Of a DNA stretch of 64,000 nucleotides, positions 1-64,000 are shown piece after piece (within the stretch, counting starts at the first letter, position 1; the number at the start of each line of letters is the position of its first letter). The translations under genes and the position numbers were made by a program. Source of the DNA: an uncultured Desulfatitalea sp. (GTDB taxonomy: Bacteria > Desulfobacterota > Desulfobacteria > Desulfobacterales > Desulfosarcinaceae); contig CALMNL010000011.1 of the NCBI GenBank assembly GCA_937868765.1, forward strand, positions 186,001-250,000. Reading direction: 5' to 3'. The notes beneath the pieces are model-generated. The model had not been told where the DNA came from and did no database searches. It worked only from the letters and a program-made list of their open reading frames with translations.

Positions 1-1169
1 TCGTGGCGCTGCAGTTCCAGGCGCACCACCTCTTTGAGGTTGGCCGGATTTTTCCAGAAGTCGGCGATGTTGACGATCTGGCCCTTTTCCACGAAGCGGC
101 GGTAGATGGCGGCATCGAAGCGCTCGGGTTGGTCCGTGGTGGCGATGAGCAGGCAGTCCCGCTTGCCACTGATGATTTCGTCGATGACGATATTGGAGGT
201 GTCGATGAGGGTTCGCTGCTGGCGTTCGGCGCCGCCGGCGTGGCTCTCCACGCGGCCGAAGGCGCTGTGGGCCTCTTCCACATGACGGATGGCCGTTTTG
301 CGCGGATCGCCCAGGGCGCGCTTGAAGTAATTACCAGGTTCACCCGCCAGCGCGGTCTGATAATCGTTGGGCGTCACCATGGCATAATCGACCTGCAGGC
401 CTTGTTCTTCCAGCAGCGAAAGATGGCGCCGGATGAGATGGCTGAAAAGCCAGCGGATGACCGGCAGACGGGCGAGGCGCTTATAGAATTTCAGCCGTTT
501 GAGGCGGGCGATCTCCATGGCCAGCGAAGGGTCGACCTCCTCCACACTTTTCCAGAACGGTTCATCGGCCAGCACGGCCTCCTTCTTCTGCTCCAGATCG
601 ACTTCCGGCAGCACCTGATCCCGGAAGATCACACGTTCGATGGCCTGGGTGACGGTGGAGGTTTTGCCGCTGCCCGAAGGCCCCACGAATAGCAGCAGGG
701 GCGCCTTGGGTATGGTGGGGTCGGCCATATACTCCTTGCGGATGTGGGCCCGGTAAATCTTTTCGAACAGGGATTGCATCTCCACCGGCACATGCACATC
801 TGTCAACCCCTGGTCCAGCAGGCTCAACAGATAGAGATAATCCCTGGAGGTGACTTCCTTTTCCAGGATACGGTTCCAGGCATCCTGGGGATTGGCCTGT
901 CCGGACAACGCGAAGCGCTTCTGCCAGTCGGTGAGGATAGCCGGGTCCTTGAGTACTTCGAAGCTTTTCTCCGGCGTTTCCATGAAAAAGGAGAGCATCC
1001 ACTCGATGGCGGCATTGAGCCAGCCGGCTGGCGGTTTGTACTGGTTGAGCCGCGCCCGCATGAAAGCCCGGGTTTCATAAGGCCATGACTCCACCAGCGC
1101 CTGAATCTCATTGATGCGCTGTTCGGGCAGGCGCACATAGGTCACTTTGCGGGTCGATCGGCGGGCCAT
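1..1169 (-). CDS. AAA+ family ATPase, C-terminus cut by the window edge
   Basis: The frame opens with an ATG at 1169, seven bases after a GGAG ribosome site, and runs off the left edge with about 389 codons visible. A Walker A motif (GPSGSGKTS) sits near residue 163, a Walker B-like NIVIDEI near residue 325, and an IATTDQPERFD stretch near residue 345 that resembles sensor 1 followed by an arginine-finger region. The roughly 160-residue helical N-terminus has no domain I recognise. About 150 residues rich in basic residues separate Walker A and B, more than in a minimal AAA module. The gene lies 40 bases downstream of an SPFH protein on the same strand, so the two are probably cotranscribed. 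I infer an ATPase working with a membrane scaffold; its substrate is unknown. Confidence 0.85.
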   Translation of the reverse strand, partial: MARRSTRKVTYVRLPEQRINEIQALVESWPYETRAFMRARLNQYKPPAGWLNAAIEWMLSFFMETPEKSFEVLKDPAILTDWQKRFALSGQANPQDAWNRILEKEVTSRDYLYLLSLLDQGLTDVHVPVEMQSLFEKIYRAHIRKEYMADPTIPKAPLLLFVGPSGSGKTSTVTQAIERVIFRDQVLPEVDLEQKKEAVLADEPFWKSVEEVDPSLAMEIARLKRLKFYKRLARLPVIRWLFSHLIRRHLSLLEEQGLQVDYAMVTPNDYQTALAGEPGNYFKRALGDPRKTAIRHVEEAHSAFGRVESHAGGAERQQRTLIDTSNIVIDEIISGKRDCLLIATTDQPERFDAAIYRRFVEKGQIVNIADFWKNPANLKEVVRLELQRH

Positions 1170-1209
1170 GACGTTTCTCCGCTTCTAAAGGCTAACATGC
1201 CTTAGCTTT

Positions 1210-2154
1210 TCACTTTTTTTCCTTCATCTCCGGTCGGGTCGATGGCGGCAGGGCCAGGGCCGGAGAGGATTCGGTATTCTGGATGACAATGGTGGTTTGT
1301 CCTTCCTCGTTCTTTTCATAGGCCGTGGCCCATTTCTGTTGGGTCAGAAACTGCAGGATGGCGTTGTCCGTGGTGCCGTCCGCACGGCCGATGCTCTTTT
1401 GCAGGGACTGGATACCGTCCACATAAGCGGCGTACAGTTTGCGGATGCGGCTGGCCTCCTGATCGGCCGCATAATTCTCCGCCTCGGCGATCAATTCACG
1501 CCGTTTCTTCTCTTCGGTGGCCTCCACCAGTTTGTCTCCGAAGCGGGTCTCCTTGAGCACGAAGCTGACGATTTCGATGCCGTATTTGCCCTCCAGGGTA
1601 GGGCCGCCCTGGTTGATGGCACGTTCTTTGAGGGCCGTGTAGATCTTGTCTTTGACCTGCTCGCGGTCTGAGATCAGCTGGTCCACCGGTTCGGCCTGGA
1701 GGAGATCCTTCACGATGCCGTCGTAATCGCCCTGCAGCAACTGCATCGGGTTCTGGTTCTGGATCGCCCAGACGTTCAGGTCGCGGATGCGATAGGTCAG
1801 CACGGCCGAGGTCCACAGGGCCACGTTGCCCTTGGAGATGATGCGCATGGGTGCTTCCTGGCCGCCCAGCAGCAGTTGCTGGTTCATCAGGGTCACTTCC
1901 TGTTCGATGCGCGTGAAAAACGGCAGGCGCACGTGCCACCCCACCTGGGTGACCGCTTCGCGCTGTCCGCCCAGGCGCTCGAGGACAACGGCGTAGTTCA
2001 TTTTGACCTTGTAGATGGTCTTGGTGGCGTACACCAGGGCCACCAGGCCATAGGCGAGGCACAAGAGGATGATCAGGCCGATGATGCGGCGCAACACCTT
2101 CTTGACGAAGGCCCGGCGAAGGAAGCGCTGTTGTTTCTGCTCAAGTTCCTCCAT
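1210..2154 (-). CDS. SPFH/band-7 (prohibitin-like) membrane protein
   Basis: This is a 314-residue protein with one N-terminal transmembrane helix (about residues 24-43). An SPFH/band-7 domain follows, then a charged helical region with EEKKRRELIAEAEN (coiled-coil, prohibitin/HflK-like). The ATG at 2154 is preceded by AAAGGAGA at good spacing; upstream in-frame codons look like noise. Members of this family form membrane-anchored rings or microdomains that hold proteases or other partners. HflK/HflC restrain FtsH; here no protease is adjacent and the next gene encodes an AAA+ ATPase, so a scaffold for that ATPase is the natural inference. The C-terminus is short, Pro/Ser-rich and ends in basic residues. 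Confidence 0.9.
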   Translation of the reverse strand: MEELEQKQQRFLRRAFVKKVLRRIIGLIILLCLAYGLVALVYATKTIYKVKMNYAVVLERLGGQREAVTQVGWHVRLPFFTRIEQEVTLMNQQLLLGGQEAPMRIISKGNVALWTSAVLTYRIRDLNVWAIQNQNPMQLLQGDYDGIVKDLLQAEPVDQLISDREQVKDKIYTALKERAINQGGPTLEGKYGIEIVSFVLKETRFGDKLVEATEEKKRRELIAEAENYAADQEASRIRKLYAAYVDGIQSLQKSIGRADGTTDNAILQFLTQQKWATAYEKNEEGQTTIVIQNTESSPALALPPSTRPEMKEKK

Positions 2155-2408
2155 ATCGTCTCCTTTGGTAGCCGATGATCGATGGTGCCGGAAAGGTTGA
2201 TGACAGGATGGATCCCGGTGGCGTTGGAGTGCCGCGATGGAACCTGCCCGATGGCGCCGCGATGGATGCAAGCATCCAAATTAGAACATAAAAGCGGCGG
2301 GCGTTCAAGGGTTGACTTGGTCCATGACTCTTTCTTATGATGTTCGACGTTGTCTGCCTGATTTTGTCGGCAGGCCTGCGCCCCCACCTTCGACGAAAGG
2401 AGAACCCT

Positions 2409-3476
2409 TTGAAAGTACTCGCCCTTAATTCGAGTCCCCGTGGTGAAGGACAGAGCAAGACCGAGCTTCTGTTGTCCCATCTGGTCCAGGGGATGCAAGC
2501 AGCCGGTGCGCAGGTGGAGGTGGTGCACCTGCGCACCCGGAAGATCAAAAACTGCATCGGGTGTTTCACCTGTTGGACCAAGACGCCGGGCATCTGCATC
2601 CACAAGGACGATATGAGCGCTACGCTCTACCCGCAGTTCCAGGCCGCCGACATGGTGGTCTACGCCACGCCGCTTTACCACTTCACGGTCAACGCCACCC
2701 TCAAGGCCTTCATCGAGCGCACCCTGCCCATGCTCCAGCCGTTTTTTGTGGAGTACCAGGGCCGGACGGTGCATCCCTTCCGCCATCCCCATCCGGCGGT
2801 GGTGATGCTTTCGGTGGCCGGGTTTCACGAACCATCGGTTTTCGATCAGCTATCTTCCTGGGCGCGTTTCATTTTCGGCAAAAAGTTGTTGGCCGAGCTC
2901 TATCGCCCCGGCGCCGAGGCGCTTACCAACAGGTACTATGCGTCAAAGGCCGAAGCGATACGGGCTGCCGCCGTCCAGGCAGGACGTGAGCTGGTGGTGC
3001 ACCAGCAGGTTTCGCCTGAGACCCTGGCGAATTGGGGGCAGACGATTGTGGACGACCCGAAAGTATGGCACACCATGGGCAACATGTTCTGGAAAAGCTG
3101 CATCGCCGAGGGGGTGACCGTCAAGGAGTTCGAGGAGCGCGGGCTTCCGCCGCGCCCCGACTCCCTGGAAAGCTTCAAGCTGCTCATGCTAATGGGATTC
3201 AACGCCGAGAAGGCCGGTGACACCCAGGCCCTGATTCAGTTCGAATTCTCGGGAGAGGTGAACGGCGCCTGCCATTTCAAGATTGCCAACGGCGCCATCC
3301 AGGCCTTTGACGGTGCGGCCGCCCAGCCCAGCGTCACGGTGCGTTCTGCCTTCGACACCTGGATGGATATCCTCACCGGCAAGGCCGACGGGCAGCAGCT
3401 GTTCCTGTCAAAGGCCTACACGGTGGAGGGTGACCTGGCCCTGCTGGTGCGTTTCGACCAGATCTTCGGGCGCTAA
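2409..3476 (+). CDS. NADPH-dependent FMN reductase-like (iron-sulfur flavoprotein type) fused to an SCP2 lipid-binding domain
   Basis: The likely start is TTG at 2409, six bases after AAAGGAG; the codons before it are not protein-like. Residues 1 to about 190 are a flavodoxin-fold NADPH-dependent FMN reductase domain (LALNSSPRGEGQSKT phosphate loop). A Cys cluster, CX2CX2CX7C, near residue 50 matches the compact motif of iron-sulfur flavoproteins, although similar cysteines occur in relatives without a cluster. The last 90 residues, with a conserved W..IL.GK...G and V.GD pattern, resemble an SCP2 sterol/acyl carrier domain. The fusion suggests redox chemistry on a lipid-like or acyl substrate. 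The gene ends one base before a convergent thioesterase gene. I do not recognise a named enzyme. Confidence 0.85.
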   Translation: MKVLALNSSPRGEGQSKTELLLSHLVQGMQAAGAQVEVVHLRTRKIKNCIGCFTCWTKTPGICIHKDDMSATLYPQFQAADMVVYATPLYHFTVNATLKAFIERTLPMLQPFFVEYQGRTVHPFRHPHPAVVMLSVAGFHEPSVFDQLSSWARFIFGKKLLAELYRPGAEALTNRYYASKAEAIRAAAVQAGRELVVHQQVSPETLANWGQTIVDDPKVWHTMGNMFWKSCIAEGVTVKEFEERGLPPRPDSLESFKLLMLMGFNAEKAGDTQALIQFEFSGEVNGACHFKIANGAIQAFDGAAAQPSVTVRSAFDTWMDILTGKADGQQLFLSKAYTVEGDLALLVRFDQIFGR

Positions 3477-3477
3477 A

Positions 3478-3933
3478 CTATCTTTCTGCTCGGCGCTTCC
3501 GGCGGATATAAAGGGCCTTGGTCACCCTGGCCACCACTTCGCCGTTTTCGTCCCTGATCTCCACCGGCAACTCGGGCAGGTACTTGCGGCCCTCGGTGGT
3601 GTTTTGCGCGATGGCATCCAGCAACGCCTGATCCACGTGGAATTCGGCCGTTACCGTGCCCTTGCCCGGCTTGATGAATTCGATGCGGGCCGACTGGTCC
3701 CACACCAGGTACTCTTTGCTCAGGATCTGGAGCAGCATCAGCATGTAGAAAGGATCGGTCATGGCATAGAGCGAACCACCGAAGTGGGTACCCACATAGT
3801 TGCGGTTATACCAGCGCATCATCATCTGGACGGTTATCCGCCGGTAGTCGGGCGAGACCGAACGCACGACGATGCCGGTGGCCCAGTAGGGCGGATAGCA
3901 GTTGAGCAGCAATTTGAAAAGTCGATGGTTCAT
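3478..3933 (-). CDS. DUF4442 / hot-dog fold acyl-CoA thioesterase-like protein
   Basis: This protein of about 151 residues matches the DUF4442 hot-dog family. It has the central helix region containing NYVGTHFGGSLYAMTDP and a later FIKPGKGTVTAEF strand, typical of thioesterase-like folds. I chose the ATG at 3933, preceded by GGGAAAGG, over a TTG at 3954 that would overlap the upstream amidase stop. It lies 21 bases downstream of the amidase on the same strand and is probably cotranscribed. The likely role is hydrolysis or binding of an acyl-CoA; substrate unknown. The N-terminus is hydrophobic but not a clear signal. Confidence 0.85.
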   Translation of the reverse strand: MNHRLFKLLLNCYPPYWATGIVVRSVSPDYRRITVQMMMRWYNRNYVGTHFGGSLYAMTDPFYMLMLLQILSKEYLVWDQSARIEFIKPGKGTVTAEFHVDQALLDAIAQNTTEGRKYLPELPVEIRDENGEVVARVTKALYIRRKRRAER

Positions 3934-3954
3934 TGCCTTTCCCGCTCGCTGCAA

Positions 3955-5406
3955 TCAATAGCCCGGCGGTGGCGTAAAGCCGCCTGTAACCCGAGACAAG
4001 CGTTCTGCAAAATCAATGGTGGTGCGATCCTCCAGATGAGGTCCGACGATCTGGATGCCCACCGGCAGGTTGCCGGGGGTACGGCCCACCGGCGCACAGG
4101 TGGCCGGCAGATAGACGTAGGTGAAGATGCCGGCCCAGGCTATCAGCAAGCCATAAGGCTGCTGCTGGCCATTGACAGTGATACGTCGGTCGATCTGGGT
4201 ACCGGACTGATCGTGGGCAATGGCGGCGACGCTGCCCGCCGGGCAGAGCAGGATATCGTAATCCCGGAAGAATTCGGCCCACAAGCGGCGATGGGCGTGG
4301 CGCCGGGCGTTGGCGCTCAGCCATTCCCGGTGGGTCAGCAGGGCATCCCGGGCGAAGCGTCCCAGGTCGCTCTGGTCATCCTGGTTTTGGGCCATCTGCC
4401 TGAGCGCCTCCATGACCTCCTTTGGAAAGCCGGTGGCGATTACCGGCGTCAGCAACTGGTGAAAGGTGCGCAGCGCATCGGGAGCCGCTATCGCCGGCCG
4501 GGCATGTTCGTCCACCCGGACCCCGGCCTGGCGCAGCGCGTCCACCGCCTTTGCAAGGCAGTCGGCCACATCACGGTCCACCGGCATGGCGGCGTCCTCC
4601 AGCCAGGCGGCCACACGGTAATCCTTCAGGCGCTTGGCCCGTGGCGGGGGCAGCACCAACTTCCAAGCCGCGCTCTGGGCTGCATCGGGGCCGGCCAGAA
4701 TCTTGAGCGCGAGCTTCAAGTCCCCGGCGCTGCGCCCGAGGGGGCCGGCCACCGATAGATCGGCCTCGGAAAGAATGCCCGGCGGCGGCGGGATATGGCC
4801 GCGGAACGGCACGATGCCGTAGGAGGGCTTGTGGCCGTAGACGCCCGCCCAGGCCGCCGGCAGACGGATCGACCCGGCGATGTCGCTGCCCAGTTCCAGT
4901 CCGGTCAGCCCGCCAGCCAGGGCCGCGACGGCACCGCCCGACGATCCGCCGGGGGTGCGGCTCAGATCCCACGGATTGTTGGTGGTGCCGAAAATGGCGT
5001 TGTAGCTTTGGGAATCTGCGCAGAAAAGCGGCACGTTCGTTTTGCCCATGATGACCGCGCCGGCATCCGCAAGGCGCTGAACGGCCACGGCATTCTCGCG
5101 GGGGACGTGATCCTTGTACATGGGGGCGCCGGAAGTGGTGCGCAGGCCGGCGGTTTCGAATCCATCCTTAATGGTCATCGGCACGCCGTGCAGTGGCCCC
5201 AGGGATTCGCCCCGGGCCTGCTTCTCGTCGGCGAGCAGCGCCTGGCGGCGGGCCGCCTCGGGGTCCAGGGTGACCACGGCATTGATCTGTTTGTCGAAGG
5301 TTTCAATGCGAGTGAGGTAGATTTCGAGCAGTTCTCGGCTGGAGATGCGGCGGCTGCGGATCATGCGGGCCAGTTCCGTGGCCGGCCGAAAGGCAATGGG
5401 GTCCAT
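3955..5406 (-). CDS. Amidase signature family hydrolase
   Basis: A 483-residue amidase-signature enzyme with a full Ser-cisSer-Lys triad: Lys about 80 in MTIKDGF, cis-Ser about 155 in the GGSSGG motif, and nucleophile Ser about 179 in GSDIAGSIR. Length is normal for the family (fatty-acid amide hydrolase/GatA-like). The ATG at 5406 has GGAGG five bases upstream and is preferred over an ATG at 5427. The substrate is unknown; its neighbours (thioesterases, SDR, lipase) suggest fatty amides or acyl amides rather than Glu-tRNA, and no gatB or gatC is present. It shares an intergenic region with the divergent SDR gene. Confidence 0.93.
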   Translation of the reverse strand: MDPIAFRPATELARMIRSRRISSRELLEIYLTRIETFDKQINAVVTLDPEAARRQALLADEKQARGESLGPLHGVPMTIKDGFETAGLRTTSGAPMYKDHVPRENAVAVQRLADAGAVIMGKTNVPLFCADSQSYNAIFGTTNNPWDLSRTPGGSSGGAVAALAGGLTGLELGSDIAGSIRLPAAWAGVYGHKPSYGIVPFRGHIPPPPGILSEADLSVAGPLGRSAGDLKLALKILAGPDAAQSAAWKLVLPPPRAKRLKDYRVAAWLEDAAMPVDRDVADCLAKAVDALRQAGVRVDEHARPAIAAPDALRTFHQLLTPVIATGFPKEVMEALRQMAQNQDDQSDLGRFARDALLTHREWLSANARRHAHRRLWAEFFRDYDILLCPAGSVAAIAHDQSGTQIDRRITVNGQQQPYGLLIAWAGIFTYVYLPATCAPVGRTPGNLPVGIQIVGPHLEDRTTIDFAERLSRVTGGFTPPPGY

Positions 5407-5598
5407 GGTTCCTCCGATCTTCATCAAATATTCTGGGCATAGCGTGGTTCCTTCTTAACAACCGGAAGGAAATTTTACAACTTTTCCATATCAAGCGCCT
5501 GTGACACGACCCGACGCTTTCATTCTTCGGCCAGGAAGCGTATAAGGACCTTTCGGCCATAAGGATCAATCCAAGTACACCCATCAAAGGAGCTGACA

Positions 5599-6510
5599 AT
5601 GGCGGACATCAGGTATGACGGCAGAGTGGCGATTGTAACCGGCGCCGGTCAGGGCATCGGCCGCATGTATGCTTTGGAACTGGCCGCGCGGGGCGCCAAA
5701 GTGGTGGTTAACGATCTGGGGGCGGCCCGGGACGGCGCCGGGCAGGATCAGTCAGCGGCGGACAAGGTGGTGGCGGAGATCAAGGCCGCCGGCGGCCAAG
5801 CCGTGGCCAATTACGACTCCGTGGCGACCATGCAGGGCGGTGCCAACATCGTGCAAACCGCGGTGGATGCCTTCGGCAAGGTGGATATTCTGGTCAACAA
5901 CGCCGGGATCCTGCGGGACAAGTCGTTCCTCAAGATGAGTGAGCAGGAGTGGGACCTGGTGATCTCAGTGCATCTGAAAGGTGCTTTCTGTGTCACCCAA
6001 CCGGCCGTCAAGCTCATGAAGGCCGCCAACTACGGCCGCATCATCTTCACCAGCTCTACCTCGGGCATCTATGGCAACTTCGGGCAGTGCAACTACGGCG
6101 CCGCCAAGATGGGCCTGCTGGGCCTCATGAATTGCCTCAAGCTGGAGGTAGCCAACTACAACATCAAGGTCAATACCGTGGCGCCCACGGCTTATTCGCG
6201 CATGACCAGCGACATCTTCCCGGCCAACATGGAAGAAAAGCTCAAGCCGCAGTTCAACGCACCCATGGTGCTGTATCTGGCTTCCGAGGAAAACAGCGTC
6301 AGCGGCATGACCTTTGTCATGGGGGCCGGATGGTACGGCCGCACGGCAGTGGTTTCGGGCAACGGCGTCTGCCTCGGCGACGGCCACCGGGACATCACGC
6401 CGGAAGAGATCCACGCGCAATTCAATGCCATCTCGGGGCTGGATCAGGCCAAACCCCATGCCAGCGGCACCGATATCTTCGGGTATATGGCGCCGTTGCT
6501 GGGGAAATGA
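5599..6510 (+). CDS. SDR-family 3-hydroxyacyl-CoA dehydrogenase-like protein (MFE-2 type)
   Basis: A 303-residue short-chain dehydrogenase. It has the cofactor motif TGAGQGIG at residues 14-21, NNAG at 100-103, and a catalytic Ser near 153 with Tyr166-X3-Lys170. Its extended length, and the NDLGAARDGAGQ segment after beta-2, match the (3R)-hydroxyacyl-CoA dehydrogenase unit of peroxisomal-type multifunctional enzyme 2, including the C-terminal tail after the Rossmann core. AAAGGAG lies eight bases before the ATG. It probably oxidises a 3-hydroxyacyl-CoA with NAD+, consistent with the acyl-CoA genes around it. A lipase-like gene follows after 47 bases on the same strand. Confidence 0.93.
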   Translation: MADIRYDGRVAIVTGAGQGIGRMYALELAARGAKVVVNDLGAARDGAGQDQSAADKVVAEIKAAGGQAVANYDSVATMQGGANIVQTAVDAFGKVDILVNNAGILRDKSFLKMSEQEWDLVISVHLKGAFCVTQPAVKLMKAANYGRIIFTSSTSGIYGNFGQCNYGAAKMGLLGLMNCLKLEVANYNIKVNTVAPTAYSRMTSDIFPANMEEKLKPQFNAPMVLYLASEENSVSGMTFVMGAGWYGRTAVVSGNGVCLGDGHRDITPEEIHAQFNAISGLDQAKPHASGTDIFGYMAPLLGK

Positions 6511-6557
6511 CGCCGCTGGGACGGCAAGGCGGTTGAGACCCATCGGAGGAGGGGAAG

Positions 6558-7370
6558 ATGACAACTTCGCAAGACTGGACCTTTTCAAGTGCAACCGGCG
6601 GCATGCGTTATGTTCGGGAATGGCCCAACCCCAAAGCTGCTTGGATTGCCTTGTTGTGCCACGGGTACGGCGAGCATCTCGGCCGTTACCAGCACGTGGC
6701 CGAGGCCCTGCAGGGGGCCGGTGCCGCGATATTCGGGCCCGACCATGAAGGCCATGGGCAGTCCGCGGGCGAAAAAGGGCTGATCGCGGATTTCGAGGCG
6801 GTCATTGCCGACCTGCACGGGGTGGCCCTGCGCGCCGCCGAAAAGCATCCGCGGCTTCCCGTGGTGCTTGTCGGCCACTCCATGGGCGGCATGATCGCCG
6901 CCCGCTATGCCCAGCATTACGGCCGCGAGCTTTCGGCCCTGGTGCTCTCCGGTCCCATGTTCGGCGCCAGGCCGGGATTGGAGGCGCTCCTGGGAATGGA
7001 CCCCATCCCCGAAATCCCCCTGGACCCCGGCGCCCTCTCCCGGGATCCGGCGGTGGGCGCAGCGTATGCCGCCGATCCGCTGGTGTGGCACGGCGGCTTC
7101 AAACGCAAGATGCTCCAGGCCATGACGGCCGCCATGGATGCCATCCAGGCCGGCCCAACCCTGGGAGACCTGCCCACCCTCTGGATCCACGGCGAGGCCG
7201 ACCCGCTGGTGCCCCTGGCCGCCACCCGGCCCATGATGACGCACTTGCGTGGTGCCCGGTTCCGGGAGAAGATCTACCCGGGCGCCAAGCATGAAGTATT
7301 CAATGAAATCAACAGGGATGAAGTGATCGGCGACGTAATCGCCTTTATCCGCGAAAGTCTGATGAAATAG
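6558..7370 (+). CDS. Alpha/beta hydrolase, monoacylglycerol lipase-like (serine aminopeptidase S33 fold)
   Basis: A 270-residue hydrolase with an HGYGEH oxyanion-hole region near residue 35, the PDHEGHGQS segment typical of monoacylglycerol lipases, and the nucleophile elbow GHSMGG (Ser about 108). Late Asp (HGEADPLVP) and His (GAKHEVFNE) complete a triad. GGAGGAGG precedes the ATG. There is no signal peptide, so it is cytoplasmic. It probably cleaves monoacylglycerols or related esters and feeds fatty acids to the nearby acyl-CoA ligases. It is cotranscribed with the SDR gene on spacing grounds and convergent with the next thioesterase gene. Confidence 0.92.
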   Translation: MTTSQDWTFSSATGGMRYVREWPNPKAAWIALLCHGYGEHLGRYQHVAEALQGAGAAIFGPDHEGHGQSAGEKGLIADFEAVIADLHGVALRAAEKHPRLPVVLVGHSMGGMIAARYAQHYGRELSALVLSGPMFGARPGLEALLGMDPIPEIPLDPGALSRDPAVGAAYAADPLVWHGGFKRKMLQAMTAAMDAIQAGPTLGDLPTLWIHGEADPLVPLAATRPMMTHLRGARFREKIYPGAKHEVFNEINRDEVIGDVIAFIRESLMK

Positions 7371-7434
7371 GAAGGCAAGCCATCGCTGCTTTCTGCGTTG
7401 GATAAAGGGAACGATGAGGAGCCCCATAAATCCT

Positions 7435-7878
7435 TCAGCTAAGGCATTCGTTTAGACCATCGAATAGAATCATCTGCGTGCAACGGAAATGGGCGATGGT
7501 CTTGCCGGTTTCTTCATGAGTGACCTGCGCGTCCCAGACCTGGGTCATGCGACCGCTGTGGGTGGCGGTAGCCCTGCAAATCAGGGTTCCCTCCCGGGCC
7601 GTGCCGGTAAAATTGCTCTTGAGCTCGATGGTGGTAAAGCCCTTGGCGCCCTCGGGCAGGGTGGCGATGGTGCCGTAGCCGGCCGCCGTGTCGGCCAGCC
7701 CCACCACCGAAGCAGCATGCAGATAGCCGTTGGGGGCAAGCAGTTTGCGCTCTACCCTCAAGCGCATCACCGAACTACCGGGATCAACCGAAATAACTTC
7801 GATTCCCAGCAAACCTGGAAACAAACCTTCACCGACTTGCGTCAGTTTTTCATTTATGGCCTGAGCATCTGATTCCAT
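7435..7878 (-). CDS. PaaI-type hot-dog thioesterase
   Basis: A 147-residue hot-dog protein of the PaaI/YbgC-like family. It has the conserved NGYLHAASVVGLADTAAG helix (the usual HGG.. active-site region, here LHAAS) and FTTIELKSNF strands. AAAGGAG lies nine bases before the ATG at 7878; an ATG at 7884 is possible but too close to it. It probably hydrolyses aromatic or short acyl-CoAs. The usual Gly-Gly after the active-site His is replaced by Ala-Ala, so specificity may differ. It is separated from the divergent transporter operon by about 440 bases of noncoding DNA. Confidence 0.9.
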   Translation of the reverse strand: MESDAQAINEKLTQVGEGLFPGLLGIEVISVDPGSSVMRLRVERKLLAPNGYLHAASVVGLADTAAGYGTIATLPEGAKGFTTIELKSNFTGTAREGTLICRATATHSGRMTQVWDAQVTHEETGKTIAHFRCTQMILFDGLNECLS

Positions 7879-8031
7879 GGCCATCGTCTCCTTTCTCAAG
7901 GGCGCCTCATTGCAAATCCAGTGACAGCTCAACTTTAGGGATGTTTGCTCCAAAGTCAATAAAGTCAGTCTATTATGTTCATTGGCACGGCATAAAAACC
8001 ACATTGTTTCCGGCCAACTCAAATAAAAAAA

Positions 8032-8041
8032 AACGAGCGTT
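8032..8041. promoter_or_regulatory. Candidate operator dyad AACG-N2-CGTT
   Basis: The sequence AACGAGCGTT is a four-base inverted repeat around a two-base centre, embedded in an A-run on the left and T-run on the right, ten bases before the -35 box at 8051. ACG/CGT half-sites in AT-rich flanks are common for TetR-family acyl-CoA-responsive repressors, but no such regulator gene is in the window. This is inference from position and symmetry only. Confidence 0.3.
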
Positions 8042-8050
8042 CATTTTTTA

Positions 8051-8078
8051 TTGACAGTTTACCACTCCGAGCTCTAAA
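8051..8078 (+). promoter_or_regulatory. Candidate sigma70 promoter for the Liv-type transporter operon
   Basis: A perfect TTGACA at 8051-8056 is followed after 16 bases by TCTAAA at 8073-8078. It points toward the substrate-binding protein gene at 8319. The -10 box is a partial match and the leader would be long, so this is moderate support only. Confidence 0.4.
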
Positions 8079-8318
8079 AGTTCGCATGCTCCGGTTACTC
8101 TATCCATCGATCTACGATTTGCGTCTCGGGCCATGCGGAACTTTTGTCGCGGCCGATTCCATGAAAACCAAATCAGCGATACCTGCGCCTGGGTACCGAT
8201 ATTGGTGCCCTGTGGCGCTGAAGCCCGTTGGATGCTTCCTTGGCAGGTGGACCCCCTTCTTATTCCGGGCCACACTCGCAAAGGGGGCGTATTCTAAACT
8301 CATGAGGAGGATTCTTTC

Positions 8319-9587
8319 ATGAAAAAGATGAAGCAGGTCGCGTTAAGGTTGCTGTTGGTTCTGTCCGCCTTGTCTATGGTATGCACCGGCGCCTGGGCCG
8401 CCGAGGCCGTAATCGGCTTTACAGGCCCCCTGAGCGGTCCCGGGGCTGGGTATGGCCGGGACAATTTGAACGGGTTGAAAATGGCCGCCGACGACATCAA
8501 CAAGGCCGGCGGCATTACCGTCAAGGGGAAGAAGTATACCCTCAAGATAGAATCCTACGATGACATGATCGATCCCACCGCCGCCGTGAACAATGCCCGG
8601 CGCTTGCGATCCCGTTCCGGCGCCCGGGTCATTTACAACCCCGTGTTCAACACCATTGCGCCCCTGATGCAGATCAACGAGCAGCGCGGGTCCGACTTCC
8701 TGTTGATGGCTTACAGCAGCACGCCCAAAATCGAGGCAATCAAGAACGATACCACCGTATCCATTCCCCCCCCATTTACCGCTTATGTTCAGGCGTTTTC
8801 GGATATCGCCTGGGAAAAGGGCTGGCGTAAGGCCGCCATGGTCGTCACCCTGGGGGCTTACGGCGATGAGTGGCGCGAAGCTTTCAAGCATTATTGGACG
8901 AAAAAGGGCGGTGAAATCGTGGCGGACAAACCGGCCAACTATTACACCGACACCGACTTTTCCGCCCAGCTCAGTGCCGCACTGGCGGCCAATCCCGAAT
9001 TCCTGCTGATCGGCGGCCCTTCCGAGCCGACCGGCCTGGTAATCGAACAGGCCCGCAACCTGGGTTTCAAGGGCGGCTTCATGCTGGTCGACCAGGCCAA
9101 GATGGATTACATCGCCGATGTCGTTTTCAAAGGCGACCTGTCGACCATGAAGGATGTCATCGGTATCGTTCGTGTGCTCAATCTGCCCTCCCAGGTGATC
9201 GCCGACTTCACCAAACGCTACGAGGAGACCTACAAAGTACATGTCACCTTCGAGGCCGCGCTGAACTATTCCAGCTTATTCGCTGTCGCTAAGGCCATGG
9301 AGGCGGCCGGTACGGTAAGCGATCCCAAGGCGATCAAGGCCGCCATCAGCAAGGTGTTGCCCCAGAGCGGGGACACGGTGCCGACCCCCTACCAAGGCAT
9401 TTTGTTCCAGAAGCTGCTGGTGGAAGGCTCGGTGGGCGTCATCGCGGACGGCAAGTACCAGAAAAACTACCAATATATCTGGTGGGCCAAGGACGAGAAT
9501 GCTTTCAATAAAATCAAAGAGAAAATGGTCACCAGTCCCAATGTGGAAATCCGCTGGATGCCCGTCGAAGGCTATCTGCAGCAATAA
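8319..9587 (+). CDS. Liv-type ABC transporter, periplasmic substrate-binding protein
   Basis: A 422-residue secreted binding protein. An N-terminal signal peptide (basic start, hydrophobic core, cleavage near AWA-AEA at about residue 28) is followed by a Peripla_BP_6 fold starting with the AVIGFTGPLSGPGAGYGRDN segment typical of LivJ-like proteins. GAGGAGG precedes the ATG. It is the first gene of a five-gene importer operon. Such proteins bind branched amino acids but also benzoate-like acids, amides and dicarboxylates. The neighbouring acyl-CoA operon makes a carboxylic acid ligand plausible, which is inference. Confidence 0.93.
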   Translation: MKKMKQVALRLLLVLSALSMVCTGAWAAEAVIGFTGPLSGPGAGYGRDNLNGLKMAADDINKAGGITVKGKKYTLKIESYDDMIDPTAAVNNARRLRSRSGARVIYNPVFNTIAPLMQINEQRGSDFLLMAYSSTPKIEAIKNDTTVSIPPPFTAYVQAFSDIAWEKGWRKAAMVVTLGAYGDEWREAFKHYWTKKGGEIVADKPANYYTDTDFSAQLSAALAANPEFLLIGGPSEPTGLVIEQARNLGFKGGFMLVDQAKMDYIADVVFKGDLSTMKDVIGIVRVLNLPSQVIADFTKRYEETYKVHVTFEAALNYSSLFAVAKAMEAAGTVSDPKAIKAAISKVLPQSGDTVPTPYQGILFQKLLVEGSVGVIADGKYQKNYQYIWWAKDENAFNKIKEKMVTSPNVEIRWMPVEGYLQQ

Positions 9588-9706
9588 TCCATAAGAATCG
9601 TCGCGCCGGGGCCGACAAGTGCCGCATGGACTTGGCGGCCCCGGCATGGCGTCGTTTCTCTCCACGGCATCGAGGGTACGAAGCAATACAAAGGGTACGG
9701 AACTCC

Positions 9707-10570
9707 ATGGAACTTTTTCTGCAACAGGTTTTCAACGGCATCATGTTCGGCAGCACCTACGCCATCGTGGCGCTGGGGCTGACGCTGGTGATGGGGATTT
9801 TGAATATCCCCAATTTCGCCCACGGGCATCTGTACATGCTTGGGGGGTACATCACGTTTTTCTTCATCGGCACACTGGGCTTGGGATTCTGGCCCAGTCT
9901 GGTCTTGACCTTGATCGTCCTGGGGCTTTTAGGCGTATTGATGGAACGCATCGTGTACCGGCCGTTGACCGACCAGCCCCACATCAATGCCTTTATCGCG
10001 GCCATCGGCGCGCTGATTTTCCTGGAGTCTCTGGCCCTGGTGGTCTGGGGTCCCCAGGGACTTCGGATCCCGAATCCTTACCCCCAGAACTTCGAGTTAT
10101 TGGGGATTACCATCGGTTTGCAACGGCTTCTGGTTATCATCGGCGCCATAACCCTCATTTTTGGCCTGCATGTTTTCATGAAGCATACGATCCTGGGCAC
10201 CACCATCGAGGCCGTCGCCCAGAACCGGGAGGGGGCCATGCTCAACGGGATCAACGTGAACCGCGTTTCGGCCGTGACCTTTGCCATCTCCTCGGCCACA
10301 GCCGCGGTGGCGGCCAGCTTTCTATCCCCTATTTTCATGCTTTCGCCCTCCATGGGCGCCATCCTGGGCATGAAGGCCTTCATCATCGTAATTCTGGGCG
10401 GCATGGGAAGTATTCCCGGCGCCATCCTGGGCGGTTACATCCTGGGTGTGATCGAAGCCTTGGGCGGTGGTTACATCTCTGCCGCTTACAAGGACGTTTT
10501 CGCATTCGGAGCGCTCATCATAATCCTGACCGTAAAGCCTACGGGCATCTTCGGCAAGAAGGAGGCCTGA
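9707..10570 (+). CDS. livH: Liv-type ABC transporter permease (LivH-like)
   Basis: A 287-residue integral membrane protein with the LivH signature near its start (FNGIMFGSTYAIVALGLTL). About eight hydrophobic helices follow, with the cytoplasmic EAVAQNREGAMLNGINVN coupling loop. The start at 9707 follows an AAGGG site; earlier in-frame codons do not look coding. It pairs with the LivM-like permease whose gene starts four bases later to form the membrane channel. Substrate specificity cannot be read from the permease. Confidence 0.93.
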   Translation: MELFLQQVFNGIMFGSTYAIVALGLTLVMGILNIPNFAHGHLYMLGGYITFFFIGTLGLGFWPSLVLTLIVLGLLGVLMERIVYRPLTDQPHINAFIAAIGALIFLESLALVVWGPQGLRIPNPYPQNFELLGITIGLQRLLVIIGAITLIFGLHVFMKHTILGTTIEAVAQNREGAMLNGINVNRVSAVTFAISSATAAVAASFLSPIFMLSPSMGAILGMKAFIIVILGGMGSIPGAILGGYILGVIEALGGGYISAAYKDVFAFGALIIILTVKPTGIFGKKEA

Positions 10571-10573
10571 TCC

Positions 10574-11560
10574 GTGATCACCAAGCCCATTCATACCCGT
10601 TTGATGTACCTGGCGCTCTTCATCGCCGCCCTGCTGCTACCTTTGTATGTGCCCGACGATTATATCTTTCAGATCGTGATCATGAGCGTCCTGTATGCCA
10701 TCGCCACGAGCGCCATGAACCTGATCATCGGTTTCACGGGCCAAGCTTCCCTGGCCCATGGCGCCTTTTTCGGCATCGGGGCTTACGGGGTCGCCATATT
10801 GACCAAGGCCGGGATCTCCTTCTGGGTGGCACTGCCCGTGTCGGCGCTGATCGCTGCGCTGGTCGGCGTGCTGGTCGGGATTCCCGCCCTGCGCACCCGC
10901 GGCCATTACTTCGCGATCGTAACGCTATGTTTCGGGGTCATCATGTGGATCCTGGCCGGCAACTGGATCGAATTGACCGGCGGCCACAACGGCATTTTTG
11001 GAATTCCCCAGCCCACACCGGTGCGGTTGCCCTGGCTGGGCGAGATCGAATTTTTCAGTCAGACGGCGCAATACTATCTGGCCCTGGGGTTCCTTCTGCT
11101 GACCCTTTTCGGACTGCATCGTCTGATCTTCTCCGTATTCGGCCTGACCTTCATGGCCATCCGCAACAACGAGCCGCTGGCTGATGCCGTGGGCATCAAC
11201 ACCTTCACCACCAAACTGATCGCGTTCGTGTCGGCCAACTTCATCGCCGCCCTGGCCGGAGGGCTTTATGCCAGCATGATCGGTGCGGTCAGCCCGAGCG
11301 CCGCCAGCCACATGCTGACTTTCAATTTTCTCATCTTCGTGATTCTCGGCGGCATCGCCACTTTGTCCGGAGCGGTCATCGGCGCGTTCGCCATTCCCAT
11401 CATCATGGAGTTCCTCCAATTCCTGGGAGACTACCGGATGCTGTTTTTCGGTGCGCTGCTCGTGGTGGTCATCATCTTCTTCCCCCAGGGACTGGTGGGC
11501 GGATTGCGCAGACTGAACCAACGTATCGCCGTCTGGCGTCAAAACAAAGTATCGGAGTAG
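10574..11560 (+). CDS. livM: Liv-type ABC transporter permease (LivM-like)
   Basis: A 328-residue permease beginning with GTG three bases after the LivH stop. The LivM signature (SAMNLIIGFTGQASLAHGAFFGIGAYGV) and a late FMAIRNNEPLADAVGIN coupling helix are present, with eight to ten membrane segments. Tight spacing to both neighbours indicates a single transcript. It forms the second half of the inner-membrane channel. Confidence 0.93.
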   Translation: MITKPIHTRLMYLALFIAALLLPLYVPDDYIFQIVIMSVLYAIATSAMNLIIGFTGQASLAHGAFFGIGAYGVAILTKAGISFWVALPVSALIAALVGVLVGIPALRTRGHYFAIVTLCFGVIMWILAGNWIELTGGHNGIFGIPQPTPVRLPWLGEIEFFSQTAQYYLALGFLLLTLFGLHRLIFSVFGLTFMAIRNNEPLADAVGINTFTTKLIAFVSANFIAALAGGLYASMIGAVSPSAASHMLTFNFLIFVILGGIATLSGAVIGAFAIPIIMEFLQFLGDYRMLFFGALLVVVIIFFPQGLVGGLRRLNQRIAVWRQNKVSE

Positions 11561-11564
11561 AACC

Positions 11565-12318
11565 ATGCTCAGTGTAAAATCTCTGACCAAACAGTTTGGC
11601 GGCCTGACAGCGGTCCGGGACGTGAGCTTCGACATCAGGCCGGGCGAGGTCTTTGCCGTCATCGGTCCCAACGGCGCCGGCAAGTCCACCCTGTTCAACA
11701 TGATGACCGGCACACTGAAACCGACCTGGGGAAAGGTCTTTATCGGTGAGGACGAGATCAGTGGGCGGCGGCCCTACCAGATCGTCGCGAGGGGGGTGGC
11801 CCGCATATTCCAGACCACAAGCCTTTTCGATCAGCTGCGGGTGATCGACAATATGATGATCGCTTACAAATGGCGCACCGGCCTGGGGTTCTGGAATACA
11901 TTGCTGCATACGCCCGGCTGGAAGAAGTATCAGGCCGAAGCGTTTATGAACGCCATGGAAACGCTGGCTTTCGTGGGGCTGGCCGAAAAGAGCGAACAGC
12001 TGATTCCCACCCTGTCCCAGGAGGAGCAGAAACGGCTGGCCATCGGCATCGCCCTGGTGAGCAAGCCCAAAATCGTACTGCTGGACGAGCCCACCGGCGG
12101 CCTCATCCAGGAAGAAACCGACCGGATCACCCGGCTGATTGAAAAGATCCGGGAACAGGGGATTACGGTGTGCCTGATCGAGCATAAGATGCAGATGATC
12201 ATGGGGCTGGCGAACCGCATCGCCGTGCTCAACTACGGGGAAAAAATCGCCGAAGGGACTCCCGATGAAATCAAGAACAACCAGGCCGTGATCGAGGCCT
12301 ACCTGGGAGGCGAGATCC

Positions 12319-12326
<8 letters not shown>
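11565..12326 (+). CDS. livG: Liv-type ABC transporter ATPase (LivG-like)
   Basis: A 253-residue ATPase with Walker A GPNGAGKST near residue 36, a Q-loop (RIFQTTSLF) and a Walker B LLDEPTGG. The signature motif is unusual: TLSQEEQKRL instead of the common LSYGQQR/LSGGQ. The C-terminus (ANRIAVLNYGEKIAEGTPDEI...VIEAYLG) is the classic LivG tail. It overlaps the LivF gene by eight bases, so translation is probably coupled. The altered signature motif is worth noting, but the rest is intact. Confidence 0.93.
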
Positions 12327-13029
<703 letters not shown>

Positions 13030-13065
13030 TCCCATAAGCCGATTTCTTCGAAAGCCATTTTGTAA

Positions 13066-15141
13066 TCATTCCTCTGGGGTCAGAATCACGTTGGCGTCGA
13101 CCGCCAAGGGCCTTCCGGCGCTCACCACGACGGGATTGATATCGATCTGCGCGATGCGGGGGTAGGACACCCCCAGGCGCCCCAGGTCCACCAGCAATTG
13201 GGCCATGGCCTCCTGCTGCAGCGGCTGCATGCCGCGGAAACCTTCGAGCAGACGACGATTGCGCAGCGCTCCGATGAGGCGCAGGGCTGCGGCCAGGTCC
13301 AGGGGGGCCAGGGCGAAGACCACATCCGGCTCCAGCTCGGCCAGGACCCCGCCCAGGCCGAACATGACGCAGGCGCCGAATTGATCGTCGCGCACGAAGC
13401 CGGCGATCAATTCAAACTCGAAGGCGATTTGCTTCTGCACCAGGATGCGCCCCCGGCCGTCCATCCGCTGGTGCAGTGTGGCGAAAGTCTCTTGCAGCCG
13501 GCGCTGGTCGGTGATGCCCAGCCTGACCAGTCCGTGTTCGGTTTTGTGCGCCTTTCCGGGCGAAAGGCCCTTGAGCACCACCGGCAGTCCCATTTTCAGG
13601 GCAAAGGCCCAGGCTTCGGCCGCGTCGGCGGCGATACACTCCTCGACCACCGGGATGCGCCATTGGCGCAGCAGTTGTTTGCTGTCGAATTCATCCCAGA
13701 TCGGTGCGCAGCTCGACAAGGGCGGGACCTCCGCAGCTTCCGACAGGTCGGCGGGGGGCGGATCGACTTTGAGCGCTCTTTTGCGATGGTTGAAACGCAC
13801 GGTCGCGGCGACGCACTCGGACAGACGCGTGGCATCGTCGAAGACGGCGATGCCGGCCGCCCGGGCGGCTTCGCTGAATTGTCGCTTGCCTTCGGCCAGC
13901 CCCATCAGCCAGATAACCAGGGTCTTTCCGCGCTGATCGGCCAGGGTTTTCATGCGCCGGATATCAGGCACCGCAGCATCGATCCCGGCCACGAAATGGA
14001 TCACCACCACGTCGATGTTGGGGTCGGCCAGCGCCGCCGACAGCGCGGTTTCGAAAGCCACTGCCCGGCCCCGCTGGGCCACGGCCGGGAATAGATCGAT
14101 GGGATTGGCGGGGGGCATCCAGGCCGGAAACACCTGGGCCAGCCGCTCCCGGGTCTGCTCGGCCAGGGGCGCGATGGTCAGGCCGCCGCGCTCCAGGGCA
14201 TCACAGGCCAGGATGCCGGCGCCACCGCTCAGGGTCATGATGGCCACGCGGCCCGCGGGGTCGAGATCGGGAACCATGGCCAGGGTATTGGCCATGTCCA
14301 TCATCTGGTAGATGCTGTCGGCCATGGTCACGCCGGCCTGGCAGAGCACGCTTCTGAGCAGGCGCGCGTTGCCGGCCAGACTGCTGGTGTGGCTCAGGGC
14401 CGCCTGGGCCCCGGCCTGGCTCTGGCCCCCTTTGAGCAGCACGATGGGCTTGGCGGCCTGCTGGGCCAGCTCGGGGAAGCGCCGGCCGCGCAAAATCGAC
14501 TCCAGGTAGAGGGCGATCACGTCGGTGTCCGGGTCCTGCGCCAGGTATTCGATGAGGTCGCATTCGTCCACATCGGCGCGGTTGCCGATGGAGCAGGCCT
14601 TGGCCACCCCGATGCCCCGGCGGGCCAGTTCGGCCAGGAAGATGGCCGACATCATGCCGCTTTGCACGACGAGTGAAATGCGACCGGGCAGCAGACCTTC
14701 CCTGCGGATGTTCGGATGCATGAAGGTGAAAAAATGCTGCCGGCGCACGTCCACGATGCCCATGCAGTTCGGGCCCCAGAGGCGGATGCCGGCCAGCCGG
14801 GCGATCTGGTCGCAGCGCGCCTGCAGGGCTCGGCCCTCGGCGCCGGTTTCGGAAAAGCCGGCGCTTTCGATGATCACCCGGCGGGTGCCTTTGCGGGCGC
14901 ACGCCTCCAGTACCGCGGGAATCGTCTGCGCCGGTACGATGACGATGGCCAGGTCCACCGGGTCGGCAATGGCATCGATGGCTGGATAACAGCGCAGCCC
15001 TTCGATCTGCGGATAGTTGGGGTTGACCGGGTAGATCGGTCCCTGAAAACCGGCCTTGAGATTCAAAACCACATGATGGCCCAAGTTCTTTCCGCTCGCG
15101 CCCACCACGGCCACCGAGCGGGGATTGAAAAACGTTTGCAT
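13066..15141 (-). CDS. NDP-forming acyl-CoA synthetase (acetate--CoA ligase, ADP-forming type), fused alpha-beta
   Basis: A 691-residue protein in the usual fused order: N-terminal CoA-binding Rossmann domain (VAVVGASGKNLGHHV), a flavodoxin-like succinyl-CoA ligase domain with RLWGPNCMG, and a C-terminal ATP-grasp domain. The phospho-carrying His is in SHTSSLAG near residue 260. No acetyltransferase (Pat) domain is attached. It can conserve energy by making ATP from an acyl-CoA, or activate an acid at ADP cost. As the last gene of the four-gene acyl-CoA operon, it probably handles the acid released or accepted by the CoA-transferase. GAGGAG precedes the ATG. Confidence 0.93.
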   Translation of the reverse strand: MQTFFNPRSVAVVGASGKNLGHHVVLNLKAGFQGPIYPVNPNYPQIEGLRCYPAIDAIADPVDLAIVIVPAQTIPAVLEACARKGTRRVIIESAGFSETGAEGRALQARCDQIARLAGIRLWGPNCMGIVDVRRQHFFTFMHPNIRREGLLPGRISLVVQSGMMSAIFLAELARRGIGVAKACSIGNRADVDECDLIEYLAQDPDTDVIALYLESILRGRRFPELAQQAAKPIVLLKGGQSQAGAQAALSHTSSLAGNARLLRSVLCQAGVTMADSIYQMMDMANTLAMVPDLDPAGRVAIMTLSGGAGILACDALERGGLTIAPLAEQTRERLAQVFPAWMPPANPIDLFPAVAQRGRAVAFETALSAALADPNIDVVVIHFVAGIDAAVPDIRRMKTLADQRGKTLVIWLMGLAEGKRQFSEAARAAGIAVFDDATRLSECVAATVRFNHRKRALKVDPPPADLSEAAEVPPLSSCAPIWDEFDSKQLLRQWRIPVVEECIAADAAEAWAFALKMGLPVVLKGLSPGKAHKTEHGLVRLGITDQRRLQETFATLHQRMDGRGRILVQKQIAFEFELIAGFVRDDQFGACVMFGLGGVLAELEPDVVFALAPLDLAAALRLIGALRNRRLLEGFRGMQPLQQEAMAQLLVDLGRLGVSYPRIAQIDINPVVVSAGRPLAVDANVILTPEE

Positions 15142-15165
15142 GGCGCTCCTCGATAGTGCTTTCTG

Positions 15166-16011
15166 CTAGTTCCGTTGCCCTGTCATCCCGTTTTTTCCCC
15201 GCGCATCGGCTCTTTGCATGGCATGGGCGATGGCCAGTTCGGTGGCCGCCTCCCGGCCCAAAGATTCGGCCGGAGCGAATCGGCGCACGAAATCGATTTC
15301 GGCGTCGGTGGGGGGGGCAGTGACGGTCAGTTGGGGCGAGACCTTCAGCTCCCAGGGGATCTGCTTGCGCACATCTTCCAAGCGAACCCCCGGATGGATC
15401 TGGGAAAGATACATCTCCTTGGTCAGGTCGTCGAAACGGAACACCCCCTTGGTGGTCAGGAGCATGGAGGGGCCGCTGCCCTTGGGGAAGAGTCCCGAAC
15501 GGTCCCGGGCGTCACCGCCATCCAGGTAGCCCGGTGAGGTGAAGTAATCGAGCTTCTCCACGAATTGGCCGCCACGCAGGGTCAAGACGGTCTTCTTGGC
15601 ATAGGAGATGAAATCGGCGGCGCCGCCCGATCCCGGCAGGCGCAGCTGGGGGTTGAAGTAGTCGCCGATACAGGTGGTGTTCAGGTTGCCGAATTTGTCG
15701 ATCTGGCCCACGCCCAGGAAGCAGACATCCACGAAACCGCGATAGGTCATGGTAAAGGCCGTGAACAGGTCGGTGGCGTAGCTGAAGCCCCGGCAGGAGT
15801 GGGCGTCGGCGATGTGATGCAAGGGTACCAGGGGTTGGAAATCGATGATGCCCGATTCCATCATCAAGGTGGCATGCGGCGCATAGAGTGCCTTGGCCAG
15901 GGCCCCGGCCGTGGTGGGCAGGCCCACGCCGAGAATCACGTTCTGGTAATCTTCGATCTCCTTGGCGCAGGTGATGATCAGCAACTCGTTGAGGGTGTAA
16001 GGTTTACTCAT
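15166..16011 (-). CDS. gctB: Glutaconate-type CoA-transferase (family I), beta subunit
   Basis: A 281-residue protein of the GctB/IpdB-like family. Glu52 in the MMESG motif is the position of the catalytic Glu that forms the CoA thioester in family I enzymes. The glycine-rich GSGGAADF motif near residue 140 is the oxyanion/CoA region. Its start overlaps the end of the A-subunit gene by eight bases, so the two are translationally coupled. Alternatives within the family include the steroid-degradation hydrolase pair IpdAB; sequence alone does not decide. Confidence 0.88.
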   Translation of the reverse strand: MSKPYTLNELLIITCAKEIEDYQNVILGVGLPTTAGALAKALYAPHATLMMESGIIDFQPLVPLHHIADAHSCRGFSYATDLFTAFTMTYRGFVDVCFLGVGQIDKFGNLNTTCIGDYFNPQLRLPGSGGAADFISYAKKTVLTLRGGQFVEKLDYFTSPGYLDGGDARDRSGLFPKGSGPSMLLTTKGVFRFDDLTKEMYLSQIHPGVRLEDVRKQIPWELKVSPQLTVTAPPTDAEIDFVRRFAPAESLGREAATELAIAHAMQRADARGKNGMTGQRN

Positions 16012-17053
16012 TCAGCAGCCCCCTTTCGGCCATCTTCTGTTCGATTTCTGCCAGGGTGAGCCCGAGGAGCCGATTCCGGCCGGTTTCGTCCCACACCGAA
16101 GTAAACGCCGCCCCATAGTTGGCCGGCGCCGAGTAGAAGGCCTTGGCGCGCAGCTTGTCCAGCATGCCGGTCCCGAAGCGGGAGGCATAGTGGTCGAGGT
16201 AGGCTTCGCGGTCCGGGCAGCCGTAGACCCACTCGTCCATCCAGGCTTTGGCGGCATCGGCCGTGGTGTTGAATTGACGGAAGAAGCCGTAAAAGAAACT
16301 GTCCTGGTTGTAGTACCCCAGTACCTCGGTGGGATGGGCCCCCCAGGGAATCTGCACCACGGCGTCGACCCGAAAAGCCGGAATGATGGTCAGGTGCGGG
16401 CTGGACTGGACCACATCGTGCTCCACGATCTCTTCGCACGAAACGATGATGCGTTTGCTGCACAGCGCGGCCGCGGCCACGCTGCCCATGGCGCCCCAGT
16501 ACTGGGCGTTGCCGAAGCGGTCGGCCCGCTGCACATGCACGATGCACACATCCGGATTGGCCGCCGGCACGGTCAGGACCTGTTTGCCCGTGTACGGGCA
16601 GGGGATGACGCGGTATTTGTCTTCGCCCATGAAGCCGCGCTTGCGGAAAAGATCGGTGGCCATGACCCCTTCCAGGACCGGAATGAAGGTGAAGCCGTGC
16701 ATGCCGGCCATCAGGCGGGCATTGTAGTTGAAATTGGTGTAATCCTCCAGCTCCAGGCTGCCGGCCTGCAGGGCACGCTCCACGGCCCCACCGCCTTTTT
16801 TGCCCCCCGAGCGCATCACGTAGGTGGTGACCAGCCGGTCCACGCAGCCGGCGTTGACCAGGACATCCACGTCCAGGATGCCCGATTGGGAGTAGAGGGT
16901 GAAGTGCTTGCGACCCTGGCGGCAGATCTCGAAGACCAGTTCCGCACAGGTGCCCACCGTGTAGTTGCCGATGATCAGGGCATCGCCGTCGTGCACGAAG
17001 CGGGCGACGGCCTCTTTCGCACTCATGACCTTGTTGTCGTTGGGTTGCGCCAT
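16004..17053 (-). CDS. gctA: Glutaconate-type CoA-transferase (family I), alpha subunit
   Basis: A 349-residue alpha subunit with an N-terminal DGDALIIGNYTVG stretch, a GGKKGGGAVERAL segment and a HVQRADRFGNAQYWG motif, all typical of GctA-like proteins. GAGGAGA lies before the ATG at 17053. The acyl substrate (glutaconate, a ring-cleavage dicarboxylate, or a short acid) is unknown. It follows the fatty-acid ligase gene by 34 bases and precedes the beta-subunit gene with an eight-base overlap. The family usually needs both subunits for activity. Confidence 0.88.
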   Translation of the reverse strand: MAQPNDNKVMSAKEAVARFVHDGDALIIGNYTVGTCAELVFEICRQGRKHFTLYSQSGILDVDVLVNAGCVDRLVTTYVMRSGGKKGGGAVERALQAGSLELEDYTNFNYNARLMAGMHGFTFIPVLEGVMATDLFRKRGFMGEDKYRVIPCPYTGKQVLTVPAANPDVCIVHVQRADRFGNAQYWGAMGSVAAAALCSKRIIVSCEEIVEHDVVQSSPHLTIIPAFRVDAVVQIPWGAHPTEVLGYYNQDSFFYGFFRQFNTTADAAKAWMDEWVYGCPDREAYLDHYASRFGTGMLDKLRAKAFYSAPANYGAAFTSVWDETGRNRLLGLTLAEIEQKMAERGLLNE

Positions 17054-17087
17054 TTTCTCTCCTCGTCGATATTCATTTGCGGCGAAA

Positions 17088-18740
17088 TCAGCAGTACTGC
17101 TTGCGCAGCTCCTTCTTGTTGAGTTTACCCACGCTGGTCTTGGCGATGGCATCCACGATGAGGATACGCTTGGGGATGCCGTACTTGGGGATCTGGCCTT
17201 CGTCCACGAAGCGTTTGCAGAAATCCTTGAGTTCCGCTTCGTTGATATTGTCCTTGAACTCGGGTTTGGGCACCACCAGCGCCATGGGGGTCTCGCCCCA
17301 CTTCTTGTCGGGCACGCCGATGACGGCCACTTCGCTCACCTTCGGATGGCGGCTGATGATGTCTTCGACCGCCAGCGATGAGATCCATTCGCCGCCGGTC
17401 TTGATCACGTCCTTGAGGCGGTCGGTCACCTGTAGGTAGCCTTCGACGTCCATATGGCCGATATCCCCGGTATGCAACCATCCGTCGGCCCACAGTTCTT
17501 CACTCTTCTCTGGATCTTTGAAGTAGCCCTGGGTGAGCCACGGCGTGCGCACCACCACCTCCCCGGTGCTGATGCCGTCGTGGGGCAGGGGCTTGCCATT
17601 GGGGTCGACGACTTCGACATAGGCGTTGGGCACCGGAAGGCCGGTGCGGCAGCGCACCGGCAGCTGCTTTTCCATGCTCCAGGAGAGCATGTGCGGTTTG
17701 AGGTTGGACACCGTGAGCACCGGGCAGGTTTCGGACATGCCATAGCCGGCGAAGATGTTAATGCCCAGATCGGTGGCCGCCTGGGCCAGGCCCCGGGGCA
17801 GGGCGGCGCCACCGATAATCAGCTTCCAGCCCTTCAAATTGGTGTGCTTGACTTGCGGACTGGTCAACAACATGTGCAGAATGGTGGGCACGCAGTGGGA
17901 GAAGGTGACCCCCTCGGACGCAATGAGCTTGAGGAGCAGGTCCGGTTCATAGCGGCCGGGATAGACCTGCTTGGCGCCCAGCAGGGTCATCAGATAAGGC
18001 ACGCCCCAGGCATGCACATGGAACATGGGGGTGATGGGCATGTAGACATCCGAAGAGTCCAGATTGGCCTGGGATTTGTAGGCGCTGTAGGTGGCCATGA
18101 TGGTGTAGGTATGCAGCACGATCTGGCGATGGCTGAAGAAGACCCCCTTGGGCAGCCCGGTGGTGCCGGTGGTGTAGAACGTGGTGGCGATGCTCTCTTC
18201 TTCGAAATCGGGAAAATCATAGCTGTCGGCACCGGCGGCCAGCAGGGCTTCGTACTCGCCATCGAGTTTCAGCGGGGTCTGCGCGCCACTGCCTTCATCG
18301 GTCAGCAGCACGATCTTCTTGACAGTTTCGAAGCGATCCTTGACCGCTTCGAGCATGGGCAGAAATTCCCGGTTGACCAGGATCACGTCGTCTTCGGCAT
18401 GATTGATGGTGTAGATCAACTGCTCCGGGGTCAGGCGGATATTGATGGTGTGCAACACCGCGCCCATCATGGGGATGGCGAAAAAACACTCCAGGTAGCG
18501 ATGGCTGTCCCAGTCCATGACGGCCACCGTGTCGCCCGGCTTCACGCCCAGCGACCTCAGGCCGTTGGCCAGTCGTGCCACCCTGGCATTGAGCTCGGTG
18601 TAAGTGTAGCGTATTTTGTCACGGTAGACGATCTGCTGATGGGGGGTGTAAATCAGCGGGGTGCGCAGCAGATGTTTGATCAATAGTTGGTACGCGTAGG
18701 CCGAAGCGGTGGGTTTGATCTTTTTGGTCGTGACTGACAT
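17088..18740 (-). CDS. AMP-forming fatty-acid--CoA ligase (FadD-like)
   Basis: A 550-residue ANL-superfamily ligase with the P-loop TFYTTGTTGLPKG near residue 190, the GYGMSETCP motif, TGDIGHMD, and the hinge DRLKDVIKTGGEWIS. The catalytic lysine is in SVGKLNKKEL at the C-terminus. It most resembles medium/long-chain fatty-acid CoA ligases. It heads the four-gene leftward operon ligase-gctA-gctB-NDP-forming synthetase, with a GGGGG ribosome site just before its ATG. It makes the acyl-CoA by using ATP to AMP; the downstream enzymes could recover CoA or energy. Confidence 0.93.
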   Translation of the reverse strand: MSVTTKKIKPTASAYAYQLLIKHLLRTPLIYTPHQQIVYRDKIRYTYTELNARVARLANGLRSLGVKPGDTVAVMDWDSHRYLECFFAIPMMGAVLHTINIRLTPEQLIYTINHAEDDVILVNREFLPMLEAVKDRFETVKKIVLLTDEGSGAQTPLKLDGEYEALLAAGADSYDFPDFEEESIATTFYTTGTTGLPKGVFFSHRQIVLHTYTIMATYSAYKSQANLDSSDVYMPITPMFHVHAWGVPYLMTLLGAKQVYPGRYEPDLLLKLIASEGVTFSHCVPTILHMLLTSPQVKHTNLKGWKLIIGGAALPRGLAQAATDLGINIFAGYGMSETCPVLTVSNLKPHMLSWSMEKQLPVRCRTGLPVPNAYVEVVDPNGKPLPHDGISTGEVVVRTPWLTQGYFKDPEKSEELWADGWLHTGDIGHMDVEGYLQVTDRLKDVIKTGGEWISSLAVEDIISRHPKVSEVAVIGVPDKKWGETPMALVVPKPEFKDNINEAELKDFCKRFVDEGQIPKYGIPKRILIVDAIAKTSVGKLNKKELRKQYC

Positions 18741-19148
18741 GTTGCCCCCTGGTGATGGGTGTTGGTGTGATTAAGGCTCGAACCGAACCTTGGCGGACGG
18801 AGATAGCCGGCGTGCACTTGGATCGATCGGGGAGGTTTTGTCCTTTACGTGCATGGGAGTCCCTTACACCATCGCTGGATAGAATTCAATATGTGAGGCT
18901 AATTATTGCCGCGGGGGTCCGACCCGATAATATAATATGTATACAGTCGGTTATGACTGTTTCGGCGCGCCCGCGTGTATGACATCGTCGAAAATGGGTC
19001 GAAAATAAGCTGGCCGGCCTCACCATGCCGCTGGAGCGACCCACGCATGGCGCGCTTGCACTTTTCGACCGCATGGCGCTATACAGGAATATCTTTTGCG
19101 GCTGCATCCCGCAGCCCTTTCTACGATATGCAAAAGCAAGGTGCGCTC
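18741..19148. other. 408-base divergent intergenic region
   Basis: This region separates the leftward acyl-CoA operon from the rightward sensor kinase. The possible N-terminal extension of the kinase (18975-19148) lacks a ribosome site and is not protein-like, so I treat it as leader. It contains a TATAAT at 18931-18936 with only a weak -35 (TTGCCG at 18906, spacing 19) and a perfect dyad at 18943-18960. No other gene is visible. Confidence 0.5.
18943..18960. promoter_or_regulatory. Inverted repeat ACAGTC-N6-GACTGT, candidate operator
   Basis: A perfect six-base dyad with a six-base spacer lies seven bases downstream of a TATAAT box, where a bound protein would cover the transcription start. 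It could serve the kinase/regulator pair (autoregulation) or the divergent acyl-CoA operon. Support is symmetry and position only. Confidence 0.4.
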
Positions 19149-20939
19149 ATGAAGGCCCTGAAAACCGCGAGTTTGCGGAGCCGGCTCTATCTTCTGATCC
19201 TGGTCATCTTCATCCCGGGATGCGCGCTGCTGATCTATGCGGCCGCGGAACAGCAGCGCAGCGAAAAGGAGGCCATTCTGAGCAAGGCCATGATGATCGC
19301 CCGGTCCGCCGCAAGTGAGGAAAGTCAGCAGGTCGAATCAGCCCGTCACCTGCTGGCGGCCACGGCGGCGCTGGTGAGCGGTGGCCGAAACCTTGCGCAG
19401 GAAGAAAACCTCTTGCTGCACCGCCTGTTGCGAAACTCCCCGGGGTACACCCAGCTTGGCATCGGGAGCCTGAACGGCCGCCTGCTGGCCAGCGTACCCC
19501 CTATGGACCCTTCGGCGGATCTTGGATCTCGGAGCTGGTTCCGACAAGCGGTCCGGACAGGCACTTTCACCATTGGACCTTACAAGGCCGAGCGGATCGG
19601 CGGGCAGCCGGCGCTCTATTTCGCCATGCCGGTGCTGCAGGGCGACAACCGCGTTACGGCCGTGGCCTTTGCGGCCCTGGACTTGAACTGGATGAATCGC
19701 GCCATATTCAAATTCATGCAGGAACTGCCCGAGGGGTCGAAGCTGGCTCAGGTCGACGCCGATGGCGATCGGCTCTCCTTCGATCCCGCGTCCCGGAAGT
19801 GGTCGTCGCAATCGGCCAAGGGCAGCGCCTTGCTCGCCGCCATAGGCGACCGCGCCAGCGGCATCGACACCATGCGCAAAAAGGACGGCAGCGACTGGCT
19901 GGTGGCGTTTGCAGCCGTATCCAGCACGGTGTCCGGCCGGAATGACCGTGTGGTCCTGGAGATCCCCCGCCAAATCGCCTACGCCAGGTCGGCGCGGATC
20001 TTCCGGCACAGTCTGCTGGTCATGGGATTGTTTGCCATAGCGGCGGCGGCTGTATCCTGGTGGGCCAGCGATCTGTTGATCCTCAGGCCGGTGCGGGCCA
20101 TGGTGCGGGCCAGTCAAAGGATCGCCGCCGGTGATCTCGACGCACGGGCAGGCCCTATTCGGGGGCGGAACGAGCTTTCGGAGCTGGCCAACGTTTTCGA
20201 TGAGATGGCTGCGGCCCTGAAGCTGCGGGAATTGCGTGAGCGCGAGGCCCGCGACGCGCTCGCACGCTCCCGGGAGCAACTGCGCGACCTGGCCTCCTAT
20301 CTTCAGGACGCCCGGGAAAAGGAAAGAACGCGCATCGCCCGCGAGATTCATGATGATTTCGGACAGGCATTGACGATCCTCAAGATGGACCTGTCATGGC
20401 TCAACAACCATATTTCCCAAACTGAAGAATCGATCCAGGAAAAGATAGCGGCCATGGGGCAGGTCATCAATGGCGCCTTGCACACCCTGCATACGGTATC
20501 TGCACAATTGCGGCCGGTCATTCTGGATGATTTCGGATTGGCTGCGGCCATCGAGTGGCAGGCCGAAGAATTTCAGAACCGTACCGGTATCCAATGCTCG
20601 GTGGAGGTGGATTTGCCGGCCGAGGCGCTGCCCAAGGCGATCGCCACGGCTGTGTTTCGCATCTTCCAGGAGTCTTTGACCAATGTGATGCGTCACGCTG
20701 CGGCCCGTCGGGTGTCGGTGGATCTGTGCGGCCGCGACGGGTTGCTGACCCTGGAAGTCGTCGACGATGGTCGCGGGATCACCGAAGCTGAAATCAACAA
20801 TCCACGGGCCTTCGGTCTGATCGGCATCCGCGAAAGAATTTATCCCTGGAACGGCCGCGTGGAATGGGCCGGTCGGCCCGGGGAGGGGACCCGCATCACC
20901 GTTTCGGTACCCCTGTCTGCATCAGGAGATCTCTCATGA
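19149..20939 (+). CDS. Membrane sensor histidine kinase, NarX-like (Cache sensor, HAMP, HisKA_3, HATPase)
   Basis: A 596-residue kinase with TM1 at about 13-31, a periplasmic Cache-like domain at about 35-285 (SWFRQAVRTGTFTIGPY), TM2 at about 288-306 and HAMP at about 308-360. A HisKA_3 dimer domain follows, phospho-His401 in REIHDDFGQALT, then an HATPase (NVMRHAAA N-box, DDGRGI, GLIGIRERI). I chose the ATG at 19149 behind AAGGTG; an ATG at 19128 and further upstream codons have no ribosome site. It overlaps its response regulator by four bases (ATGA). The Cache domain suggests sensing of a small molecule, possibly an organic acid. Confidence 0.92.
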   Translation: MKALKTASLRSRLYLLILVIFIPGCALLIYAAAEQQRSEKEAILSKAMMIARSAASEESQQVESARHLLAATAALVSGGRNLAQEENLLLHRLLRNSPGYTQLGIGSLNGRLLASVPPMDPSADLGSRSWFRQAVRTGTFTIGPYKAERIGGQPALYFAMPVLQGDNRVTAVAFAALDLNWMNRAIFKFMQELPEGSKLAQVDADGDRLSFDPASRKWSSQSAKGSALLAAIGDRASGIDTMRKKDGSDWLVAFAAVSSTVSGRNDRVVLEIPRQIAYARSARIFRHSLLVMGLFAIAAAAVSWWASDLLILRPVRAMVRASQRIAAGDLDARAGPIRGRNELSELANVFDEMAAALKLRELREREARDALARSREQLRDLASYLQDAREKERTRIAREIHDDFGQALTILKMDLSWLNNHISQTEESIQEKIAAMGQVINGALHTLHTVSAQLRPVILDDFGLAAAIEWQAEEFQNRTGIQCSVEVDLPAEALPKAIATAVFRIFQESLTNVMRHAAARRVSVDLCGRDGLLTLEVVDDGRGITEAEINNPRAFGLIGIRERIYPWNGRVEWAGRPGEGTRITVSVPLSASGDLS

Positions 20940-21568
20940 TTAAAGTGGTCATTGCCGACGATCATCCCATCGTGCGGGCCGGACTGAAGCAGATCCTGGC
21001 CGAGGCAACGGACATCATGGTGGCCGGCGAGGCCGGCAACGGTCACGAACTGCTCGAAAAGGTGCGCCGGACGCCTTTCGACCTGGTGCTGCTGGACCTG
21101 AAGATGCCGGGCATGGACGGGCTGGATATCCTCAAGCAACTGAAGATCGAACTGCCCAAGCTGCCGGTGATGATTCTGACCATTTATCCGGAAGCCAATT
21201 ATGCCATGCGAATTTTGCGCCTCGGTGCTTCCGGTTATCTCACCAAAGAGAGCGCACCGCAGGAGCTGATCAGCGCCATCCGCAAGATCCACGCCGGCGG
21301 GAAATATATCAGCCCGGAACTGGCCGAGAAGATCGCCTTCGCCCTGGATGGCGATATCGACAAACTACCCCACGAAAGGCTTTCCGATCGGGAATATCAA
21401 GTGCTCTGCGCCATCGCCTCCGGCCAGACAGTCAGCGAAATCGCCGAATCCATCCATCTCAGCGTCAAGACCGTCAGCACCTACCGTACCCGGATTCTCG
21501 AAAAGATGGGCATGAAAACCAATGCCGATCTCACCCATTATGCGGTCCAGAACCGGCTGGTGGAATGA
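20936..21568 (+). CDS. NarL/LuxR-type response regulator
   Basis: A 210-residue regulator with acidic pair ADDHP at the start, phospho-Asp in LVLLDLKMPGMDG near residue 54, the switch Lys in GYLTKESAP, and a C-terminal LuxR helix-turn-helix (LSDREYQVLCAIASGQTVSEIAE...SVKTVSTYRTRILEKMGM). The start overlaps the kinase stop as ATGA, a clear coupled pair. No target can be named; the 18943 dyad upstream of the kinase gene is one candidate binding site. Confidence 0.95.
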   Translation: MIKVVIADDHPIVRAGLKQILAEATDIMVAGEAGNGHELLEKVRRTPFDLVLLDLKMPGMDGLDILKQLKIELPKLPVMILTIYPEANYAMRILRLGASGYLTKESAPQELISAIRKIHAGGKYISPELAEKIAFALDGDIDKLPHERLSDREYQVLCAIASGQTVSEIAESIHLSVKTVSTYRTRILEKMGMKTNADLTHYAVQNRLVE

Positions 21569-21767
21569 GCTCAACACCAGCGGCCTCGTGCCTGCCATCA
21601 TCGTTTTAGCCAGTTTCGATTCCACCGGAGCCCGACAACCGGGCCGTTTCGGCGCTTAAGCCGCGCCTGCCCGCACATGTCGGACATTCACCGACACGCA
21701 AATACGCCCGACGCCTACCCCAAGATCAGACGGACTCCTATTTCTTCCCTTTCTACGGGAGGTTACC

Positions 21768-22214
21768 TTGGGTCAACAGCGAAATGGGACAATGGCCATG
21801 AAGCGTATCTACATCGTCGATGATTCCGAAGCAATCCGCCAAAAGCTGATCGGGCTGCTGGCCGAATCCATGCAGGTAAGCGTGGTGGGTCAGGCCGACG
21901 GTGCCGAGATGGCCCTCGACGGTATCCGCGAACTGCAGCCCGATATCGTCTTGCTGGATATTCGTCTGCCCGGGAAGAGCGGTCTGTGGCTTCTGGCTGA
22001 AATAAAAAGAAACTGGCCCGACATAGCGGTCATGATCATGACCAATTACGATTACCCGCAATACCGGCGCCAAAGCTTCGAGGCCGGCGCCGACGACTTC
22101 TTCAACAAGACCCTTGATTTCGAGCGCATGATCCACCTGCTGGTTTCTGGGCAGTCGCCGGGCACCGCGCGCCGGTCGTCGGGTATTTTGGGTCGCTCCA
22201 AACGTCAAGAGTGA
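21768..22214 (+). CDS. Receiver-domain-only response regulator
   Basis: A receiver domain of about 120 residues followed by a short basic tail, 148 residues from TTG at 21768. That TTG has a good GGGAGG site five bases upstream. ATG alternatives at 21792 and 21798 have weaker sites. Conserved Asp pair in IVDDSEA, phospho-Asp in VLLDIRLPGKSG near residue 64 and Lys in FFNKTLDF are present. There is no output domain, so it probably acts through protein contacts or a phosphorelay. A universal stress protein gene follows after 18 bases. Confidence 0.9.
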   Translation: MGQQRNGTMAMKRIYIVDDSEAIRQKLIGLLAESMQVSVVGQADGAEMALDGIRELQPDIVLLDIRLPGKSGLWLLAEIKRNWPDIAVMIMTNYDYPQYRRQSFEAGADDFFNKTLDFERMIHLLVSGQSPGTARRSSGILGRSKRQE

Positions 22215-22232
22215 AAGCAAAGGAGGTAAACT

Positions 22233-22679
22233 ATGAATACACCTAAACGCATTCTGGTGGTCAGTCGCTCTACCAAGCATTGCCGCAGAGCGGTGGCCAT
22301 GGGTATTTCGATGGCTCAAAAACACTTCGGGGCCCTCTATCTGATGCACATCATCCACGACCCCTTCGGACTGGACGGCTGGAATCTGCCCATTCCCAGC
22401 TTTCGGGATGAATACGAGCGGATGGCCGCGGCGGCCCGCAAAGACATGGATCGGATGGTCGCGGATGCCAGGGCCGATGGGTTGGTTGTCGAAGAGTTCA
22501 TCAAGGACGGCAAGCCGGCTGAGGAAGTATTGAAGTTCGTCAAGGAGACGGGAATCGACCTGGTCGTCATTCCGGCCCACGAGGAAGGGCGCCTGGAGCA
22601 CTTCTTGTATGGGCATGACATCGACACGATCATCCGCAAGCTGCCGGCCTCGATCATGCTGGTCAAGGAAAAAGAATAA
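22233..22679 (+). CDS. Universal stress protein (UspA family)
   Basis: A 148-residue single Usp domain with the N-terminal KRILVVSRSTKHCRRAV strand-helix. The C-terminal region contains DLVVIPAHEEGRLEHFLYG, where ATP-binding members have GxxGxxxxxxGS; here that glycine pattern is not intact, so it may be a non-ATP-binding type. AAAGGAGG precedes the ATG. It sits between a receiver protein and a proton-pumping P-type ATPase, which suggests a stress or energy-limitation response. Confidence 0.93.
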   Translation: MNTPKRILVVSRSTKHCRRAVAMGISMAQKHFGALYLMHIIHDPFGLDGWNLPIPSFRDEYERMAAAARKDMDRMVADARADGLVVEEFIKDGKPAEEVLKFVKETGIDLVVIPAHEEGRLEHFLYGHDIDTIIRKLPASIMLVKEKE

Positions 22680-22796
22680 CATCAAACATCGGGGCATCCA
22701 CCGGTTTCACCCCTGGCCCCAGCGGTCCTGCGGGGAACCGGCATGCCCTGAATTGAATGCAAGGTGCCCAACACCGCACCACGGCAGGAGGTGGTT

Positions 22797-25304
22797 ATGA
22801 ATCGCTTTCTAATCAACGCACAAGAAGCCCAACAGGCGAAGATCCCCGATCTCATGCGACTGCTGGACACTTCCGAGAAAGGCCTTTCCCAGGTCGAGGT
22901 TCAAAAACGCCTGGAAGTCTGCGGGCCCAACCAGATCCAGGAAAAGAAAAGCCATCCGCTGCTTCAGTTCTTGAAGTATTTCTGGGGGCCCATCCCATGG
23001 ATGATCGAGGTGGCAGCCGTTCTTTCCGCAATGGTCCGCCATTGGGTGGATCTGGGGATCATTGGCGCTCTCCTGATTTTCAACGCGGTGGTGGGGTTCT
23101 GGCAGGCTTACCAGGCGGGCAACGCCGTCGCCGCCTTGAAGAAAAAGCTGGCCCTGTACAGCAGGGTTCTGCGCGACGGGCTCTGGGCCCAGACCGACGC
23201 GACCCGGTTGGTGCCGGGTGATATTATCCGTATCCGGCTGGGGGACATCATTCCCGCCGATGCCAAATTGATCGATGGCGATTATCTGAGCGTCGATCAG
23301 TCGGCCCTGACCGGTGAATCCCTGCCGGTCAACAAAAAGATCGGCCAAGTGGTTTATTCGGGGTCCGTGGCCAAGCAGGGCGAGATGGTCGCGTTGGTGA
23401 CCGGAACCGGCACCAATACGTATATCGGCAAAACCACAGGTCTGGTCGCCGGTGCCAAGAAGGTCTCCCATTTCCAGAAGGCGGTTCTGAATATCGGCGA
23501 TTACCTCATCTACATCAGTCTGGCGCTGGTGGTCGTCCTGGTGCTGGTCCAACTCTACCGGGGGGCGTCGCTGCTGGATCTGGTCCAGTTTGCGTTGATT
23601 CTTACCGTGGCCTCCATTCCGGTGGCCATGCCGGCCGTGCTATCCGTCACCATGGCCGTCGGCGCCCTGGCCCTGTCCAAGCTTCAAGCCATCGTATCGC
23701 GGCTGGAATCCATAGAAGAGATGGCCGGCATGGACATCTTGTGCACCGACAAGACCGGCACGCTGACCCAAAATCAGCTGACGCTGGGCGAACCGATCCC
23801 CTTTGGTGCCGAGGATGCGCAATCCCTTATCCTGGCCGCATCGCTGGCTTCAAAAGCCGAAAACAACGACGCCATCGATGCGGCGATCATCGGCGGGTTG
23901 GCCCAGCCCGAAGGGCTCGGGCCATATCGGCAGGAGCGTTTTGCGCCCTTTGATCCGGTGGCCAAGCGCACCGAAGCGGTCATCACCGGTTCGGACCAGG
24001 AAACCTTTAAAGTCTCCAAGGGGGCGCCCCAGGTCATCCTGTCGCTCTGCCAGGCCGATTCCCAGACCCGCGCACGGGCCCAGCAGGAAATTGATCGGCT
24101 GGCCGACAAAGGCTATCGCACCCTGGGCGTGGCGCGTGCGCGCAAAAACGAGCCATGGCAATTTCTCGGTATCCTGGCGCTCTATGATCCGCCCAGGGAG
24201 GATTCGGCCCAGACCATCGCCGGCGCCAATGCCCACAACATTCATGTCAAGATGGTGACCGGGGACAACCTCGGCATCGCCCGTGAAACCGCCAGGGAAC
24301 TGGGGCTCGGCAGCAGAATCAGCGCTGCCGACGAATGGTTGCAGGAAATGGCCGTCGAAGGCCCCGTGCCGGCCGGTACGGCCGCGCTCATCGAGCAGGC
24401 CGACGGTTTCGCCCAGGTGTTTCCGGAACACAAATTCGGGATCGTCAAAGCCCTGCAATCCCGCGGCCATATCGTGGGCATGACCGGAGACGGGGTCAAC
24501 GACGCGCCGGCGCTCAAGCAAGCCGACATGGGCATCGCCGTCAGTGGCGCCACCGATGCGGCGCGGGCCGCCGCCGATCTGGTGTTTACCGCCCCGGGAC
24601 TTTCGGTCATCGTCAAAGCGGTGGAAGAAGCGCGCCGGATTTTCGAGCGCATGAACAGCTACGCCATTTACCGCATCACGGAAACCATCCGTATCATGGT
24701 CTTTGTGGTGCTGGCCATGATCGCATTCAACTTCTACCCCATCACCGCCATCATGATCATTCTGCTGGCTTTTCTCAACGACGTGCCGATCATGACCATT
24801 GCCTACGACAATACCTGGTTGGACCCCAAGCCGGTTCGCTGGCAGATGGGACGCATTCTGGCCGTTTCCACGGTAATGGGGCTGACCGGTGTGGCCGGCA
24901 GCTTCTTGATGCTCTACCTGGCGCTGGACTGGTTGCACCTGACGATTCCCCAAGTACAGACCTATATCTTCCTCAAAATGGCAGTGGCCGGGCACTTGAC
25001 GCTCTTTGTGTCGCGCAGCCGGCGAAATTTCTGGAAAAAACCCTATCCGGCGCCCGTCATGATCTGGTCGGCAGTGGGCACCAAGCTGCTGGGGACACTG
25101 CTGGCGGCATACGGTTTCGGCTTGATTACCCCGATTACCTGGCCCGAGATCGGGATGATCTGGGGGTATTCCATCGTCTGGGCCTTCGTGACCGACTGGG
25201 CCAAGGTCCGGGTATACCGCCATTTCGACCTGCAAACACCGCGGCACCAGAAATTTTTGAGTACCGTGCAGCAGGCAGCGACACCCCACGCCGCCCATGG
25301 ATAG
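22797..25304 (+). CDS. P3A-type plasma-membrane proton-pumping ATPase
   Basis: An 835-residue P-type ATPase with actuator TGES at 172-175, phosphorylated Asp318 in DKTGTLT, and MTGDGVNDAPALKQADMG in the P domain. Helix 4 has SIPVAMPAVLSVTMAVGA and helix 6 has LNDVPIMTIAYDNT; both are hallmarks of P3A proton ATPases, and the LND Asp matches the proton-binding residue of plant and fungal pumps. The plant-type C-terminal regulatory domain is missing. AGGAGG lies six bases before the ATG. It exports protons at ATP cost, so it should serve pH homeostasis or membrane potential. USP and receiver genes precede it. Confidence 0.94.
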   Translation: MNRFLINAQEAQQAKIPDLMRLLDTSEKGLSQVEVQKRLEVCGPNQIQEKKSHPLLQFLKYFWGPIPWMIEVAAVLSAMVRHWVDLGIIGALLIFNAVVGFWQAYQAGNAVAALKKKLALYSRVLRDGLWAQTDATRLVPGDIIRIRLGDIIPADAKLIDGDYLSVDQSALTGESLPVNKKIGQVVYSGSVAKQGEMVALVTGTGTNTYIGKTTGLVAGAKKVSHFQKAVLNIGDYLIYISLALVVVLVLVQLYRGASLLDLVQFALILTVASIPVAMPAVLSVTMAVGALALSKLQAIVSRLESIEEMAGMDILCTDKTGTLTQNQLTLGEPIPFGAEDAQSLILAASLASKAENNDAIDAAIIGGLAQPEGLGPYRQERFAPFDPVAKRTEAVITGSDQETFKVSKGAPQVILSLCQADSQTRARAQQEIDRLADKGYRTLGVARARKNEPWQFLGILALYDPPREDSAQTIAGANAHNIHVKMVTGDNLGIARETARELGLGSRISAADEWLQEMAVEGPVPAGTAALIEQADGFAQVFPEHKFGIVKALQSRGHIVGMTGDGVNDAPALKQADMGIAVSGATDAARAAADLVFTAPGLSVIVKAVEEARRIFERMNSYAIYRITETIRIMVFVVLAMIAFNFYPITAIMIILLAFLNDVPIMTIAYDNTWLDPKPVRWQMGRILAVSTVMGLTGVAGSFLMLYLALDWLHLTIPQVQTYIFLKMAVAGHLTLFVSRSRRNFWKKPYPAPVMIWSAVGTKLLGTLLAAYGFGLITPITWPEIGMIWGYSIVWAFVTDWAKVRVYRHFDLQTPRHQKFLSTVQQAATPHAAHG

Positions 25305-25424
25305 ACCCGCCGGAAAGGCACTGCACGCGATGGAAGCGATCTGCTAAACGCCGTTGCGGGGCGCTTGGGTTCCAACCTGAGCAGAAGTGCCCTGCCACGG
25401 CTTTTTTACGGGAGGCACAGCGTG

Positions 25425-26168
25425 ATGTCAGGATTCAAGGCAAACCCCAACCTCAGTTTTTATAAAAAAGTATACGTTCTGATCATGGTAATTCTCCTGA
25501 GTGCCATCATCGCCATGCCGCTTTTGATCCGGGGGGGGCTGGCTCTAGGGGGGCGCGTCGTCATCGAAGAAGAGTTGCTGGAAATGATGCTGACCGCATT
25601 GCTGTTGGCCATCGCCTATCTCATTTCCAGGCAGTACGAGCGCAAATTGCGGGAAAACCAGAAGCGGATCGCCCAACTGGCTTTGGAGCAGCGGCGGTTG
25701 ACCAGCAGCTTATCCGAAGCGTTTCAGTACATCGGAACGGTGAATGTAGAGGTGTCGGAGCTGCAGAATCTCTTTTGCGATTTGGATCGATATCCCCAGA
25801 GCAAAAACGATTTCAAGAATATGCTCTGCATCCTGGGCGACAAGGCCATGGCGTTGACCAGATCGGACTGGGCCATCATCCGGATCATCGGACTCGACCA
25901 GCTGCGTACCTTGAAAGAGTGCCGCCGGGGCAAGGTCAACGCAGAGGCATCCACCCTGCGCATCAGCAACCGGGCGATAACGGACGAGGAAAAGATCGAC
26001 GGCCTTTGCATCATCGCATCGCGCCAGCGCAGCCCCTATTTTAAGACCGTTTGCATCACCGGCAAATCCGATTTGCCCGCAGAGGCGCGCCGGATGGTCG
26101 AAGCCATCGCCGGGATCGCCGAAATGCTCTTCCTTATTTTTTCCCTGCAGTGCGAGAAGCGGGACTAG
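25425..26168 (+). CDS. Two-helix membrane protein with coiled coil and a GAF-like C-terminal region, function unknown
   Basis: The protein has 247 residues. TM1 is at about 13-35, a short outside loop follows, TM2 lies at about 45-65, then a basic coiled coil (RQYERKLRENQKRIAQLALEQRR). About 150 residues of mixed alpha/beta follow, with Leu-rich segments and a TRSDWAIIRI strand that looks GAF-like. I do not recognise a family. GGGAGG sits nine bases before the ATG at 25425; a GTG directly before it is an alternative. It follows the proton ATPase by 120 bases on the same strand and may sense something for that block. It is not a kinase: no H-box or HATPase is visible. Confidence 0.75.
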   Translation: MSGFKANPNLSFYKKVYVLIMVILLSAIIAMPLLIRGGLALGGRVVIEEELLEMMLTALLLAIAYLISRQYERKLRENQKRIAQLALEQRRLTSSLSEAFQYIGTVNVEVSELQNLFCDLDRYPQSKNDFKNMLCILGDKAMALTRSDWAIIRIIGLDQLRTLKECRRGKVNAEASTLRISNRAITDEEKIDGLCIIASRQRSPYFKTVCITGKSDLPAEARRMVEAIAGIAEMLFLIFSLQCEKRD

Positions 26169-26516
26169 GGAAAAATTCTCCGTAAAATCTGATGCGCAAT
26201 CCGAATTGGGGGCGAGGCCATCTGTTTCGACCAAGGATGTGGCAGTTGCCGCCTGGAGGTTAAAATGAGTTTTCTCGATTTGTAACCGCCATTGCGAAGG
26301 TTTCTCGTTTTTGGCATCCAGCCGACCGACAAACCCGTTCTATACCCGTTCAGCACGTGATTTCAAACCATCCGGGGAGTTGCTCTTGAGGTCATCATGA
26401 TTGAATGCGAACAGAAACGAATGCAATGACCTTCGGCGAAAAAGAACGGTCTGGCGAAGCAATTGCAGGCTCGCCAGACCGAGACGGTTGGGTCTAAGTT
26501 AAGAGCTATCTTGCAC
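26169..26516. other. 348-base intergenic region between convergent genes, with a terminator
   Basis: No credible reading frame is seen here. The region lies between the rightward membrane-protein gene and the leftward small secreted protein gene. Its one clear element is the intrinsic terminator at 26436-26481, which serves the leftward gene. Confidence 0.6.
26436..26481 (-). terminator. Rho-independent terminator for the small secreted protein gene
   Basis: An 11-base perfect inverted repeat (CGGTCTGGCGA at 26447-26457 and its complement at 26471-26481) with a 13-base loop is followed on the minus strand by a U-rich run, TTCTTTTTC. It lies 36 bases past the stop codon at 26517. There is no T-run on the plus side, so it is directional. 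Confidence 0.85.
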
Positions 26517-26945
26517 TTATACTTTCCAGCTCAGAATAAGATCCGTTGGCTTTTGCGACACGGAGACGGTCCTGACCATTTGATGATGATCGAACCTGGT
26601 CACGACCCGGTAGGTGCCGGCGGGGAGCTTGGCGCTGAACCATGGTCCGTTGGCGATCGTGTCGATGACCACCGTGCCTTTGGCATCTTCGATGGTGACG
26701 GCGACCCCCGCGATGTAGTTACCCGACTTGGCGTCGAATATCAGTTTCAGGTTGTCGCCGCTGGTCATCTTCTGCATTTGCTGGCGCTCGGTAATGCCTA
26801 CGCCGCCGGAGTAATAATCGACGCCGTTGGCCAGGCTTTGATGCTGCCCATCAAAGGGTGGAATGAAATCCGCCGTCGCCATGGCCGCCCCGGCACTGGC
26901 CATAAAGAACAATGCCGTAGTCGCTGTTACGATGAGCTTTTTCAT
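26517..26945 (-). CDS. Small secreted protein with a carboxypeptidase-regulatory-like beta domain
   Basis: A 142-residue exported protein with a signal peptide (MKKLIVTATTALFF, cleavage after AMA near residue 24). A YYSGGVGITERQQM segment follows, then a beta-sandwich-like region (IFDAKSGNYIAGVAVTIEDAKG...LPAGTYRVV) typical of carboxypeptidase-regulatory/transthyretin-like modules. AGGAGG precedes the ATG at 26945. It is periplasmic or surface exposed with no enzyme residues visible. It lies downstream of the DegQ-like protease gene on the same strand, with a TATAAT and a hairpin between them, so it is probably transcribed on its own. Confidence 0.85.
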   Translation of the reverse strand: MKKLIVTATTALFFMASAGAAMATADFIPPFDGQHQSLANGVDYYSGGVGITERQQMQKMTSGDNLKLIFDAKSGNYIAGVAVTIEDAKGTVVIDTIANGPWFSAKLPAGTYRVVTRFDHHQMVRTVSVSQKPTDLILSWKV

Positions 26946-26983
26946 TTTACTACCTCCTTGCTTGTTGGTTGAATCCCCTGAAA

Positions 26984-27006
26984 GGGGGTTTTTCTTCAAA
27001 ACCCCC
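26984..27006. repeat. Nine-base perfect hairpin upstream of the small secreted protein gene
   Basis: GGGGGTTTT at 26984-26992 pairs with AAAACCCCC at 26998-27006 around a five-base loop. There is no U-run after it on either strand, so a classic terminator is unlikely. On the minus strand it would lie in the 5' leader of the gene starting at 26945 if transcription begins near a TATAAT at 27036-27031. It could be an mRNA-stabilising or regulatory stem. Confidence 0.5.
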
Positions 27007-27050
27007 CTCGGGAAGTCGGTGCTGACTGGTATTATACTGCTTGATGCCGC

Positions 27051-28535
27051 TTAACGGGTTACCACCTGGGCGTACCCGACCTGGCCGGTCCGATGATCGA
27101 TGGCCGTCAGGGTCACGTTTTGCTTCGCTGGCAGGGCCTTGACGATGTCGATAAAGCCCTCGACCCCATTGACCGGAATGTCGTTGATCGCAGTGATGAT
27201 GTCGTTGACTTCGAAACCTGCCTGGGCCAGGGGACCTTTCTTCTGCAGGGATGCAATGGCGACACCGCTTTTCTCCTGCAGGCCATACTGCTGCACTTCC
27301 TTATCGGTGACCGCCCGTACGCTCGCTCCCAGGCGATTTTCCGCCGAACTGGCCATCTTCTTGACCGCTGCCTGGAGATCGCCGATTTTAACCGTCATCG
27401 TCTTGGATTTGCCATCGCGCATGACGGTCAGCGTTGCCTCCTGACCGATGGCGGTATTGGCGACCTCGTTCTGCAGGCTCGCGGCATCGGTGATGGCATG
27501 CCCCTGGTAATCGATAATCACATCATCCTTTTTCAGACCGGCCGCGTCAGCCGGGCTGCCTTTGACCACATCGGCCACCAGGGCGCCCTTATCGTTCTCC
27601 AGCTTCATTTTCCTGGCGAGCAGGGGCGTCATATCCTTGATGCTGACCCCCAGCCATCCCCGCTGGACTTTGCCGTTGGCAATCAATTGATCGGCGATAT
27701 GCAGCGCCATGTTGCTCGGAATGGCAAAGCCGATGCCCTCGAAGCCGCCCGATTCGGACACGATGGCGGCATTCACGCCGATCACCTCGCCTTTGAGGTT
27801 GAGCAATGGCCCGCCGCTGTTGCCCGGGTTGATGGCGGCATCGGTTTGCAGATAATCCTGGTAGCTCGTCGGATCCATTATACCCCGCCGATGCTTGGCG
27901 CTGATAATGCCCTGGGTGACCGTCTGGTCTAAACCGCGCGGGTGGCCGATGGCCACGACCCAGTCGCCGACTTCTATCTTATCGGAATCGCCGAAGGTCA
28001 CATGCGGCAATTTCTCCTTGGCCTTGATACGGATAACGGCCAGATCCGTTCTGGGATCGGTCCCGACCACCGATGCTTCATATTGGTTGCCGTCGGTCAG
28101 CAGCACCTGGATGACATTGGCCCCGGCCACCACATGGTTGTTGGTCAGGATGTCGCCCTTGTCATCCATGAGCATGCCCGTCCCCAGCCCTTTGAGTTCC
28201 CGTTTGAATTTATGCGGTGTGTTCTTCGGTTGATTGAAGAAGAAGTGAAAGAACGGGTCGTTTTCAAAAGGCTGCAAGGGATCGTTGACCTCCTGGCTCT
28301 GGGTGACCTCGATGTGAACCACGGCCGGAATGGTATCCTTGGCCACCTTGGCGATGGCCGTGCTCAGATTCAGGGCGGACGCATCATTGCCCGGGGCGGG
28401 TGTGACCGCGGCCGGTTCGTTTTGGACGCTCGCCGCCTGCCCGGGGGTTGCCTGGCACTGAGTCAGGCCCAAGCTGCCCACAAGGAACACAGCCACGAGA
28501 AAAGAACGGATAAATTTGACATGGGTTGAATTCAT
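27051..28535 (-). CDS. Periplasmic Do-family serine protease (DegP/DegQ-like)
   Basis: A 494-residue HtrA protease with an N-terminal export signal, trypsin-like domain with His in ILTNNHVVAG, Asp in DPRTDLAV and Ser in NPGNSGGPLL, then two PDZ domains (starting about VQRGWLGVSIKD and about NRLGASVRAV). Length and two PDZ domains match DegP/DegQ. The short LA loop region is DegQ-like. It degrades or refolds damaged envelope proteins. The Cys in LTQC near residue 27 is not a good lipobox because of Gln at -1. It belongs to the envelope-stress block with the phospholipase D and proton ATPase genes. Confidence 0.95.
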   Translation of the reverse strand: MNSTHVKFIRSFLVAVFLVGSLGLTQCQATPGQAASVQNEPAAVTPAPGNDASALNLSTAIAKVAKDTIPAVVHIEVTQSQEVNDPLQPFENDPFFHFFFNQPKNTPHKFKRELKGLGTGMLMDDKGDILTNNHVVAGANVIQVLLTDGNQYEASVVGTDPRTDLAVIRIKAKEKLPHVTFGDSDKIEVGDWVVAIGHPRGLDQTVTQGIISAKHRRGIMDPTSYQDYLQTDAAINPGNSGGPLLNLKGEVIGVNAAIVSESGGFEGIGFAIPSNMALHIADQLIANGKVQRGWLGVSIKDMTPLLARKMKLENDKGALVADVVKGSPADAAGLKKDDVIIDYQGHAITDAASLQNEVANTAIGQEATLTVMRDGKSKTMTVKIGDLQAAVKKMASSAENRLGASVRAVTDKEVQQYGLQEKSGVAIASLQKKGPLAQAGFEVNDIITAINDIPVNGVEGFIDIVKALPAKQNVTLTAIDHRTGQVGYAQVVTR

Positions 28536-28789
28536 TTGGCCTCCTATGAACCACTTAAAAATTTATGGTTCCCCTACTGGTGAATAGCGCTTTCATCTTC
28601 ATGCTATCGCCTCGCGCTGACTTTGAGCCGATAGTAATGACTTCGTAGGAACGGCGGTATAAGCGCCTATCTGATTTCGATGTAGGAGGATTCAGGATGA
28701 TGATGTCGGCGTACGTCCTACGAGGGATGCGGATCGCCTGGTCACGCCGTCAACCAAATCGGCGCAGAAATGGGAGGTTTCGGCAATGG

Positions 28790-29959
28790 CTACCACACAT
28801 ATTTGCCGACCAGCGCCTTGATTCGATCCCCCACCCCGAGCGGGAAGGGCTGGGTGACTGTCTGGCTGGCGGTTTTGTCCGCCTCGAGTCGTTCGCGCAG
28901 CTTGCCAAGGAACGGATCGTCCGGCCGGCCGTGGACGAAGAGCACGATTTCACGGCTGGTCCGCATGCTCCGGGGGGTCAGGTTGGCCGAGCCGACGGCG
29001 GCGACGGTGCCATCCGCCAAGGCCACTTTGGCGTGGGACATGGAAGGGTAGAAATAGATCGATACGTTTCCCCCGGGGTTTACTGCCAGCAGCTTGTTGA
29101 CGGTCACCCGGTTGGCGGGGCCGTGGGTATCGGGTTCGGCGGGCAGGACGATATCCACCCGCACCCCGCGACCGGCGGCGCGCTGCACGGCGGCGATGAT
29201 GGCGTCATCTGAAAAATAGGCATGTTCGATGATCAGCGTGTCGGCCGCATGATCGATCATTTCAATCAGCGCCCGATGGATCTCGGTGGCCTGCCGGTCA
29301 TTGACTGCGATGACGAAGGGCGCTGCCGCGGGCCAGGCGTTGCCTTTGAAAATCTTCTCCTCGAAAGCCTGGGCCCATGGACCGCTTTCCAGGCAGACCA
29401 TGTAATCATGCCACTGGGTGTGGTATTCATCGGCGATGTTCATGCCACCCATTATCACCATGCGGTGATCCACGATGAAGTATTTGCTGTGATCGGTATC
29501 ACCGAAGGGATCCAGCTGAACGTCGATACCCGGAAAATGCTTCAAGCCCGCACTGGTGAAGACCGGACTCGGCTTCCCGGCCAGAAGATCGCCCAATTCG
29601 AAGACCGTGCCCACCATGTCCTTGCGCACCGTGACCGCCACCCCCCTTTGGGCCGCAGATTTCAGGCCGGAGACCATCCGGCGCCCGATGTCGTCATCCT
29701 TCCAGATAAAGGTCTGAACATGGATCGCCTGTTGGGCGGCATCGATGGCGGCCAGTGTCTTGGCGAATGCTTCCCGGCCGTCTACTAAAAGCGTCAACGA
29801 ACCCAGGTCCTGCGCGGGCTTGGCAAAAAACGCCGGCGGCAGGACCATGGGCGGTTCCGGCCCCAATCCCAGGGGATTGAAGAAAAATTGCAGTGCGGCC
29901 GCCAGGGCCAGCGCTGTCAGGGCAGTCAAAATCAGCCAAAAACGTTTGTGCTTCTGCAT
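28790..29959 (-). CDS. Membrane-anchored phospholipase D / cardiolipin-synthase-like protein
   Basis: A 389-residue protein with one N-terminal helix (about 7-27) and two complete HKD motifs: HSKYFIVD (GDTDHSKY...) near residue 180 and HAKVALAD near residue 310, each followed by the GGMN/GSANLTPRS motif. This is the layout of ClsA/ClsB-type enzymes and secreted PLDs; with only one anchor helix it is closer to ClsB or phospholipase D. It would act on phospholipids at the inner membrane, possibly making cardiolipin. GAGGCGATG precedes the ATG at 29959. It follows the zinc-ribbon gene by 25 bases and may be cotranscribed with the SPFH pair. Confidence 0.9.
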   Translation of the reverse strand: MQKHKRFWLILTALTALALAAALQFFFNPLGLGPEPPMVLPPAFFAKPAQDLGSLTLLVDGREAFAKTLAAIDAAQQAIHVQTFIWKDDDIGRRMVSGLKSAAQRGVAVTVRKDMVGTVFELGDLLAGKPSPVFTSAGLKHFPGIDVQLDPFGDTDHSKYFIVDHRMVIMGGMNIADEYHTQWHDYMVCLESGPWAQAFEEKIFKGNAWPAAAPFVIAVNDRQATEIHRALIEMIDHAADTLIIEHAYFSDDAIIAAVQRAAGRGVRVDIVLPAEPDTHGPANRVTVNKLLAVNPGGNVSIYFYPSMSHAKVALADGTVAAVGSANLTPRSMRTSREIVLFVHGRPDDPFLGKLRERLEADKTASQTVTQPFPLGVGDRIKALVGKYVW

Positions 29960-29984
29960 GACATCGCCTCGGTGGGTGGATGGC

Positions 29985-31229
29985 TCACAGGTTCCTGGCA
30001 TGGGAGAGCAGGCTCTTGCTGACGGCCAGTTTCATGCCGCTGTGGATCAGTTCATGAGGGCCCTCCACAAAAGGCAGATAGACCAATATAGAGCGGCGCA
30101 GGACGACCCGCAGATTGCGGACGATTGCTTCCATGCGCGGCCGCGGTTTCACACTGAAGGCCAGTATCAGCCCGAGGCTTTCCAGGGCCTCCTGGGCGGG
30201 CATGTTGACGCCGTAGGCTGGGCCCGGGGGCTGACCGGTGGCGATTTCCTCCCGCGGCTGGGAAGCGGTGACTTGGGTCGCAATGGCGAGGAAGCGTTGG
30301 GGCTGGGCCTTGAAAGCCGGCGTCCAGAAGTGAAAAGGCAGGTTTTCCCACTCCGGCTGAACCACCCGGGGCAGATTGGCCACCCGCACAAGGTCGGCGT
30401 AGCTGTTGAGGATCAAGCCGTCGACGTCGGCTTCGATACGCCAAAAAGGCAGAAACACGACCCCGGGGCGGGGGTTGGGCTGATGCAGGACGTCGAGCTG
30501 CTTGAACTGGCGTCCTTCGGCCATCCAGGTCGTGGCGCAATTCGGGCATGAGAGGGCCAGAGCATCTTTTTCGCCATCAAGGTCCCAGCCGCATTGGGGG
30601 CAGAGGGTGGGAAGAAATGTGACCGGCCAATCGGGCGCCTGGGCCCGTTGCAACAGCGGTTCGATCTGTTCGGCTGTTCCGCTGGCCGTGGGTTCATTCA
30701 AAATGGCGTCCATCAGCCGGGACTCCAGGTAGAAGGGGGCGTAGAGCAGGCTGTACGTTTCGCCGATTTGGGCCGAGAGCAGAATCGGTTTGGGCAGCTT
30801 GGCGCTGAAATTGGTGTTGAGGTGCGCCAGCATGTCGGCTTTCGCAGTGTGTGGTTCTAAAAATAGGCCTTCGCAGGCCCCGCTGGCGAAGTGCAGTTTT
30901 TGGGTCTGGCTGCGAAATCCCAGCGAAAACGGGAAATGGTGCGAGACGATGGCCTGCTGGCTGACGTCTGCGAATTTGTTGGCGATCTGGCCGGGAACGC
31001 AGCAAAACAGCATCCCCTTGAAGCGCCAGTAGGGGAAGTAAAGCAGTTCTTTCCCGGCCGGCGCCTTGTGAGGCAGCAGGTAGCGGAAGAAGTCGGGAAC
31101 GCACAAATAGGAGCCCGCCCGGCAAAAAGTGCATCGGAAAAGCCGGTCGGTCTCTTCCAGTTCGGCCGGCCCGCCGCAGCGGGGGCACTGATGTTCGATG
31201 ACAAAGGAGGTCAATATCGTTCCCCGCAT
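29985..31229 (-). CDS. Zinc-ribbon protein of unknown function, coupled to an SPFH protein gene
   Basis: A protein of about 414 residues with an N-terminal zinc ribbon (CPRCGG...CTFC) and a second, central ribbon (CPQCGW...CPNC) between two larger mixed domains, the second of which contains the repeated-looking PFWRIEADVDG / FPYWRFKGMLF pattern. That repeat suggests two copies of one fold, each introduced by a ribbon. No catalytic motif is seen. The ATG at 31229 has a weak ribosome site. A TTG at 31214 has GGGGA six bases upstream and overlaps the SPFH stop by four bases, so it is a good alternative start. It is tightly coupled to the SPFH gene, so it probably acts on the same complex. Confidence 0.8.
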   Translation of the reverse strand: MRGTILTSFVIEHQCPRCGGPAELEETDRLFRCTFCRAGSYLCVPDFFRYLLPHKAPAGKELLYFPYWRFKGMLFCCVPGQIANKFADVSQQAIVSHHFPFSLGFRSQTQKLHFASGACEGLFLEPHTAKADMLAHLNTNFSAKLPKPILLSAQIGETYSLLYAPFYLESRLMDAILNEPTASGTAEQIEPLLQRAQAPDWPVTFLPTLCPQCGWDLDGEKDALALSCPNCATTWMAEGRQFKQLDVLHQPNPRPGVVFLPFWRIEADVDGLILNSYADLVRVANLPRVVQPEWENLPFHFWTPAFKAQPQRFLAIATQVTASQPREEIATGQPPGPAYGVNMPAQEALESLGLILAFSVKPRPRMEAIVRNLRVVLRRSILVYLPFVEGPHELIHSGMKLAVSKSLLSHARNL

Positions 31230-32350
31230 TGGGCGCAAAACTTCGCATCACCCAGATTTTCCGCGCCGCAGCGAGCGCATTTTTTCGGCTGGGGCTTTTG
31301 CGCCACCGGATGGCCGCAACGCGAGCAGAATTTGGCGCCGGCGGTGAGGTTTTTGCCGCATTGGATGCATTGGGTGATGACCAGCTGTTGATGCCCGCAG
31401 CTGGGGCAGAATTTGGCCTCCAGGGGAATGGGCTGCTGGCATTCGTGGCAGCGGGTGTCGGCGGCCGGAGAAGGGGTGCCGGCCCCGGCCTGGCCCTGGG
31501 CCAGGGGGTGGGCGAAATACTGGGCCAGCATGGCTGGCATCATGAGTCCCAATCCGGCACCCATGCCTTCGCCGCCGGCTTCGCCCTCGGCGGCTTTCTC
31601 CATGGCCATGGCCGCTTTCATCTGCATCAATTTGTTCATGTCCTTGAATACGCCCATGCGGCTGCGGTCATCGATGGCCTGTTGCACCTCGGGCGGCGGC
31701 GTTACCGAGTTGATATACAGCTGGGCGAGCCCGAGACCGAAATGGGAGAAATCCTCGTGCAGTCGCTTGGCCAGCCCCTGGGAAAGCTCGTCATATTTGG
31801 CCGGCAGAATGAGAATCGAGTCGATGATTTCACCCATGAAGTCGTTGAAACGCGATACGATGACGCGATTCAGGTACTCTTCGATGGCTTCGGTGGTGAA
31901 GATGCCCTGGGTGCCCACCATGCGGTTGATGAAGAGCACGGGCTGCACCACTTGGATGTTGAAGACGCCGAATGCGCGCAGCCGGATCAATCCCAGTTCG
32001 CTGTCCTTATAGGCCACCGGATCCCGGGTGCCCCACTTGAGATTGGCGAAGGTCTTCATGTTGACGAAGTACACCTCGGCGCGCAACGGACTGCTCATGC
32101 CCCAGGGAATGCTGGCGATTTTGGTCAGAATAGGGATGTTGGCCGTGGTCAGCGTATGGCGACCGGGGCCGAAGGCTTCCACGGCCTTGCCTTTGTAAAA
32201 GAAAACACCCACCTGGCTTTCGCGGACGGTAAGCTGGGCGCCCCATTTGATTTCACCGGACCCGGTTTCGGGCAAACGATGCACCAGTTCGCGGCCCGAT
32301 TCATCGAACCACTCTAAATTTTCCAGAAATACCAGGTTGTTGCTTCCCAT
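31211..32350 (-). CDS. SPFH-domain protein with C-terminal double zinc ribbons (YdjI/virion-core-like)
   Basis: A 379-residue protein: an SPFH/band-7-like domain at about 15-230 (FYKGKAVEAFGPGRHTLTTANIP) without a transmembrane helix, a Gly/Met-rich linker at about 255-300, then three ribbons near the end (CHECQQ...CPSCGH, CIQCGK...CSRCGH, CARCGA...CAQCGE). This matches the bacterial SPFH family first noted as similar to a poxvirus core protein. AAAGGAG precedes the ATG at 32350. Relatives sit near PspA-like or membrane-repair genes. It overlaps the downstream zinc-ribbon gene. It is soluble, so it would be recruited to membranes. Confidence 0.9.
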   Translation of the reverse strand: MGSNNLVFLENLEWFDESGRELVHRLPETGSGEIKWGAQLTVRESQVGVFFYKGKAVEAFGPGRHTLTTANIPILTKIASIPWGMSSPLRAEVYFVNMKTFANLKWGTRDPVAYKDSELGLIRLRAFGVFNIQVVQPVLFINRMVGTQGIFTTEAIEEYLNRVIVSRFNDFMGEIIDSILILPAKYDELSQGLAKRLHEDFSHFGLGLAQLYINSVTPPPEVQQAIDDRSRMGVFKDMNKLMQMKAAMAMEKAAEGEAGGEGMGAGLGLMMPAMLAQYFAHPLAQGQAGAGTPSPAADTRCHECQQPIPLEAKFCPSCGHQQLVITQCIQCGKNLTAGAKFCSRCGHPVAQKPQPKKCARCGAENLGDAKFCAQCGERY

Positions 32351-33000
32351 GAGGGTTCTCCTTTCGGATGTTGTGCCGAGCGGCTTTTTATGCGCCGGCC
32401 ATGGCGATTGTATCGGCATGAAGCGATCACTTCATAATCTAAAAAACGGGAGGGGATCAACAAACAAGGCCAATGCTTCCGCAACGCGTCATCGACACCC
32501 CTGGCTTTTATAAAAAATCGTGTAAATTCGAAGAGACGCTAAAAAGACATGGCAATTCAATGCGAAGCGTCGGATGCCCGTCCGTGACACCGCAACGCAA
32601 CCGTCGGCCGTCCGGAATTAACAATTTACTAAAGTGAACTATACCATATGCCGATACATTGTATATATAATAAACAACACGACTATATGTAATCCAAATA
32701 TTAAAAAAGCATAATGAAACCACAGGAAACCCGGAACAGCGCATGCAAAGGCTCTTTATCCGCAACACAGCCTCCACTAAAGGGATATTCATCTTGATTA
32801 TTCTTCAGGCTTTTTCCCTGACGCTGTCGAGCGGTCTTCTCTTCGCGCATAACATCTGTCGTTCCCTGGGTGAAATTCTGGTTTGTTCCAAAAACATGGC
32901 CGATTTCAGGAAGCGGTTTTCAGTGCGGCGCACATTTGTTGCCGCATGGGCATGCCATAGCATAAGCTAACGGCATAATTAATTGTTAATGGAGGAAAGC
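32351..33000. other. 650-base AT-rich intergenic region, no convincing gene
   Basis: This is the longest gene-free stretch in the window, lying between divergent genes, and it is far more AT-rich than the flanks near 32640-32720. A 75-codon frame at 32743-32970 has a hydrophobic stretch but no ribosome site at useful distance and low-quality composition. Weak promoter-like elements for the rightward gene lie near 32939-32977. It could hold regulatory DNA, a relic of an acquired segment, or a noncoding RNA. Confidence 0.5.
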
Positions 33001-33375
33001 ATGAGCAAGGCAATTAATCTGGCGGTGATGGTCGTATTGGCAGTGGGGCTGGTCATGGGTGCATCGTTGGCGCAAGCGGCCGATAAGGTCGTTGATATCT
33101 CCGGCACATGGGATCTGGAGGTCGAGACCCCCAGCGGCACCGGCAACCCGGTCCTCGAGATCAAACAAGAAGGCAACCAACTGACCGGAACCTACTCCGG
33201 CGCTTTCGGCCAGGCACCCCTGAAGGGCAAGATCAAGGGCGAGAAGTTCGAAGTAAAATTCAACTCGGGCGGCCTCGACATGATCTATAAAGGCAAATCC
33301 GACGGCACAACCATGAAGGGCAGCGTGGACCTGGGCCAGTACGGCATGGGCAGCTTCGCCGGCAACAAGAAGTAA
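33001..33375 (+). CDS. Small secreted protein, beta-rich, function unknown
   Basis: A 124-residue exported protein with a signal peptide (cleavage after SLAQA near residue 30) and a beta-rich mature part, ISGTWDLEVETPSG then repeated Gly-rich strands with GKIKGEKFEVKF. It resembles small lipocalin-like or DUF-type extracytoplasmic proteins reported in deltaproteobacteria. GGAGG precedes the ATG. It is followed by an intrinsic terminator, so it is a single-gene unit upstream of the MacAB-like module. No function can be assigned. Confidence 0.85.
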   Translation: MSKAINLAVMVVLAVGLVMGASLAQAADKVVDISGTWDLEVETPSGTGNPVLEIKQEGNQLTGTYSGAFGQAPLKGKIKGEKFEVKFNSGGLDMIYKGKSDGTTMKGSVDLGQYGMGSFAGNKK

Positions 33376-33401
33376 CCCTGTTCGGTTCGCCGATATCAAT
33401 G

Positions 33402-33456
33402 GGCCGGCGCTGACCGCGATTTCGTCGCGGCGCAGCCCGGCCTATTTCATTTCGAT
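33402..33456 (+). terminator. Rho-independent terminator after the small secreted protein gene
   Basis: A long stem (GGCCGG, then GCTG, then CCGCGA at 33402-33419) pairs with 33425-33442 with two small bulges and a TTTCG loop, followed by T-rich sequence TATTTCATTTCGATT. It starts 26 bases after the stop at 33375. It separates this gene from the export operon. Confidence 0.7.
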
Positions 33457-33567
33457 TCATTGGGGTTCTCTCCCGATTTTCTTTGCGGACCTTTCCCCCA
33501 CATGATATCTGTCGCTACTGTTATTAAAAGACTTTTCATTCATGGCGCCGAACGAAGGACCAAAAAA

Positions 33568-34722
33568 ATGCCTATGTCCCGACCTGCCTTCAAATGGGCA
33601 ATTGCTGCGGCGGCAGTAGTCGTCCTGGTGTTGCTGATTTGGCGCGGCACCCGTCCCGCTCCGGTGGGGGTAACCCTCCAGGAGGTCCACCGCGGCACGG
33701 TGGAACGCACCGTGGCCAACACACGGGCCGGCACGGTCAAGGCCTGCCGGCGTGCCAAGCTGTCCCCCAGTGTGGGCGGCCAGATCGCTGTATTGCCTAT
33801 TCACAAGGGGGATCAGGTCAAGACCGGACAATTGCTGCTCGAGCTGTGGAACGACGACCTGAAGGCCCAGGCGTTGCTGGCAGAACGGGAGGTGACCGCG
33901 GCCCGCAGCCGTTCCGATGCCGCCTGCCTCAAGGCCGAGGTGGCCCAGCGCAGTGCGGACCGTCTGGTCAGGCTGCGCCAGAAAGATGTCGTTACAGAGG
34001 ACCGCACCGAGAATGCCGTGGCCGAAGCTGCCGCCATGGGCGCAGAGTGCCAGGCCCGGCGCACCGAAGTCCGGGTGCTGGAGGCCAAGGTGGCCGTGGC
34101 CCAGGCCAGCCTGGCGCGTACCCGGTTGACGGCTCCCTTCGATGGTGTGATCGCCGAAATCAACGGAGAGTTATTCGAATTCGTCACCCCCTCGCCCATC
34201 GGCATTCCTACCCCGCCTTCTGTGGACATCATCGATAATTCCTGTTTCTACGTGGCAGCCCCCATCGACGAGGTCGATGCGGCCGGCATCCGGGTGGATA
34301 TGCCCGCCCGCATTACCATGGATGCCTTCAAGGATCGCCATTTCCAGGGCCGCATCCGCCGCATCGCCGATTATGTACTCGACATCGAAAAGCAGGCGCG
34401 TACCGTGGAAGTGGAGGTGGCTTTCGGCAACGATGCGGACCGCAAGTTCCTGCTGGCCGGGTACAGCGCGGATATCGAGGTGATTCTCGCGGTGCGCAAC
34501 GACGTGGTGCGTGTGCCCACCGAGGCCCTCACCGAAGGCCAAACCGCCTACGTCTTCAAAGATGGCCGCCTGACGGCGAGAACCGTCAAAGCCGGTCTAT
34601 CCAACTGGCAGTGGACCGAAGTCATCGAGGGGCTCGCACCCGGGGAGTTGGTGGTGCTCAATGTGGATGCCCCGGGACTGAGGGATGGCGTATCCGCTGT
34701 GCGTCGGGAGGCGACGCCGTGA
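33568..34722 (+). CDS. Membrane fusion protein of an ABC export system (MacA/HlyD family)
   Basis: A 384-residue periplasmic adaptor with one N-terminal helix (about residues 11-28), a lipoyl-like beta segment, a central helical hairpin (AEREVTAARSRSDAACLKAEVAQRS...), the second lipoyl half with LTAPFDGVIAEI near residue 190, and a beta-barrel tail. It starts at 33568 behind GAAGGA. The gene overlaps the ATPase gene by four bases (GTGA). With the ATPase and two permeases it forms a tripartite exporter; no TolC-like gene is adjacent, so the outer-membrane channel must come from elsewhere. Confidence 0.92.
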   Translation: MPMSRPAFKWAIAAAAVVVLVLLIWRGTRPAPVGVTLQEVHRGTVERTVANTRAGTVKACRRAKLSPSVGGQIAVLPIHKGDQVKTGQLLLELWNDDLKAQALLAEREVTAARSRSDAACLKAEVAQRSADRLVRLRQKDVVTEDRTENAVAEAAAMGAECQARRTEVRVLEAKVAVAQASLARTRLTAPFDGVIAEINGELFEFVTPSPIGIPTPPSVDIIDNSCFYVAAPIDEVDAAGIRVDMPARITMDAFKDRHFQGRIRRIADYVLDIEKQARTVEVEVAFGNDADRKFLLAGYSADIEVILAVRNDVVRVPTEALTEGQTAYVFKDGRLTARTVKAGLSNWQWTEVIEGLAPGELVVLNVDAPGLRDGVSAVRREATP

Positions 34723-35405
34723 TTCGGCTGGAGAGCATCGAACGGATTTTCCAAGTGGGCGACGAACGGGTCTTTGCATTGCGCCAGGTGGATCTGGCCG
34801 TGCGGTCCGGCGAGTATCTTTCCATCATGGGCCCTTCGGGATCGGGCAAATCCACCATGCTCAACATCCTGGGGCTCCTCGATCGGCCCGACAAAGGCGT
34901 TTATCAACTGGACGGGCGGGATGCCACCCATCTCACCGACCGCCAGCAGGCCGAAATGCGGCGCCACAAAATCGGTTTCATCTTTCAATTCTTCCACCTG
35001 ATTCCGCGCCTGACCGCCGCCGAGAATGTCGAACTGCCGCTGACCCTGGCCGGGGTAGACCCCGTTGCGCGCAAGGAATGCGTGGCCGCGGCGCTGGCGC
35101 GGTTGGGGTTGGCCGAGCGCGCCAAACACCGGCCCGATCAGCTCTCCGGTGGCCAGCGCCAGCGGGTGGCCATCGCCCGGGCCACCATCATGCGGCCGGC
35201 CCTGGTGCTCGCCGACGAACCCACCGGCAACCTGGACCGCGCATCGGGCACCGAAGTGATTCATACCATTGAATCCCTCAACGCCGAGGGGATGACGGTG
35301 GTGATGGTGACCCACGACCCGGAACTGGGCCGGCGTGCCCGTCGGCAGGTCCGTATGCTGGACGGTCGCATCGTGTCCGACAGCGGAGCCGGACATGAAG
35401 GCTGA
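34719..35405 (+). CDS. ABC exporter ATPase (MacB/LolD type)
   Basis: A 228-residue ATPase starting at GTG 34719 behind GGGAGG. It has Walker [10 protein letters not shown] near residue 40, Q-loop [10 protein letters not shown], signature [14 protein letters not shown], Walker [13 protein letters not shown] and H-loop VTHDPELG; the TGNLD extension is typical of LolD/MacB/FtsE ATPases. It overlaps the adaptor gene by four bases and the permease gene by eleven, so all three are coupled. It should energise the FtsX-like permeases, for lipid, lipoprotein or antimicrobial export. Confidence 0.94.
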
Positions 35406-36600
35406 GGATGTGATCCGCTTTTGCGGTCGGTCGCTGGCGGGCTATCCCCTGCGAACGGGTTTGATGCTGCTGGCCATGGCCATCGGTGTGGCCGCCGTGG
35501 TGCTGCTCACATCCCTGGGCGAAGGTGCCCGACGGTATGTCGCCGGCAAGTTCACTTCCCTCGGGACTCACCTGTTGATCGTGCTGCCCGGCCGCTCGGA
35601 GACCGTCGGCGGGCCCCCACCGCTGCTCGGTCAGACGCCCCGGGATCTGACCGTGGACGATGCCCTGGCCCTGACCCGCAGCAGCGCCGTGCGCCGCGTG
35701 GCACCGCTCATGCTCGGCTCGGCCCCCGTTTCCCTCGAGAGCCGCAGTCGTGAAGCGATCATCATGGGCACCACCGCCGATATGTTTGAGGTGCGCAACC
35801 TGGAAATGGCCCAGGGCCGTTTTCTACCCCCGGGGGAAGTGGGCCGGGCCGAGGCGGTGTGCGTGCTTGGGCAGAAATTGAGAAACGAGCTGTTCGGCAA
35901 CGGTTCGCCGCTGGGAGCTTTCGTGCGCATCGGCCAGCGCCGCTTCCGGGTGATCGGCGTGCTGACCAAGAAGGGCGAATCCCTCGGGACCGATCTGGGG
36001 GAGGTGGCCCTCATTCCGGTGGCTTCGGCCTCGGCACTGTTCAACCGGGCGTCGCTTTTCCGGATCCTGGTCCAGGCCCAAAGCCGGGAAGCCATTCCCC
36101 GGGCCAAGAAGGCCATCTTGCAGATCATCCAGGAGCGTCACGAGGGTGAGGAGGACGTGACCGTCATTACCCAGGATGCGCTGCTGGCCACCTTTGACCG
36201 CATCTTCAAAGCCCTGACACTGGCCGTAGGCGGTATTGCGGCCATCAGCCTGGCCGTGGCCGGCATCCTGATCATGAACGTGATGCTCATCGCCGTTTCC
36301 CAACGCACCGGAGAGATCGGCCTGCTCATGGCCATCGGCGCACCGGGCAAGCAGATCCAGCGGCTGTTCCTGTCGGAAGCGGCCATGCTCTCTCTGGTGG
36401 GGGCCGCCGTCGGCCTGCTCCTGGCGCTGGCCGGCCATTGGGTGCTGGCCCGGCTTTTCCCGGAATTTCCCCTGAGCGTACCGATCTGGTCCCCGATTAC
36501 CGCCGTCGGGGTGGCCCTGGCCACCGGTCTGATCTTCGGCGTGCTGCCGGCGCGGCGGGCCAGCCGTCTGGATCCGGTGGTGGCCCTGTCCCGGAGGTGA
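35395..36600 (+). CDS. FtsX/MacB-type ABC permease, first copy
   Basis: A 401-residue permease with a first helix (about 15-40, LMLLAMAIGVAAVVLLTSLGEGARRYV), a large periplasmic MacB-type domain, and three C-terminal helices (beginning about LAVGGIAAISLAVAGILIMNVMLIAVS). The GLLMAIGAPGKQIQRLFLSEA coupling helix is present. The start overlaps the ATPase gene by eleven bases. A second, related permease follows 55 bases later, so the pump may use a heterodimer. Length is normal for the family. Confidence 0.93.
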   Translation: MKAEDVIRFCGRSLAGYPLRTGLMLLAMAIGVAAVVLLTSLGEGARRYVAGKFTSLGTHLLIVLPGRSETVGGPPPLLGQTPRDLTVDDALALTRSSAVRRVAPLMLGSAPVSLESRSREAIIMGTTADMFEVRNLEMAQGRFLPPGEVGRAEAVCVLGQKLRNELFGNGSPLGAFVRIGQRRFRVIGVLTKKGESLGTDLGEVALIPVASASALFNRASLFRILVQAQSREAIPRAKKAILQIIQERHEGEEDVTVITQDALLATFDRIFKALTLAVGGIAAISLAVAGILIMNVMLIAVSQRTGEIGLLMAIGAPGKQIQRLFLSEAAMLSLVGAAVGLLLALAGHWVLARLFPEFPLSVPIWSPITAVGVALATGLIFGVLPARRASRLDPVVALSRR

Positions 36601-36655
36601 GTGTAATAGGGATTAACGGTTGAACCGAAGAATAGATGAATAGAAGAAAGTTAGA

Positions 36656-37855
36656 ATGCTTCTGAGAGACAGCATATCTCTTTCCCTGAATGCGGTGGTG
36701 AGCCACCGCCTGCGCAGTTTCCTCACCGCGCTGGGGATCGCCGTGGGCATTGCCGCGGTGGTGCTGCTCACCTCCCTGGGCGAGGGAATCCATCGTTACG
36801 TCTTGTCCGAATTCACCCAGTTCGGCACCAATCTGATCGGTATCACCCCAGGCAAGATCAACACCACCGGGTTCTCCGGCGGCGTGATCAGCAATGTGCG
36901 GCCGCTGAGCCTGGCCGATGCCCTGGCCCTGGAGCGGCTGCCCCGGGTGATTGCCACCGTGCCGGTGATCCAGGGCAATGCGGCCGTGGAGTTCGAGCAG
37001 CGCAGCCGCCGGACCTACGTTTTCGGTGTAGGCGCCGCTGCACCGCAGGTGTGGCAGATCAAAGTGGCCCAGGGGCGGTTTCTGCCCGCGGACGACCCCC
37101 GCACGGCGCGGGCCTTCGTAGTGCTGGGCAGCAAGGTCAAAAACGAGCTTTTCGGCGTGCAGAACCCCCTGGGGCAGCGACTGCGCATCGGCAGCGAGCA
37201 GTACCGCATCGTGGGCGTGATGGAATCCAAGGGCCAGATGCTGGGTTTCGACCTGGATGATGCGGTCTACATCCCGGCCGGGAGGGCCATGGCGCTTTTC
37301 AACCGCAACAGCCTGATGGAGATCGACCTGCTCTACGCGGCCGGCAGCAATTCCAAAGATGTAGCCCGTCGGGTCAAGCAGCTGCTCATCAGTCTGCATG
37401 GGGATGAGGATTTTACCGTGGTCACCCAGGACCAGATGCTGGATGTCCTGGGCTCGGTGCTCAATATCCTTACCCTGGCAGTGGGCGCCCTGGGCGGCAT
37501 TTCGCTGCTGGTGGGAGGGGTGGGCATTCTCACGATCATGACCATCGCCGTCCATGAACGCACCGCCGAGATCGGCCTGCTGCGGGCCCTGGGCGCCGGT
37601 CGCGGCCAGGTGCTGGCCCTCTTCATCGGTGAAGCCACCGTCCTCTCCGGATTGGGCGGTCTGGCCGGTCTGTTGATCGGTGCGGGCGGCGCCTGGGTGC
37701 TGGGCCAGCTCGTGCCCGCCCTGCCGACCCATACGCCGTGGCGCTATGTCGTATTCGCCGAATTGCTGGCCGTTTTCATCGGGCTTCTGGCCGGTGTCTG
37801 GCCGGCCCGCCACGCCGCCCGCCTGGACCCCATCGAAGCCTTGCGGGCCGAGTGA
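36656..37855 (+). CDS. FtsX/MacB-type ABC permease, second copy
   Basis: A 399-residue paralogue of the upstream permease with the same layout: first helix with ALGIAVGIAAVVLLTSLGEGIHRYV, a periplasmic MacB domain with GRFLPADDPRTARAFVVLG, three C-terminal helices and the GLLRALGAGRGQVLALFIGEA coupling region. The 55-base spacer before it is AT-rich with weak AAGAAAG ribosome sites, unlike the coupled genes before it, so its expression may be lower. The two copies could form a heterodimer, or this copy could be a duplicate in divergence. Confidence 0.92.
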   Translation: MLLRDSISLSLNAVVSHRLRSFLTALGIAVGIAAVVLLTSLGEGIHRYVLSEFTQFGTNLIGITPGKINTTGFSGGVISNVRPLSLADALALERLPRVIATVPVIQGNAAVEFEQRSRRTYVFGVGAAAPQVWQIKVAQGRFLPADDPRTARAFVVLGSKVKNELFGVQNPLGQRLRIGSEQYRIVGVMESKGQMLGFDLDDAVYIPAGRAMALFNRNSLMEIDLLYAAGSNSKDVARRVKQLLISLHGDEDFTVVTQDQMLDVLGSVLNILTLAVGALGGISLLVGGVGILTIMTIAVHERTAEIGLLRALGAGRGQVLALFIGEATVLSGLGGLAGLLIGAGGAWVLGQLVPALPTHTPWRYVVFAELLAVFIGLLAGVWPARHAARLDPIEALRAE

Positions 37856-37884
37856 AAAGGGTTTCAGGACCTTGAAAATCGGGG

Positions 37885-37913
37885 TTGTCAACTTTCGTCG
37901 GGCCTCCTATAGT
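37885..37913 (+). promoter_or_regulatory. Sigma70-type promoter for the zinc-ribbon/FGE-fold protein gene
   Basis: TTGTCA at 37885-37890 and TATAGT at 37908-37913 are separated by exactly 17 bases, each one mismatch from consensus. The predicted start near 37920 leaves a leader of about 57 nt to the ATG at 37977. It lies past the permease stop, so the next gene can be transcribed separately from the exporter. Confidence 0.65.
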
Positions 37914-37976
37914 GCAGCAGCCAAGGTATTCAGAATTTAGGAGCAGTTGATTCAATATGGTCATGCGGATCGAGGT

Positions 37977-38948
37977 ATGAGCCAAACGCCCCCGCCCTCT
38001 GTTTGTCCCGGCTGCCATGAGCCGGTCCAGTCCCACTGGCGCATCTGCCCGATGTGTGAAACCCGCTTGCAGGCCCTGGTCTGTCCGGCCTGCGCCGAAC
38101 CGGTCAAGGAGAACTGGAAGCGCTGCCCCAATTGCGAGGCGCCGCTGCTCTGCCCCCACTGCCGGCGCCGTCTGGCCAGGGGGCAAACGACCTGCCCCCA
38201 ATGCGGCCCCCAGGAGCAATCGATTGAACCTGTGCAAGCGGCTGCCCATTTCACCGATGCCATCTGCGGCATCGAGATGGTGCGCGTCCCCGGCGGCTGT
38301 TTCCAGATGGGCGACACTTTCGGACAGGGCATGCCCACCGAACAGCCGGTGCGCGCCGTGACGCTCGACGATTACTACATGGGGCGGTTCGTGGTCACCC
38401 AGGGGCAGTGGCTGCGTCTGGTGCCGGAGAATCCATCCAGACACGTGGATCCGAAGCGTCCGGTGGAACAGGTGGATTGGGAGCAGGCGGTGGCGTTCGC
38501 CCGCCACTTGACCGAAGCCCATCAGGGCCGTTATCGTTTCGACCTGCCCAGCGAGGCCCAGTGGGAGTATGCGGCCCGCAGCGGCGGCAAACAGGAACTC
38601 TATGCCGGCGGCGACCGCATCGACGCCCTGGCCTGGTACGAAGCCAACAGCCAGGGGCAGACCCAGCCGGTGGGGACCAAGGCGCCCAATGGTTTAGAGC
38701 TCTACGATATGAGCGGTAACGTGTGGGAGTGGTGCCGGGACCATTTCGTCGAAGATGCCTACAGCCGGCCCGGCGGAAGAAATCCCGTGGTGACGGCCAA
38801 GACCCCCGACCGTGTCATCCGCGGCGGCAGTTGGCACCTGGACGCCTGGAGCGCCCGCTGCGCCCGGCGATTCAGTTGCCCCCAGGATTTCTTCGGACCG
38901 GGCCTGGGATTCAGATTGGTGATGACGCCGTCGCCGTCCGGCGGATAG
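37977..38948 (+). CDS. Three zinc ribbons fused to a formylglycine-generating-enzyme-like (FGE-sulfatase) domain
   Basis: A 323-residue cytoplasmic protein (no signal). Three CxxC-type ribbons span residues 9 to 82 (CPGC...CPMC, CPAC...CPNC, CPHC...CPQC), followed by an FGE-sulfatase domain with MVRVPGGCFQMGDTFG, FDLPSEAQWEYAARSG, MSGNVWEWCRDHF and RGGSW...GFRLV. The two active-site cysteines of true FGE, which follow the RGGS motif, appear to be absent (GGSWHLDAW), so it is unlikely to make formylglycine. The ATG at 37977 has only a modest ribosome site; a TTG at 37947 is possible. It follows the exporter and may act in signalling or modification. Confidence 0.85.
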   Translation: MSQTPPPSVCPGCHEPVQSHWRICPMCETRLQALVCPACAEPVKENWKRCPNCEAPLLCPHCRRRLARGQTTCPQCGPQEQSIEPVQAAAHFTDAICGIEMVRVPGGCFQMGDTFGQGMPTEQPVRAVTLDDYYMGRFVVTQGQWLRLVPENPSRHVDPKRPVEQVDWEQAVAFARHLTEAHQGRYRFDLPSEAQWEYAARSGGKQELYAGGDRIDALAWYEANSQGQTQPVGTKAPNGLELYDMSGNVWEWCRDHFVEDAYSRPGGRNPVVTAKTPDRVIRGGSWHLDAWSARCARRFSCPQDFFGPGLGFRLVMTPSPSGG

Positions 38949-38994
38949 GTCCGCCGCAGCGGTTGATGGCCCAAAATAGGAGCAGAGGAGCAGC

Positions 38995-40869
38995 ATGGGC
39001 GAGACATTTACCATCAGGAACCTGGCCGACATCGAAGCCATCGAAAAGGTACCCATTTCCCAGAGGATCAAGGCCCGGAGCACCTATGAACTGATCGGCG
39101 CCGGCGCGGCCATCAATCCCGAAGCCATCGCCATGAGCTTCATCGCCGACGGTGAGAAGTACCAGACGCCCCTTCGGGTGACCTACGGCCAGTTCATGGC
39201 CAAGATCCGCCAGACGGCCAACATGCTGGCCGATCTGGGCGTGGGGCCCAAGGATGTGGTCACGTACCTGCTGCCCAATCTGCCCCAGACCCATTTCGTC
39301 CTGTGGGGCGCCGAAACCGCAGGCATCGCCAACCCCATCAACCCCATGCTGGAAGCAGGCGTCATCAAGGAGATCTGCCAGGCGGCCGGCACCAAGGTGC
39401 TCGTCGCGCTGGGGGATATGCCCGGCAGCGACATCTGGCCCAAGGTGGAAGCGATTCGCAAGTCGATTCCCAGCCTCAAGGCCGTGGTGCGGGTGATGGG
39501 GCCCTCGAATACTGCCGACGGTATTTACGGCTACGAGGAGACCGTGGAACGATACGCCGGCGACCGTCTCACCTTCGACCGGGTCATCGATCCCGAAGAC
39601 ATCGCCTCACTCTACCATACCGGCGGCACCACCGGCCGGCCCAAGCTGGCCATGCGCAGCCACTTCAACGAGGTGGCCTTGAGCTGGGATCTCATGGCGG
39701 CCACTTCCATGCAGCCCGGCGATCCGGTCATGGTGGGGCTGCCGCTGTTCCACTGCAACGGCACCTGCGTCACCGGTCTGCTGCCCTTCTCCCTGGGCGG
39801 CGAGGTGGTGATCCTTTCGGCGGCCGGCTATCGCAACCCCTCCATCATGAAGAACTTCTACAAGATCGTGGCGCACTTCAGGCCGGTCTTCTTCTCTTGC
39901 GTGCCCACGGTACTGTCGGTGCTGCTGGACATTCCCGTGGCCGGCGCCGATATCTCTTCCCTGCGCTACCTGATCTGCGGGGCCGCCCCCCTGAGCGTCG
40001 AACTCTTCCGCCGATTCGAGGCCCATTCGGGCATGAAGATCCTCGAAGGTTACGGCCTGACCGAATCCACCTGCGCTTCGTGCGTGAATCCCAAGGATGG
40101 CGAACGCAAGATCGGCAGCATCGGCCTGCGCCTGCCCTACCAGCAGGTCAAGGTGATGATCCTCGACGGTCAAAACCGCTATGTCCGGGATGCCGCCGTG
40201 GACGAGATCGGCGTGGTGTGCATCAGCGGGCCCACGGCTTTCAAAGGGTATGTGGAAGAGCAGCACAACAAAGGCTTGTGGGTCAAACCGGGATGGTTCA
40301 GCACCGGCGACATGGGCCGCATGGACAAGGACGGTTTCTTCTGGCTCACCGGCCGCCTGAAGGAGTTGATCATCCGCGGCGGGCACAATATCGATCCGGC
40401 CACCATCGAAGAGCCCCTGTACAAAATGGGGGGCATCAAGATGGCGGCGGCCGTGGGCCGGCCGGACGCTCACGCCGGCGAAGTGCCGGTGGCCTACGTG
40501 GAACTGGCCGAGGGGTCGAGCGTCACCGAAGCGGATATCGCTCAGTGGGCCGGCACTCACATCGGCGAGCGCGCTGCCGTGCCCAAGGAGATCTACATCG
40601 TGAAACAAATTCCGCTCACCGCCGTGGGCAAGATCTTCAAGCCGGCCCTGCGCTGGGATGCCGTCAAGCGGACTTACGCCAAGGAGCTGGTCGCGCTGGG
40701 GCCATTGGCGCAATCGGTGGAGATCTCCGTGAGCGAGGACAAGGTCCACGGCACTACCGCGGTGATCCGTATCCAGGCAGGAAAAGGTGCAGACCCCGAA
40801 AAGATCAAGAGCCGCGTGGCCGAACACCTGGCACGCTATACAGTGCACTACGACTTGGTCATCTCCTAG
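38995..40869 (+). CDS. AMP-forming acyl-CoA synthetase
   Basis: A 624-residue ANL-family synthetase with P-loop LYHTGGTTGRPKLA near residue 205, GYGLTESTCASCVNP, STGDMGRMD, and the hinge GRLKELIIRGGHNI. The catalytic Lys lies in TAVGKIFKPALRWD, followed by about 60 extra residues ending in a domain-like tail rather than stopping near the Lys. This extended form is typical of long-chain/branched acyl-CoA synthetases of anaerobes. Acid specificity is not predictable. It starts 46 bases after the FGE-like gene, and an unusual inverted repeat follows it. Confidence 0.93.
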   Translation: MGETFTIRNLADIEAIEKVPISQRIKARSTYELIGAGAAINPEAIAMSFIADGEKYQTPLRVTYGQFMAKIRQTANMLADLGVGPKDVVTYLLPNLPQTHFVLWGAETAGIANPINPMLEAGVIKEICQAAGTKVLVALGDMPGSDIWPKVEAIRKSIPSLKAVVRVMGPSNTADGIYGYEETVERYAGDRLTFDRVIDPEDIASLYHTGGTTGRPKLAMRSHFNEVALSWDLMAATSMQPGDPVMVGLPLFHCNGTCVTGLLPFSLGGEVVILSAAGYRNPSIMKNFYKIVAHFRPVFFSCVPTVLSVLLDIPVAGADISSLRYLICGAAPLSVELFRRFEAHSGMKILEGYGLTESTCASCVNPKDGERKIGSIGLRLPYQQVKVMILDGQNRYVRDAAVDEIGVVCISGPTAFKGYVEEQHNKGLWVKPGWFSTGDMGRMDKDGFFWLTGRLKELIIRGGHNIDPATIEEPLYKMGGIKMAAAVGRPDAHAGEVPVAYVELAEGSSVTEADIAQWAGTHIGERAAVPKEIYIVKQIPLTAVGKIFKPALRWDAVKRTYAKELVALGPLAQSVEISVSEDKVHGTTAVIRIQAGKGADPEKIKSRVAEHLARYTVHYDLVIS

Positions 40870-40880
40870 AAACTCCCAAA

Positions 40881-40942
40881 CCGCTGCTCCCGCCAAAGGC
40901 AAGCCCTGAACTGCCGGGTTTCCGCCTCTGCGGGAGCAGCGG
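40881..40942. repeat. 13-base perfect inverted repeat in the region after the acyl-CoA synthetase
   Basis: CCGCTGCTCCCGC at 40881-40893 and its exact complement at 40930-40942 are separated by 36 bases that contain a smaller partial stem. It starts 12 bases past the stop at 40869. There is no T-run after it, so a simple intrinsic terminator is unlikely; it may stabilise mRNA ends or be a REP-like element. Confidence 0.55.
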
Positions 40943-41126
40943 ACAGCCTGTGAAACGGTCTCCGGCCCGGGGTTCGGTTTTGCGGGTGCAATGGCGGGGA
41001 TTTTAATATATAGGAAACCGATCCGACGACCACATCGATGCCGACTCCGGCGGGCGCAGTCCGACAGGTGTCATATACAGGCATGTCGATTCACCAAGCA
41101 GATATTGAAGGGAAAAGGAGGAGATC

Positions 41127-42083
41127 ATGAAATTGTCGCGTGCATTGGCAGGATTGAGTCTCTTTTTGCTGCTGGCCATGGGGGCCGTGCCGGCCCAGGC
41201 CTATGACCTGCCGGCGGTGAACCTGGGGTTCACCAGTTTTCTGGACGGCGGGCCGCCGGCCGGGCCGGGGGTCTATTTTTCAGAATACATCCAGTATTAT
41301 ACATCCGACAAGTTCACCGATGAAAACGGTGATCGCTTGCTGCCGGATGCGGCCAACGAGGATTTGAGTGCCTGGATCAGCCTGACCCAGTTCATCTACC
41401 AGTCCGACCAGACCTTGCTGGCTGGCGGCAAGTGGGGCCTGGATGTCATCGTGCCCGTGGTAAGCTTTGACCTCGATTACGATTTCAATCCCGGTGGTTT
41501 CCCCGAAGACAACGGTACCGGCCTGGGCGACATCCTGATCGGGCCCTACCTGCAGTGGGACCCCATCATGGGCCCCAACGGCCCGCGCTTCATGCACCGG
41601 GTGGAGCTTCAGGTCATTCTGCCCACGGGCAAGTACGATGAGGACAAGGCGTTGAACCCCGGCAGCAACTTTTTCTCTTTCGATCCTTACTGGGCCGGCA
41701 CCCTGTTCATCACCCCGCACTGGACCGCATCCACCCGCATCCATTATTTGTGGAACGCCGAGAACGACGACCCCAATGTCCCCGGAGCCGACGACAGCCA
41801 GGCCGGCCAGGCGGTGCATCTCAATTTCGCCACCGAATACGAGGTCATCCCGCAGAAACTGCGGGTGGGCATCAACGGCTACTATCTCAAACAGGTCACC
41901 GATTTCCAGGTGGACGGCGAAGATGTGGATGACAGCCGGGAGCAGGTGTTCGGCATCGGCCCGGGCCTGCTGTGGCACATCAGCAAGGACGCCCACCTGT
42001 TCTTCAATACCTATTTCGAATCCATGGCCGAGAACCGACCCGAAGGGACCCGGCTCAATCTGCGCCTGGTATACCATTTCTAG
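41127..42083 (+). CDS. SphA-like outer-membrane protein (phenol meta-pathway family)
   Basis: A 318-residue exported beta-barrel with a signal peptide (cleavage after AQA near residue 25). Repeated amphipathic strands follow, including [14 protein letters not shown] and [13 protein letters not shown], and it ends in LRLVYHF with a C-terminal Phe typical of outer-membrane insertion. It matches the SphA/MetA-pathway transport family thought to let hydrophobic compounds cross the outer membrane. AAAAGGAGG precedes the ATG. It may admit substrate for the acyl-CoA synthetase upstream. Confidence 0.88.
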
Positions 42084-42099
42084 CAAGCAGCGCTTTGCG

Positions 42100-42139
42100 A
42101 ATGAGAGAGGGGCGGGGATGTTCCCGCCCCTCTCTCATT
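42100..42139. terminator. 17-base perfect hairpin between convergent genes
   Basis: AATGAGAGAGGGGCGGG at 42100-42116 pairs exactly with 42123-42139 around a six-base loop. It lies 16 bases after the stop of the outer-membrane protein and 21 before the stop of the convergent MscS gene. No U-run flanks it, but its symmetry and placement suggest a bidirectional stop or mRNA-end stabiliser. Confidence 0.7.
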
Positions 42140-42160
42140 ATGTCGAGAAGGCCCGAATAC

Positions 42161-44275
42161 TTACACGGATGCCGATCCCTTGAGGATTTCGCCCGGACCC
42201 GGAGAAATCGTACGCAGGTGCACATCCCGCTGGGGAAAGGGAATCTCGATGCCGGCCTTGGCCAGTTCGTCGAAGATGGTGAAGTACAGGGAGCTGCGCA
42301 CCATGCGCTCGGGGGTCGTCTTGACGTTGATCCAGACCATCAGGTTGAAATTGATGGCGTTGTCCCCATAGGTGTCGAAACGCACCACGGGTGGTTTTTC
42401 TTTTGAGATAGTGGGTTCGGCCTGGGCGGCGGCCAGCAGAATGCGCTCCACTTCACGGGGATTGGCATTGTAGCTCACGCCCACCGGCACCGTGATGCAG
42501 ATCAAGGGAGAACCCAGGGAGTAGTTGACCAGGGTGCCGTTGACCAGTTCGGTATTGGGGATCAGGTACTCGATCCCCATGCGGGTGCGCACCTGGGTGG
42601 CGCGCAGGAAGATGTCCGTGACCATGCCCATGGTGCCCGAGACTTCGATCCAGTCCCCCTTGCGCAGCTTGCCGCCGAAGATCAGGGTGAAACCGCTGAT
42701 CAGATTGGCGGCAAAGGTCTGCAGGCCCATGCCGATGCCGATGCCGATGGCGCCGGCGAACACCAGCAGGAAGCGCAGGTCCAGTCCCACCACGTTCAAC
42801 GCCACCAGAAAACCGATGGCCAGCAGCAGATACTTGAGAAAGGTGTTCAGCGCGTATCCCAGGCCGGGTTCGATGCCCACGGCGGGGTAGATGCGGTAAT
42901 CCAGGTAGGCCTGGGAAAAGCGCGAGAGAAATACGAAGAAGACCACGATCAACGCAGCCTTGATGAACACCCACATGGTCACGCCGTTCTGGCCCAGCAT
43001 GAACACCGGAAAGGACATCATCTGTTCCAGCGGGCCCAAAAGCCCCAGCAGGTTGAGCACGATCATGACGGTTCCCAGGATCGTCCCATAGACCAGCAGA
43101 TTCTTGATCGAGCGGAAGGCCAGGTGGGCGGCCTCGTCTTCCGGGTCGGTGCGCTGGTGCCGGCGTTCCAGGGCGTTGATCGTCAGGTGATAGACCACCA
43201 TGATGAGCAGGTATGCGGCCACCGAAGACCAGATCTTGGCCAGCAGCACCTGGCCTAATGTCCGGTACCCCAGACTCCAGAGCAGCGCCAGCAACAAGGA
43301 CAGGACGATCAAGGGAAAGTAGAAGCGCCGGAAGATCCGCACGAATTTCTGATAGCTGCGCTGGGGCAGGTCGGGCAGCAGGGAGAGCAGCGCTTTCTTC
43401 TTGAGCGCCAGGAAGAACAGTGCCAGGACGATGGACAGGGAGATGGCGAAGCGCAGCAGGGATAGTACATCCTTGTCCAGTTTGAACGCCTCGGCCGACC
43501 AGAACAGACCGATGCCGAAGAGGATATAGAGCACTGTCAGGCGGGCGAAGCGAAAAATCGATTTGCCGTACTGGGCGGCGCCCTTGATCAGGCCATGGGT
43601 CAACAACTCCCGCAGCGATCCGATGATCAGATCGGCGATGACCCACAACCTGATGAGCCGGCCGGTGAGTTGGAACCAGGGCGCATCGTAATGCACCAGG
43701 GCATAGAGCAAGGAAAAGACCGCCAGCAAGATCAGGGGGAGCAAGGCATCGACCACCACCTGGATGGCCGGCAGGATATAAGGATAGATTTCCTTGGGGA
43801 TTCGGTTCTGGATCGGCAGGATTTTGTGTCGGATGCTCGACATCAAACGCTTTTTGCCGATGAGGCCGGAAACCAGCAGGGCAATGAAACTCATTACCAG
43901 CAGCGAGCTCACCAGGCCCAGCAGGCGCCCCTGTTCCGCGACTATTTCCATCCATTCCGGAAAGCGCAAGGGCAGTCTCAACAGCCATATGTTCAGCTTC
44001 GTGACCGTATTCCAATCGAAGCCCAGATCTTCTCGCTGGAAAAGGGAGCGCGCCTGTTTTTCCAGTTGTTTCCGAACTTCGCCGGCCTGGCGCGCCACGG
44101 CATTGCCCATGTCTTCAGAGAGACCGATCCTGGGCGAATCCTCCGGCTTTTCGGCGGCCTTTTCAGCCGCAACGGCCGCGGTGACAAGCGGTGCGGCCGA
44201 GAAGCAAAGGGTCAGGCAGACGCAACATGCACACAGTACCAGCCAGTAGGTTGTTTTATTCAGCGTTCGTTCCAT
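42161..44275 (-). CDS. Large MscS-family mechanosensitive channel
   Basis: A 704-residue channel with a signal peptide, a short extracytoplasmic region, about ten to eleven transmembrane helices and, near residue 530, the MscS pore-lining TM3 (FAGAIGIGIGMGLQTFAANLISGFTLIF). The beta domain (GGKLRKGDWIEVSGTMG) and an alpha/beta C-terminus follow. It is larger than small MscS (about 290) and shorter than MscK. It opens on membrane tension to release solutes. The ribosome site before the ATG is weak. It is convergent with the outer-membrane gene and divergent from a decayed depolymerase. Confidence 0.93.
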   Translation of the reverse strand: MERTLNKTTYWLVLCACCVCLTLCFSAAPLVTAAVAAEKAAEKPEDSPRIGLSEDMGNAVARQAGEVRKQLEKQARSLFQREDLGFDWNTVTKLNIWLLRLPLRFPEWMEIVAEQGRLLGLVSSLLVMSFIALLVSGLIGKKRLMSSIRHKILPIQNRIPKEIYPYILPAIQVVVDALLPLILLAVFSLLYALVHYDAPWFQLTGRLIRLWVIADLIIGSLRELLTHGLIKGAAQYGKSIFRFARLTVLYILFGIGLFWSAEAFKLDKDVLSLLRFAISLSIVLALFFLALKKKALLSLLPDLPQRSYQKFVRIFRRFYFPLIVLSLLLALLWSLGYRTLGQVLLAKIWSSVAAYLLIMVVYHLTINALERRHQRTDPEDEAAHLAFRSIKNLLVYGTILGTVMIVLNLLGLLGPLEQMMSFPVFMLGQNGVTMWVFIKAALIVVFFVFLSRFSQAYLDYRIYPAVGIEPGLGYALNTFLKYLLLAIGFLVALNVVGLDLRFLLVFAGAIGIGIGMGLQTFAANLISGFTLIFGGKLRKGDWIEVSGTMGMVTDIFLRATQVRTRMGIEYLIPNTELVNGTLVNYSLGSPLICITVPVGVSYNANPREVERILLAAAQAEPTISKEKPPVVRFDTYGDNAINFNLMVWINVKTTPERMVRSSLYFTIFDELAKAGIEIPFPQRDVHLRTISPGPGEILKGSASV

Positions 44276-44573
44276 AGAAACACCCCATTAAATCTCAAAG
44301 GAATATCCTCGGCGGCACATGGCCCCATAACCTGCGGATGAGGGCGCATACTATTCAATTGCTTCCAAGAGCGTCAACACAAGAGTGTGGTTCCGTCATC
44401 GGACCTGGTCCCCGGCCTTTTCTGAGGGCGGTTGCACCGGATTGAAATAATTTTTTAAAGTGTAATCTTTCAGGTGCGTTGTTTCGTCTCAAGGCCGCGG
44501 CAAGGCCGGTCGCCGGACCCGGCCGTGGGACAAGTTCGGCTTCAGTTCATAAAATCAAGCCCGATGCGAGTAG
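44276..44573. other. 298-base intergenic region before the depolymerase relic
   Basis: No convincing gene is seen between the MscS start at 44275 and the decayed reading frame beginning near 44574. The lost 5' part of the depolymerase gene would have been here; no homologous frame is recognisable, so it was probably deleted. The region presumably contains the promoter for the MscS gene, which I cannot place with confidence. Confidence 0.45.
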
Positions 44574-45047
44574 GCAGAGGGCGACCAGGAGGGGGTCATC
44601 ATCGTCTCCCCCCAGGGGATCAAGGGGCATTGGGACGACGGGCGCGGTGTGGTTTTCCAGAGATGCAACGATATCTCCCGGTTGGTTGACGTGGACTTCT
44701 TTCCCGGGCTCATCGATCAATTCATCGCCAGGGGCGAGACCGACCGCCGCCGCATCTACATCACCGGCTTATCCAACGGCGGCATGATGACCCATCGCCT
44801 CGGCATCGAGCTGTCCGACAAGCTGGCGGCCATCGCACCGGTGATTGCCAACATCCCCGCAAGGCTTGCCAACCGCAGACCGGCACGGCCGCTTTCGGTG
44901 CTGATCACGAACGGTACCGCGGATCCGATCATCCCCTGGGGCGGCGGCGAAATGCGCAAACTGGGGCGGGACTATGGCAAGGTCCTGTCCACGCCCGAAG
45001 ACGCGCCATCCAGCTCCGAAACGTTCTCTATGCTTTCGGGTCGTTGA
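44574..45047 (+). pseudogene. Truncated polyhydroxybutyrate-depolymerase-like (LpqC-family) relic
   Basis: The open frame after a TAG at 44571 reads as an internal piece of an LpqC/PHB-depolymerase-like esterase: VIIVSPQG, then WDDGRGVVFQR, then RRIYITGLSNGGMMTHR with the nucleophile elbow, then LITNGTADPIIPWGGGE with the catalytic Asp region. The signal peptide and N-terminal oxyanion strand are missing. The frame stops before the C-terminal catalytic His would appear and overlaps the convergent CBS-protein gene (end 45028). Both ends are lost, so it is a dead gene or fragment left by a deletion. Confidence 0.75.
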
Positions 45048-45510
45048 GCTTGGTAAAAAGGTGGTGATAGATGTCCGAGATATAGACGATTCCGACCGGC
45101 TTCTGGCCCTCGAGCACCGGCAGGCGGCGGTACTTGTTGCGCACCATGCGGTCGAGCAGCACCATCAGGTGTTCATCCGGTGAAGCCCAGACGACGTTGG
45201 TGCTCATGATTTGTTTGACTTTCTTTTTTTTGAGTTCGCTGACCAGATTGAGCAGTTGCCCCCGCCATTCAATCTCTTCGACCCTGAAGCCGAAATTCAG
45301 AAACGAGGGGCGTAAGTGGTAGAGGATGTCGAACATGGTGACGACGCCGGCCAATTCGCTGGAACTGTCCACGACGATGAGGCTGACTGTCTTGTGGCCC
45401 GTGGCCCGGACTCTGCCGTTCAAGATCATCTCGATGGCTTCGCTCGCCGGTGCACTGGAGTGAATCTTGTCGAATTCCTTCACCATGATGTCTCGCGCCA
45501 GAAATGTCAT
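45028..45510 (-). CDS. CBS-domain pair protein
   Basis: A 160-residue protein made of two CBS motifs: the first from about 4-70 (ARDIMVKEFDKIHSSAPASEAIEMIL...GVVTMFDILYHL), the second from about 98-155 (VKQIMSTNVVWASPDEHLMVLLDRMVRNKYRRLPVL...GIVYISDIYHHLF). CBS pairs bind adenosyl ligands (AMP, ATP, S-adenosylmethionine). GGAG lies before the ATG, and the gene overlaps the omega-amidase gene by four bases. Its placement in an operon with a methyltransferase and methionine-type aminotransferase suggests a SAM or adenylate sensor, which is inference. Confidence 0.9.
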   Translation of the reverse strand: MTFLARDIMVKEFDKIHSSAPASEAIEMILNGRVRATGHKTVSLIVVDSSSELAGVVTMFDILYHLRPSFLNFGFRVEEIEWRGQLLNLVSELKKKKVKQIMSTNVVWASPDEHLMVLLDRMVRNKYRRLPVLEGQKPVGIVYISDIYHHLFTKLNDPKA

Positions 45511-46322
45511 ACCCCTGCTTCTCCTTTTTCGTGAACAGGTTGATCCTGAAGAACCATCTTATCGTCCGCGTCCATCCATACGGGAAACGCTTCCCGATAT
45601 CTTTCCAGCAAGCCTCCGTCAAGCGTAACGGTGAAAATCCGTTCATCTCCGATCGGTTCGAAAAGGTGTTCCCCCGTGGGGGCGATCACCGCCGAATGGC
45701 CGTCGTGGGCCAGCCCCTTGCCGTCCAGGCCCACCCGGTTGACGCCGATTACATAGGCCTGGTTTTCAATGGCGCGCGCCCGCAGCAGCGTCTGCCAATG
45801 AAGCGCGCGCCGGGCCGGCCAGTTGGCCACGAAGAGTGCCAGGTCGTAGGCCTGCCCCAGGTTTCGTGTCCAGACCGGAAAGCGCAAATCATAGCAGATA
45901 AAGGGTCGGATGCGCCAGCCGTGGAAATGCCAGGTGATGCGGCGGCTGCCGGCGGTGTAGGCTTTATCTTCGCCGGCATAGCGAAACAGATGCCTTTTGT
46001 CATAGTGCGCGAGAGCCCCGTCCGGCAGGGCCCAGATCAGACGGTTGTAGTAACGGCCGTTCTCCGCGATCATCAGGCTGCCGGTCACCACGGCGTCCTT
46101 GGCCGCCGCCATGCGCCGCAACCAGGCCACGGCCTTACCGCTCATGGGTTCGGCCAGACGATGGGGGTTCATGCTGAACCCCGTGGAGAACATCTCGGGC
46201 AGCACAATCAGGTCGGTGGACTGGTCGATCTTTGCGAGCTTGGCGGTCAGTGCGTCCAGATTGGCGTCGACATCCTCCCAGTCCAGCGCGGTTTGTACAA
46301 GTGTGACGGTCAGATCTTGCAT
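45507..46322 (-). CDS. Nitrilase-superfamily omega-amidase (YafV-like)
   Basis: A 271-residue carbon-nitrogen hydrolase with the Glu-Lys-Cys triad: Glu in VLPEMFSTGF near residue 43, Lys in HYDKRHLF near 108 and Cys in FICYDLRFP near 143. The MFSTGF and HLFRYAGED signatures are those of YafV/omega-amidases, which hydrolyse alpha-ketoglutaramate and alpha-ketosuccinamate. The start overlaps the aminotransferase stop by 13 bases. Together they form a glutamine-transaminase/omega-amidase pair, which removes the toxic keto-acid amide made by transamination. Confidence 0.92.
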   Translation of the reverse strand: MQDLTVTLVQTALDWEDVDANLDALTAKLAKIDQSTDLIVLPEMFSTGFSMNPHRLAEPMSGKAVAWLRRMAAAKDAVVTGSLMIAENGRYYNRLIWALPDGALAHYDKRHLFRYAGEDKAYTAGSRRITWHFHGWRIRPFICYDLRFPVWTRNLGQAYDLALFVANWPARRALHWQTLLRARAIENQAYVIGVNRVGLDGKGLAHDGHSAVIAPTGEHLFEPIGDERIFTVTLDGGLLERYREAFPVWMDADDKMVLQDQPVHEKGEAGV

Positions 46323-47452
46323 AAGCGCTCCGCGGCCTGGATCAGGGTCTGGTCCTGCTTGGCAAAACAGAAGCGCAGCACCCGGTGATCCCGGCGGTCA
46401 TGGTAGAAGACCGACGGCGGTATGGCGGCCACGCCATATTGGGTGGTCAAGCGTCGGGCATAGGCCTCGTCCGGAGTGTCGGTGATTTCCCCGTAATCCA
46501 TCATCTGAAAGTAAGTGCCGGCACAGGGCAGGGGCTTGAAACGAGAGCTTTCCATCAATTTCAGAAACAGATCGCGCTTGCGCTGGTAGAAAACGGCCAG
46601 CTCCCGGTAGTGATCGGTGTGCGCCATGTAATCGGCCAGCGCCATCTGGATGGGGGTGTTGGAGGTAAAGGTCAGGAACTGGTGGATCTTGCGGAACTCC
46701 AGACTCAAATCCGGGGGCGCGACGCAATACCCGATCTTCCAGCCGGTGGCGTGGTAGGTTTTGCCGAAGGAGCTGACCACGAAGCTCTTACGGGCGAGTT
46801 CCGGATAGCGCAGCATGCTCTGATGCTCCCGGCCGTCGAAGAGAATGTGTTCGTATACCTCGTCGCTGAGGATGAACAGATCGCGACCGGATACGATCTG
46901 GCGCAAGGCGGCCAGATCGGCGGCCTCCAGGACCGTGCCGGTGGGGTTGTGGGGTGAGTTGAGGATGATCAGACGCGTGCGCGGGGTCAGGGCGTCGCCC
47001 AGGCGATCCCAGTCCATGGCGTATCCGGGAAAGCGCAGGGGAATGAATACCGGGATGCCGCCATTGAGCTGGATGGCCGGTACGTAGGAATCATAGGCCG
47101 GCTCCACCACGATCACCTCGTCGCCCGGCCGCACCACGGCGCTCACGGCAGCGTAGAGCGCCTCGGTGGCGCCGGAGGTGACGGTGATGTCGCTTTCCGG
47201 GTCGATCTTGGCGCCGTAGAGCCTCTCTGCTTTTTCGGCGATGCGTTGGCGCAGCAGCGGCACGCCCTGCATGGGGGCATACTGGTTGAACCCCTGGCGC
47301 ATGTAGCGGCTCACGCCCTCGATCAGCTCGGCGGGCGCTTCGAAATCCGGGAACCCTTGGGAGAGGTTGATGGCCCCGTGATCCACGGCCAGCTTGGACA
47401 TGACGGTGAAAATCGTGATGCCCACATCGGGTAGTTTTGAAACGAGAGACAT
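46310..47452 (-). CDS. PLP-dependent methionine/glutamine-type aminotransferase (YbdL-like)
   Basis: A 380-residue fold-type I aminotransferase with INLSQGFPDF near residue 30, NSPHNPTG near residue 160, DEVYEHILFDG and the PLP Lys in VVSSFGKTYHATGWKIGY near residue 230. These match the YbdL/kynurenine-glutamine transaminase K family, which uses methionine and glutamine among its amino acids. The start at 47452 has AAGGCGG. It overlaps the omega-amidase gene by 13 bases, supporting joint action. Role: methionine salvage or glutamine transamination. Confidence 0.92.
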   Translation of the reverse strand: MSLVSKLPDVGITIFTVMSKLAVDHGAINLSQGFPDFEAPAELIEGVSRYMRQGFNQYAPMQGVPLLRQRIAEKAERLYGAKIDPESDITVTSGATEALYAAVSAVVRPGDEVIVVEPAYDSYVPAIQLNGGIPVFIPLRFPGYAMDWDRLGDALTPRTRLIILNSPHNPTGTVLEAADLAALRQIVSGRDLFILSDEVYEHILFDGREHQSMLRYPELARKSFVVSSFGKTYHATGWKIGYCVAPPDLSLEFRKIHQFLTFTSNTPIQMALADYMAHTDHYRELAVFYQRKRDLFLKLMESSRFKPLPCAGTYFQMMDYGEITDTPDEAYARRLTTQYGVAAIPPSVFYHDRRDHRVLRFCFAKQDQTLIQAAERLCKI

Positions 47453-47490
47453 GCAAATCCGCCTTTTAAGATGATTGCGACGCCACCGGC

Positions 47491-48495
47491 TCATCCGTTG
47501 CCGGATAAGCCTCCTTCCGTGCCATAATTATCTGCCATCTTTTTCACCTCTTCCGCCACCGCTGCCCGCAATGCTTCCGGCGCCAGCACCGTCGCCCCGG
47601 CGCCCCACTTCAAGGTCCAGTACTTGATCTCTTCCAGGCCCGCCACCTGTGCGCTGAAAATCAGGCCGCCGTCGCTCTGGTGCTCCAGAATCTGGGTGGG
47701 GTGCCACACCCTCTCTTCGATGTAGCCGGCGACGGCCGGCGCAAAATGGATGCGCACCTGAACCGTCTCGCCCTGGAAGACGCCGAAGCTGGCCTGCATG
47801 AAGGCGTTGGCGTCGAAGCCTGCGGGCGGTTCGAAGCGCGAATCCAGGATCTCCAGTCGTTCGATGCGGTCCACCGCGAAGATGCGGATGTCGCCGCGCA
47901 GCTCGCAAAAACCGATTACATAGAAGGTTTCATCATAGAACCAGACCTTGTACGGCGCCACCCTTCGGCGGGTGAGGGCACTGCGGTGCATGCTGAAATA
48001 GTCGATTTCGATATGACGCTGCTCCTGGGTGGCCTGGTTGACCAGGTCCAGGATTTCCTGGAAGCGCCGGTAAGGCTTGTGGGCTTTGACGCCCACCTCC
48101 AGGCTCTGCGAGAGCTTGTCCAGGTAGGCCGCATATTCGGGGGGCAGGGTGGCCCTGACCTTGTCGAACAGAGACGACAGGGAATCGAAGATGGCCGTGC
48201 CCTGAAGCACCTTGAGCATGTTGCGGCTGAAGTAGAGCGCCATCAGTTCGGTGAGGCTCAGGGGCAGGGGCATGGTCCGGCGGCCGGTGCCCAGAACGCT
48301 CCAGAAGGTCCTGGCGCCCGCCTGTTCGGTGAAAAGTGGGAAGCCGGCCATCTGCAGGGCTTCCAGATCACGGTAGACGGTGCGTGAATGGCATTCCAGC
48401 TCAGCCGCCAGTTCGCCCGCCGACTTGCCACGTGGGGAGGCCATCAGGCTGTGGATGATTTTCCATTGGCGACTGAGTTGATCGCCCCGTGCCAT
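47491..48495 (-). CDS. HTH_11-WYL domain transcriptional regulator
   Basis: A 334-residue regulator with an N-terminal winged helix-turn-helix (GKSAGELAAELECHSRTVYRDLEALQ), a middle WYL domain (VAPYKVWFYDETFYVIGFCELRGDIRIFAVDRIERLEIL) and a WCX-like C-terminus. The ATG at 48495 follows AAGGGG six bases upstream. WYL regulators respond to nucleic acids or nucleotide-like ligands. It sits inside the five-gene leftward operon, 38 bases before the aminotransferase, so it may control its own transcript. Confidence 0.92.
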   Translation of the reverse strand: MARGDQLSRQWKIIHSLMASPRGKSAGELAAELECHSRTVYRDLEALQMAGFPLFTEQAGARTFWSVLGTGRRTMPLPLSLTELMALYFSRNMLKVLQGTAIFDSLSSLFDKVRATLPPEYAAYLDKLSQSLEVGVKAHKPYRRFQEILDLVNQATQEQRHIEIDYFSMHRSALTRRRVAPYKVWFYDETFYVIGFCELRGDIRIFAVDRIERLEILDSRFEPPAGFDANAFMQASFGVFQGETVQVRIHFAPAVAGYIEERVWHPTQILEHQSDGGLIFSAQVAGLEEIKYWTLKWGAGATVLAPEALRAAVAEEVKKMADNYGTEGGLSGNG

Positions 48496-48514
48496 GAAAC
48501 CCCTTGAAACCTCT

Positions 48515-49186
48515 TTATGTTTGGGAGGCCTGTTTGGGACGCATCTCGAAGAGCAGGATGGTCCGCGTTTCATTCTCGGCCCGCAGACGGGTCTTGCGCA
48601 CGCGCACGTCGAAGATGGGGGCCATGCGTTCCCAGAAGCGCACCCCTGAGGCCCGCACCCCTTCGGCCAGCACGATCTTTCCCTGGGGCCGCAGGTATTT
48701 ATGGAAGACGCCGGCCAGCATATCGATGATCTGGTCGCTGTAGACGATCTCCGAGCCGATGATCAGGTCGAACCGGCCTTCCAGTTCGCAGCGGCCCCAA
48801 TCCAGCGGGCAGATAACGGCGCCGGGGCAGTTGTTGAGCAGGGCATTGGCCTCCAGGAACGCCAGAGCATGGGGATCGTGCTCGGTGATGGTCACACGGT
48901 GGCCGAATGCCGCGGCGGTAATACCGGCCACCCCCAATCCGGCGCCCAACTCCAGGATCTGCAAGGGGGGATCGGTGGGCAGCCGGGCCATGTAGTCCGC
49001 CAGCACCGCGGATGCTTCCCAGATCTTGGCCCACAACGGAAATGCCTTGAGAGGGTCTTCGGCATCGATAAAATGGTCGATTTCTAAGGGTTTGATGAAT
49101 TGCAGCCGCCGACCGTGGATGGTGAAGGGAACGGTTTCGGTGGCATAGCGGCCGCAAATATCCGGCGAGGCGGCGATTGCGTTCAT
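48515..49186 (-). CDS. METTL21/ETFB-KMT-like SAM-dependent methyltransferase
   Basis: A 223-residue class I methyltransferase with motif I ILELGAGLGVAGI near residue 70, an acidic residue in ITEHDPHAL, and the post-II motif LIIGSEIVYSD near residue 135. That signature resembles the protein-lysine methyltransferase group (Methyltransf_16; METTL20/21-like), so a protein substrate is possible but unproven. GGGAGA precedes the ATG at 49186. It is the first gene of the operon, 20 bases before the WYL regulator. Confidence 0.85.
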   Translation of the reverse strand: MNAIAASPDICGRYATETVPFTIHGRRLQFIKPLEIDHFIDAEDPLKAFPLWAKIWEASAVLADYMARLPTDPPLQILELGAGLGVAGITAAAFGHRVTITEHDPHALAFLEANALLNNCPGAVICPLDWGRCELEGRFDLIIGSEIVYSDQIIDMLAGVFHKYLRPQGKIVLAEGVRASGVRFWERMAPIFDVRVRKTRLRAENETRTILLFEMRPKQASQT

Positions 49187-49278
49187 ATGATTCTCCCTGC
49201 TGGGGCGCCAGCGATCATGTCCATGCGCCTTGAACTGGCGATTTATAGCCGCTGCCCGAGGGTTTGTCAAAAAGAGAC

Positions 49279-49314
49279 GCCGTCTGACGGCAAGGTTTGC
49301 CGGGGGAGTTGACA
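49279..49314. promoter_or_regulatory. Palindrome GCCGTC-T-GACGGC with a nearby TTGACA
   Basis: GCCGTCTGACGGC at 49279-49291 is an odd-centred perfect palindrome. A TTGACA follows at 49309-49314, oriented toward the RMD1-family gene, but the -10 at proper spacing (CAATAT after 18 bases) is weak. The region separates two divergent units and probably holds both promoters. Confidence 0.35.
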
Positions 49315-49413
49315 TCCCCGCCGGTGGAGTAGCAATATGACTGGAGCATTCAGCCTCTGGAAAGAACGCGATTCCCCGTATCGGGAACGGACACCAATCG
49401 TCGGAGTTACCTG

Positions 49414-50217
49414 ATGGCTACCGTCGGCTTTCTCTCGAAGGCAGAGTTCAACGCCCGAGCCTTGCTGCTGGGCGAGCGCATCGATCTGCGCGCCCTGGAG
49501 ACCACCGAACGACTGGCGACCAATCCTCTGACCCTGGCCGTGCAGGGCGGTGGCATGGCGGTTCTGTTTCGGTATGGGGTGGTGGTGCTCTTCGATGTGG
49601 CCCCCCTGGAAGAGGCGGCCTTTCTCGCCCACCTGGGAACTTACGTGCTCAATGCCTTCCCCAAGCCGGAGACCGAGGTCCTCAAGCTGCGCATCGACGC
49701 CGAATTGCGGGACACCCTGCAGGGCGATACGGTTTTCATCGAGACTCCGGCCACCGAACGGTTGCAGGTCATCGCCGACATCCTGGCCAAGAGCGTGATG
49801 CTGTCGTTGTACGAGTCCAGGATCTCCCAGAACTTCGACCGCGTCGAACCGCTCTCCGTGTCCCTGGCCCAGGCCGGACGATCGGGGCGTCCGGCCCGGG
49901 AACTGCTGCAGCACATCGGCAACGCCCTGCTCAGCGAACACATGATGGTGGGCCGGGTGGAGGTGAGCGAAAAGCCGGAAATCCTCTGGGAATTCCCCGA
50001 TCTGGAAAAACTCTACCTGCGCCTGGAATCGGAGTTCGAACTGCGCGAGCGCCACCTGGCCCTGGAGCGCAAGCTCAATCTGATCTCCCGAACCGCCGAG
50101 ACCCTGCTCAAGCTGCTGCAAAACAACCGCTCGCTGCGGGTGGAGTGGTATATCGTGATTCTCATCGTGGCGGAGATCCTGCTGACCCTTTACGAGATGT
50201 TCATGCGCGCGCAATAG
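49414..50217 (+). CDS. RMD1/DUF155 family membrane-tail protein
   Basis: A 267-residue protein of the RMD1/RMND1 (COG1723, DUF155) family. A soluble domain with the AVLFRYGVVVLFDV core and conserved LAKSVMLSLYE helix is followed by a C-terminal coil and a single tail helix (WYIVILIVAEILLTLYEMF, about 245-263). Homologues in mitochondria affect translation; the bacterial function is unknown. CGGAG precedes the ATG. It stands alone, divergent from the methyltransferase operon. Confidence 0.9.
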   Translation: MATVGFLSKAEFNARALLLGERIDLRALETTERLATNPLTLAVQGGGMAVLFRYGVVVLFDVAPLEEAAFLAHLGTYVLNAFPKPETEVLKLRIDAELRDTLQGDTVFIETPATERLQVIADILAKSVMLSLYESRISQNFDRVEPLSVSLAQAGRSGRPARELLQHIGNALLSEHMMVGRVEVSEKPEILWEFPDLEKLYLRLESEFELRERHLALERKLNLISRTAETLLKLLQNNRSLRVEWYIVILIVAEILLTLYEMFMRAQ

Positions 50218-50225
50218 GGCAGCCG

Positions 50226-51350
50226 TCAGGGGTGCGGCGCCACGGTCTGCAGGTAGCTTAGAAAGTATGGGTCGGCCACTGATTCCTGATAGGCGGTCAG
50301 GGCTTCGGGGGATGAGTTGACCCTCAGGTTGCTGTAAGTTTCATCAGGGTTGGCCCAGCGTTCATGCCAGAAGACCACGGCCTTCAATCGTGGATAGTTG
50401 GTCTTGAAGCCTTTGAAGGCGTCGCGGATGAATTCCGCCTTGTTTCCCGAATTCGGGAATTCGCCCACCCCCCACTCGGCCACGATCACCGGCTTGGCCG
50501 GGTCCAGGAGGCAGAGTCGCCGATACGGTTCGTCCATCACTTGCGCGAAGCGTGTCCAGGGGTTTGCCCCAAAAAGCTTGCCATAGGCGCTGAATCCCAA
50601 CCAGTCCACATAATCCGGGCCCGGATAGTACTGGTTCATCTGGTTCCAGGGGTCATTCGGGAAGGAGTAGTTGTTGGCATGGAAGACCCACTGGATCTGC
50701 CGGGCGCCGCGCGCCCGCACGCGATCGACGACATAGCGATAGGCGCGTTTGTACAGTTCCGGCCCCGTCGGTTCTGGGGGCTGTGGGTCGCCAGGCTGCA
50801 CTTTGGCGTTGTAAAAGCAGCCGGACCAGGGAAACCAGTTGCCGTTCATTTCCAGGCCCCAGGAAACCAGCAGCGGCCGGTCGAACGCCTTGGCGCCATC
50901 GGCCCACATGTCGATATAATCGTCCCAGCGGCCGTCCAGGATGTTTTCCAGCCGGGCCTCGTCCGGGCCCCGTTCTTCCATATAGGGGCTTGTCCAAGGG
51001 GACCAGAAGATCAGGGGCAGGGCCTTGTGGCGCGTGATGAGCGCCACATTGCGCGCCGGGAAGCTCTTTTCTCCCCAGAAAGAGGCGGAGGCGATAATGG
51101 CCTGGTGTTTGCCGACCATGGTTTCGAACTGATCGATGCCCTCCAGGGTGACGTGATCCTCTTTATCGCCGAACTCGATGTAGGCGCCGGTATAGATGCC
51201 CCTGGAAGGCAGTTCCAGCCTGGCCCCCCGGGCCGCTTCCGCCGGTATCGGGCGCTTCCCGGCCGTCGGTTCGCCGCAGGCGGTCAACCCTGCCAGGAGG
51301 CATAATCCCAGCAGGCATGCGTGCCGAATTGTCTTCAGGAGACGTGTCAT
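50226..51350 (-). CDS. GH26-like glycoside hydrolase lipoprotein
   Basis: A 374-residue protein with a lipoprotein signal ending in LTAC (Cys25). A TIM-barrel hydrolase region follows. SWGLEMNGNWFPWS near residue 165 matches the acid/base motif of GH26 mannanases (HEMNG.W.PW) except that the preceding His position is Leu, and PVIVAEWGVGEFP near residue 295 carries the nucleophile Glu. GH26 includes endo-mannanases and mixed-linkage glucanases. The ATG overlaps the stop of the polysaccharide synthase gene (ATGA). It probably trims or releases the polymer made by that synthase at the cell surface. Confidence 0.87.
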   Translation of the reverse strand: MTRLLKTIRHACLLGLCLLAGLTACGEPTAGKRPIPAEAARGARLELPSRGIYTGAYIEFGDKEDHVTLEGIDQFETMVGKHQAIIASASFWGEKSFPARNVALITRHKALPLIFWSPWTSPYMEERGPDEARLENILDGRWDDYIDMWADGAKAFDRPLLVSWGLEMNGNWFPWSGCFYNAKVQPGDPQPPEPTGPELYKRAYRYVVDRVRARGARQIQWVFHANNYSFPNDPWNQMNQYYPGPDYVDWLGFSAYGKLFGANPWTRFAQVMDEPYRRLCLLDPAKPVIVAEWGVGEFPNSGNKAEFIRDAFKGFKTNYPRLKAVVFWHERWANPDETYSNLRVNSSPEALTAYQESVADPYFLSYLQTVAPHP

Positions 51351-54300
51351 GACCGATGGCCTCCGGACATGGGCACCGAGGCGGTGCGCTCCAGTTTGCC
51401 CCACCCCACCATGGCGCCCTTTATGGCCCTGGATATCGATTTCCAGACCACCCAGCCCAATAAGGGACGGTAGAGCAGCCGCATGGGCAGGCTGATCCAG
51501 GCGCGCCGCAGGGGCTCGCCCTCCAGGCCGCAGGCCAACAAGGCCAGCCCCAGGTCCATCAGCAGAAAGATCACCAGGAAGGTCCATACGGTACCGCCAA
51601 TGCCGAATAGCAATGATACTATCAGCATTAAGTCCACTATCGGCACGATGGCGACCAGCAGAATCTGGAAAAACCAGACACCCGGCAGGCTGAAAAGGGC
51701 CAGGGCCCCATAGCGCGGCTGGAACAGCAGATCCCGGTGTTTCCACAGGCATTGGAGGGTTCCAAAGGCCCAGCGGAAACGCTGACGCAGCAGGGTGGGG
51801 ATCGACTCGGGCGCCTCGGTCCAGGCCCGGGCCTGCGGCTCGTAGGTCACGCGCCAGCCGAGGCGGTGGAAGCTCAGGGTCAGGTCCGTGTCCTCGGCCA
51901 GCGTGTCGCCGCTGATGCCGCCGGCCGCCTCGACGGCATCGCGCCGCCAGGCGCTCACGGCCCCGGGCACCACCGTGATGCAGTTGAGCTGGTGATAGGC
52001 CCGGCGCTCCAGGTTGAAACCGCAGATATACTCCAGCTCCTGGCAGCGGGCGATGAAGGTACGCAGATTGCCGACCTTGACATGCCCTGATACGGCCGCC
52101 ACGCGGTCGTCCTGGAAATGGGCCACCAGCCGCTCGATGGTGTCGGGGGCGAAATGGGTGTCGGCATCCAGCGTAACGACGAGGTTGTGTCGCACTGCCG
52201 TCATGCCCTGTTGCAGGGCCGCCGCCTTGCCCTGGTTGGGCTGGCGGATGAGCCGCAGACGCGGATCGCCGTCGGCCAGGGCCTCCACCTGGGCTGCCGT
52301 GTCGTCCCGGGAGCCGTCATCCACCACTACCACCTCAATGGGCCCGGCATAGTCGGTGGCCAGCACCGTGGACAAGGTGCGGCCGATCACCTTGGCTTCA
52401 TTGTAGGCAGGTATCAGTACGCTCACCGGCGGATGAAACGCGGTTTCGGCCGACGCGTCGATTCCGCGCGGCCGGCGTCGGTGTCCGGCGGCCAGGGCCG
52501 CCACCACCATCGTGCGCAGAACCACCATCAGGGTGGCCACGATCATGAAGGCCCATACCAGCTCCTCCGTCACATGCAGCAGATTGAACGCGCTGTCGGT
52601 CACCACGCGCATCATTTGCTGCCCCTGGGGCCCGGAAACCGGCATGAGCTGCTCCGATGGCAGGTGGAGCAGGTCGCGCAACGGCACGATCCGGTCGCCG
52701 CGTTCATAGAGCCAATCGAGGATCAAGGGCAAGGCCTGCACCGTCTGGCGCCGATCGCCGCCGGCGTCGTGCATCAGGATGATGTTCCCCTCTGCTCGGC
52801 CGGTCTGGACGTTCCTGAGGATGGCGTTCACGCCCGGCCGCTTGTGGTCCTGGGTGTCGATGGTGTTGGTGACGGTCAAATAGCCCAAATCCTCGGCGAT
52901 CTTAATGGGTAGAATGTCCTCCGGAAGGGTCATGTGATTGTCCGCGCGGTAGGGCGGCCGAAACAGTACCGTGGCGTGGCCGGTGAGTTTTTCAATGAGC
53001 CGCTGGGTCGCGTTCAACTCCAGGCGGACGCGTTCGTCGGAGGCCTCCGACAGGTCGGTGTGGGTGTAGGTATGGACGCCCAATTCGTGTCCCTCGGCGT
53101 AAATGCGCCGCACGAGTTCGGGGTGCTCTTCCATTTTGCTGCCCACCATGAAGAAAGCGGCCTTGACGCCCCCGGCCTTCAAAATATCCAGGATGCGGGG
53201 GGTCCAGCGGGGATCGGGCCCGTCGTCGAACGAGAGCGCCACCGCATCTTCCGGCCCTTGACCCTGGTGCCAGACGGTGAGGTAAGCGGGAAACCGTTCA
53301 TACTGCATGGCCACCAGGCCGTTGGCCAGCTTCGTCACCTGTCGGCGACCCTCGGCCCGATCATCCGCGACGGTGAGGAACTCGCCCCGGCCGATATGGG
53401 TGGCGACATCCTCGCTGGGGATCGCCGACAATGCACCCAGATCGGAAGCCGCCAGCTCTTTTTTTTGTACCAGGCGCCAGGCGGCCCATACGCCAGGGTC
53501 CTCGCTCCCCAACGGGGATAGGGCCAGGCCGCCCACCGCTTTGCGCAGCGCGGCGCGCGCCTGGTTCAGAAAAGTACCGGCATCCAGGAACCATACTTGA
53601 TGCTCCCGGCCTGCTTCCTCGTACTCGAAGTGCGGATTCTGGGCCTCGGATTCATAATCAAAACCCGGCAGGCCCGAACGGCCGGCCCGGCTCATGGCAT
53701 CGGCAAACCCGATGACTTCGGCCCGTGTTTCGCCCTGGGCCCAATCGTAGCCATAGGCACCCACGGCCACCACCCATTGGGACGGCTGGCCATAAGCGGT
53801 TACGGTGTCCAGCCAGCCCTGGAACCATGTTTGGGAGGCCAGGGGGCCGGGGGCGTCATCTTCGCCATTCTCATCGTGCAGCAAGGCGATGAACCGGTCC
53901 ACCCAGGGGGATAGCTTTTCTAATTCGTACAGCTTGATCTCCAGGCCCATGGGAATACACAGCCACAGTTGCAGACCTTCGGCGTGCAGGGCTTGGGCCG
54001 TGTCCTGAAGCAGGGCCGTGACTTTGGCGGCATAGGTGGGATCCACCTCACCCCATTCGATGGCCACGCCGCCGGCCTCGCTCTCCTGGAGTTGTCCGAT
54101 GAGGGCGTGAATAAAGCGCATTCTGCGCTCCGGCGGACCATTGGCCAGAGATTCCACGGCCTCGGGCTGCCATACATCGCCCGTCAGGTTGCGCAACAGG
54201 GGCAACAAAGTCACGCCATGCTTGGCGGCGAGTTTCTGGATAGCCGGGTCCGGATCGGCTTGCAGACTGCCTTGACCATCCATCAGGCTGAACCATTCGG

Positions 54301-54679
54301 GGCAGACATGGGTGAACTGGTCGGCATGGCGTTCGAAGGATCGAAGGCTATTGGGGTCCCAGCTCGCCGTGAAGGCCAGACGGATGGGGGCATCATCCCG
54401 GGCGCCGGCGCTCCGGGACGGTTGCGGCATGGGACGTGCGAAACGTATCCAGAGCTGTTTGGTCGCCGACGGCGTTAATATAGTCTGTCTCTCCAGTGCC
54501 TTGAGACGCGCCTGGAACGCGGGCGGTGTCAGGCGGGGCATGACGAGCAGGGCGCGCACAAATAGAATGGCGCCGACGAACAGCACGATAATCAGCAGGA
54601 GCAGCATCTGGCGCATTTTAGGCCAGCGCTTGCCGACGGGGTCCAGGAAGACGAAACGGTTCTTATTGCCTTGGTTCAT
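51347..54679 (-). CDS. Three-domain polysaccharide synthase: GH18-like, NodB deacetylase, GT2 glycosyltransferase
   Basis: A 1110-residue inner-membrane protein. TM1 is at about 26-47. A TIM-barrel GH18-like domain spans about 98-400 with a degenerate GVAIEWGEV in place of the DxDxE catalytic core. NodB deacetylase spans about 475-675 with SFDDGPD (Asp485, Asp486), HTYTH (His536, His540) and RPPYR. A second helix is at about 708-730. GT2 runs about 750-990 with DDGS (787-790), DAD (838-840), AEDTD and QRFRW. C-terminal helices complete it. It is coupled to the GH26-like gene by an ATGA overlap. It likely polymerises and deacetylates a hexosamine-type polymer; the GH18-like part may guide the chain. 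Confidence 0.92.
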   Translation of the reverse strand: MNQGNKNRFVFLDPVGKRWPKMRQMLLLLIIVLFVGAILFVRALLVMPRLTPPAFQARLKALERQTILTPSATKQLWIRFARPMPQPSRSAGARDDAPIRLAFTASWDPNSLRSFERHADQFTHVCPEWFSLMDGQGSLQADPDPAIQKLAAKHGVTLLPLLRNLTGDVWQPEAVESLANGPPERRMRFIHALIGQLQESEAGGVAIEWGEVDPTYAAKVTALLQDTAQALHAEGLQLWLCIPMGLEIKLYELEKLSPWVDRFIALLHDENGEDDAPGPLASQTWFQGWLDTVTAYGQPSQWVVAVGAYGYDWAQGETRAEVIGFADAMSRAGRSGLPGFDYESEAQNPHFEYEEAGREHQVWFLDAGTFLNQARAALRKAVGGLALSPLGSEDPGVWAAWRLVQKKELAASDLGALSAIPSEDVATHIGRGEFLTVADDRAEGRRQVTKLANGLVAMQYERFPAYLTVWHQGQGPEDAVALSFDDGPDPRWTPRILDILKAGGVKAAFFMVGSKMEEHPELVRRIYAEGHELGVHTYTHTDLSEASDERVRLELNATQRLIEKLTGHATVLFRPPYRADNHMTLPEDILPIKIAEDLGYLTVTNTIDTQDHKRPGVNAILRNVQTGRAEGNIILMHDAGGDRRQTVQALPLILDWLYERGDRIVPLRDLLHLPSEQLMPVSGPQGQQMMRVVTDSAFNLLHVTEELVWAFMIVATLMVVLRTMVVAALAAGHRRRPRGIDASAETAFHPPVSVLIPAYNEAKVIGRTLSTVLATDYAGPIEVVVVDDGSRDDTAAQVEALADGDPRLRLIRQPNQGKAAALQQGMTAVRHNLVVTLDADTHFAPDTIERLVAHFQDDRVAAVSGHVKVGNLRTFIARCQELEYICGFNLERRAYHQLNCITVVPGAVSAWRRDAVEAAGGISGDTLAEDTDLTLSFHRLGWRVTYEPQARAWTEAPESIPTLLRQRFRWAFGTLQCLWKHRDLLFQPRYGALALFSLPGVWFFQILLVAIVPIVDLMLIVSLLFGIGGTVWTFLVIFLLMDLGLALLACGLEGEPLRRAWISLPMRLLYRPLLGWVVWKSISRAIKGAMVGWGKLERTASVPMSGGHRS

Positions 54680-54774
54680 ACGGCCTGCGGTGCTCCAATG
54701 GATACCATAAATATGAACCCATCCTGAAAATACTACCCCCTTTTTTTTAAAACAGACATATTTCTTTTTTGAAA

Positions 54775-54797
54775 GGTGTGACCGGATCTGTCACACC
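54775..54797. promoter_or_regulatory. Inverted repeat GGTGTGAC-N7-GTCACACC, candidate operator
   Basis: Eight-base arms form a perfect dyad with a seven-base spacer in the divergent region between the synthase gene and two small genes. It lacks a flanking U-run, so a terminator is unlikely. The GTGTGAC/GTCACAC arms resemble binding sites of FNR/CRP-type or GntR-type regulators; which one is unknown. Confidence 0.5.
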
Positions 54798-54859
54798 CGC
54801 CTGTTATGGTGCCTCCCAGGATCGGATGTTTTCAACCACATGACATTCAGGAGGAGACC

Positions 54860-55039
54860 ATGACCCGCTATCACGAAAATCGAGACGGCCAGGAATTTTT
54901 CGAGTACCACGGCAATACCGCCATCGAACGGATCCGCCGGTACCGGGGGCGGGTGCGGCGGGAGTGGCTTTTTTTCGATTCGGCGGAAGAAGCCGAAGGC
55001 TTCTTCAACGAGCATTGCGCCAGCGTAGAGGTGGCCTGA
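54860..55039 (+). CDS. Small soluble protein of unknown function (59 residues)
   Basis: A 59-residue acidic protein starting at ATG 54860 behind AGGAGG. It contains a tight pattern of aromatic and charged residues (FFEYHGNTAIERIRRYRGRVRR, then WLFFDSAEEAEGFFNEHC). It has no signal or helix long enough for a membrane span. The strong ribosome site and the coupled downstream mini-gene argue that it is real. I recognise no family. It is divergent from the polysaccharide synthase. Confidence 0.7.
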   Translation: MTRYHENRDGQEFFEYHGNTAIERIRRYRGRVRREWLFFDSAEEAEGFFNEHCASVEVA

Positions 55040-55134
55040 TGGGACGTGCCTGGCTCAGCGGGGCCATCGACTGCCTGGTGATGGGTTTGTTTCTGGCCAT
55101 GAGCGTGGGGCTGACCTTGATCATGTGGCACTGA
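55039..55134 (+). CDS. 31-residue single-helix membrane microprotein, candidate
   Basis: The ATG at 55039 overlaps the stop of the 59-residue gene in a TGATG junction and encodes 31 residues: a short N-terminus, then a hydrophobic helix (about 9-29, CLVMGLFLAMSVGLTLIM) and a final TrpHis. The tight overlap suggests translational coupling. The last 14 bases overlap the 3' end of the convergent sensor kinase gene. No homologue family is known to me, so this is a prediction. Confidence 0.5.
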   Translation: MGRAWLSGAIDCLVMGLFLAMSVGLTLIMWH

Positions 55135-57025
55135 GGGGCAGGCTCACGGTGATGGTGCAGCCGGGACCGGCGTTGTTGGCGGCTGTCACACGACCGCCCA
55201 TGGCCTGGGTGAGCTTGCGCACCAGGGCCAGACCGATACCGGTACCGCTGGTGGTGCGAGTCAAGGCGTTGTCGGCGCGATAAAAGTCGTCGAAGATTTT
55301 CTTGAGGGCGCCCCTGGCGATGCCCGGGCCGGTGTCGGCCACGGCGATCTGCACCTCGGCTTGCACCACCCGGGCGCTGACCGTGATATGTCGCTGGGCT
55401 TCGTTGCGGCCGAACTTGATGCTGTTCTCCACCAGGTTGATCAGAATCTGGAGCAAAGCTTCGCGGTCGAAAGCAAAATCGGGCAGGCCGTCGGCCTGGA
55501 ATATCAGCTCGAACCCGTCCTGGCCCAGTTTGGGCGCCATGACGGCGCGCACCTCGGCCAGCAGGTCCGCCAGCCGCCCCGGCTGCATGTGCACCGGCCG
55601 CTGCTTTTTCTCCAGGCGCGAAAGCTCCAATACATTGTTAATCAGGCGGGAGAGCCGGGCGCTCTCGGACCCGATGATCCCCAGGTAGGTCTGCTCCCGC
55701 TCGGGGGTGGCGGCGATGCCCTGCTCGAGCATCTCCACGTACATGCGGATGTTGGTCAGGGGTGTCTTCAGCTCGTGCGTGACGGCCGAAACGAACTGGG
55801 AGCGCCGCTCGGAGAGCGCCACCACGGCCCGCACGCTCTGGTAGATGGCCAGCAAGCCGAGGACCACGATGGCCCCCAGGGCGATGAGCGCCGCGTGCAG
55901 CATCCGCCGGGCCGCCGAGGCCGGCGCGCCGTTGCCGGACACCGAGGCATGGATGAAATTGAATGGGGCCGGAAAGGTACGCGCCGCCACGATCGGCTCC
56001 ACTTCCGGTGCCGGGGCGTCCGGCTGGCCGCCGCGCAGGACCGTCAGCCGCAGATGGGAAAAGCCGGCCATGGGGTGCGGATCGAAGTGCGTGCGCGCCA
56101 GGTGTTCCAGAAACGGCGCGACCTGCAGCACGAACCCCTGGCGGAAGATCCGGTCGTTGATCGCCACCCTGCGGAAAATGAAAACGCGTCCGTCATCGAT
56201 GAACACCGATTGCAGCGGGGCGATCTCCACCTGGAATCGCGGATGCGCCCCGGCCTCGACCGCCGGCCCGGCGGGAGCGCTTTCACTATCCCTGCCTGCA
56301 CTCTGCAGCCGGCGGGTCTGTTCTCTCTCTTCGCGCTGCGCCGTGGCGGAAGCCGGTGCCGGGCTGTCGGCCGCGCTGCGCTCCTTGGCGCGCCACGCCT
56401 CATCCCTGGCGACGTTGGCCGCCTGGCCTAAAGTCAACTCTTCCACCCGGACGCTTTTCTGGCCCAGGGCACCCTTGGCCGGCTTGCCCTCCGAAGGCGT
56501 CAGGTAGCGGTCGGCAAAGCTCTTCTGGGCAGGCGCCTCCTGTTTTTTTACTATCGGCGCCGGCTTTTCCGGCTCGGCGCCGGACAGCAGCGCATACTTC
56601 TTCTGGTTGAAAATGCGGTTGGCCTCCTGAAGCTGGGCCACGAGCGCCCGCCGGGAAGCGGGAACCTGCCGCAGATCATCCACCAGCGGCGTTTGCAGCG
56701 ATCCGTCGGGGTTGTTTTGGAGGTAGCCGAGGATGAACGTTTCCCGGGGTGGCTCGGCCAGAGGCGACGACTGGATCGGTTGGCCCATCGGGGCCAGCGT
56801 ATGGCCGTAGGCTTCCACCGAACGGCCCTCCTCCCGCCGCACCAGCTCGGCCAGCTCCTGCTCCATTTCATCCAGCAGGGTCTCGGCAAAAAAGCGCAAC
56901 TGGCCCAGCTCTTCCTGGGCCACGCCCGCATAGGTGCGCCAGATCACGAACGAGAGCGGCAGGCATAGTGCTGCGAAGAAGATCAAAATGTAGAGTTTGA
57001 TCCGGGTCATGGTTGTCGCCGCCAT
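55121..57025 (-). CDS. Membrane sensor histidine kinase with a long extracytoplasmic region
   Basis: A 634-residue kinase with TM1 at about 8-28, an outside region of about 350 residues, and TM2 at about 377-396. A HisKA domain follows, with phospho-His417 in SAVTHELKTPLTNIRMYVE, then an HATPase with NLVENSIKFG, ADTGPGIA and TTSGTGIGLALVRKL. In the outside region, residues about 155-255 are Ala/Glu/Arg-rich with QKSFADRYLTPSEGKPAKG, a low-complexity segment that splits two folded parts. It overlaps its regulator gene by one base (TGATG at 57025). An internal ATG at 57010 is possible. It senses an unknown envelope signal. Confidence 0.92.
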   Translation of the reverse strand: MAATTMTRIKLYILIFFAALCLPLSFVIWRTYAGVAQEELGQLRFFAETLLDEMEQELAELVRREEGRSVEAYGHTLAPMGQPIQSSPLAEPPRETFILGYLQNNPDGSLQTPLVDDLRQVPASRRALVAQLQEANRIFNQKKYALLSGAEPEKPAPIVKKQEAPAQKSFADRYLTPSEGKPAKGALGQKSVRVEELTLGQAANVARDEAWRAKERSAADSPAPASATAQREEREQTRRLQSAGRDSESAPAGPAVEAGAHPRFQVEIAPLQSVFIDDGRVFIFRRVAINDRIFRQGFVLQVAPFLEHLARTHFDPHPMAGFSHLRLTVLRGGQPDAPAPEVEPIVAARTFPAPFNFIHASVSGNGAPASAARRMLHAALIALGAIVVLGLLAIYQSVRAVVALSERRSQFVSAVTHELKTPLTNIRMYVEMLEQGIAATPEREQTYLGIIGSESARLSRLINNVLELSRLEKKQRPVHMQPGRLADLLAEVRAVMAPKLGQDGFELIFQADGLPDFAFDREALLQILINLVENSIKFGRNEAQRHITVSARVVQAEVQIAVADTGPGIARGALKKIFDDFYRADNALTRTTSGTGIGLALVRKLTQAMGGRVTAANNAGPGCTITVSLPLSAT

Positions 57026-57753
57026 CAAATCGGATTGTCTTGCGTTTTCTGCTTTCCGCTTTCATCCCGCCAGCGATAACCCTCGCCGCGGACGGTCTCG
57101 ATCAGGCCATGGGCCTCATTCAACAAATTGAGCTTCTTGCGCAGCTTGAGCAGGTGGATATCCACGGTGCGGGTTTCAATGGCGCCGTCCACATAGTGCC
57201 ATACCTCGGTGAGCAGCTCGCTCTTGGGCACGATGCGCGCCTGGTGACGGTGCAGGTAGGCCAGGATATCCATCTCCCGCCGGGTCAGCTCCTGGACCTG
57301 GGTACCGCAGGTGGCCCGCAGGTTGCGGCCGTCGAAGCGCATCTCCCCGTACTGGATGCACTCTTCCCCCAGGGGCTTGCCGCTGCGCCGCAGCACCGCC
57401 TCCACCCGTACCATCAGTTCGCGCAGGGAGAACGGTTTGCTGACATAGTCATCGGCGCCGGCCTTGAAACCGGTGACCACATCCGCTTCGGCACCCTTGG
57501 CCGTGAGCATGATGATCGCCTGGGTCGGTCTGTCGCGCCGCAACTGCTTGCAGATGGAAAAACCGTCCATGGTGGGCAGCATCACATCCAGCAGCACCAG
57601 ATCGTAGCCGCCGGATCGCGCCGCCGCCAGTCCCTGGCCGCCGTCGGCGGCTCCGTCGGCGGCATAGCCGTTGAACACGAGCAGATCCTGCAATCCTTGC
57701 AGAATGGCCGGGTCGTCCTCGACCACCAGAATACGGGCTTTGGGATGCTTCAC
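57025..57753 (-). CDS. OmpR-family response regulator
   Basis: A 242-residue regulator with acidic pocket VVEDDPAI, phospho-Asp in LVLLDVMLPTMDG near residue 50 and Lys in DDYVSKPFSL, then a winged helix with LTRREMDILAYLHRHQARIVPKSELLTEVW and RTVDIHLLKLRKKL. I chose GTG at 57753, with AGGAG five bases upstream; a TTG further up has none. It is coupled with the kinase gene and divergent from the VWA operon. Tandem repeats at 57825-57846 are candidate binding sites. Confidence 0.94.
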   Translation of the reverse strand: MKHPKARILVVEDDPAILQGLQDLLVFNGYAADGAADGGQGLAAARSGGYDLVLLDVMLPTMDGFSICKQLRRDRPTQAIIMLTAKGAEADVVTGFKAGADDYVSKPFSLRELMVRVEAVLRRSGKPLGEECIQYGEMRFDGRNLRATCGTQVQELTRREMDILAYLHRHQARIVPKSELLTEVWHYVDGAIETRTVDIHLLKLRKKLNLLNEAHGLIETVRGEGYRWRDESGKQKTQDNPI

Positions 57754-57824
57754 ACGCGGGCTCCTAGCTTGCACGGTTCACTATCAGTGGCCCCAGCCTA
57801 CACCATGGCGCCCCCTGCCGCAAA

Positions 57825-57846
57825 GTAAAAGTTGTGTAAAAAGTGA
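57825..57846. promoter_or_regulatory. Tandem direct repeats, candidate OmpR-type response-regulator box
   Basis: GTAAAAGTTGT (57825-57835) is followed directly by GTAAAAAGTGA (57836-57846), an 11-base period as seen in PhoB/OmpR-type tandem sites. It lies between the divergent response-regulator gene and the VWA operon, about 100 bases before the latter's start codon. The match is to repeat geometry, not to a known consensus. Confidence 0.5.
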
Positions 57847-57947
57847 CTCCTAACCTTTTGCAATCCTTTGAATTGTCTTTACGGTCGGCTTTTGTAGAAT
57901 CGGCCCCAGCAAGCGATAAAAAACATTCCGAAGGAAAGGAGCAGAAC

Positions 57948-59369
57948 ATGCGGACATACAAAAAGGGTTTGATCGTTATCGTGGCGTTGATTGCAGTGAC
58001 CAGTGCGGCCCTGGCGATGATCGGCGCCGGGTCGTCGATGGGCGGCGCGGACCGGGCCGGTGGACAGGTCGGCGACCAGCGGCTCATGGTGGACACCACC
58101 CTGGCCCAGGACAAAGTGCTTAAAGGATCGGATGGCCGGGTGGCCCTGGCCCTGGCCCTGACGGCTGCGACCCTGCCCGAATTGCGGGAGAAAACGGTCC
58201 AGCCGGTGGACCTGGCCATCGTCCTGGATCGCAGCGGTTCCATGCAGGGAGCCAAAATCGAGGCGGCCCGCCTGGCTGTCCTGCGGCTGATGGAACGGCT
58301 CGGACCCCGGGATCGGCTGGCCCTGGTGACTTACTCGGACGGCGTGCAGCTGGTGGCGCCGTTGACCGCCATGGATGAAGGCAGCCGCCATCGCTTGATG
58401 GGGATCGTCGACCAGATCTTTGCCGACGGCAACACCAACCTGGGCGGCGGGCTGCGCCAGGGCATCGATCTGTTCATGGGGGCGCCGGCTGCGGATCGTC
58501 AGCGCAAGGTGATCCTCATCTCCGACGGCCTGGCCAATCAGGGGATCACCGATCCCGTGGCCCTGGGACAAATAGCCGCGGCGGCCACCGACCACCATTT
58601 TGCGGTGAGCACCGTGGGGGTCGGGCTCGATTTCAACGAACTTCTCATGACCACCATCGCCGACCAGGGCACGGGCCGCTACTACTTTCTGGAAGATCCC
58701 ATGGTCTTCGCCCAGGTGTTCGAAAAAGAGTTCCAGCAGGCCCGCCAGGTGGCGGCTTCCGGCGTGGTGCTGCGCATCCCCCTGGAAAAAGGCGTCACTT
58801 TGACCGCCGCCGGCGGATACCCCATCCGGTTGGAAGGCGACCTGGCCGTGATCCCCATCGGCAATCTGGTTTCCGGCGAGGCGCGCAAGCTCTTCCTCAA
58901 CTTTCAAGTGCCCACCGACCAGGCGCGCACCTTTGCCCTGGGGAAAATCGAGCTGCGCTATGACCGCGGCGGCCAGGAACAGATTCTGGCGGGCTTGCCT
59001 GCCTTGACCGTGGCCTGCGTCGACAATCCCCAGGCGGTCGTGGCCAGCGTGGACAAGGATACCTGGGGCGAGCAGGTGGTGCGCGACGAATACAATCAGC
59101 TCAAAGAAGAGGTGGCCGAAGAGGTGCGCAAGGGCGATGCCCAGGCCGCGCAGCGGCGCATCCAGAGCTATGAAGCCCGCAACCGCAGCCTGAATGCCCA
59201 GGTGGGCTCGGCGGCCGTGAGCGATCACCTGGAGAATGAGGTGAAGCGTCTGCGCCAGAGTGTGAGCGAAACCTTCGCCGGCCCGCCGGCCGCCGTGGCC
59301 GCCAAGCAGAAGCAGACTTCCAAGGCGCTGCAGTACGAGAGCTATCAGGAGCGGCGGGACAAGAAATAG
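57948..59369 (+). CDS. VWA-domain membrane-anchored protein
   Basis: A 473-residue protein with an N-terminal signal or anchor helix (about 7-26) and a von Willebrand factor A domain with an intact metal-binding DxSxS (residues 94-98) and TYSDGVQ, then SDGLANQG. A beta-rich domain (about 265-360) and a C-terminal coil ending in KQTSKALQYESYQERRDKK follow. AAAGGAG precedes the ATG at 57948. It is extracytoplasmic if the signal is used. VWA proteins often work with AAA ATPases; none is here, and the next genes encode a PspA-like protein and a membrane protein. Confidence 0.9.
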   Translation: MRTYKKGLIVIVALIAVTSAALAMIGAGSSMGGADRAGGQVGDQRLMVDTTLAQDKVLKGSDGRVALALALTAATLPELREKTVQPVDLAIVLDRSGSMQGAKIEAARLAVLRLMERLGPRDRLALVTYSDGVQLVAPLTAMDEGSRHRLMGIVDQIFADGNTNLGGGLRQGIDLFMGAPAADRQRKVILISDGLANQGITDPVALGQIAAAATDHHFAVSTVGVGLDFNELLMTTIADQGTGRYYFLEDPMVFAQVFEKEFQQARQVAASGVVLRIPLEKGVTLTAAGGYPIRLEGDLAVIPIGNLVSGEARKLFLNFQVPTDQARTFALGKIELRYDRGGQEQILAGLPALTVACVDNPQAVVASVDKDTWGEQVVRDEYNQLKEEVAEEVRKGDAQAAQRRIQSYEARNRSLNAQVGSAAVSDHLENEVKRLRQSVSETFAGPPAAVAAKQKQTSKALQYESYQERRDKK

Positions 59370-59421
59370 ACTGAAGAGTGTATGTCGAAAATTGAAGAGG
59401 ACAGGCAAAGGAGAAACACCA

Positions 59422-59982
59422 ATGGCGATCATGACGCGGTTGTTACGGCTGTGGAAAGCGGATTTGCACGGGGTGATGGATCAGCTCGAGGACAAGGCCT
59501 TGCTGCTCAAGCAGTGCCTGCGGGAGATGGAGGGCAGCCTGCACCAGAAGCAGGCGCGCCTTGCGCAGCTGCAAGGGCTCCGGGAGCAGCTGGGCAGGGA
59601 TCAGGCGACGCGCCTTCAGGAGCGGGAGCGGCTGGAGGCCGACATTGCCCTGGCCGTGCGCAAGGAGAAAGACGAAATCGCCCGCATGCTGATCCGCAAA
59701 CGCATGCTGCTGGAGGCGGCCCACGCGCAATTGGAAGGCCGGCGGCGCCATCTGGAAGAAGAGGCCCAGCGCCTGGCCCAGACGATCTCAGAACAGCAGG
59801 GCCGCTACGAACAGCTCAAGATAAAGGCGGCGGCCTGCTGTCAGCAGGCCGAAGCGCGCACAACGGAAGAAGCCGCCCCGGCGTGGGACGCATCGGCCGG
59901 TTCCACCCCGGCCACCGAGGCGGAGGTGGAACTGGAGCTGATGCGCCGCAAGGAGGCCTTGGGCCAGGGAGGTGCCCCATGA
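59422..59982 (+). CDS. PspA/IM30-like coiled-coil protein
   Basis: A 186-residue helical protein with a PspA/IM30-like layout: short basic N-terminus (MTRLLRLWKADLHGVMDQLEDKALLLKQCLREME) then long charged coiled coil (about 35-145) and an acidic tail. It is shorter than PspA (about 220), with an Ala/Pro linker near residue 150. AAAGGAG precedes the ATG. It overlaps the membrane-protein gene by four bases and follows the VWA gene by 52. It probably binds the inner membrane and buffers damage, with the divergent two-component system as regulator. Confidence 0.85.
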   Translation: MAIMTRLLRLWKADLHGVMDQLEDKALLLKQCLREMEGSLHQKQARLAQLQGLREQLGRDQATRLQERERLEADIALAVRKEKDEIARMLIRKRMLLEAAHAQLEGRRRHLEEEAQRLAQTISEQQGRYEQLKIKAAACCQQAEARTTEEAAPAWDASAGSTPATEAEVELELMRRKEALGQGGAP

Positions 59983-60515
59983 ATCGACCCATTCGCACGA
60001 CGGTGGTCTTTGGCCTGATCAGCGCCCTGCTCGTCTATCCCGTGGTGGGGTTGCTGACCGGCCGCTGGGGCGGGGCCCTGGGGTTCAAGCTGGCCCTGTG
60101 GCTCGACCTGGCCATCTACAGCGCGCTGCTCGTACGCTGGAGCAAAAGCCGCCTGCTGCCGGCGTTCTTCCCCCTGGGAATTCTTTTGGCGGCGGCCTTA
60201 TGGCCCTGGAGCCGTTCAGGGTTTTTCCTATTGACGCTGGGGGTGTTGAGCTGGATTCGCAGCGGCATTTGCTTCAAGGCGCCGCCGCTGCGCCTGCTGA
60301 CCGCGGAAACCGTCGCCATGGCCGGTGGCGCCGGCCTGGTGGCCCTGCTGGGGCCCGCTTCGGCGCTGACCTGGGCTCTGGCGATCTGGCTCTTTTTCCT
60401 GGTCCAGACCTTTTACTTTTACCTCATGCCCGGCCTGGAAGAAAGAACACCTGCGCCCCATGACCAGGATGCATTTGAAGTCGCCCTGCGGGAGGCGGAA
60501 AAGCTGCTCGGCTGA
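59979..60515 (+). CDS. Membrane protein of unknown function, fourth element of a VWA/PspA-like unit
   Basis: A 178-residue membrane protein with about five hydrophobic segments (starting VVFGLISALLVYPVVGLLTG, then ALWLDLAIYSALLVRW, then FFPLGILLAAALW) and a soluble acidic tail of about 25 residues (DQDAFEVALREAEKLLG). It overlaps the PspA-like gene by an ATGA junction. I recognise no family. It likely anchors or senses membrane state for the PspA-like partner. Confidence 0.8.
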   Translation: MNRPIRTTVVFGLISALLVYPVVGLLTGRWGGALGFKLALWLDLAIYSALLVRWSKSRLLPAFFPLGILLAAALWPWSRSGFFLLTLGVLSWIRSGICFKAPPLRLLTAETVAMAGGAGLVALLGPASALTWALAIWLFFLVQTFYFYLMPGLEERTPAPHDQDAFEVALREAEKLLG

Positions 60516-60747
60516 AAGCGCCGGCGCCGGTCGTTGACAATGCGCATGAGTTCTGACATTTTGATGCGAAGTCGATTCGCCTGACTTCCGCCCGCGAACC
60601 GGCGCCGGCCGTCGTCCCATCGAGGCCATGCGTCCGGCGCTGCAGCTGCCTCGGAGCCCCCCTTACGGATGCGCTTCCGCTTTCGCAACAGGGTGAATCG
60701 GAACAGTAGAAACCCGGCAACAATCCAACCAGGCAAAAGGAGGCGTC

Positions 60748-61206
60748 ATGAAAAAAGTGCTCAGGTGGAGTGTGTGTGCTCTGTTCGTCGCAGGGATTTT
60801 CAGCGTGGCCTACGCCCAGTTCGCCAAGCCCGAGCAGGCCATCGAATACCGCCAGGGCGTGATGCTGGTCATGGCCCATCATTTTGGTCGCATCGGCGCG
60901 GTGGTCCAGGACAAGGTGCCTTTCGACAAGGCGTCCGTGGCCAAGGATGCGGAACTGGTCGCCACCCTCGCCACCTTGCCCTGGGAGGCGTTCATGGTTC
61001 CCGGCGCTGAAAAAGGCAAGACCCATCTCAAGGCCGAGGCCTTGAAGGATAAAGAGGGTTTCAAGGCCGCGGCCGATGCAACCATGGCCGAGACGGCCAA
61101 ACTGGCCCAAGTGGCCGCCGCCGGGGAACTGGATGCCATCAAAACCCAGTTCGGGGCGGTGGGCAAGTCCTGCAAGGATTGCCACGAGAAATACCGCTCC
61201 CGATAG
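60748..61206 (+). CDS. Cytochrome c' (class II c-type cytochrome)
   Basis: A 152-residue exported protein with a signal peptide (cleavage after YAQ near residue 24), a four-helix bundle pattern and a C-terminal heme motif CKDCH close to the end, as in class II cytochromes c. Mature length of about 129 is typical. AAAAGGAGG precedes the ATG. Cytochromes c' bind NO or CO, and can protect against nitrosative stress. Its usual membrane partner, a cytochrome b561, is encoded downstream on the opposite strand. Confidence 0.93.
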   Translation: MKKVLRWSVCALFVAGIFSVAYAQFAKPEQAIEYRQGVMLVMAHHFGRIGAVVQDKVPFDKASVAKDAELVATLATLPWEAFMVPGAEKGKTHLKAEALKDKEGFKAAADATMAETAKLAQVAAAGELDAIKTQFGAVGKSCKDCHEKYRSR

Positions 61207-61212
61207 TTCCAT

Positions 61213-62442
61213 ATGAGACGTGCCATTAGCATTACCGAAGCCTTGGAGACGACACTGGGGTTCATTCCTTCGACCGCTCCGGAATTCGTTTCACTGGTTG
61301 ATCTTGTGGGGCGGATGCCGACCTCCGATCTCTATGCCAAAGTAAACAGTCCTTCCGTCGACGCTTCACTGAAAGACGGCTATGCCGTCAGGTCGGCGGA
61401 CGTGGCGGACGCCGGTCCAGGGAACCCGATCACCCTGCAATTGGCCGGCCATATCACCGCCGGCCAAAAGACGGGTATTACCCTCAAAACCGGCCAAACG
61501 TTTCGGATCACCACCGGTTCCCCCATTCCGGAAGGGGCGGATGCGGTGCTCTCCGAAGAGTATGCCTCTTTGGACGGTCAGCATGTGATCTGTCGAAACA
61601 CGGCTGAAAGCGGCCGAAACGTCCTGGCCCGGGGGACCGATATCCGCAAAGGGGAGTGCGTGGCCCGCCAGGGCGAGAAAATCACCCCGGCGACTGCCGG
61701 TCTGATCACCACCGCCGGTCTCGATGGCGCCCACGTATACAAACGCCCCAGGGTCTGCGTGATCGCCACCGGTGATGAGGTCGTGGCCCCCGGGCTCCCC
61801 CTGCCCGAAGGGAAGCTCTATGCCAGCAATGTCATCGAAATCTGCGCCTGGCTTCAACATTTCGGAGTCGGCTTCCAGATCGCCTTCGCCCAGGATCGCC
61901 CCAAAGAGATTGCCGCGCTGATCCGGGAGCACCTTTGTGCTGCGGATGCCTTCATTACCAGCGGCGGCATCTGGGGCAGCGAAAGGGATTTGATGCTTCA
62001 CGTGCTCGAAGGCCTCAATTGGCAGGGATGCTATCATCGCGTGCGGATGGCGCCGGGGAAAGCGGTGGCCTTCGGTCTTCTCGAAAACAAGCCCTTTTTC
62101 TGCCTGCCCGGCGGACCGCCGTCCAATGAGATGGCCTTTCTGCAAATCGCCCTGCCCGGCCTTTTGAGAATGTCGGGCGGGCGTTTCCCGCCTTTTCCGC
62201 TGATGGCCGCCACCCTGACGGCGGATGTCTTCGGTGATGACACCTGGACCCAATTCATCCACGCGCAGCTTGAAAAAGATAGCGGCGGGTGGCGGGTTAC
62301 GCCGTTGCGGCAGAAGAGTCGCCTTCGATCCATGGCCTGCAAGAATGCCCTGATCATGCTGCCCGAAGGCTGTGGATACCTCGCTGGCGGCGCTTCCATC
62401 ACGGTTCAAGTGCTGGACTCCGAAGTTCTCTGCAGCGCTTGA
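61213..62442 (+). CDS. moeA: MoeA-like molybdopterin molybdenumtransferase, divergent active-site motifs
   Basis: A 409-residue MoeA-type protein with all four domains: a DASLKDGYAV loop near residue 55, TTGSPIPEGADAV near residue 100, a GPHN-like CVIATGDEVV near residue 180, and TSGGIWGSERDLM, MAPGKAVAFG, CLPGGPPSNEMAFL in the catalytic domain. Where E. coli MoeA has GGVSVGDYD and PGNP, this protein has GGIWGSERD and PGGPPSN, so it belongs to a distinct subgroup with possible altered metal or substrate handling. Its ribosome site is weak; it starts six bases after the cytochrome c' stop and may rely on coupling. Confidence 0.9.
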   Translation: MRRAISITEALETTLGFIPSTAPEFVSLVDLVGRMPTSDLYAKVNSPSVDASLKDGYAVRSADVADAGPGNPITLQLAGHITAGQKTGITLKTGQTFRITTGSPIPEGADAVLSEEYASLDGQHVICRNTAESGRNVLARGTDIRKGECVARQGEKITPATAGLITTAGLDGAHVYKRPRVCVIATGDEVVAPGLPLPEGKLYASNVIEICAWLQHFGVGFQIAFAQDRPKEIAALIREHLCAADAFITSGGIWGSERDLMLHVLEGLNWQGCYHRVRMAPGKAVAFGLLENKPFFCLPGGPPSNEMAFLQIALPGLLRMSGGRFPPFPLMAATLTADVFGDDTWTQFIHAQLEKDSGGWRVTPLRQKSRLRSMACKNALIMLPEGCGYLAGGASITVQVLDSEVLCSA

Positions 62443-62469
62443 TGCCGGTGACATTGCTGTGGCGATCTA

Positions 62470-63168
62470 TTATCGAAGCCAATAAAAGATTCCCGCGATG
62501 CACACAGCTGCCATGATCAGGGCGAGCCAGCTCGGCTGCACGTCCGTCATCTTAGGATCCAGAGGGCCCTGCCAGAGCTTGTGGCCGGTGATCATGGGTT
62601 TCACCAGGTTCTCTTTTTTTACCAGCAGATAAAAGAGAATGGCGACGATGTGCAGGCAGACCAAGGTGATGATCACCCCGGCGTTAAATTGATGCAGATC
62701 GGTGACCCGCGCGGCGGTGGCATCGCTCACCAGTGGATAGAGCGGCCCCTGGGTGGCGATGTCGTCGGTGGCGAAGAGGCCGGAGACAGCCTGGAACCCC
62801 AGCGCCAGCAGCATGGCCACGATGGACCAGCCCCCCAAAGGGTTGTGGCCCAGGTGACGCTCGGCATCCGGCCCCAGCAGGCTGCGGGCGTAGCGCCAGG
62901 CCGCCGCAGGGCCTCGGACGAAAAGGGTGAAACGGACGGTGCCGCTGCCGATGAAGCCCCATATCAGGCGGAAGAGCAGCAGGGCCAGGATGGTCTCGCC
63001 GCTCCACACATGGTACTGCATGGCATTGCCACCGATATTGGCAGTGACGAACGAGGTCACGACCAGCAGCACCAGTATCCAGTGAAACAGGCGTGTGGGC
63101 AGGTCCCAGACATTCACCGGCGCTTTCTCAACCGGCGGTGCCGTGGGATCCTTCGGGAAATACGGCAT
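62470..63168 (-). CDS. Cytochrome b561-family membrane heme protein
   Basis: A 232-residue di-heme cytochrome b of the Ni/Fe-hydrogenase cyt b/b561 family. Four to five helices carry conserved His in LFHWILVLL, MQYHVWSGETILA, DLHQFNAG and VCLHIVAIL. AAGGAGA precedes the ATG at 63168. It passes electrons between quinone and a periplasmic partner; the cytochrome c' gene at 60748 is the obvious candidate. It is convergent with the MoeA-like gene. Confidence 0.92.
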   Translation of the reverse strand: MPYFPKDPTAPPVEKAPVNVWDLPTRLFHWILVLLVVTSFVTANIGGNAMQYHVWSGETILALLLFRLIWGFIGSGTVRFTLFVRGPAAAWRYARSLLGPDAERHLGHNPLGGWSIVAMLLALGFQAVSGLFATDDIATQGPLYPLVSDATAARVTDLHQFNAGVIITLVCLHIVAILFYLLVKKENLVKPMITGHKLWQGPLDPKMTDVQPSWLALIMAAVCIAGIFYWLR

Positions 63169-63192
63169 ATGCTTCTCCTTCGTTGCGGGCCA

Positions 63193-63729
63193 TCAAACGT
63201 TTCCATCGGAAGCCGCCACCAGTGCTGCGACCAGTTCGCGGCAGAAAACCGGAATATCGGCTACCACCCGGCCCCATACCAGGTTGCCATCCCGCAGGGC
63301 CGGGGCATCCACCCAGGTGGCGCCGGCATTGACCAGATCGTCTTTTATGCCCAGGGATCCGGTGGCCCGCCGACCGCGGACGATGCCCGCTGAAATGGCC
63401 ACCAGCCCCCCGTGACAGATGATACCAATGACTTTGCCGTCGCGGTGCAGCGCGCCCACGAGCCCCGTGACCTCTTCATAGCGCCTCAGTTTGTCGGGCG
63501 CCCACCCGCCCGGAATCACCAGGCCGCTCAGTTTTCGCTGATCCAGGTCGGCGATGGCGGCGTCGGGCTTGATTTCCAGCCCCCCTTTGCCGCGGACCGG
63601 GGCCGACGTCAGGCCGGCGGCGATCACTTCGGCGCCCTCTTCTTGAAGCCGCATGAACGGCACAAAGAACTCCAGGTCTTCAACGCCTTCGGCACATAGG
63701 ACAGCGATCCGTCTGTTTTTCAAACGCAT
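63193..63729 (-). CDS. DJ-1/PfpI family protein
   Basis: A 178-residue protein of the type 1 glutamine amidotransferase-like DJ-1/PfpI family, with nucleophile Cys in GIICHGG near residue 104 and the acidic residue in GVEDLEFFVPF near residue 16. AGGAGG precedes the ATG. Family members are glyoxalase III-type enzymes, deglycases or chaperones; no partner gene clarifies which. It starts 25 bases upstream of the cytochrome b561 gene on the same strand, so the two are probably cotranscribed. Confidence 0.92.
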   Translation of the reverse strand: MRLKNRRIAVLCAEGVEDLEFFVPFMRLQEEGAEVIAAGLTSAPVRGKGGLEIKPDAAIADLDQRKLSGLVIPGGWAPDKLRRYEEVTGLVGALHRDGKVIGIICHGGLVAISAGIVRGRRATGSLGIKDDLVNAGATWVDAPALRDGNLVWGRVVADIPVFCRELVAALVAASDGNV

Positions 63730-63808
63730 GGCGACCTCCTGTCGGGTTACTGGATAAACAACTCGTGTTTACTCGCGGCGTAATCTGCGACCCTTATGCG
63801 GCGGCATT

Positions 63809-64000
63809 TTAAAGCAGCTGATGCAACTGCTGCACGAGGCCATCGAGTGCTTCATCCTCAAAACAGAAGCGCATCTTCAAATGGCGTTGGCGCAGGGCGT
63901 TGACTTCCGCTTGAACCTTCCGACTGCGCATGATGACATCGGCCATAAGCTGGGCCAGCGTACCGAAATCCGCGGCCTGCATGCCGAAGCGGGTCATCTC
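63809..64000 (-). CDS. C-terminal fragment of an SHMT-like PLP enzyme, cut by the window edge
   Basis: The last 63 or so residues of a leftward gene are visible, ending in LDGLVQQLHQLL and a TAA at 63809. The segment MTRFGMQAADFGTLAQLMADVIMRSR resembles the C-terminal part of serine hydroxymethyltransferase-fold enzymes. The rest lies beyond the right edge, so the identity is tentative. Confidence 0.55.
   Translation of the reverse strand, partial: EMTRFGMQAADFGTLAQLMADVIMRSRKVQAEVNALRQRHLKMRFCFEDEALDGLVQQLHQLL

Follow-up and report, generated by a model that had tools for sequence, protein, structure and literature searches.

A conserved two-component module with a two-box operator and VWA, PspA-like and membrane protein genes as a candidate envelope stress system of Desulfobacterota

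The window analyzed here is a stretch of 64 kb on contig CALMNL010000011.1 of an uncultured Desulfatitalea sp., in which the genes of a histidine kinase (HK) and a response regulator (RR) are divergent from three genes that encode a VWA protein, a PspA-like protein and a membrane protein (MEM). The features of the locus are:

55121-57028, minus strand: HK, sensor histidine kinase gene, member of the OmpR-type pair
57025-57774, minus strand: RR, OmpR/PhoB-type response regulator gene, 4-nt overlap with the HK gene
57821-57843, no strand assigned: box 1, GTAAAA-N5-GTAAAA, period 11, containing most of the repeat at 57825-57846
57856-57875, plus strand: box 2, TTTTGCAATCCTTTGAATTG, TTTGCA/TTTGAA repeat, period 10, inverted with respect to box 1 and starting 35 nt after it
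57873-57900, plus strand: putative promoter of the VWA operon, TTGTCT-16-TAGAAT, its -35 hexamer overlapping the end of box 2
57948-59369, plus strand: VWA gene, 473 aa product (Pfam VWA)
59422-59982, plus strand: short PspA/IM30-like gene, 186 aa product (Pfam PspA_IM30)
59979-60515, plus strand: MEM, six-helix membrane protein gene, 178 aa product, no family match

The coordinates and the Pfam domains bear out the gene positions and the arrangement described in a first-pass annotation of this DNA, i.e. an operon of VWA, PspA-like and membrane protein genes opposite an OmpR-type pair. The HK gene lies outside the interval 57025-60515 given there.

The VWA protein matches PF00092 with 76.3 bits, and its N-terminus resembles, by inspection, a signal or an anchor. 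Residues D94, S96, S98, T163 and D193, which we take to be the MIDAS metal site, are invariant in all 27 aligned sequences (window included), hence the site is intact, as had been claimed. The C-terminal part is also conserved, with no Pfam domain above the cut-off. For MEM, the prediction gives six long helices that by inspection span the membrane, and one more helix at the C-terminus; the invariant residues of the protein are R94, S95, C98, E110 and Q143. It had been called unrecognized, and indeed it appears to match no known family: Pfam gave no match, no similarity to LiaF, LiaI or Toastrack-type proteins was found, and the fold search returned nothing at E up to 0.001 (best 0.64).

HK comprises 629-635 aa, depending on whether it starts at the ATG at 57010 or the TTG at 57028. 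Pfam identified HisKA and HATPase_c domains and no HAMP, while two hydrophobic helices (by inspection) flank a presumed periplasmic sensor of about 335 residues, spanning roughly residues 31-365. To judge from the profile searches, this sensor domain belongs to no known family: NCBIfam gave no match to it, and Pfam analysis of 24 HK members reported the kinase-core models plus one weak match to Med9. The 50 fold-search matches listed for HK are kinases or kinase-containing proteins, uninformative with respect to the sensor. RR contains Response_reg and Trans_reg_C (71.4 bits), as expected of the OmpR type it had been assigned to, with GerE scoring 16.7 bits against a cut-off of 23.5.

The 11-base tandem repeats reported earlier are present between the divergent genes; their units, GTAAAAGTTGT and GTAAAAAGTGA, are however identical at only 8 of 11 positions and constitute one half of a two-box operator. 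A search of the 64 kb window for GTAAAA-N4..6-GTAAAA gave a single match, and 100 shuffles gave none. The operator (score at least 20 bits) was found in 66 of the 67 loci in which the sequence upstream of the VWA gene is available, with a start-to-start distance between the boxes of 35 nt in 64 of these 66, although the VWA proteins are just 38-84% identical to that of the window; in one locus (L112) the match consists of box 2 only. Among the 57 module genomes, the box-1 pattern gave 47 matches in 46 genomes (reversed control: 3), 41 of them within 6 kb of MEM, and the box-2 pattern 52 matches in 48 genomes (control: 0), 47 of them within 6 kb of MEM. TTGTCT-16-TAGAAT is the sole sigma-70-like match in 57700-60800, which by itself proves nothing because shuffles average 0.5 matches; yet the spacing and the -10 element are conserved: 27 of 28 loci have TANNNT at a spacing of 16. 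Comparison across the loci thus establishes both the predicted operator and the geometry of the putative promoter. The position of box 2 over the -35 element of this conserved promoter is as for an activator, so that on comparative grounds RR is a candidate member of the OmpR/PhoB response regulators that activate from direct repeats next to the -35 element. Box 1 is likely the site of the RR-HK promoter.

The first-pass annotation had staked its reading on the conservation of the five-gene layout, and the layout is conserved: a comparison of 73 distinct loci, including that of the window, revealed the full set of five genes, arranged and oriented as here, in 46. The module occurs in sulfate-reducing bacteria, among them the named relatives Desulfosarcina widdelii (L008), D. 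alkanivorans (L012) and Desulfosediminicola flagellatus (L010). Ten loci keep the operator sequence without an adjacent sensor pair, and in nine of these ten genomes an RR ortholog is encoded elsewhere (E-value 8.5e-64 or better, 61-66% identity), an arrangement in trans that is likewise established by comparison of the sequences. Box 1 accompanies the moved RR genes of G524, G546, G414 and G452 (22.9-32.6 bits), and in G497, where HK has moved on its own (879.9 bits against the HK profile), the HK gene is the one that carries it; no box 1 was found near the moved RR genes of G428, G442, G458 and G497. The locus L026 keeps both boxes, but no RR ortholog was found in its genome (best 44% identity). 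RR was not found either in two genomes with fragments of the module that comprise VWA and MEM (G598 and G582, 92% and 85% complete, with cut contigs). Altogether, the conservation of the operator, the regulator encoded in trans and the presence of box 1 beside moved genes support the repeats as the candidate site of RR.

Outside the module, nine of ten matches to the operator model (E-value up to 1e-3) precede genes for apparently exported proteins, namely a second VWA protein, alpha-2-macroglobulins, a YafK-like peptidoglycan enzyme and an ARPP-1 protein; G551:C171 (E-value 8.6e-4) is the one match without a clear exported target. The E-values of the model are rough, and the filters of the 57-genome scan are stricter and lose weak matches. 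TANNNT at a spacing of exactly 16, a feature outside the operator model, is found in 6 of the 9 exported-target sites vs. 0.8% of positions generally. In L011/G649 the module operon includes the second VWA gene, in fourth position; candidate targets of the VWA_4 type were found in that operon and in four genomes, and a YfbK-type gene in G389 (by Pfam) and G036 (by eye). Four genomes have alpha-2-macroglobulin-like candidate targets, and in one case the preceding site consists of box 1 only. The window's own genome has a single box-1 site without mismatch and three matches to the operator model, of which, among the matches listed, one lies beyond the module (E-value 4.5e-6). By sequence comparison the predicted regulon is one of few targets, and this small set of exported proteins looks like a dedicated envelope regulon. 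ARPP-1 was rejected as a general regulon member, because, of the eight loci examined, only the ARPP-1 gene of the window's own genome has the operator, while those of the seven other genomes lack it (another three genomes, whose family matches were weak, are outside this count). Those weaker matches (E-value above 1e-3) that were inspected, in G413, G452:C106, G458:C121 and G532:C111, looked spurious by eye and were discarded.

We consider the locus to be, probably, a dedicated extracytoplasmic stress module, whose sensor pair controls the VWA operon and additional exported targets. HK would use its own periplasmic domain to sense the state of the envelope and, as we infer from its family, phosphorylate RR, which would bind both repeat boxes, placed head to head between the divergent genes. 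Via box 2 over the -35 element RR would activate the VWA, PspA-like and MEM genes, while box 1 would serve the RR-HK genes, i.e. autoregulation; in some species, operator copies elsewhere may allow RR to activate further exported proteins of the envelope as well. We further infer that the products work together at the inner membrane, possibly as a complex engaged in repair, with the exported metal-site VWA protein and the six-helix MEM as the constant core and the PspA-like protein as a frequent but dispensable cytoplasmic helper related to the membrane-coating proteins of the ESCRT-III type. The predominance of VWA proteins in the candidate regulon (the module VWA, the VWA_4 type and the YfbK type), together with the macroglobulin-like targets and the dispensability of the PspA-like protein, would also suit a program of surface contact or adhesion, in which the metal site would let the exported VWA proteins attach to a surface, matrix or partner, the kinase senses contact or the state of periplasmic proteins, and the PspA-like protein merely buffers the membrane cost of exporting large products. 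However, none of the module genes was identified by Pfam as a pilus or adhesin-export gene, the constant partner is MEM rather than an export machine, and the YafK-like cell-wall enzyme among the targets fits stress better; we regard such a program as unlikely.

The first-pass annotation had proposed a dedicated membrane-damage response with its own sensor. In a PspA-centered response of this kind, the PspA-like protein would be the main effector, regulated or anchored by VWA and MEM. The name is justified, as the protein scores above the curated cut-off of PF04012 (39.8 bits vs. 33.9) and all 27 aligned members match this profile (E-value up to 0.01). Conservation is concentrated at the N-terminus (19 of 24 invariant columns fall within the first 36 residues), and an ATGA overlap couples the gene to MEM, all of which would agree with a central role. 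On the other hand, the protein is short rather than full-length: the match of its 186 residues stops at position 173 of the 220-position profile, the length is 183-189 aa in 27 of 28 copies including that of the window (the L027 copy is cut), and it has an invariant lysine at the position where the three aligned Vipp1/PspA chains have the proline of EDP. It also scores only 29.5 bits against the PspA equivalog TIGR02977 (cut-off 242.95). Moreover, the gene is absent from three modules that have VWA, MEM, the pair and the operator (L124, L127 and L129), and the PSP profile detected none in L126 or the decayed L092 either. Because some modules do without it, the gene is not part of the module core, and we think it quite improbable that the response is centered on PspA. 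The sensor pair does appear dedicated, given the few sites in its own genome. For membrane damage as the putative signal the only real pointer is the PspA-like gene, which those three otherwise complete modules lack, and the regulon implicates the periplasm and the cell wall no less than the membrane. A PhoR/PhoB paralog pair that governs uptake or storage of phosphate or another nutrient by means of the VWA operon is very hard to believe, as the best curated matches, PnpS/PhoR for the kinase and PhoB for RR, score far below their cut-offs (200.5 of 400 and 192.1 of 296.2 bits), and Pfam scans found no transport or phosphate gene among neighbors or targets.

The stress module favored here resembles several known systems. 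Like Cpx, it has an envelope-type two-component pair with an OmpR-family regulator and a peptidoglycan enzyme among its candidate targets, and GTAAA-N6-GTAAA at 57825 fits the published CpxR consensus GTAAA-(N)4-8-GTAAA (PMC5063474). However, RR scores 124.7 of 341 bits to CpxR and HK 112.2 of 486 bits to CpxA, which places them outside these families, HK has no recognized sensor domain, and the main targets are VWA, PspA-like and MEM. The Lia system is defined by a LuxR-type LiaR and a LiaF/Toastrack partner. In LiaRS-LiaIH, as described in PMC9239133, a two-component pair drives a PspA-family protein and a small membrane protein, and a pair with such proteins is also found here. The module nonetheless falls outside Lia, its regulator being of the OmpR/PhoB type (Trans_reg_C), MEM giving no Lia-type match and an exported VWA protein being encoded by the first gene. 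With the canonical Psp system (PspF-PspABC) it shares a PspA/IM30 family protein, but Pfam, applied to seven proteins encoded at and around the locus, identified no PspB, PspC or PspF domain. A response regulator with a VWA target protein recalls the proteobacterial dedicated sortase system, but the same seven proteins include no sortase, and this reading was rejected, the scores (VWA: 60.1 of 551.65 bits to TIGR03788; RR: 119.7 of 335.7 bits to TIGR03787) reflecting general domain similarity only. Anti-phage defence was also rejected, as PADLOC matched neither VWA nor MEM and scored the PspA-like protein at 13.8 bits (PbeC) and the ATPase part of HK at up to 30 bits (PDC-M43B). The module is thus of the Cpx/Lia/Psp kind, yet a member of none of these systems. 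Literature searches, with supplements and subscription papers outside their scope, found no published description of it, and neither "vwa" nor "willebrand" occurs in the main texts of PMC11237479 and PMC9239133.

We speculate, as an unlikely extension, that VWA, MEM and the PspA-like protein are parts of a single machine of a new type that spans the envelope. In it a metal-dependent VWA protein of the periplasm, held by MEM with its six helices, invariant polar residues and cysteine, would transmit load or damage through the inner membrane to a coat of reduced ESCRT-III-like form, and the two-component system with its new sensor domain would adjust the supply of the machine along with that of exported VWA, macroglobulin and cell-wall proteins. 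A complete regulatory unit for the envelope of Desulfobacterota can be outlined from sequence alone, running from sensor and regulator through operator and promoter to the core operon and a candidate regulon, and it links a PspA-like protein to an unnamed membrane family and to a VWA protein with a metal site. The natural modules without the PspA-like gene or with a moved pair are ready-made tests of the role of each part, and the operator may be used to search for the regulon in any sequenced relative.

The gene positions proposed in the first-pass annotation were correct on checking, and a kinase gene completes the set of five: a sensor histidine kinase (HK) and an OmpR/PhoB-type response regulator (RR), whose genes overlap by 4 nt, and, divergent from this pair, an operon of a VWA protein, a PspA-like protein and a six-helix membrane protein (MEM). 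The VWA and PspA-like genes are separated by 52 nt, while the latter overlaps the MEM gene in ATGA. Families were assigned with Pfam and NCBIfam (VWA, PspA_IM30, Response_reg/Trans_reg_C, HisKA/HATPase_c). The VWA metal site, described earlier as intact, is invariant in its residues in 27/27 aligned sequences. Features of the window:

51347-54679 (-): 1110-aa open frame, by eye resembling a fusion of polysaccharide deacetylase and family 2 glycosyltransferase
55121-57028 (-): kinase gene
57821-57843 and 57856-57875: boxes 1 and 2 of the operator, between the RR and VWA genes
60748-61206 (+): cytochrome c' gene downstream of MEM

The cytochrome c' gene lies outside the conserved module, since in the 27 loci of a genome-contig scan its occurrence was confined to the closest relatives (L001-L003). 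The own genome also has a second PspA_IM30 gene of about 250 aa (L028, G000:C10:111658-112320), followed by a gene that is ATPase-like by eye.

The 27 loci were obtained by scanning genome contigs with the PspA-like protein, which also defines the scope outside the phylum, and their records are named Desulfobacterales, Desulfobacteraceae, Desulfosarcina, Desulfatitalea, Desulfosediminicola, Desulfobulbaceae, Desulfocapsaceae, Syntrophobacterales or plain Deltaproteobacteria/Proteobacteria. The MEM profile matched 5/395 sampled genomes of the phylum versus 58/291 genomes of the order, thus the module occurs patchily and mainly in its own order. Addition of 59 further stretches gave 87 loci, 73 of them distinct below 95% MEM identity. 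The five-gene layout suggested by the first-pass annotation is conserved: 46/73 distinct loci contain all five genes and the operator, with identical order and orientation in 46/46. Three loci (L124, L127, L129) have everything except the PspA-like gene; as modules without it exist, VWA, MEM and the pair form the constant core. Ten loci have VWA, PspA-like, MEM and the operator sequence with the pair not adjoining, and four (L005, L018, L027, L105) are broken by contig ends and consistent as far as readable. Two (L115, L116) have the five genes but with insertions: a YfbK-type gene sits between operator and VWA (G389/L115 2037-3722, Pfam: vWF_A, VWA, YfbK_C; G036/L116 1442-3241), so that these species have two VWA genes behind the operator, and HK lies about 0.8-1.2 kb past RR, in G036 additionally separated by an unrelated gene. 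L092 is decayed, with an internal deletion in RR by eye. No operator is visible in the remaining seven. In four of them no VWA is seen either (L091, L132, L135, L106), two are truncated at VWA (L097, L126), and L099, the only one holding the VWA upstream region, has a broken VWA. In L006 (2711-4161, Desulfosarcina MAG) VWA is split over two frames, by either a frameshift or an assembly error.

The intergenic alignment of the first 28 loci (29/88 columns invariant) revealed two conserved blocks in each, always 35 nt start to start. Box 1 is GTAAAA-N5-GTAAAA and box 2, in the opposite orientation, TTTGCA-N4-TTTGAA. The operator scores at least 20 bits in 66/67 loci containing the VWA upstream region (L112, score 22.7, due to box 2), while the next-best position outside it in the same loci scores below 0; the offset is exactly 35 nt in 64/66 and deviates by one base in L110 and L117. 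Box 2 overlaps a TTGNNN hexamer, with TANNNT 16 nt beyond in 27/28 loci; in the window, a scan of 3.1 kb likewise gave this putative promoter as its one sigma-70-like match (chance expectation 0.5). Such overlap with the -35 element is expected for an OmpR/PhoB-type activator.

Exact box 1 occurs once in the own genome, and allowing up to three mismatches adds one place, not more than for the reversed pattern. Across the 57 module genomes, 47 exact matches were found in 46 genomes (reversed pattern: 3). These comprise 41 no more than 6 kb from MEM, two adjoining VWA and RR on a separate contig (G588, G468), two at moved RR genes (G524, G414), one at a moved HK gene (G497) and one beside a macroglobulin gene (G471). 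Box 2 gave 52 matches in 48 genomes (reversed pattern: 0), 47 within 6 kb of MEM, one adjoining VWA in G468 and four at other genes.

Ten loci carry the operator sequence without an adjacent pair (L022, L026, L098, L100, L102, L104, L112, L113, L125, L131). An RR ortholog was found elsewhere in 9/10 genomes, beside an HK profile match of >600 bits in 6/9. The moved RR gene carries box 1, with box 2 absent or a remnant, in G524, G546, G414 and G452, while in G497 box 1 is at the separately moved HK gene and not at RR; no box 1 was seen at the moved RR or HK genes of G428, G442 and G458. As the G460 contig ends before the upstream side of its moved RR, this amounts to 5/8 testable genomes. On the VWA side, all ten loci retain box 2 at 33-38 bits; box 1 reaches 34-41 bits in three (G428, G442, L026) and at most 20 bits in the other seven (G524, G546, G460, G497, G458, G414, G452). 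These scores would be expected if box 1 serves RR/HK and box 2 the VWA operon, under one regulator. A search of the L026 genome (CP070692.1) found no RR ortholog (best 44% identity), though both boxes (at 6268) and VWA-PspA-MEM are present; either the assembly is incomplete or the regulator differs. RR was not found at E up to 1e-50 in 5/20 searched genomes: in G550 only MEM was seen, in G564 VWA is broken, in G457 the locus is decayed, and G598 and G582 have module fragments on cut contigs.

A 62-nt operator model (R1), run on the 57 genomes with rough E-values, reported ten sites at E up to 1e-3 outside the module and moved RR genes. Nine lie upstream of genes with a signal-like N-terminal segment, the label "exported" being given by inspection:

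G551, G646, G567, G453: second VWA protein (VWA_4)
G567, G632, G507: alpha-2-macroglobulin-like proteins
G567: YkuD protein with YafK/DpaA as its nearest match (241.2 bits against a cut-off of 365)
G000:C7 (own genome; L221 2083-3123): ARPP-1 protein (190.2 bits)

The tenth (G551:C171) has no target of apparently exported kind. The -10 element, a feature absent from R1, lies at exactly 16 nt in 6/9 sites, at 17 nt in G000:C7 and G567:C115, and is missing in G567:C80. VWA_4 is independently tied to the module, as in G649/L011 the VWA_4 gene, itself interrupted by a run of N, is the fourth gene of the operon, after MEM. Among stand-alone relatives, the four most similar (61-100% identity to the query, query included) have the operator, and a G414 relative (45% identical) has none. 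The box-1-only site in G471 is also upstream of a macroglobulin gene. The ARPP-1 genes examined in seven other genomes have no operator copy.

MEM from the window matched nothing in Pfam or NCBIfam, PDB sequences (E up to 1) or, as a predicted model, PDB folds (E up to 0.001); Pfam searches with 26 aligned MEM proteins gave two weak matches, CopD (one protein, E 0.012) and FA_desaturase (another, E 0.034). The model (pLDDT 79) has six long helices, judged membrane-spanning by inspection, plus one C-terminal helix. The kinase shows no HAMP match, and its sensor of ~335 residues, modeled partly with very low confidence, matched no NCBIfam model; for 24 kinase members Pfam reported just kinase-core models and one weak match. 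The PspA-like profile matches Vipp1/PspA chains (best E 5.1e-10), and the protein retains their conserved start and hairpin; it is short, however, and has lysine in place of the proline of the chains' EDP motif.

Judged from sequence, in many cases that of MAGs, we favour an envelope-stress module, with a surface or adhesion program as the second choice. In the envelope-stress module, RR would activate a VWA-MEM complex, of which the PspA-like protein may be a helper.
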